A model generated the notes under the pieces. That model had not been told where the DNA came from and ran no database searches. It saw only the letters and a list, made by a program, of their open reading frames with translations. Of a stretch of 22,690 nucleotides of DNA, positions 1 to 22,690 are shown piece after piece. Positions within the stretch are counted from its first letter, which is position 1. Every line of letters begins with the position of its first letter. The position numbers and the translations under genes were made by a program. The DNA comes from a virus: the IMG/VR virus record IMGVR_UViG_3300031240_000205, positions 1 through 22,690 of that record. One strand, 5' to 3'.

Positions 1-25
1 ACTACGGCCTTTGTGGGAGGGGAGG

Positions 26-54
26 GAGGACTTAAATAGAATAAAACAGTCCTC
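26..54. repeat. Perfect 7-bp inverted repeat (hairpin)
   Basis: GAGGACT at 26-32 pairs with AGTCCTC at 48-54 around a 15-base A/T-rich loop. Neither strand shows an immediate U-tract after the stem, so it is not a textbook intrinsic terminator. On the minus strand the right arm and loop read GGACTGTTT, sharing nine bases with the 14-base element at 9611-9624 and 16156-16169. Confidence 0.4.
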
Positions 55-117
55 ATAAGAAGTAAAGGTTTATTTTGACAAAAATCACGAAAAATGGCAG
101 TCTATCTCTAAGGTCAA

Positions 118-395
118 TGCGTAGCCTGTAAAAGACCTAAAATCAGGCAAGGTTGTGTGTTAAAGCACGCACAGACAAGGGATAAGTCACGTTACGTTGA
201 AGCTGGTCGTGCCCCGTGAACCTCTGCGGGTCCAAGCCGGTGATGAGTCCCTAGTGTCAGGAAGTTGTGAATAAACCCCGCACCCTATGAATAGGTGCAT
301 GTTTTAATAGCAGCGTAGCGCTTGCGGAGTCTACGTAAAGCGGGGTTAATAGCAGCGGACAGTCAAATTCTCAGGGCATGCACCTAGGACAGAGG
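118..395. ncRNA. Candidate structured RNA with alternative pairings
   Basis: Several helices can be drawn: GCCTG 124-128 with CAGGC 144-148; TGTGTGT 154-160 with ACGCACA 167-173 (one G-U pair, 6-base loop); CTGG 203-206 with CCGG 237-240 enclosing CCCGT 213-217 with GCGGG 226-230; an 8-bp closing helix AACCCCGC 274-281 with GCGGGGTT 340-347 enclosing a CACC(C)TAT/ATAGGTG hairpin at 281-297 and CGTAG 314-318 with CTACG 331-335. A competing 9-bp helix, AGGTGCATG 293-301 with CATGCACCT 377-385, would break the inner hairpin. No known RNA family was recognised, and transcription is not shown. It could instead be DNA-level repeats at an origin or terminus. Confidence 0.3.
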
Positions 396-425
396 TGTAT
401 CAAAAGGACAATAGACGGCAGAAGA

Positions 426-454
426 TTGACAATAAAGGTCAGGATAGTGACAAT
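426..454 (+). promoter_or_regulatory. Weak sigma70-like promoter candidate
   Basis: A perfect -35 hexamer TTGACA (426-431) is followed after 17 bases by GACAAT (449-454), which matches the -10 consensus at four of six positions. It sits about 90 bases upstream of the first gene of the plus-strand operon. The hexamer match could be chance in a region full of GAC-containing repeats. Confidence 0.2.
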
Positions 455-545
455 TGACGGCAGTGGTTATGGCGACACATCTTGATATGACTAGCGTTTG
501 CTTTGGCACGACGCTCGCAACACTAGTGGGCAAGAGGTAAACGAT

Positions 546-731
546 ATGACAATCTACGAACTGGAAATGGAAATTGCAGCAGTTAAGAAGAAGATAGCAT
601 TATGGGAAGATGGCTCTATGGAGCTTGTGTTTTTTGAGAACAAGCTTATGGGCCTCTACGAGATCTACATTAGCACACTTAAGGGCATGCTCCTGAGTGA
701 GTCTGAGGCTAAGAATAGGAAGGCTGCATGA
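546..731 (+). CDS. Hypothetical small phage protein (61 aa)
   Basis: First gene of the plus-strand operon. The ATG at 546 is preceded by CAAGAGGTAAACGAT, which gives a good Shine-Dalgarno match (AGAGGT) at suitable spacing. The open frame could extend to an ATG at 498, but that start has no clear ribosome-binding site and adds residues from the repeat region, so the shorter form is preferred. The protein is mostly amphipathic helix with heptad-like spacing: a first helix rich in Glu/Lys (MTIYELEMEIAAVKKKIAL), a WEDGS turn, then a second helix ending in a basic SEAKNRKAA tail. A helical hairpin or short coiled coil is plausible. No family was recognised. Its stop overlaps the start of the next gene as ATGA, implying translational coupling. 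Confidence 0.7.
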   Translation: MTIYELEMEIAAVKKKIALWEDGSMELVFFENKLMGLYEIYISTLKGMLLSESEAKNRKAA

Positions 732-826
732 GAACTGTATTCTACGTACTGTGGTCGTCGTGGTGGCTTATATTGATTGTGTTGTGTGCGATTGAGTTGA
801 CTAAAATGCCGGTAATGGGAGGATGA
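728..826 (+). CDS. Small single-span membrane peptide (32 aa)
   Basis: A 32-residue frame whose ATG overlaps the stop of the upstream gene (ATGA at 728-731). It begins MRTVFYVLWSSWWLILIVLC and ends AIELTKMPVMGG. Residues 4-22 form a continuous hydrophobic, Trp-rich segment, one probable transmembrane helix with Arg2 on one side and a short polar tail. It is below the length most gene finders accept, but translational coupling at the front and the closely spaced next gene (one base after its stop) support it. The function is unknown. Tiny membrane proteins in phage accessory operons include holin or antiholin relatives and superinfection-exclusion factors, but nothing here distinguishes between them. 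Confidence 0.55.
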   Translation: MRTVFYVLWSSWWLILIVLCAIELTKMPVMGG

Positions 827-827
827 T

Positions 828-944
828 ATGAAATTGTGTGTACATTGTGAGCAGCCGTTGTATAATTGTATCTGTAGGGCAGTGGCGAAGTTTTTCAAAG
901 GTGTTGGACATTTGATCCGTAAGCCTTATAAGAAAGTAGGATGA
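828..944 (+). CDS. Cys-rich mini-protein, zinc-ribbon-like (38 aa)
   Basis: Starts one base after the upstream TGA (TGATATG), with GGGAGGATGAT as a strong ribosome-binding site. The N-terminal half has four cysteines, C4 and C7 (CVHC) followed by C14 and C16 (CIC). This spacing could bind a single zinc ion or form disulfides, and no signal peptide is seen, so metal binding is more likely. The C-terminal half is basic and probably helical (AVAKFFKGVGHLIRKPYKKVG). A small zinc-bound nucleic-acid or protein binder is the simplest reading, but this is inference. The downstream gene repeats the same initiation context AGGATGATATGAAATT. Confidence 0.6.
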   Translation: MKLCVHCEQPLYNCICRAVAKFFKGVGHLIRKPYKKVG

Positions 945-945
945 T

Positions 946-1407
946 ATGAAATTACTAATTTTGTTTTTGTTGATGGTTCAAGTCGCTCAGGCAGCTTCGA
1001 GTGGAAATCTGTTACTGTCTGGGGTAGTGGCTCCTAACAACAGCCTGGTTATCACTCCTAATGGCACTAACAACACAACGCTTAACGTTACGGCTGGGGT
1101 TTCTAACCTAAACGTAGCTAGTGTTGCTGAAACCTCAAATGACGGTAATGGTTATAAAATTACTGCGCAGTCTGTAAACAGCGGGTTTTTGCAATTGTCA
1201 GCAACGGCTAAGGCTGCCTACACGTTTAGCTATAACGGAGCTGCCGCTATTTCTTTGACTAACGCAGCCCAGACGGTGAAAACGTCGGCTGCGTTAACTC
1301 AATTAACTACGGCGACGAGCCAAGTAGTTGTTAACGTGACAGCACTTCCTAATGCGTTAGCGGGAACTTATAGCGATACGGTGACTATTTCAATTGTAGG
1401 GTTGTGA
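946..1407 (+). CDS. Secreted fimbrial-like / spore-coat-U-like beta protein
   Basis: A 153-aa protein with a clear Sec signal peptide (MKLLILFLLMVQVAQA, cleavage expected after residue 16, A-Q-A). The mature part is Ser/Thr/Ala/Val/Asn-rich with alternating beta strands and no cysteine. It ends LAGTYSDTVTISIVGL, a last-strand signature typical of chaperone-usher-type pilins and spore-coat-U/DUF4402-like proteins (GTYxDTVTVxI). The middle (SVAETSNDGNGYKITAQS) also fits that fold. Such proteins are normally bacterial surface or pilus subunits, so this may be a gene acquired from a host, exported during infection to alter the cell surface or block receptors; that role is inference. It sits one base from both neighbours in the operon (TGATATG junctions). 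No usher or chaperone gene is present in the window. Confidence 0.65.
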   Translation: MKLLILFLLMVQVAQAASSGNLLLSGVVAPNNSLVITPNGTNNTTLNVTAGVSNLNVASVAETSNDGNGYKITAQSVNSGFLQLSATAKAAYTFSYNGAAAISLTNAAQTVKTSAALTQLTTATSQVVVNVTALPNALAGTYSDTVTISIVGL

Positions 1408-1408
1408 T

Positions 1409-1906
1409 ATGAAACTCAAAGATCAAAGTGTAGAACACATCTTAAATTCCTACGATTTCCCTAAAAGATTTCTAGTCTACTTCGCCTCTCAATGCGCTAA
1501 AGATGCCTTAGGATGTACGAAGAAGCCTGATCCTAGGTCGATAAAGGCTGTAGATGTAGCTGAACGCTACGGCTTAGGAGAAGACTTTGAAGAGGCCTAT
1601 TTAAGAGAAGTACACGGAGACGCTGACGCTGCATGGTCCGCCACCGTCACCGCCACCACCGCCGCCGCCACCGCCACCTCCGCCACCTACGCCGCCGCCG
1701 CCACCTCCGCCACCTACGCCGCCACCTACGCCGCCACCTCCGCCGCCTACGCCGCCGCCGCCACCACCGCCTACGCCAACTACGCCACCACCGCCACCTA
1801 CGCCGCCGACTACTACAAACCCCTCCTATTTAAGCTTATAAATGAAAGATTGACTAGGATAGAGAAACTGTTAATATTTGGAAAGGAGAAGGTATGTGCG
1901 AAGTAG
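1409..1906 (+). CDS. Ala/Thr/Tyr-repeat helical protein
   Basis: A 165-aa protein starting one base after the upstream stop (TGATATG). Residues 1-75 form a charged, apparently globular part (DPRSIKAVDVAERYGLGEDF). Residues 77-136 are a low-complexity tract of only Ala, Thr, Ser and Tyr with single Val, Asn and Asp residues, in motifs such as SATYAA and AATYAA. The C-terminal tail (KPLLFKLINERLTRIEKLL) is amphipathic helix. The overall plan, an Arg/Asp-rich head, a long Ala-Tyr repeat and a helical end, resembles repeat proteins seen in phages and in some proteins annotated as putative immunity (Imm5-like) proteins; this is recall only. The tract is GC-rich and C-biased, unlike the flanking sequence. 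The gene overlaps the next by 13 bases. Confidence 0.7.
   Translation: MKLKDQSVEHILNSYDFPKRFLVYFASQCAKDALGCTKKPDPRSIKAVDVAERYGLGEDFEEAYLREVHGDADAAWSATVTATTAAATATSATYAAAATSATYAATYAATSAAYAAAATTAYANYATTATYAADYYKPLLFKLINERLTRIEKLLIFGKEKVCAK
1637..1816 (+). repeat. C-biased triplet/9-bp repeat tract inside a gene
   Basis: Sixty consecutive in-frame codons all end in C, nearly all GCC, ACC, TCC or TAC. Recurrent 9-base units such as GCCACCTCC, GCCACCTAC and TACGCCGCC are arranged irregularly. All lengths stay in frame. The flanking codons of the same gene use mixed third bases. This looks like expansion of a triplet repeat rather than selection on a unique sequence. Confidence 0.85.
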
Positions 1907-2361
1907 TGAAAAACTGGGTGGGAACCTTTGATAACAAGTTTTACTATTGCAGGGAACATAAGGTAGAGTGCCAAGAGACGGGGTGTGTGGTTGAAGCTTC
2001 ACCTGCAAAATATCCTATACGAAATACGAGTAAGTTTGGATTGGGCGATAGCTTAGTGTGTAGAGTTAATAGTGACCCCGTATTTGGACCGCTTCCATTT
2101 ACGATAGGTAGAATATACATAGTCGATACTGCGGAAAATTCCGACGCATTATCCGTTAAAGGAGATAGCGGGCAGGTGTTTTATTTACCGGGGTGGGATA
2201 GTTTATTCGATCTATCTGGATCCGCGAGTTTAGGTGTAAGTGGCAGCAGTCATCTTTGGACCTATAACCTGTCAGGCATTTACAATGTTAAATGCACGAA
2301 GTGCGGACTGGCGACTAATAATGTGTTATCGTCCACTTTACCAGCTTGTAATTTACCTTAA
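1894..2361 (+). CDS. Hypothetical Cys-rich protein with SH3-like core
   Basis: A 155-aa protein whose start lies 13 bases inside the upstream gene and is preceded by a strong ribosome-binding site (GGAAAGGAGAAGGT). The N-terminus holds C19, H22, C26 and C31 (YYCREHKVECQETGC), a plausible zinc knuckle. The C-terminus has CTKC (C134, C137) and C152. Between them, residues 47-107 (GLGDSLVCRV, then a turn, then TIGRIYIVD and GQVFYLPGWDSLFDL) resemble a small SH3/KOW-like beta barrel. There is no signal peptide, so a cytoplasmic zinc-stabilised protein is likely. No family was recognised with confidence. It belongs to the plus-strand accessory operon. Confidence 0.65.
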   Translation: MCEVVKNWVGTFDNKFYYCREHKVECQETGCVVEASPAKYPIRNTSKFGLGDSLVCRVNSDPVFGPLPFTIGRIYIVDTAENSDALSVKGDSGQVFYLPGWDSLFDLSGSASLGVSGSSHLWTYNLSGIYNVKCTKCGLATNNVLSSTLPACNLP

Positions 2362-2371
2362 GGAGAATAGT

Positions 2372-2581
2372 ATGAAGAAGACAGATATCGCTGCCAAGAA
2401 AAAGGCTTTTAAGAAACTAAAAGCAGAAAAATTTACTACATTCTGTTCAGATAGGGTTTACAATATTTTAATAGACCAATTAGGCGCTCATGTTCAATTT
2501 GTAGAGCTGCGCATTGGAAAATTTAAATGGACGGGGATATCGCTTAATGGCTTATACATCGTCCGTGAGTTTGAGAAATAA
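2372..2581 (+). CDS. Hypothetical basic small protein (69 aa)
   Basis: The ATG at 2372 is preceded by CTTAAGGAGAATAGT, a strong Shine-Dalgarno. A longer frame begins at 2240, but its first 44 residues lie within the previous gene in another frame and lack this site, so the shorter start is chosen. The N-terminal 20 residues are strikingly basic and helical (MKKTDIAAKKKAFKKLKAEK). The rest (residues 21-69) looks like a small alpha/beta fold, ending GLYIVREFEK. Nucleic-acid binding is possible from the charge only. The last 30 bases overlap the 3' end of the convergent lysozyme gene on the other strand. Confidence 0.65.
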   Translation: MKKTDIAAKKKAFKKLKAEKFTTFCSDRVYNILIDQLGAHVQFVELRIGKFKWTGISLNGLYIVREFEK

Positions 2582-3010
2582 TCTGCGTTCATTCTCACGA
2601 CGAGTAGTAAGGCCTGCCATCGCCTTACCGCCTGACTTATTCCACTTGAGGAACTCATCGGCGGCGCCTGAGAAGTCTTCATTATTAACTTTAATTAACA
2701 AATGACTCAACTTAAACGATGTAATACCGACATTGTAGGTAAATACCACCATGGCGGAGAACTGGTTGTCATTAACAGCAGATGTTACTAACGAATTGAC
2801 GGCATTTTGGAATTTACAGAGGTCTTTTTGGAGGAGTTGGTCGGCCATAGGCTGGTTTATAACCATACCGGAGTAGACATCAGCGCCAGTATGCCCGTAT
2901 CCGATCGTAAATGGCTCAGAACCGGTTCCTGGGTCTGGATAGGCCTCTAGCCTACACCCTTCGGATTCTTTCAATAGCGCCAATCCTAGAGCGTTTACGA
3001 CCCTATCCAT
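2552..3010 (-). CDS. Endolysin, GH24 (T4/P21-type) lysozyme
   Basis: A 152-aa muramidase expected to cleave the MurNAc-GlcNAc bond of peptidoglycan at lysis. The family signature is clear in residues 15-41: catalytic Glu17 (ESEG), Asp26 (AYPDPG) nine residues later as in T4 lysozyme (E11/D20), and Thr35 in FTIGYGHT. Three extra residues (around GSE) lie between Asp and Thr compared with T4. The C-terminal helical lobe contains QFSAMVVFTYNVG, KWNKSGGKAMAGLTTRR and the ending NERRLFLKL, all typical of GH24. The length is normal for the family. There is no signal peptide or SAR helix, so it should need the holin for access. Its ATG overlaps the protease stop (TAATG). It is the last gene of the late operon, and its 3' end overlaps the convergent gene by 30 bases. 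Confidence 0.93.
   Translation of the reverse strand: MDRVVNALGLALLKESEGCRLEAYPDPGTGSEPFTIGYGHTGADVYSGMVINQPMADQLLQKDLCKFQNAVNSLVTSAVNDNQFSAMVVFTYNVGITSFKLSHLLIKVNNEDFSGAADEFLKWNKSGGKAMAGLTTRRENERRLFLKLTDDV
2560..2602. terminator. Candidate bidirectional stem at the convergent gene ends
   Basis: CGT-c-CGTGAG (2560-2569) pairs with CTCACG-ACG (2594-2602): nine base pairs with one bulged C and a 24-base loop. It straddles the stop of the plus-strand operon and the last codons of the lysozyme gene. It could slow or stop opposing transcription, but there is no U-tract and the loop is long, so this is weak. Confidence 0.25.
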
Positions 3011-3738
3011 TAGTAGCCTGCTAGGAAGGCCTTAATGTCAGTTAAAGTGACCAGGTAGCCCATATGCGTCTCGTCGTTGCCGGCTGATACAATTCCGACT
3101 AGCTTATCATTATCGTCTACTACCATGCCGCCCGAGCTACCGTGCGTTATAGAGGCTGTGGTGGCATATTCTACGATATCTATGACACAGGCGCTGATAG
3201 GGCCAAAAAAGGTCATCATATCCATAGACTTATACTTAGGCTGTGCGTTACATCTATCCTGCTCGGCATCGCTAGTAATCAAAAATGCAATAATCTTCAC
3301 TTCCTCTTGCATGATGATCTCGCCATCGCTTCGGTAAGTGTCCATACGAGCACCATGGGTGTAGGTGCGTACATGCTCGTGCATGAGAGCGTAGTCAGCT
3401 ATTTCAAGGCCTTGGAGAGCAGGGACACCTTCTAGGAGCAATAGGTCAGAGTTGGCATCTTCTGCTACAATCTTACGTTGGAGGGACTTCCCGTTTTCGA
3501 GTATTACTTTCATACTACCATCTTTAGCGATCCCTTTGCAGTGGGCGGCGGTGAGTATGTAATTTTCACCGGAAGGAGCTTTAACTTGTTCGCCTGAGCA
3601 CATTCCTTCGGCAGATTCAAGCTTGACAGCGTGTTCTCTGAAGTATTCGTTAGATTTGCCTGAGCAGGCGTGGAGAGCTAGAAGTATTAGGCCTACTGCT
3701 ATTAGACTACGAAAAATTCTGGATTGAAATAGTCGCAT
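3010..3738 (-). CDS. Lipoprotein trypsin-like serine protease in lysis cassette
   Basis: A 242-aa protein with an N-terminal basic-hydrophobic signal (RIFRSLIAVGLILLALHAC) ending in a lipobox-like LHAC with Cys25, so it should be lipid-anchored after export. The mature part is a chymotrypsin-fold peptidase: His66 in ILTAAHC, Asp98 in NSDLLLLE and Ser202 in HGSSGGMVV form a complete triad in the right order. C47 and C67 match the disulfide next to the catalytic His in chymotrypsin, and C163/C184 may form a second. A good ribosome-binding site (AAGGAAATAAT) lies at the end of the holin-like gene, one base upstream. It sits between holin-like and lysozyme genes, where T7-type phages encode spanins, and no Rz/Rz1 pair is visible. 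A lysis role against envelope proteins is inference; virion or surface-protein cleavage is the alternative. Confidence 0.88.
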   Translation of the reverse strand: MRLFQSRIFRSLIAVGLILLALHACSGKSNEYFREHAVKLESAEGMCSGEQVKAPSGENYILTAAHCKGIAKDGSMKVILENGKSLQRKIVAEDANSDLLLLEGVPALQGLEIADYALMHEHVRTYTHGARMDTYRSDGEIIMQEEVKIIAFLITSDAEQDRCNAQPKYKSMDMMTFFGPISACVIDIVEYATTASITHGSSGGMVVDDNDKLVGIVSAGNDETHMGYLVTLTDIKAFLAGY

Positions 3739-3739
3739 A

Positions 3740-4009
3740 TTATTTCCTTAGATAAGTGAGGAGTGCCATGACTCCTTCTAAAATTACGCCGAGAGTGGCT
3801 AAGAGGCCTGCAAGTTTAAGAACACCATGAACCATGTTAACGTGGGCTTTGATAGGGGCTACGTCTTTTTCCAGTAGCTCGGTACGACGAATGTGGTCTG
3901 CCAGACTGACATACTGGGCTGCCAAGGTTACATCAATAGAGCCGATATGCTCGACTACCTTGTCGATCTTATTTTCAATGCGGATGATGCGCTCGTCGGT
4001 GTCGGCCAT
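3740..4009 (-). CDS. Holin-like protein (coiled coil plus C-terminal TM)
   Basis: An 89-aa protein starting at the ATG preceded by CAAGGGATCTAAC. A frame extension to a TTG at 4027 lies inside the upstream gene and has no better site. Residues 1-58 are charged helix with heptad character (DERIIRIENKIDKVVEHI, later IRRTELLEKDVAPIKAHV). Residues 63-85 are hydrophobic (VLKLAGLLATLGVILEGV onward), one transmembrane span, ending in LTYLRK. This plan resembles XhlA/haemolysin-type holin partners and many small phage proteins found next to endolysins. Position directly before the protease and lysozyme supports a membrane-permeabilising role. It starts one base after the upstream stop. A tail-associated or spanin-like role cannot be ruled out from sequence alone. 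Confidence 0.6.
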   Translation of the reverse strand: MADTDERIIRIENKIDKVVEHIGSIDVTLAAQYVSLADHIRRTELLEKDVAPIKAHVNMVHGVLKLAGLLATLGVILEGVMALLTYLRK

Positions 4010-4010
4010 G

Positions 4011-4373
4011 TTAGATCCCTTGAGCAAACATATTGACGATAGCCGTTGTAGAGCCGGGCGTTGTTTCTATCCAGACAGCTCTAACCCATCGGTATGCCAT
4101 ATTGGAAAGGGAGATAATGGCTTGTTGTGTTGCTGCAGCTTGTGTTACTGATGCACCGGGGATGTCTACCCAGTTAGTTACTACGAAGGTCGAAGAACTT
4201 TGTCCCACTTGTGAGACATCGTTTGAGGCTTGAATCTTGAAGGTGCCTGCTGCTGTTGAATCTCCGATTAGGAGGTGGAAGCTTGCGTTGATTAGTTGAT
4301 TAGAGTCAATCTGATCGCCGTTTACAGTTGCAGAGTTGACACCTGATAAAATTTGTTTGTTTACTTGTCTCAT
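4011..4373 (-). CDS. Small structural protein, paralogue of the 130-aa protein
   Basis: A 120-aa beta-rich protein with no signal peptide. It shares a pattern with the protein encoded at 9172-9564: GTFKIQASNDVSQVG against GTFEVQASDDYSPIG, NWVDIPG against NWVTLPLG, then RWVRAVWIETTPGS against TAVRLVYTSTIAGT. Both end in a final strand of small and hydrophobic residues. Such proteins are common among podovirus structural genes and look like jelly-roll or galactose-binding-like sandwiches. No enzyme motif is present. The pair brackets the large tail fibre, so a role in fibre attachment, decoration or carbohydrate binding is plausible but inferred. The ribosome-binding site is moderate (TAGGGTGTAAT). 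Confidence 0.65.
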   Translation of the reverse strand: MRQVNKQILSGVNSATVNGDQIDSNQLINASFHLLIGDSTAAGTFKIQASNDVSQVGQSSSTFVVTNWVDIPGASVTQAAATQQAIISLSNMAYRWVRAVWIETTPGSTTAIVNMFAQGI

Positions 4374-4384
4374 ATTACACCCTA

Positions 4385-5005
4385 TTAATAATGTTCTATA
4401 ACTAAGATGACGCCTGATCCGCCGTTACCGCCGACAAACTCGCCTGCAGCCCCTCCTGCACCGCCTGCGCCAACGGCGTACGCATATGTGGCAGAAGGAG
4501 TATTGATAATTGCTTCTAGATATCCTCCAGCTGCACCGCCAACGGCGCCTATATTTCCAGAAGTCCCAGACTTAGCTCCACCGCCGCCTGCTCCAGAGTT
4601 TGTTTCAGCGCTGAAACCTTGCGATCCTGATCCGTTGCCATAGCTTCCTGCACCACCAAAAAATCCATTACCGCCAGGTCCGCCAGGGAGAGAGTTATTT
4701 CCTCCCATTGCCTGCCAGCCAGAGCCGCCAACGACAGACACCATCGTAATAGCCGGGGAATTGATTGTGGGAGTTCCGCCAGAAACAGGTCCTGCGCCGG
4801 ATCCATTTGCTCCTTTACTACCGCCGGATCCACCACCTGCAGTGAGTAGGGATGTTCCAAACGTGCTATCACTTCCAGCAGTTCCGTTATTCGTAGTAGC
4901 AGCTCCGCCGCCGCCGCCTCCGCCGATCATTTTTACTTCAATCCATTTAACGTTTGCAGGCGTCGTGTACGTTCCCGATCCACTCGTGAATCTTTGAACC
5001 GTAGG
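4385..5005 (-). repeat. Glycine-rich tip domain, copy A (paralogue of 19223-19840)
   Basis: Residues 1238-1443 of the 1443-aa fibre align in plan with residues 234-439 of the 439-aa fibre: TSGSGTYT opening, a strand ending in a run of 7-8 Gly, many GGxGG turns, then TPSATYAYAVGAGGAGGAAG against APLATYAYTIGSGGAGGAAG and a final hydrophobic strand. The two ends are conserved and the interior differs in length and sequence, as expected for receptor-binding tips that diverge between copies. Confidence 0.75.
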
Positions 5006-8000
5006 TGTCGAGCCAGAGCTGGCATTCTGCCAAGTTGGAAGCGCACTCGCCCCGTTTGACGTTAATACTTGGCCTGTAGTACCTACACCGGAGACGTTTT
5101 GAAGGGCGCCAGTAGATGTAGTTCCTCCCGTAATAACGGAGTACGCGGTGAAAGAGGTGTCGCCTGTTCCACCGTTAGCTACTGGTAACGCTGTTCCCGA
5201 AAGCGTTACAGCGAGCGTACCAGACGAAGTAATAGGAGACCCAGATACGCTGAGGAACGCGGGTACTGTTAATGCAACAGAAGTTACTGTGCCGCTAGTA
5301 GCAGGCGCCGCCCATACTGGGAGACCGCCTGAGACTGTCAGCACTTGGCCAGTAGATCCAATACCTAAGCGTGCAGCGACAGGCGTACTATTTTCATAGA
5401 TGATATCGCCTGCCGTAGTCATTGGGCTCAAGGCGTTGAATGCGGCATTGGCTGTAGTCTGCCCGGTGCCACCATTAGCGATAGCAATAGTGGTTCCATT
5501 CCACGTACCACTTGTTATAGTGCCGACAGAGGTCAGAGAAGACGTGACTACGTTGGAAGCAAGCGTCGTACCAGTCAGTGTGCCGGCAGGAGCGATAACT
5601 ACATTGCCGCTAGCGGCCGTGATTAGTCCTTTAGCATTAACAGTGAACGAGGGGATTGATGTTGAGGACCCGAAAGAGCCTACGTTAGCGTTAACGGTAG
5701 CCAGTGTAGCTACTTGAGAGCCTGATCCAGGACCTGCAGTTACGTCGCCTGTAAGTTGTGTGATGCCTGAGACAGGAGCCGCTGCCCATTTAAGGCCTAA
5801 TGCCTGTGTTGAGTCAGCGGTGAGAATAAATCCATCAGTGCCAATAGGTACTCTGTTATTGGCCGTATCGAAGCCAAGGATATCGCCCTTAGTTGTCAGA
5901 GGCGACAAGGCACCGAAAGCAGCCGAAGCGGTAGTTTGACCAGTACCGCCATTAGCTATAGGAAGCGCAGTGCCGGATAGAGTTACAGCAAGAGTACCAG
6001 ACGTAGTAATAGGGGAGCCTGAAATACTCAGAAAGCTTGGGACGGTTAAAGCGACAGAGGTTACTGTTCCGCCTGAGTTCGGAGGAGTAGCCCAAGTACC
6101 GTCTGCGCGCAGGAAGTTAACTGTGCCGCCACCTGATGCCGTAACGACACCGGGGAATGCGCTACTGAAGGGCTGCAGGTTGAGAACTTGGCCAGATAGG
6201 CTAGCGGCGTTTGCATTGGGCGAGGCGCCGACTGCAGCGAGGGTTACGTCCCCGGTGTTAGTGCCACTTGAGCTTCCAGAGAAGTTAGACGCTGTGATCG
6301 CACCGGAGAAGTTGGCGGCAGCAGCTGTAATAGTTCCTGTCAGAGTAGGAGAGGCTGAGAAAACGACGTTGCCAGTTCCCGTAGTGCCGGATACTGTAGT
6401 TCCTTGGATCTTATTGATAGTAGTTGCGCCAGATGCAACGATACTTACGTCACCTGACATAGCGACATCAGCAGCTACATTTGAGCCGTTACCGACCAAT
6501 ATATGGTTGGTGGTTAAGGAGATAGATCCCGGAGAGACTGAAGACGGCGCACTTGTCCACGTAGTTCCGTTACTCGTTAGGACATTTCCAGAGGTACCTG
6601 GAGCTACAAATTGTACCGGAGAAGTTCCATTACCTAGGATTACGTTGTTTAATGTGAGTGATGTGGACCCAGTCCCGCCGTGAGCGACAGGTACGATACC
6701 TAGGGGAACTATGGCGGCTAACTCATCCAGAGCTTGAGCAACCTGTGTGGGCGGGACTGACCAATTACCCGGCACTGCGGGACTATAGTGAACATATGGA
6801 GCTTGCGAGGTAAGTTGAAGAGTGAATGCGCCCGTTATGCTACCGGGAGGAGGCAAGCTTCCCGAGTCGCTGATAATAGTAGGAGTACCACTGCCTGTCG
6901 TTACGCCGAGAATAGTATACCCAGAGTCGGCGATACATCCGGAAACCTCAAAAGTAAGACCACCATTTAATGTAAATGTAGTTAGGTAAAGGTCTGAGGC
7001 TGTGATAATAGCAAAGGCGCCAGATCCAGCGTCTTTAATATCAATCGCTCCTTCCATGGCGGCGCCAAGGATGTAAATGGTTCCGGCTTGAACAGTTAGC
7101 GGTCCTATAAATCCGTTAGCGGCGTATATAAATGATGTAGCAGCTCCCGCACCTTGTTGTTCAAAATCGCAACCACTAGCAAACAGGACATCTGAACATA
7201 TTAAACTTATAGCCGAGGTGTCGTTTCGTACCCACGTAAAGGTCCCCGTCAGCTCTATGCCAGTCATCCATACTGTGTCGTTTGTAGAGCCCCCCGTAAT
7301 CGTTAACGCATTAATTTGAATGTTGTTCTCGGAAACCAGGCCTACGTTTGGTTTACCCGTTATAGTTCCTACGTCAGAATCATTATTTCCTCCCGATAGA
7401 TAAAAAACGTAAGGAACATTAATAGTCGGAGATACGCTGTTGTAAGCGTGCTGTAGAGTCTTCCAAGGGCTTACAAGTGTGCCGGTATTTGAATCGCTGC
7501 CGGAAACAAAATCGATATATCTTTTGTTGGGTATGTTAGCGAGTGTAGTGGCGCCCGTGTTTGAAATGGTAATATCACCGCTCATGGCGACAGGCTTAGC
7601 TAGGTTAGACGCGTTACCAACGAGAATGTCTCCGCTAGGAAGATAGAGGGAGGACGATTGTGTCGGCGCCGTCCCTGTTGGACCGACCACGAAGCTACTA
7701 TTGTAGTCACTCCACGACCCGCTATTAGCTACGGCGCTTAAAAAGGTAGTAGCAACGCTGGTCAATGTCCCGGCGTTGGTTACGGCGCCAGAACACCGAG
7801 TATATCTGAGGACAAGAGCTGAACCTGCGTCTATGCTAGTAGGACCGAAGAAATTACCGAAGGAACAATTTACAGAGGTGGCTCCGAAGCCTGACGGTTT
7901 GTTTGCGCCGCCGTTTGTAACTATAGTAACGGCGCCTAAATTAAAAAAGGTACTATACACGCCAAAAAATCCAGCGTTTTGTATAGAAACTCCGCCGGCT

Positions 8001-8716
8001 CCGCCGGAAATTGCAGACCCGCAATTTTGAAATACGAGCTGCCCGAGGTTGTTGGCCGTAATAGCCGGAGCCCCGGTACTATAAAGCATCATGTTACTGA
8101 ACGTTCCGCCATATTGGAGGAAGTTAGTTCCGTTAGATGCGCCGGTTAGGACGATGTCCCCGGTAAGATCAAAACCTTGAAAGATCAAAGCTTTTAAATT
8201 GTCGTTATTCGACGTGGAATTGATATCGCCGTCCAGCGATGTAACGGGAATGGCGTCGTTAGACATATTCCCATTTGAAATGCTGCTACTAATGATAGCT
8301 AGGCGGGTGAACGCGGCGTTGTTGAGGCTAATCCCGCCCGTGTACGTGCCTGGATGTACGTAGATAACGTAGTTGTTGCCATCATTATTGGCAATGATTC
8401 GATTCAATGCCGCTGTAATTGTTAGATAGGGCCTGAGGACGCTACCGTCAGATGTCGCAGCGCCTACATAGTTTTGATCGACATATAAATAGGTAGTGGG
8501 ACCGGCGTTTACTTGTGTAGCAGCATTGTTGAATGTATTCCAGTCGGCCGCTGTTAACACGCCTGGGAAAGAGGTGTTAGCTGGCTGTAAAGTAAGAACA
8601 TTACCGGAAACTGTTCCGGCGTCAGCATTAGGCGAAGAGCCTACTGGCGCTAGTGTTACATCATCGACAGCGTCGAAGTTACTAGTGAACGGGTTAAAGA
8701 TGTATGAAATTGCCAT
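4385..8716 (-). CDS. Large modular tail fibre / tailspike-like protein
   Basis: A 1443-aa protein, the largest in the window. Layout by residue: 1-60 N-terminal attachment region; about 75-350 a first parallel beta-helix-like module (RPYLTITAALNRI, HPGTYTGG); about 398-620 a second, opened by YIDFVSGSDSNTGTLVSPWK and TLQHAYNSV, a typical start of right-handed beta-helix/DUF1565-type domains; 675-1230 thin-shaft repeats with GGTGxTT motifs (residues 680, 923, 1082, 1182); 1238-1443 a glycine-rich domain beginning TSGSGTYTTPANVKWIEV and ending in a hydrophobic strand, as in phage glycine-rich receptor-binding tips. No polysaccharide lyase or hydrolase catalytic site was identified. It occupies the T7 gp17 position, downstream of the internal proteins and upstream of lysis genes. 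It starts one base after the previous stop. Role: host recognition. Confidence 0.85.
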   Translation of the reverse strand: MAISYIFNPFTSNFDAVDDVTLAPVGSSPNADAGTVSGNVLTLQPANTSFPGVLTAADWNTFNNAATQVNAGPTTYLYVDQNYVGAATSDGSVLRPYLTITAALNRIIANNDGNNYVIYVHPGTYTGGISLNNAAFTRLAIISSSISNGNMSNDAIPVTSLDGDINSTSNNDNLKALIFQGFDLTGDIVLTGASNGTNFLQYGGTFSNMMLYSTGAPAITANNLGQLVFQNCGSAISGGAGGVSIQNAGFFGVYSTFFNLGAVTIVTNGGANKPSGFGATSVNCSFGNFFGPTSIDAGSALVLRYTRCSGAVTNAGTLTSVATTFLSAVANSGSWSDYNSSFVVGPTGTAPTQSSSLYLPSGDILVGNASNLAKPVAMSGDITISNTGATTLANIPNKRYIDFVSGSDSNTGTLVSPWKTLQHAYNSVSPTINVPYVFYLSGGNNDSDVGTITGKPNVGLVSENNIQINALTITGGSTNDTVWMTGIELTGTFTWVRNDTSAISLICSDVLFASGCDFEQQGAGAATSFIYAANGFIGPLTVQAGTIYILGAAMEGAIDIKDAGSGAFAIITASDLYLTTFTLNGGLTFEVSGCIADSGYTILGVTTGSGTPTIISDSGSLPPPGSITGAFTLQLTSQAPYVHYSPAVPGNWSVPPTQVAQALDELAAIVPLGIVPVAHGGTGSTSLTLNNVILGNGTSPVQFVAPGTSGNVLTSNGTTWTSAPSSVSPGSISLTTNHILVGNGSNVAADVAMSGDVSIVASGATTINKIQGTTVSGTTGTGNVVFSASPTLTGTITAAAANFSGAITASNFSGSSSGTNTGDVTLAAVGASPNANAASLSGQVLNLQPFSSAFPGVVTASGGGTVNFLRADGTWATPPNSGGTVTSVALTVPSFLSISGSPITTSGTLAVTLSGTALPIANGGTGQTTASAAFGALSPLTTKGDILGFDTANNRVPIGTDGFILTADSTQALGLKWAAAPVSGITQLTGDVTAGPGSGSQVATLATVNANVGSFGSSTSIPSFTVNAKGLITAASGNVVIAPAGTLTGTTLASNVVTSSLTSVGTITSGTWNGTTIAIANGGTGQTTANAAFNALSPMTTAGDIIYENSTPVAARLGIGSTGQVLTVSGGLPVWAAPATSGTVTSVALTVPAFLSVSGSPITSSGTLAVTLSGTALPVANGGTGDTSFTAYSVITGGTTSTGALQNVSGVGTTGQVLTSNGASALPTWQNASSGSTPTVQRFTSGSGTYTTPANVKWIEVKMIGGGGGGGAATTNNGTAGSDSTFGTSLLTAGGGSGGSKGANGSGAGPVSGGTPTINSPAITMVSVVGGSGWQAMGGNNSLPGGPGGNGFFGGAGSYGNGSGSQGFSAETNSGAGGGGAKSGTSGNIGAVGGAAGGYLEAIINTPSATYAYAVGAGGAGGAAGEFVGGNGGSGVILVIEHY
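5156..5296 (-). repeat. Fibre shaft repeat, copy 2 (partner 5930-6073)
   Basis: Residues 1141-1187 of the fibre (SGTVTSVALTVPAFLSVSGS and onward to PVANGGTGDTS) repeat residues 882-929 (GGTVTSVALTVPSFLSISGS to PIANGGTGQTT) with only a few substitutions over about 47 residues. The DNA copies are clearly diverged, so this is an old duplication held by selection on protein structure. Confidence 0.8.
6137..6247 (-). repeat. Fibre module repeat (partner 8549-8659)
   Basis: Residues 824-860 (VTLAAVGASPNANAASLSGQ to FPGVVTA) repeat residues 20-56 at the N-terminus (VTLAPVGSSPNADAGTVSGN to FPGVLTA), about 800 residues apart. A second pair, residues 362-395 and 737-770 (xILVGNxSNxAxxVAMSGD), follows the same pattern. 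Repeated linkers therefore frame the beta-helix modules. Confidence 0.75.
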
Positions 8717-8717
8717 A

Positions 8718-9170
8718 TTAGCTCGCGATTACATCAATGAGACGATTGCTGCCATCGTAGGTAAGTGTTAAGGTCTTAACAGTTACAGAGGCGAGCTTAT
8801 AGACTGCAGTTCCAATCTGACCTGTCCCGTTACCAGAGGGGATATAGGTCAGGGCGATCTCGTCAAACTGAAGCGGGACTAGCCCACCGGGTGTTCGCGC
8901 GTTTAGCGCTGTGACGGCCGTGTCAATATTATCAAGCTGTGCAATTTCAAGGACTTGGTTGGCAGCCGTTGCTGAACCTGGAGGAAGTGGGCTGCTACTT
9001 ACATTGACGTTTACGTTACCTGCTGAGTCTACTGACACCGGGATAAGGTTGCCAGCTAGATCAACGCCTGCGATCTCAGTCGAGGATGTTGGTGCCGTAG
9101 CGCCGTTTGGCCCGACAGAAGGGTTAGTGGAAGTTGCGTTTGAAGGCGGGTAGAAAAATACTTGACTCAT
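8718..9170 (-). CDS. Small phage structural protein (150 aa)
   Basis: Begins after GGAGGTTAAT, an excellent ribosome-binding site that includes the upstream stop (TAATATG). Residues 1-60 are Ser/Thr/Pro/Asn-rich (FFYPPSNATSTNPSVGPNG). Residues 58-75 contain SSSPLPPGSATAANQVLEIA, a linker often seen in phage virion proteins in the form LPxGAATxxxQ. The C-terminal half is predicted beta (FDEIALTYIP, VYKLASVTVKTLTLTYDGSN). No catalytic motif or signal peptide is present. The position just upstream of the large fibre suggests an adaptor or decoration protein of the fibre. The specific role is unknown. Confidence 0.65.
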   Translation of the reverse strand: MSQVFFYPPSNATSTNPSVGPNGATAPTSSTEIAGVDLAGNLIPVSVDSAGNVNVNVSSSPLPPGSATAANQVLEIAQLDNIDTAVTALNARTPGGLVPLQFDEIALTYIPSGNGTGQIGTAVYKLASVTVKTLTLTYDGSNRLIDVIAS

Positions 9171-9171
9171 A

Positions 9172-9564
9172 TTAACCTCCGATTTGCTTTGCTAAAACCC
9201 ACATATCAGCGGTGCCTGTTCCGGCAATCGTCGATGTGTAGACCAACCTCACCGCTGTGAAGGGGAGTTGGTTGAGGTTGATGAGGATGAGGTCGTTGGC
9301 GCCAGCTACGGTAGGTGTTCCGCCTCCCAAAGGCAAGGTGACCCAGTTACCGGGGTTAGGGACAGGCTGGGACGGTCCTATGGGGCTGTAGTCGTCGCTT
9401 GCCTGGACTTCGAAGGTGCCAGTTGAATCGCTAGTCGTAACGTTAATCTGGTAGGATACGTTATCGGAGAACTTAATCGTTGTGATGGGGCTTGTGAAGG
9501 TAGCCGATAGGCTTTGTGGCACTCCCTCATTCAGGTTGTATCTTACTACGTCTTTACGTGCCAT
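9172..9564 (-). CDS. Small structural protein, paralogue of the 120-aa protein
   Basis: A 130-aa beta-rich protein, first gene after the 63-base gap at 9565-9627. The ATG follows CAAAGGGGAATAG, a good ribosome-binding site. It shares the GTFxxQASxD...NWVxxP...VRxVxxxT pattern with the gene at 4011-4373, so the two are probably ancient duplicates. The N-terminal section (SATFTSPITTIKFSDNVSYQ) adds strands missing or diverged in the shorter copy. No signal peptide or enzyme motif is present. It is likely a virion decoration or fibre-associated protein. A short overlapping frame (9554-9625) runs into its start. Confidence 0.65.
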   Translation of the reverse strand: MARKDVVRYNLNEGVPQSLSATFTSPITTIKFSDNVSYQINVTTSDSTGTFEVQASDDYSPIGPSQPVPNPGNWVTLPLGGGTPTVAGANDLILINLNQLPFTAVRLVYTSTIAGTGTADMWVLAKQIGG

Positions 9565-9625
9565 CTATTCCCCTTTGTAGGTTAGGCTTGGTTAGCCTGG
9601 TCTTATTAACGCTAAACAGTCCCAT
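9554..9625 (-). CDS. Possible 23-aa leader peptide
   Basis: An ATG at 9625 is preceded by AGAGGTAACT, a good Shine-Dalgarno formed by the last codons of the 958-aa gene. It opens a 23-codon frame (MGLFSVNKTRLTKPNLQRGI, then DGT) that ends just inside the 130-aa gene. The first eight codons match, with three base changes, the frame extension at the start of the GNAT gene (GLFSRNE). The changes are amino-acid altering, so a DNA or RNA element is as likely as a peptide. Confidence 0.2.
   Translation of the reverse strand: MGLFSVNKTRLTKPNLQRGIDGT
9584..9598 (-). repeat. Small hairpin in the gap before the 130-aa gene
   Basis: AGGCT (9584-9588) pairs with AGCCT (9594-9598) around a five-base loop, between the conserved 14-base element and the ribosome-binding site of the 130-aa gene. 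It is too short and lacks a U-tract for a standard terminator. It could be an RNA-stability or processing stem. Confidence 0.3.
9602..9624 (-). promoter_or_regulatory. Conserved intergenic element, copy 1 (TGGGACTGTTTAGC)
   Basis: The 14 bases TGGGACTGTTTAGC (minus strand, 9611-9624) recur exactly at 16156-16169. Extending nine bases downstream gives 20 matches of 23. Both copies lie within a few bases after the stop codon of a large structural gene, in two of the few gaps of the late operon. A phage RNA-polymerase promoter, processing site or other cis element is possible. No standard -10/-35 is evident at it. Confidence 0.4.
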
Positions 9626-9627
9626 AG

Positions 9628-12504
9628 TTACCTCTGAGACTGGTCTTCCTCAGCCGCTTGGCCTGTCGTTTGGTACATTTTAGGTAGCTTTTGGGTAACT
9701 TTGGATGGCGAACCCTTCTTAGGGGCTTGTTGAGCGCCTTGTGGGGGCGCCTGAGGCGGCTGAGCGGTCATTGGCTGTGCTGACATGATGCCTTGGGGAG
9801 TCATTGTGCTGTCGAGCGGCTGCGCAGTGAACATGGCCAAAGCGAGCCTACGCTGGTAGGGGAGAGTTTGGCCTTTGTTGACTGACTCGATCATCTCATT
9901 CTGAAGCTTTTGAGAGAGCTGCTTGTATAGATTAGGGTAAATCGTATTTAACGTCGTGATATCCTTAGGAGTTAAGGTGCCATCTTGCATATGCTTCAAT
10001 ACCAGCATGGGAGTCTGAGCGATGTCGAGGGCTCGGTTGTAGCCCGCCTGTGCGAACGAAGATGGCGGCATCTTAGTGTCAAGAGGCGCCTTTGGAGCGA
10101 CATCGGGCCTCTGTGCCGCAAGGTATTGCACCGCGCGGGCTGAAGTGGCAGCGAACGCCTGCCCATATGACGGGACTGGGTTATTATCGTTAAGATTAAA
10201 TAACTTTTGAGGATTGGCGCTATATTGATCGACGAGCTTGCTGAGCTTATTGCGGCCTGCCACTGACGCTGCGATAGACGCAGGCATAGTAGCCTTGTCA
10301 GGATTAAAGATAGACTTAACCCCTCTTGTCATGACATTCCAGCCGTTAGTCGTAGCCTTAGCAAGGGCAGTTGCCTGCTTGATCTCAGGCGAGTTGCCGA
10401 CTGCCTTAATGAACTTCTCAATACCGAAGTCGCGCACGTTGGCAATGGCTGCACCGGCTGGATGCTCGAAGAAGGCGCGGAAGGCGCTCATCCCGCTTGT
10501 ACCGGATGGGTTGAAGTTCTTAGGGAAAGCACGGAGATAGGTCTCAGCGTCGTTTAGCTTCTGTAGCTCTTGGGGTTGGAAGATGCTCTTCTGAATCTCT
10601 GGCTCTAACTTATTGACGCTGTTGAATAATAGCTTTGGACTGAGTTCACCGGTGCGACTAGCAGCTTCGCGGAGTGAGCCCTTTTGGTACTCCTGCATCA
10701 GCTGCATTTGCTCAGGGTACTCTTTCTGAAAAAAGTTAAGGAATTCTGAATTATTCTTGGAGAATAGCTTCTGAGTAATAGACTCCGGTGTCAGGTCGTT
10801 AATGAAGTTCTTAGCGTCTTGCACGCCGTAGACTCGGCCTTTGCCTAATTGTTCAGATAGTGTTTTAACCTTGCCGATAAAGTCTTTATATTGGCTATTA
10901 GCGACTTTACGCTGTCCTATGAGGTCCATGAGAGATTGTTGTTGCTCAGGCGTATTCGCTTGCTGCTTGGCGAATCGCTCAATGCTATTCTCTTCTAAGT
11001 CCGTAAGCTTATCTGATAACACTGATGCCATGCGCTTCTCGCCGCTTGACGCTGTGGGCGACACAGAGCGGTTCAGGATCGACTTATAGGTTTTAACGTC
11101 GTCAACTGTCTTTAAGTTCTGCACTTCTTTCATGACGCGGTTAGCGAGTGCGCCTTCAGGAGAGGATGGGGAGAGCTTTAGCTCCTTGATCTCGGAAATG
11201 TCCCTTGCAATTGCAGGGCCTGCCTTCTCGGCAAGTGGTATCGTTTCATGTGCCTGCTTCAGTTGATCATACATCTGGGCGATAGGCTCATTCTGCTCGG
11301 ATATCTGGTCTGTAATAGACTTCTTCAGAATATTACCAAGCTCAGCCTTGGTATACCGGCTACCATCGCCTAGGGCGTCCTCTACAGCACTTTTGGCAGC
11401 ATTATAGCCCTGGGAGTACAACTCTTGGCGCTTTAGGCCTGAGTAGGTCGGAGCGCCGTTTATAAGGGAATCTTCAGCTTTCTGAACAATTGGACTGGCC
11501 GATGTCATTCCTTCCATCACCGGGGCATTTAGGCGCTCAGCAGCAGCCGTAATCTCATCGGCGTCTGGCTTCTGCGCCTTAAGCCCGTCTAGGATGCTTG
11601 TCTTTTGCGTGTCGGTTAGGATATCTGAGTTTTGTATCGTAGTCTTGAAATCGCCTGCGTCCATTGCAGGACGGTCGAGTTCGGATACGAAGGCACCGGG
11701 GGTTTCTTTGCCTGCTAGTTCGACACTAGGAGCTGTTACAACGCCACTACCGCGCAGAGCGGCGCCTACGCCGCCTCCGAATACGCCGCCAAGGATAGTA
11801 GCTAAGCCCATGTGAGCGGCAGCCGTCTCTGCAGTTTGGTTGGGATCTTCACTGAAAGCTTTAGAGAGTTCGTCGCCACCTTGGAATAATGTCGCTTCGA
11901 AGGCGCCTTTGACTGCATCTGCTCCTACTTGGCTTACGAAGCCTGCACCTTTGCCGCCTAGGCCCAGCGCTGCGGCTCCGCCTTCGCCTATGTCCTTTAG
12001 GATGTTAGCTTCGCCTACACCGGGTATGAATGCTGAGCCTACGAGACCTGCGACCTGGCCAATGTCATGAGTCGTTGGATTAGCCTCAGCGCGTCCTCGA
12101 ATGTCTGCAGGATCGACGCCTAGCGCTCGTTCGGCTAGAGTTGACGTTCCGAAAGAGACTCCCTCAGCTGCCCCTTCTAGGCCTGCAATAGCCTGTTGTC
12201 CTAGGCCGCCATATTTCTGCTGCTGCGCGTAGTTGTTCACATCATCGTCACTGGCTAACTTATAGCCATGGTCCATAGCTGAAGTGAGCTGATCTCTGGA
12301 TAGAGAGCCTACATTACCTTGGGGATCTACTACATTAACTCGGTCAGTGGCGGCAGTTACTGGATTGGGCGGTGCTACGGGCTGTGAATTATCAACAGAC
12401 GGGGCAGGAGTGAACGCTTTAGTAAAAGCCGCATCCACGTCTTGATCAGGGTAGGCGTTATTAAACGCCTGGTTTACGTCTACTGGCGAATTATCGTCAG
12501 CCAT
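9628..12504 (-). CDS. Large internal virion / DNA-ejection-like protein (958 aa)
   Basis: Occupies the T7 gp16 position, last of three candidate internal proteins. Residues 1-55 are acidic and Pro-rich with two short repeats (DVNQAFNNAY, DVDAAFTKAF). Residues 57-89 form a compact motif (VVDPQGNVGSLSRDQL, MDHGYKLAS). Residues 100-255 are rich in Gly, Ala and small hydrophobics (GLVGSAFIPGVGEAN, LATILGGVFGGGVGAALRG), as in membrane-interacting ejection proteins. The central 300-700 is long charged helix. Near the C-terminus, NRALDIAQTPMLVLKHMQDG and PLDSTMTPQGIMSAQP resemble a block conserved in large podovirus virion proteins (recall). The tail is Gln/Pro-rich and basic. No lytic transglycosylase motif was found. 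The start follows AATAAGGCACGAC. Confidence 0.7.
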   Translation of the reverse strand: MADDNSPVDVNQAFNNAYPDQDVDAAFTKAFTPAPSVDNSQPVAPPNPVTAATDRVNVVDPQGNVGSLSRDQLTSAMDHGYKLASDDDVNNYAQQQKYGGLGQQAIAGLEGAAEGVSFGTSTLAERALGVDPADIRGRAEANPTTHDIGQVAGLVGSAFIPGVGEANILKDIGEGGAAALGLGGKGAGFVSQVGADAVKGAFEATLFQGGDELSKAFSEDPNQTAETAAAHMGLATILGGVFGGGVGAALRGSGVVTAPSVELAGKETPGAFVSELDRPAMDAGDFKTTIQNSDILTDTQKTSILDGLKAQKPDADEITAAAERLNAPVMEGMTSASPIVQKAEDSLINGAPTYSGLKRQELYSQGYNAAKSAVEDALGDGSRYTKAELGNILKKSITDQISEQNEPIAQMYDQLKQAHETIPLAEKAGPAIARDISEIKELKLSPSSPEGALANRVMKEVQNLKTVDDVKTYKSILNRSVSPTASSGEKRMASVLSDKLTDLEENSIERFAKQQANTPEQQQSLMDLIGQRKVANSQYKDFIGKVKTLSEQLGKGRVYGVQDAKNFINDLTPESITQKLFSKNNSEFLNFFQKEYPEQMQLMQEYQKGSLREAASRTGELSPKLLFNSVNKLEPEIQKSIFQPQELQKLNDAETYLRAFPKNFNPSGTSGMSAFRAFFEHPAGAAIANVRDFGIEKFIKAVGNSPEIKQATALAKATTNGWNVMTRGVKSIFNPDKATMPASIAASVAGRNKLSKLVDQYSANPQKLFNLNDNNPVPSYGQAFAATSARAVQYLAAQRPDVAPKAPLDTKMPPSSFAQAGYNRALDIAQTPMLVLKHMQDGTLTPKDITTLNTIYPNLYKQLSQKLQNEMIESVNKGQTLPYQRRLALAMFTAQPLDSTMTPQGIMSAQPMTAQPPQAPPQGAQQAPKKGSPSKVTQKLPKMYQTTGQAAEEDQSQR

Positions 12505-12512
12505 GTCGTGCC

Positions 12513-14375
12513 TTATTTCTTTACCGGGGCTTGCATTTGAAAATTAGACTGTCCATGGCCATTAAATTGACCTAATTTATTAGGGTCGATGCCCCATTTC
12601 GTAAGCTCGGGAAAACTCATCTTTGTAGATACAAGCTCGTTTAATTTAGTTCGTTTAAACTCCACCGTAGATGGCGAGTCGCCCATTTCAGGCCATAATG
12701 TTGCAATCATGTGGGCATCAGCGTCACTAAATCTTCCTGCAGTCCCTTTCGATAACTCAGCAGTAAATGGGTCTCTAGCCGAAGCGACCTTACCCGGCGT
12801 AAACCCCATGTGAAGCGCTCGGTTGCCTAAAGTATTATATTTATCGAGCGTGTCAAATGAATTGAGAATGGAGTCCTTCATATTAGAGGTATTCATAGCC
12901 TCTGTAAGCGCCTTTTCTGCGGCAGGGCGTTCCTCCGGTGGAACTAACCATCCTACAATCTTATCCGGTGAGACTATGCCTTGTTGCGCGCCGGTCATCA
13001 TAGCTTTTCGCATGGCGAGTTGCGATTGAATAGGCGCAGTTTGCATGTCTAGTTGACCTGCAGCCTGCAGAGCGCGGGCCTTTGCAGCCATATCAGTAGT
13101 CTTAGCGGCAGCTTGGCGTAGTTGATTGGAGACGATATCGTTCTGCATCAGTCGAGTCATGTCAGTGGCATCACGTAAATTACGAAACTGCAGCATATTG
13201 GCATTGAGAAGACTTTGTTTTTTCCCTAAATTAGCTTTCTGCGCATTAATATCGCGATCGATTTGAGCATTCAGGAAGTTTAACGCTGGATTACCGCCAG
13301 CTTGACCTGCGCCACCTATGCCTCCCATAATTAGTCCAATTGCAGTTGCAATCTTTTGAGGTACGCCGTGGGAGCTTAGATAGTGGGAAGGATCAATGTT
13401 GTCGTTTTGAACATCCTGCATAAAATTTTGTCGTTCTGAAGTTAAATCTTTATTGTGTGTATTATAGTTGCCTAAAAGCTGTTGATTGCGTTGTTGCGCT
13501 TGCTGTAGCGCTGTATTTTGTAGTTGTCCTAAGGCAGTATCAGCCTTATACTGTGCGACATTAGCAGATTTTTGTTCATTAATACCGTGTGTTAACGTAT
13601 CGCTATATGTATCGTTGCCGTAAGGGTCAGACGTATTTTGTTGTGTCGGCGGCGCTCCGCCTGCAGGACTTCTAGCCGAAGAAGGATCAGACTGTTGCTG
13701 CTGTTGTTGCATTTGCGCGTAGTCTTCGGGAGAAATGCCATACGGTAGATCTTGAGGCTGCTGACTGTTAGTGATGCCTCCTTGATTAGAGGGGGGATTA
13801 GGATTGACATTGTTAGGATCAACTTGCGGATCTTGCATGTTGACACTAATCGTTGCAGGATCAGCTGAGTCGTCTTGAGATACCGGCTGGTCAGGCGTTC
13901 CATCGGCGTAGTTTTTCCTAGGCGACGGGGAAGGCTTAGGAGCTGGGTCTGCACCTGGGTAGTTTATAATTTGGCCGAGACTTTGATCAGAGTTATCCGC
14001 CACTTGTCCGCCATTGGCCTGGGCTTGAACGGGCTGAGCTGCCTTTTCAGCGGCTTCTCGACGTGTCTGTCTTTCACCGGCTTCGGCTGCGTCTTCAGAG
14101 TCTACAGAAACTCCACCGGGGCCGTTAGTCGTAGTTGACTGCGTCGGTGTGGGCTTAGCCTGCCCGCTAGCGCCTCTGTCAAAGTCCTGTTTATCTTGTT
14201 GGGACCAGCCTGGATCACCGCCGGCAGCCATCTTGATGGCAGCTAGTTGTCCTCGCATCTTAGGGCTTAATGCGCTGTGGGCGATCTTAAGCTGATGCCC
14301 ATCTTCGTGCTGCATGACAGTGTAGTCTTTATCAGCACTTACCTTTTTAAATCTGGATAGATCAAGCTTAGACAT
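12513..14375 (-). CDS. Internal virion / ejection-like protein (620 aa)
   Basis: Middle of the three candidate internal proteins (T7 gp15 position). Residues 1-50 form a conserved-looking head (LDLSRFKKVSADKDYTVMQH, then EDGHQLKIAHSALSPKM) common to phage proteins of this region. Residues 55-260 are disordered, rich in Gln, Pro, Ser, Asp and Asn. Residues 265-480 are long Gln/Ala helix with a Gly-rich hydrophobic break (IGLIMGGIGGAGQAGG). Residues 480-610 form a helical C-terminal domain (FDTLDKYNTLGNRALHMGF, FSDADAHMIATLWPEMGDSP). No enzyme motif is evident. It starts two bases after the stop of the 475-aa gene. A role inside the capsid or in the ejected channel is inferred from order and composition. 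Confidence 0.65.
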   Translation of the reverse strand: MSKLDLSRFKKVSADKDYTVMQHEDGHQLKIAHSALSPKMRGQLAAIKMAAGGDPGWSQQDKQDFDRGASGQAKPTPTQSTTTNGPGGVSVDSEDAAEAGERQTRREAAEKAAQPVQAQANGGQVADNSDQSLGQIINYPGADPAPKPSPSPRKNYADGTPDQPVSQDDSADPATISVNMQDPQVDPNNVNPNPPSNQGGITNSQQPQDLPYGISPEDYAQMQQQQQQSDPSSARSPAGGAPPTQQNTSDPYGNDTYSDTLTHGINEQKSANVAQYKADTALGQLQNTALQQAQQRNQQLLGNYNTHNKDLTSERQNFMQDVQNDNIDPSHYLSSHGVPQKIATAIGLIMGGIGGAGQAGGNPALNFLNAQIDRDINAQKANLGKKQSLLNANMLQFRNLRDATDMTRLMQNDIVSNQLRQAAAKTTDMAAKARALQAAGQLDMQTAPIQSQLAMRKAMMTGAQQGIVSPDKIVGWLVPPEERPAAEKALTEAMNTSNMKDSILNSFDTLDKYNTLGNRALHMGFTPGKVASARDPFTAELSKGTAGRFSDADAHMIATLWPEMGDSPSTVEFKRTKLNELVSTKMSFPELTKWGIDPNKLGQFNGHGQSNFQMQAPVKK

Positions 14376-14377
14376 GA

Positions 14378-15805
14378 TTATTTTCTCTTAGGAGACATAC
14401 CTTGTTTGGCTAGGATGGCGGATACGAACTTATGTGCTTCCCAGTGAGGATGCTTCGCTTCCATGACACTCTTAGGGAGGACGATGCCGCCTTCTTCAAG
14501 AGTCTTAGGGACGATGTCGTTCTTTAGGCTGTCGCCTTTGACTTTGGCTTTACCGGGGATCTTTTCACCTGCAGATACAGCGGCTTTCTTACCTTCAGCG
14601 ACTTTTTTGACTTCTCGTGGGTTGAGATAGCGCTCACCGGGGGAAACCATGGCCGGCACTCTGCCGCCTTTAGCGTATTTATTATCGCTCGAATCACCAA
14701 AGTCTTGGCCGCCTGCAGCGCCTCCAGCCTGGACGCCATTACTATCTAGGTCCTTGTCGGAAGTCTCGCCAGGCTGTGCAACGGCGGGAGCAGCTGGCAC
14801 GTTGCCATTGTCGCCGTTAGGGTTGCTTTTGAATAGCGATCCTATTCCTTTGCCAGCCGCCATCAGCCCTTTACCTAAAGAGTTACCCATCTGTTGTGCG
14901 CCAGTCTCGCTATCTCCTGAGGATGACTGGCCTTTAAGGTGCTTACCCACATTGGAGGTAGGTGCGTTACTAGGAGAAGACGATAATGTAGGCGCGCTGG
15001 GAGCGGCAGGGGCTCCTTGGATAGGAGGAGGCGCTTGAATCTGAGGCATTGTGTTGTCCATGCCTAGGGTAGGACCGCCGTCTGCGTAATGTCTAACCAT
15101 ACCGCCTTTGGCCATTCCTGCTACGCCCATTATGGCGCTTGAAGCGCCGCCTAACAGGCCTTGTTGAGCCGTAGCGCCTGCAGCAGCTTGCTTTTGATTA
15201 GCGTTAGTCAATGTCTGTTGTTGTTGCAGTTGAGCGTTATTCTGAGCGTTAGTCTGACCGAGCAACATTCCCTCTTGTTGCTGAGCAGCCCCGGTGTAGG
15301 CGCCCTGAGCAGCCTGTTGCTGCGCTACTTGCTGGGTAGATAGACCTTGGAGTTGGCCTAATGCAGCGAGCGATTGCTGTGCCTGCATCGTAGCGCCTTG
15401 GCCTACTGCTTGTTGCTGGGTAGCGGCACCTTGTTGCGCTGCCTGACGAGCGATTAAACCTGTGTTAGCGCTTGCACCGCGCTGGCCTGCCATGAGGGCT
15501 GCTTGATTGGCTACGTTTTGGCCTGTGGACTGGTTAAGCATGGCCTGGGCCGGGTTTGGGCCTGTACCGTTAGCGACCCCTTGGAGTTGGTTATATACTT
15601 GGGATTGATTGCCAATGCCGTTTTGAGCAGCGAGAGCGTTTAGGAACTGTTGTTGTTGCTGGACGGCGCCCTGGGACTGAACCTGCGCTGCCTGAGCCTC
15701 GTCAGTTGTGATAGGCGACTGTAAAGCGACATCTTGGGGGGTCCATGCCAACCCTTGAGCCCCTGCACCGCCGCCAAGTCCTACCATTGCTCCAATACTA
15801 CCCAT
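14378..15805 (-). CDS. Internal virion / ejection-like protein (475 aa, Gln/Ala-rich)
   Basis: First of the three candidate internal proteins (T7 gp14 position). The N-terminus is Gly-rich and hydrophobic (MVGLGGGAGAQGLAW). Residues 33-215 are extremely Gln/Ala-rich helix. Residues 216-245 are small-residue hydrophobic and end in MAKGGMVRHYADGG. Residues 250-375 are disordered, Pro/Ser/Gly-rich. Residues 377-475 hold a distinct motif set: YAKGGRVPAMVSPGERYLNP, GEKIPGKAKVKGDSLKNDIV and LEEGGIVLPKSVM, a block I recall from many phage virion proteins (KGG...VSPGE...P...KV.GDS..ND). The ATG overlaps the stop of the GNAT gene (TAATG). The function of the terminal block is not known. Confidence 0.65.
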   Translation of the reverse strand: MGSIGAMVGLGGGAGAQGLAWTPQDVALQSPITTDEAQAAQVQSQGAVQQQQQFLNALAAQNGIGNQSQVYNQLQGVANGTGPNPAQAMLNQSTGQNVANQAALMAGQRGASANTGLIARQAAQQGAATQQQAVGQGATMQAQQSLAALGQLQGLSTQQVAQQQAAQGAYTGAAQQQEGMLLGQTNAQNNAQLQQQQTLTNANQKQAAAGATAQQGLLGGASSAIMGVAGMAKGGMVRHYADGGPTLGMDNTMPQIQAPPPIQGAPAAPSAPTLSSSPSNAPTSNVGKHLKGQSSSGDSETGAQQMGNSLGKGLMAAGKGIGSLFKSNPNGDNGNVPAAPAVAQPGETSDKDLDSNGVQAGGAAGGQDFGDSSDNKYAKGGRVPAMVSPGERYLNPREVKKVAEGKKAAVSAGEKIPGKAKVKGDSLKNDIVPKTLEEGGIVLPKSVMEAKHPHWEAHKFVSAILAKQGMSPKRK

Positions 15806-16131
15806 TAGATCTCTTTTCTCATGATTACAGCGTCAGGGCCTGCTTCAGATAACTCGAAGCCGTAGGCCAGTAACACTTTTAAAGCTGCCGTTGCATATTT
15901 TGCAGAAGGTTTCACCGAGCCGTAGAGGCGGTTCATGCCTTTTTCTTTAGCGATTACAGATACTTGGTCGGCGAGACGGGATGCTTCGCCTGAATGGCGC
16001 TCATCTGGGATGACGTAGATGTCTTCAATGTACATACCGTCGTGGAGTGGATAGAACGTGGCAAAACCCTTGTCATTCTCGACAATTGACTTATTCAGGC
16101 GTTCTTGGATATACTGTCCGAATAGGCTCAC
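15805..16131 (-). CDS. GNAT-fold acetyltransferase-like protein
   Basis: A 108-aa protein from a GTG start with an excellent ribosome-binding site (ATAGGAGCATCC). The frame can be read from a TTG at 16170, but those 13 codons cover a conserved intergenic element and lack a good site, so the GTG is preferred. The GNAT acetyl-CoA motif A is visible: IEDIYVIPDERHSGEASRLA (V40, R45, G48 in GTG numbering), then a helix and a beta strand (RLYGSVKP) and a C-terminal AYGFELSEAGPDAVIMRKE. It is short for GNAT because the N-terminal strands are reduced. The place between nozzle and internal proteins is that of T7 gp13, which I recall as also GNAT-related. The substrate is unknown. Confidence 0.75.
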   Translation of the reverse strand: MSLFGQYIQERLNKSIVENDKGFATFYPLHDGMYIEDIYVIPDERHSGEASRLADQVSVIAKEKGMNRLYGSVKPSAKYATAALKVLLAYGFELSEAGPDAVIMRKEI

Positions 16132-16146
16132 GGATGCTCCTATGCA

Positions 16147-16169
16147 CTCATTACGGCTAAACAGTCCCA
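16147..16169 (-). promoter_or_regulatory. Conserved intergenic element, copy 2 (TGGGACTGTTTAGC)
   Basis: An exact 14-base copy (16156-16169) of the element at 9611-9624, 20 of 23 bases identical over the extended site. It starts two bases after the stop of the 1013-aa gene and lies before the GNAT gene's GTG start. See copy 1 for the possible roles. Confidence 0.4.
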
Positions 16170-16170
16170 A

Positions 16171-19100
16171 TTAACCAACGGATCTCGAAGGCCTGAGGGT
16201 TGGGTAACCTTTCTTCATGCCTGTAACGAGGTCGAGGCCTGATATCGTTAAGCCTGCACCGGATGCCTGTCCAAACGTGGAATCATAGACTTCATTTATG
16301 CTAATCTGAAACGCTTGGCATTTCTGTTGACGTAAGAACACGCGCCATTGTTCGACTGTTGACTGTCCGCCCCAGAAAGGCGTTGATCCCCACAGAGGAT
16401 CCAGGCCCCACGCTTGAGAGTAGTTATCCGGCGTTATGAATGAAGTCTGACTAGGCGACAACTGGTAGTCATATGCAATCTGCACTTGAAGCTTATGTGG
16501 GCTCACATAGGTTCCTAGTAAGTAGAAGTAGTAGGCTCGTTCAAATCCTTGTAATCCTGCGAGGTTAAACCAAGAAGTAGTGAATGACATCAACACCGGG
16601 GATGAGCCGTCCAAATACTTAGCAGGAGTCTCTTGTCTCACCTGACTCAGTGAATTGATGTATGTATGCATGCCCTGATAGAGGGTACTTGAGATAGCAG
16701 GTACATTAACGAATGTTCCCCACTGACCGTAGTAGTAGTCATACATCAGGGTGATGCCTGAATCGAGCGTAAATCTGACTTGATTCGTACCCGGTACGTT
16801 AATTGCGCTTAACACTACGGCATCCTGAGTGAATGACTCAACTGGAGCGCCGATATAATTGGTAGAGAGGTCTCGTCCTAGCAGCCATATGCCCTTGTCG
16901 GATTGGAACAGGAGACCTGCCGGCATGAATACGATACTTTGTTGATTGGCGCAGCCTACTGTCGCCGTAATGAACACGGGCTCTGAGAACTGACTGTTAG
17001 CACCGGTGTTGTCTGGTCCAGTCCCTGCGATGTAGTAGGCAGCGTCTTGTTTAAAGAGGATGAGCTTGTCATCAAGCGACGCCATTGCTTCGATGCCGCC
17101 TGTAGAGCCCTGAGCGCCTATTGTAGGAGCTATGTAGAGTGTGAACAGGTCTGACATTTCAACCGGTGTTCCCTCAATGACTTGCTTTGAGAACCAGAGG
17201 AGGTTGTTATCTTCAGCGTCAACTAGGAACAGGCGGGATTGAAATAGTGTAATCAAATCAGTAGCTGGAGCGGCAATATCTTCTACGACTCCGCCAGTCG
17301 TATATAGAATGTTATTGCCTGCGATAGTGTCGTCAGAGTTGGTATCTGTGATTACAACGTAGTCAATTGTCGTGTCGTTAAGCGTTGGGACAGTAAGTGA
17401 TGTAGTCTGATAATAGATTTGCTGACCTTCTGACCAGCGATAGAGAACAATTCTCACCGGATTGACTATCTTATAAGTAAGTCTAAGTGTGGGTACATCA
17501 ATAGTTACTGAGCACGTAGAGCTTCCAGCGCCAGATAGGTCAACTTCCACCGGGATAGACGGTGCCGACCTGAAGACATTTCCTTGATTATCACTCCACT
17601 CATAGGTAGCGACGTAGAAATAGATCTGAGAGGTCATAGAGCCCCCCGTACTCTGCCCTGTCGCCTCTACAGAGTCGGGCCAGAGGTGGAAGTTATGCTC
17701 GACAGGCAGGAAGCCGTCATACATCCACATGAATCCACCTGATATGTGTAGGTCATGCCCAATCTCACCGGTTGTGATCTTAGAAACGCCCAGCGTAAAG
17801 TTAGCAAGGTTAATGCCTGTCTGTGAATAGACTCCCGCAGCATTAGGCGCCCCTTGGGTTTTATTAACGGCCGAAATTAAATCTTTGTACAAGTAGGGTA
17901 CTTGGGCTACGTTGTCATTGACAGTGACATTAGGCAGTCCAGTTGTGTAATAGGCACTCACGGCATTGCTATAGGCAAGCTTAGCGACAATGTTTCCATC
18001 TTCGTCGGATAGGAAGTAGGTTGGTTGAAAGACTGAGTTGTAGATTGTTAAGAAATAACAAATATCAGCCACTTCAAATGCCTTAGAGGCTAACCCTACT
18101 CCGCGTAAGAGTGTGGTCGTAGAACTTACAGAGCCTGCTTGAGTAACGGTTACTTTGTTTATGAAGTTACCGGGTAGCGCTGTGTCATAAGCAGGATGAC
18201 TCAATACTTCGTAGAAGATATCGCATGCCCCGTTGTCGGCACACGGCGTGAGGTTCTCAACCGTCCCTGAGGATATAATCTGCGTAGGGGCGAGAATTGT
18301 CGCCATAGCGTTGTCTACGGCGAGAACGTAGCCTGACGTAGAGCTTTGCTTGTAGAATGCTACATAGATAATAGGGGAGGAGCCTGATAAGTCAGGGGAT
18401 AATCCTATGATATTGCAGCTATAGCCTGGGAATATCACCGTGTTGGATTGGTTAAGGGTAGCGCTGAGCGAAGTCATTCTAACCGCGCCCCCTAAGTCAG
18501 ACCCATTCCAAGCAATGTAGAGTTGGTTACTGACAACTACGCCGTCAAAAGAGACTGAAGAGGCGTTGCCATACTGCACCGAGATGTCGCTATTCGTAGT
18601 GACCGATGTAGGTATGGCGGTGTTAACTGCAACGTACTGAAGATGAGCCGTTGCAGATATGACGTTAGTGAACACTATGATAAAGTAACGTCCCAATGCA
18701 AACACTCTGGGAGACCCGGTAACTGTGCCCGATACTACGGGTATGAGTGTTGGGGGAACGATATTCTCACCGGTGATTGAGTCGGCGATAACGTACTTGT
18801 ATGCAACGCCTGAAGGCGGGTTATCTGTAAACACAGTGCAGATAAGGCCGTTCGGCGCAATGGCTGAATCCATTTGCGATTGGTTAGTGCCTGATCGAAA
18901 GATGGATTCAGTAGACAGCTTAACTGGAAGAATATGGCCTTTTTGAGTCCAAGTTTCAGTTCCTGCGGAATAAGATTGAAGCGTGGTACCTAATGCCGTT
19001 AAGTTGCCATTATAAGTTGTGAGGTATGTTGAGTTATTATTAGGAAGCGATGTCAACGCGCCAAAACCATTACGCTTTTGTAGCAGGCCGCCCTTGTCAA

Positions 19101-19212
19101 AGATGGTATTCTCAAGGGATAGGAACTTCCCTGGAGTTACTTGAAAAGGGTCTGTCTTAGTGTCGAGTCCTTGGCTGAAGTTGACGTTAAGGACTTGTTT
19201 CTGTAGCGCCAT
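16171..19212 (-). CDS. Tail nozzle / tail tube protein (T7 gp12 / P22 gp10-like)
   Basis: A 1013-aa protein with a highly characteristic start: LNVNFSQGLDTKTDPFQVTP followed by GKFLSLENTIFDKGGLLQKR and NGFG, the N-terminal signature of podovirus tail tubular B/stabilisation proteins. The body is a long series of beta strands compatible with the beta-propeller-plus-platform fold of nozzle proteins. Around residues 685-800 are the blocks FQSRLFLVDAEDNNLLWFSK, LDDKLILFKQDAAYYIAG and LLFQSDKGIWLLGRD, and later YDYYYGQWGTF and GLQGFERAYYFYLLGTY, all usual in this family. Role: forms the distal tail tube and closes the DNA channel. It starts 10 bases after the glycine-rich fibre stop with AAGG upstream. 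Confidence 0.85.
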   Translation of the reverse strand: MALQKQVLNVNFSQGLDTKTDPFQVTPGKFLSLENTIFDKGGLLQKRNGFGALTSLPNNNSTYLTTYNGNLTALGTTLQSYSAGTETWTQKGHILPVKLSTESIFRSGTNQSQMDSAIAPNGLICTVFTDNPPSGVAYKYVIADSITGENIVPPTLIPVVSGTVTGSPRVFALGRYFIIVFTNVISATAHLQYVAVNTAIPTSVTTNSDISVQYGNASSVSFDGVVVSNQLYIAWNGSDLGGAVRMTSLSATLNQSNTVIFPGYSCNIIGLSPDLSGSSPIIYVAFYKQSSTSGYVLAVDNAMATILAPTQIISSGTVENLTPCADNGACDIFYEVLSHPAYDTALPGNFINKVTVTQAGSVSSTTTLLRGVGLASKAFEVADICYFLTIYNSVFQPTYFLSDEDGNIVAKLAYSNAVSAYYTTGLPNVTVNDNVAQVPYLYKDLISAVNKTQGAPNAAGVYSQTGINLANFTLGVSKITTGEIGHDLHISGGFMWMYDGFLPVEHNFHLWPDSVEATGQSTGGSMTSQIYFYVATYEWSDNQGNVFRSAPSIPVEVDLSGAGSSTCSVTIDVPTLRLTYKIVNPVRIVLYRWSEGQQIYYQTTSLTVPTLNDTTIDYVVITDTNSDDTIAGNNILYTTGGVVEDIAAPATDLITLFQSRLFLVDAEDNNLLWFSKQVIEGTPVEMSDLFTLYIAPTIGAQGSTGGIEAMASLDDKLILFKQDAAYYIAGTGPDNTGANSQFSEPVFITATVGCANQQSIVFMPAGLLFQSDKGIWLLGRDLSTNYIGAPVESFTQDAVVLSAINVPGTNQVRFTLDSGITLMYDYYYGQWGTFVNVPAISSTLYQGMHTYINSLSQVRQETPAKYLDGSSPVLMSFTTSWFNLAGLQGFERAYYFYLLGTYVSPHKLQVQIAYDYQLSPSQTSFITPDNYSQAWGLDPLWGSTPFWGGQSTVEQWRVFLRQQKCQAFQISINEVYDSTFGQASGAGLTISGLDLVTGMKKGYPTLRPSRSVG

Positions 19213-19222
19213 GGATTATACC

Positions 19223-19840
19223 TTATGGACTATAAAACTCATCGATGATGATTATGCCGTCAGCGCCTGCTCCGCCTGCCGATGACGACCCGTCGCCTGC
19301 AGCTCCGCCTGCTCCTCCGGAACCTATAGTGTAAGCATATGTAGCCAATGGAGCTGTAATCGTAACCATGACATAGCCGCCTGCAGCGCCACCGCCTCCG
19401 CCTGTGGATGTGCTGCTATTGCCACCACCTCCACCGCCGCCACCTGAGCCGGTATTAGCTATAGCATCTCTACCTGTGGATGGACTACCGCTGCCGGCTC
19501 CTCCAGCGCCTCCTAGAGGGCTAGATGCTCCGCCACCGCCTGAAGATTTACCGCTCACAACACAAGCGCCGCCACCGCTTCCGCCAGAGAGGGCAATACC
19601 GCTAGCTCCTGCCGCTAATGAGGCAGCGCCGCCAGAGCCTCCGCCTGGGCTACCTCCAGCGTTGCCGCCGCCACCGGATAGGAATGCGCTTCCAAATGTA
19701 GTAGTTCCGCCACCTATTCCCGTATTTCCGCCTGAGATACCGCCGCCACCGCCGCCGCCACCTGCCCCGACAAGCGTTACGTTAATGTGAGAGACACCGG
19801 CTGGAAGAGTGTAAGTACCTGAACCGCTTGTCAATATTGT
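19223..19840 (-). repeat. Glycine-rich tip domain, copy B (paralogue of 4385-5005)
   Basis: Second copy of the glycine-rich adhesin domain. The opening and closing blocks match copy A (TSGSGTYT; ATYAYTIGSGGAGGAAG), while the interior is richer in uninterrupted Gly runs and contains one Cys (GGGACVVSGKSS). Confidence 0.75.
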
Positions 19841-20542
19841 CTTTGTAGGATGAGAGTAGACAATGTCATTCTGAAGTGCTGTAGATAGCATCGAGAATGT
19901 AATGCCGTTAGCAACCGGTGTCGAGCCACTAATATTGCCAGCCGTATCGATTGTCAAGAAGCTCGTGGAGCCTGGCAGAGAGGGAAGCGTAAGGCTATAG
20001 TCTGCTCCCATCGCAGAAGGAGGATTAAGCGTTAACGCGTGAGAGTTGGCTATAAGATTGCGCAATACTAACGACGCAATGTCCATGTTCGCAGGCGTGT
20101 TAGCTGCAGACTGGAATACAAAGGTTTTGCTTAGGGCTACGTAGGAGGCTGAAGCCGGTGACACTAGGTTAGCGATAGAGCCCGGCGTTCCTGCAATACC
20201 GCCGCTTTGCGTAATCCTGATTTGATTGCCTTGCCCGTCGTTGTAGAAGAGGTCGTTAACGACTTCGTAGAGGCAGCCAAGATCAGAAGCTCCTGATAAG
20301 ACAGTACTTTGCGGCTGCAGCCTCAGGCTTCTTGCTGACGTTAAGTTATTGTCGTTAAAGGGAAGATCAGAGTTGATGTCAATACCGGTGGGATTGACTT
20401 GGACGCCGTAGCCTGGGGAGTGGTTGTGCCCATCTACAATTGTTAAGCAGTTGTTAACGTCTGTTGCGTATTGAGGACCTGGGTCTAGTCCTACCTCAGG
20501 GATAGGAAGGAGCATGTTAGGAGAATTATTAGTAAATGGCAT
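19223..20542 (-). CDS. Glycine-rich fibre / adhesin protein (439 aa)
   Basis: Residues 1-60 look like a virion-anchoring head (LLPIPEVGLDPGPQYATDVN, NCLTIVDGHNHSPGYGVQ). Residues 60-225 form a beta-rich shaft (LGCLYEVVNDLFYNDGQGNQ, IRITQSGGIAGTPGSI). Residues 234-439 are a glycine-rich tip starting TSGSGTYTLPAGVSHINVTL and carrying several runs of 4-8 Gly, ending IIIIDEFYSP. The tip is a paralogue of the end of the 1443-aa fibre. Unlike T7, it sits between adaptor and nozzle genes, so it may attach near the neck or collar. Receptor binding is the likely job. It starts one base after the upstream stop (TAAGATG). Confidence 0.75.
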   Translation of the reverse strand: MPFTNNSPNMLLPIPEVGLDPGPQYATDVNNCLTIVDGHNHSPGYGVQVNPTGIDINSDLPFNDNNLTSARSLRLQPQSTVLSGASDLGCLYEVVNDLFYNDGQGNQIRITQSGGIAGTPGSIANLVSPASASYVALSKTFVFQSAANTPANMDIASLVLRNLIANSHALTLNPPSAMGADYSLTLPSLPGSTSFLTIDTAGNISGSTPVANGITFSMLSTALQNDIVYSHPTKTILTSGSGTYTLPAGVSHINVTLVGAGGGGGGGGISGGNTGIGGGTTTFGSAFLSGGGGNAGGSPGGGSGGAASLAAGASGIALSGGSGGGACVVSGKSSGGGGASSPLGGAGGAGSGSPSTGRDAIANTGSGGGGGGGGNSSTSTGGGGGAAGGYVMVTITAPLATYAYTIGSGGAGGAAGDGSSSAGGAGADGIIIIDEFYSP

Positions 20543-20543
20543 C

Positions 20544-20849
20544 TTAGAAGACCTCCAGGTCTACGCTAACATCGGAGCTTGAGATCAATACCAGGGTGAG
20601 GTCTGACATTTGGTTGGCGTCTTGCGCGTCGTATACGCTCCCTGAGCTACGTTGTCTTGTGATCTTCCAGCCTTGCAGTTTCCTACCCAGCCTATGATTG
20701 ACGACGTTAGAGCCAGACTTCAAGATAACATCCTGTAAAATCAATGAGTTGGTTGCAGGATTAGCAAGGAGGGGGTTAAGCTGCCCCGCCCACTTGGTCT
20801 GCATCAACATGAAATTCTTGTTGTCGTCTTTGAAGATGGGTAGACCCAT
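20544..20849 (-). CDS. Small conserved phage structural protein (101 aa)
   Basis: A beta-rich protein with N-terminal MGLPIFKDDNKNFMLMQTKW followed by AGQLNPLLANPATNSLIL. The central VNHRLGRKLQGWKITRQR and C-terminal DLTLVLISSSDVSVDLEVF follow a pattern I recall from small genes beside podovirus fibres (NPLLANP, HxLGRKxQGW, L.L.SS..V...L.VF). No enzyme motif or signal peptide is present. It starts three bases after the upstream stop and ends one base before the glycine-rich fibre gene, so a fibre-docking or trimerisation role is plausible. The specific function is unknown. Confidence 0.7.
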   Translation of the reverse strand: MGLPIFKDDNKNFMLMQTKWAGQLNPLLANPATNSLILQDVILKSGSNVVNHRLGRKLQGWKITRQRSSGSVYDAQDANQMSDLTLVLISSSDVSVDLEVF

Positions 20850-20852
20850 GTA

Positions 20853-21167
20853 TTATCCAATAGCTACCGTGCATTTGATGACGTTAGCAGGCTGGTCAAC
20901 TGGAGCACCGGAGCTGAGCGCTACGGTGATAGTGTCTAGAGCAGCGCAGAGAAGGTGTACTTGGAAACCTCTTGATCCTGCAGCGCTAGTGAACATTGGC
21001 GTGCCGTTTTGAGACACTACAGCGACTACCTGAGAGTCAGTTGCATCCCCTTGATCAATTTCTGGGCAGGTAAGGCTGCCGATGACTTGAATAGGACCTG
21101 CACTTTGAATTGTCGCCGTTTGCGAGATGAGTCCGCTTAATACCATGTTTTGAGCTACGTTTGCCAT
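20853..21167 (-). CDS. Small structural protein (104 aa)
   Basis: Starts after AAGAGGAAAATAAAT, a good ribosome-binding site in a 25-base A/T-rich gap. The protein is nearly all beta: alternating segments such as MVLSGLISQTATIQSAGPIQ, SQVVAVVSQNGTPMF and a closing NVIKCTVAIG. Two cysteines in the middle (SLTCPEI, HLLCAAL) and one near the end are probably unpaired in the cytoplasm. It is immediately downstream of the adaptor and upstream of the 101-aa protein, and with the glycine-rich fibre it makes up a three-gene block that T7 lacks between adaptor and nozzle. It is likely a head-tail or fibre accessory. The family is not named with confidence. Confidence 0.65.
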   Translation of the reverse strand: MANVAQNMVLSGLISQTATIQSAGPIQVIGSLTCPEIDQGDATDSQVVAVVSQNGTPMFTSAAGSRGFQVHLLCAALDTITVALSSGAPVDQPANVIKCTVAIG

Positions 21168-21192
21168 ATTTATTTTCCTCTTTGTTTAAATT

Positions 21193-22233
21193 TTACCATC
21201 CACCACTACCATACCCGCCGCCTTTGCCGCCCCAGGTATTCCATCCAAAGCTTCCACGAACGTCGGAGATTGTATCTGGCTGCCCTTGATCGCGATTCAT
21301 GGCGCTGCCTTCGATCCTAGTCTTTAAGAAGATCAGTTCTTGATCAAGCTTAGTAGTATCTGATTCTTCCTTATCTAACGCGTACTTAGCTGCTCTGATG
21401 ATAACGTATTGGATCCAGCCTGACACGCCTTGCGTAGTCGTATCTGTGTCTAAAAGCAACTCTTTCATCCTAGGGACATACCAGAGGCGGATCTTTTGAC
21501 CGCCGCTAGGAGTGGGGATAAACTCTATTTGGTTGCCAAGTAGTCTATACCGGAGATTGAAGACCCCGTAGATGGTTGAGGCTGTGTTTGGGTAGATAAA
21601 CGTGTTGCGATCGACGAAATCAAACTTATTTATGGTGACGTAGCCATTGTTAGAGCTATTGATGGCTAAATCTACCCCGTATAGCTTGTAGAATGGCTCA
21701 GGAACGAAGTTGTTGCCTGCTTGGTCCTGGAAGGTCAAAACGCCATCCGGCAGCGGGTAGAGGAAGCTAGAGCCATTAGACGAGAAGGTGACAGGCGGAG
21801 CTATGAAGTAATCCTCGTAGACAGTCACTAGGAGGTCATATAACTCAAACATAGCCTGGTTAATGAAGAAGTTCCACTCAGGTAGGGAGACAAACTGGGA
21901 GTTTACACGATCGGCGCGTTGTTGGGCAGCCAATCGTATAGCGCCTAAGCTCATCTCGCCGGTAGTCGTAGGTACTACAGATTGTGCGGTAGTATATGGG
22001 CTAGTTCCTGAGCCATTTGAAGACGCTACTTGATAAAAGTAAGCAGTTCCAAGGGTTACGGCTGAGTCTAGGTACTGGTTAGGGGCTACGGTTGCAAGTG
22101 TACTGTAGTTGATACCGTCTGTGCTACGCTGAATGACGTAGGAAGTTGCACCGGCTGCGAGATCCCAAGATAAGAAGTTAACGCCGTTTCCTGTTTGTGC
22201 GAAGTAATTATTAGGAATTGCGGGAATCGCCAT
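21193..22233 (-). CDS. Head-tail adaptor-like protein with N-terminal FN3 domain
   Basis: A 346-aa protein in two parts. Residues 5-90 form a fibronectin type III domain (NFLSWDLAAGATSYVIQRS, TDGINYSTLATV, GTAYFYQVASSNGSG TSPY in order). Residues 94-346 resemble podovirus adaptor/tail tubular A proteins: helical LGAIRLAAQQRADRVNSQF, VSLPEWNFFINQAMFELYDL, an inserted beta domain (FLYPLPDGVLTFQD, FYKLYGVDLAI), YRLLGNQIEFIPTPSGGQKI, and a final helix pair (YVIIRAAKYALDKEE) with a Gly/Trp-rich tail (GKGGGYGSGGW). It would link portal to tail nozzle. The FN3 part probably projects from the virion. The start lies in TAGGAGAGTATG, which may be masked by a hairpin. Confidence 0.75.
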   Translation of the reverse strand: MAIPAIPNNYFAQTGNGVNFLSWDLAAGATSYVIQRSTDGINYSTLATVAPNQYLDSAVTLGTAYFYQVASSNGSGTSPYTTAQSVVPTTTGEMSLGAIRLAAQQRADRVNSQFVSLPEWNFFINQAMFELYDLLVTVYEDYFIAPPVTFSSNGSSFLYPLPDGVLTFQDQAGNNFVPEPFYKLYGVDLAINSSNNGYVTINKFDFVDRNTFIYPNTASTIYGVFNLRYRLLGNQIEFIPTPSGGQKIRLWYVPRMKELLLDTDTTTQGVSGWIQYVIIRAAKYALDKEESDTTKLDQELIFLKTRIEGSAMNRDQGQPDTISDVRGSFGWNTWGGKGGGYGSGGW

Positions 22234-22234
22234 A

Positions 22235-22274
22235 CTCTCCTAGGTGTCTGGGGAGAGCGTTTTAAGCCCTCCCC
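22235..22274 (-). promoter_or_regulatory. Hairpin pair overlapping the adaptor ribosome-binding site
   Basis: In the 56-base gap, on the minus strand, GGGGAGGGC (22274-22266) can pair with GCTCTCCCC (22258-22250), nine pairs with one G-U and a 7-base loop. Alternatively CTCTCC (22257-22252) can pair with GGAGAG (22240-22235), which is the adaptor's Shine-Dalgarno, one base before ATG. The two stems share the same middle strand and exclude one another. No U-tract follows, so simple termination is less likely than RNA stabilisation or translational control. Confidence 0.4.
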
Positions 22275-22289
22275 GACCTTTTAACGGCC

Positions 22290-22690
22290 TTAGGATACGC
22301 TGCTGTTATTCAGCAGGAAGCCTAGGCTAATAACGCTGCCATCGACAGGCGCTGACACTACTCCAGAGTTATTACGCACTTGGAGAATGAACTGAGCACC
22401 GAAGGGCTGTTTAGACGGGTCTGGTCCGATAGAGAGGTTAGGATCTCCTACTGTCTCAATCGTAGCGATATTGGACGTAACTGCCGACATCACTCTTGAG
22501 GTTGAGCTATTTGATCCAGCTCCTACAGAAGAGGCAATGAAGGATGCTCCTACGGCTGGAAGTACTCCGACAGGTAGTCCTAATGCATTCCACTGAGCCT
22601 GCGTACTATTACCTAAGGTAGTGATAATATAGGGAGTTCCTTGACTCAGAGCACTATTATCGATCTTCAAGCTGATACCGCTTGGTGGAG
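22290..22690 (-). CDS. Phage structural protein, 5' part beyond window
   Basis: The frame is open to the right edge, and the first candidate start (TTG at 22670) lies in mid-frame (residues PPSGIS precede it in frame), so the gene is taken as partial at its N-terminus. The visible 132 residues are beta-rich, Ser/Asn/Gly-rich, with TPYIITTLGNSTQAQWNALG and VGVLPAVGASFIASSVG followed by FGAQFILQVRNNSGVV and a SLGFLLNNSSVS end. The IxxLGxTTQAQWxxLG...PAVGxSF pattern occurs in phage virion proteins (recall). Its place upstream of the adaptor would fit a capsid-decoration or head-neck protein. No function is assigned. Confidence 0.6.
   Translation of the reverse strand, partial: PPSGISLKIDNSALSQGTPYIITTLGNSTQAQWNALGLPVGVLPAVGASFIASSVGAGSNSSTSRVMSAVTSNIATIETVGDPNLSIGPDPSKQPFGAQFILQVRNNSGVVSAPVDGSVISLGFLLNNSSVS

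Follow-up and report, generated by a model that had tools for sequence, protein, structure and literature searches.

What does a secreted serine protease do when its gene lies between a holin-like gene and an endolysin gene, and does it stand in for the spanins? The question arises from a stretch of DNA of 22,690 bp (hereafter the window), which comprises the whole of the IMG/VR record IMGVR_UViG_3300031240_000205 and is a fragment of a phage genome. The means by which spanin-less phages disrupt the outer membrane was left unresolved by Kongari et al., who found 91 of 677 surveyed phages to be without an identifiable spanin and asked about another route (PMC6139136). For the window, the original prediction had proposed such a route, a lipid-anchored protease that breaks the outer membrane without spanins. 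The present analysis points to an accessory role, that of an active, exported protease of the chymotrypsin fold that would be made late and would assist lysis or release by cleaving envelope proteins, a reading to which a probability of roughly 0.55 is assigned.

The protease and its place in the window

The protease gene occupies positions 3010-3738 as an intact open reading frame, as had been proposed, with the correction that it is read from the minus strand, from the ATG at 3738 to a stop codon that ends at 3010. Its product of 242 residues is identified as a secreted lipoprotein serine protease from the sequence, Pfam, alignment, AlphaFold2 and Foldseek taken together. The signal peptide and lipobox span residues 1-25 (3664-3738, minus strand) and end, both by direct reading and in a lipobox scan, in LLALHA-C25, the cysteine that the original prediction had singled out. 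Residue +2 is a serine, so the Asp retention signal is lacking, and the protein carries the signal of an outer-membrane lipoprotein (lipobox cysteine, no aspartate at +2), a location that is predicted from the N-terminus. In a transmembrane scan the only peak is N-terminal.

The catalytic triad had also been placed correctly. The codons of His66 (in YILTAAHC; 3541-3543), Asp98 (in NSDLLLLEG; 3445-3447) and Ser202 (in GSSGG; 3133-3135), all on the minus strand, fall in canonical motifs, and the three residues are unchanged across the seven members of the family described below, as well as in a nine-member alignment that adds two distant trypsin-like proteins. In a five-member alignment, C25, C47, C67, C163 and C184 are invariant together with H66, D98 and S202. 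Among Pfam families, the protein matches Trypsin_2 (E=1.2e-8; score 36.3 bits, cutoff 27.6) and, also above its curated cutoff, Trypsin (E=8e-7). An AlphaFold2 model built on the nine-sequence alignment reached a pLDDT of 89.6 and a pTM of 0.82; the alignment was needed, as the single sequence without relatives gave an unusable model (pLDDT 37). Foldseek places the nine-sequence model with DegP, DegS and MarP at probability 1.00 (E ~1e-10), and a profile search with the protease family likewise retrieves HtrA proteases in the PDB (E ~1e-14). By its triad and its modeled double beta-barrel, the protein is a chymotrypsin-fold serine protease (PA clan, S1) with predicted activity.

The resemblance to the HtrA/Deg proteases (DegS, DegP, DegQ; MEROPS S1C) and to MarP (Rv3671c) extends to the chymotrypsin double-barrel fold, the His/Asp/Ser triad, the GNSGG/GSSGG motif and a periplasmic setting. 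However, the window protease is a lipoprotein, has no PDZ domain in its 242 residues, and has an extra segment ahead of the catalytic serine that bears the conserved C163 and C184 and is absent from the aligned distant proteins. Pfam finds no PDZ match in it, the model matches the protease domain of DegS/DegP alone, and the NCBIfam models for DegQ, DegS and DegP score ~20-28 bits versus cutoffs of at least 400, and membership of HtrA/Deg (S1C) was therefore rejected. The best phage families for both the window protein and the distant set discussed below are PHROG 9683 ('protease') and PHROG 11383, which are partial, weak matches (40 bits) categorized as 'other' or unknown, with no lysis role assigned.

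All genes of the cassette lie on the minus strand, in the order tail fiber, 120-residue protein, holin-like protein, protease and GH24 endolysin. The upstream end is formed by a repetitive tail-fiber-like protein of 1443 residues (4385-8716), which is followed by the 120-residue protein (4011-4373), similar-looking counterparts of which were noted by eye at this place in several relatives. The holin-like protein (95 residues; 3740-4027; TTG listed as the start, with an ATG at codon 7) has an N-terminal coiled-coil-like region with an HIRRT motif and one C-terminal transmembrane segment, an arrangement of the XhlA type, and matches phrog_689 'holin' (E=5e-4). Its end is separated by 2 bases from the start of the protease, the stop codon of which overlaps the start of the GH24 endolysin (152 residues; 2552-3010; Pfam E=1.6e-41) in the sequence TAATG. 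The PHROG and Pfam matches thus agree with the position originally described for the protease, between a holin-like gene and a GH24 endolysin. No N-terminal transmembrane or SAR segment was detected in the endolysin by the transmembrane scan.

Elsewhere in the window, a GNAT acetyltransferase-like gene (15805-16170, minus strand) lies within the structural block, with conserved counterparts in 8 sister phages. Beyond the endolysin, on the opposite strand, a gene at 946-1407 (plus) encodes a 153-residue protein with a clear signal peptide and no family match. The adjoining gene at 1409-1906 (plus) contains, as do L208:12567-13172 and L032:14256-14525, long low-complexity tracts of Ala/Thr/Tyr or Ala/Thr/Pro that are encoded by near-perfect short repeats, and may be a hypervariable gene.

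Relatives of the protease and their lysis genes

With the protease alone as query, no close relative was found in IMG/VR, GTDB genomes, INPHARED or PLSDB. Relatives were instead reached by way of a conserved structural protein of 1013 residues (16171-19212, minus strand), which defines a group of ~70 uncultured phages, and then by scans with growing alignments. This structural protein has no match among the 50,697 phage records of INPHARED, and no T7-like gene was recognized among the window genes scanned by PHROGs and Pfam; the description of the phage as T7-type was therefore dropped. Screening 69 other records of the group with the window protease yielded two clear homologues (in G045 and G048), to which a later alignment scan added those of G070, G071, G073 and the fragment G072, all six being from uncultured phages and 41-48% identical to the window protein. 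The window's structural proteins upstream of the cassette have homologues in each of the six, which places them in the same phage group. The sole bacterial match is one contig of a Burkholderiales metagenome-assembled genome, possibly mis-binned, and none of 80 loci with endolysins similar to that of the window has an adjacent trypsin-like gene. The protease is carried by only a small minority of the group and is therefore not required for lysis in it.

All seven members have a secretion signal, and five have a lipobox cysteine (window, G045, G070, G071 and, in a weak motif, G048), the proteins of G072 and G073 having a hydrophobic N-terminus without it. As judged from these N-termini, the lipid anchor is dispensable within the family, and no mechanism that depends on it can hold for the family as a whole.

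A holin-like gene directly adjoins the protease in every one of the seven members, and an endolysin gene is directly adjacent in five. The identity of these neighbors changes. The holin-like protein is of the coiled-coil type with a C-terminal transmembrane segment in the window, G045, G070, G071 and G073 (with homologues of the window protein itself preceding the protease in G045 and G071, and a weak XhlA match in G073), and of an unrelated type in G048 (phrog_199) and G072 (Phage_holin_4_1), the holin gene of G072 coming after the protease. The endolysin partner is a co-directional GH24 enzyme in the window, G048 and G073, where the TAATG overlap is also retained, a convergent GH24 enzyme in G070, and an M15 peptidase in G071 (by Pfam) and G072 (by motif), the GH24 assignments in the relatives resting on motif and resemblance; G045 has a DUF5675 neighbor (Pfam) and no recognized endolysin adjacent. 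A naive gene-count estimate puts the chance of holin adjacency in two cassettes with unrelated holins at ~4e-3, a figure that covers those two cassettes only. As the seven members share ancestry and are not independent, the argument rests on repeated retention rather than on a p-value: the protease is a component of the lysis cassette and keeps its place while holins and endolysins are exchanged.

DUF5675-like genes recur in the phage group (L208:10462-10863, by Pfam; L032:8751-9149 and L230:5826-6323, by resemblance); those of L208 and L230 lie near a holin-like gene, and the family is a candidate lysis component.

Possible roles at the host envelope

The preferred explanation is built on the gene, its triad, the fold prediction, the secretion signal and the cassette position beside changing neighbors. 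The packed, co-directional genes suggest that the protease would be expressed late, on one transcript with the holin and the endolysin. It would be exported and held in the periplasm by its lipid anchor, the outer membrane being the probable site of attachment, and there may cleave host envelope proteins such as outer-membrane, peptidoglycan-tethering or surface-layer proteins; its natural substrates could be proteins that link the outer membrane to the wall, or surface proteins. Once the holin has fired and the wall has been cut, the envelope would give way and the progeny could leave cleanly.

Accessory action in lysis is not the only use to which such an enzyme could be put. Some phages encode receptor-blocking lipoproteins, T5 Llp and phi80 Cor among them, and a secreted and often lipid-anchored protease could similarly strip receptors or other proteins from the cell surface toward the end of infection, which would keep progeny from rebinding to debris or would prevent superinfection. 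The occurrence in the phage group of secreted proteases of several lineages and in several positions fits targets on the host surface. However, the lysis cassettes that hold all seven members of the family close the late region, a position that, to judge from gene order, would be late for superinfection exclusion, and no surface-export signal is recognizable in the protein; surface shaving is accordingly considered rather unlikely.

Spanins, distant proteases and known lysis factors

A distant protein of contig L264/G074, likewise encoded in a lysis cassette, led to trypsin-like proteins of cultured phages. In the Sulfitobacter phages pCB2047-A and NYA-2014a, a GH108 endolysin gene is followed by genes for small membrane proteins, XhlA, the protease and a metallophosphatase-like protein; the protein of pCB2047-C shows full identity across the 90% that aligns. 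The cassette of Mae-JY35 runs from an amidase endolysin through a holin-like gene, an i-spanin, an o-spanin and a 105-residue protein to the protease. A scan with this distant set found 18 loci, with recognizable lysis genes (endolysin, holin or spanin) no more than a few kb from the protease in at least 8 of them, and in four (L288, L301, L302 and L304) the protease lies beside DNA-metabolism or packaging genes. Like the window protein, those of the Sulfitobacter phages and Mae-JY35 are secreted, of the Trypsin_2 type and encoded beside endolysin and holin genes; they differ in having no BLAST-detectable match to it and in bearing a cleavable signal peptide rather than a lipobox, and the distant set as a whole has signal peptides without clear lipoboxes. 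An HTH and metallophosphatase-like gene was also seen directly 3' of the second-set protease at L265:6558-7709, L267:5724-6968 and L290:4743-5993.

The window protease shares with the Rz/Rz1 spanins of lambda and T7 its position in the cassette and, with Rz1, the outer-membrane type of lipoprotein, and the original prediction had it break the outer membrane in their place, presumably by cutting lipoprotein tethers. In agreement with this proposal, the six frames of the 22,690-bp fragment show no Rz/Rz1 pair, and within that fragment the earlier statement to that effect holds; the protease is the sole convincing lipoprotein encoded there, and no spanin embedded in the protease gene was found in any frame. 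The Rz family PF03245 scores above cutoff in none of 46 records, and a plausible small Rz1-like lipoprotein was found neither in the window nor in G045, G048 and G070, a single 41-residue candidate in G070 looking like noise; G071 encodes two small lipoproteins to which no role is assigned. Among the cultured phages, the temperate pCB2047-A, with its protease in the cassette, yielded no lipobox ORF in a scan of its 40.9 kb record. However, the lipoprotein scan, which recovered the Rz1 proteins of lambda and T7, missed LysC of P2, and several of the sister sequences are partial, so that absence from it is no proof.

More telling is the presence of spanins beside the protease. The cassette of Mae-JY35 contains a genuine two-component spanin (phrog_1026 and phrog_1275), and those of L297, L300 and L303 contain a PHROG Rz-like protein with an overlapping or adjacent lipoprotein gene; a lipoprotein gene is also found in the cassettes of L294 and L298. 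Furthermore, 11 of 27 sister phages without the protease are also without any small lipoprotein candidate, which means that the presence of the protease does not track the absence of spanins, and spanin scarcity, as far as these scans reach, is as much a trait of the phage group at large as of those phages that have the protease. The lipid anchor, moreover, is missing from two of the seven family members. The window protein itself was rejected as a spanin, being a globular 242-residue enzyme with an N-terminal transmembrane peak only and no Rz-type inner-membrane partner in the window. Replacement of Rz/Rz1 by the protease alone is for these reasons doubtful, and as a general non-spanin way of breaking the outer membrane it is not supported, given the spanin-bearing cassettes. 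What stands of the proposed lysis role is a membrane-targeted, triad-complete protease in a lysis cassette, next to a holin-like gene throughout its family; what is not supported is substitution for spanins in general, together with the expected co-occurrence with spanin loss. A tentative extension, which is possible though well short of an even chance, is that envelope proteases are an additional, unrecognized class of lysis-cassette protein in phages of Gram-negative bacteria, acquired more than once and made together with the holin and the endolysin; by cutting protein tethers they would detach or weaken the outer membrane, and they would provide the main outer-membrane step where spanins are lacking, as in the window family and pCB2047-A.

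Two further roles are very unlikely. The constancy of the holin-like neighbor and the translational coupling to the endolysin could reflect control of lysis timing through trimming of either protein, but the types of holin and endolysin vary between members, which argues against a sequence-specific partner, and the window endolysin lacks a hydrophobic N-terminus from which a protease would have to free it; liberation of a SAR endolysin (compare Mu releasin) was rejected on the same ground. Phage late operons often carry accessory genes at their ends, and the patchy distribution of the protease would suit a passenger of host origin, an HtrA-like enzyme with a benefit in stress, predation or periplasmic quality control, but the gene lies between the holin-like and endolysin genes rather than at a permissive operon end, overlaps the endolysin start in three members, and recurs where further phages keep their lysis genes.

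The fold of the enzyme is a known one, and secreted trypsin-like proteins appear in the annotations of Sulfitobacter phages and others, where no role in lysis is assigned to them; in the open-access literature no description was found of trypsin-like or other serine proteases as lysis-cassette proteins. Other non-canonical lysis factors of Gram-negative hosts include the disruptins, which are antimicrobial-peptide-like, and the releasin of Mu. The protease resembles both in being non-canonical and differs from them in that a protease domain is shown neither for releasin gp25 (PMC9239132) nor for the disruptins (PMC9636201). A precedent for peptidase-dependent lysis, by different proteins, may be seen in LypABC of Caulobacter, where catalytic-serine mutants of LypA and LypC abolish the host lysis mediated by the gene transfer agent (GTA), a trypsin-like peptidase activity thus being required to free phage-like particles (PMC13236601). 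However, the Lyp proteins are CARD-NLR-like multidomain host proteins of another compartment and not secreted lipoproteins.

The retention of such a protease in place by the window's relatives and by unrelated phages suggests protein cutting as an accessory release step in Gram-negative cells, and its recurrence between holin and endolysin genes offers a concrete enzymatic candidate for the outer-membrane breach in spanin-less phages. The proteases found beside true spanins separate two claims, that proteolysis is part of the lysis program and that it replaces spanins. Cultured carriers (Sulfitobacter phages pCB2047-A, pCB2047-C and NYA-2014a) and a one-residue null, S202A, make the idea testable. 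Beyond phage biology, so small a protease acting on the envelope might find use in permeabilizing the outer membrane.

Further proteases are encoded by the same phage group. G012, G031 and G033 have trypsin-like proteases away from lysis genes, which shows that secreted proteases can serve these phages in other ways and counts against a lysis role. In G012 (L024:7912-8565, minus strand) a second such gene, distant in sequence and coding for a secreted protein, is flanked by capsid and tail genes; the metagenome of G012 (3300011416) also contains L262, a fragment that encodes a lysis-cassette member at 4956-5711, and one phage may carry both. Outside the close family, a transmembrane-anchored trypsin-like protein of 311 residues in G043 (L210:8072-9007) has its gene ~0.4 kb upstream of that for a GH24-like endolysin. 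The same type of anchor occurs on a protease of an unrelated class in G060 (contig positions 30797-31645, minus strand, equivalent to L239:13963-14811), where a 282-residue lipoprotein with the papain-like cysteine protease motifs DQGACGSCWAFS and NSWGKSWG is encoded near packaging genes, outside the lysis cassette, and G057 (L237:242-679, minus strand) encodes a secreted or lipoprotein-like protein of 145 residues with an HELGH zinc-protease-like motif.
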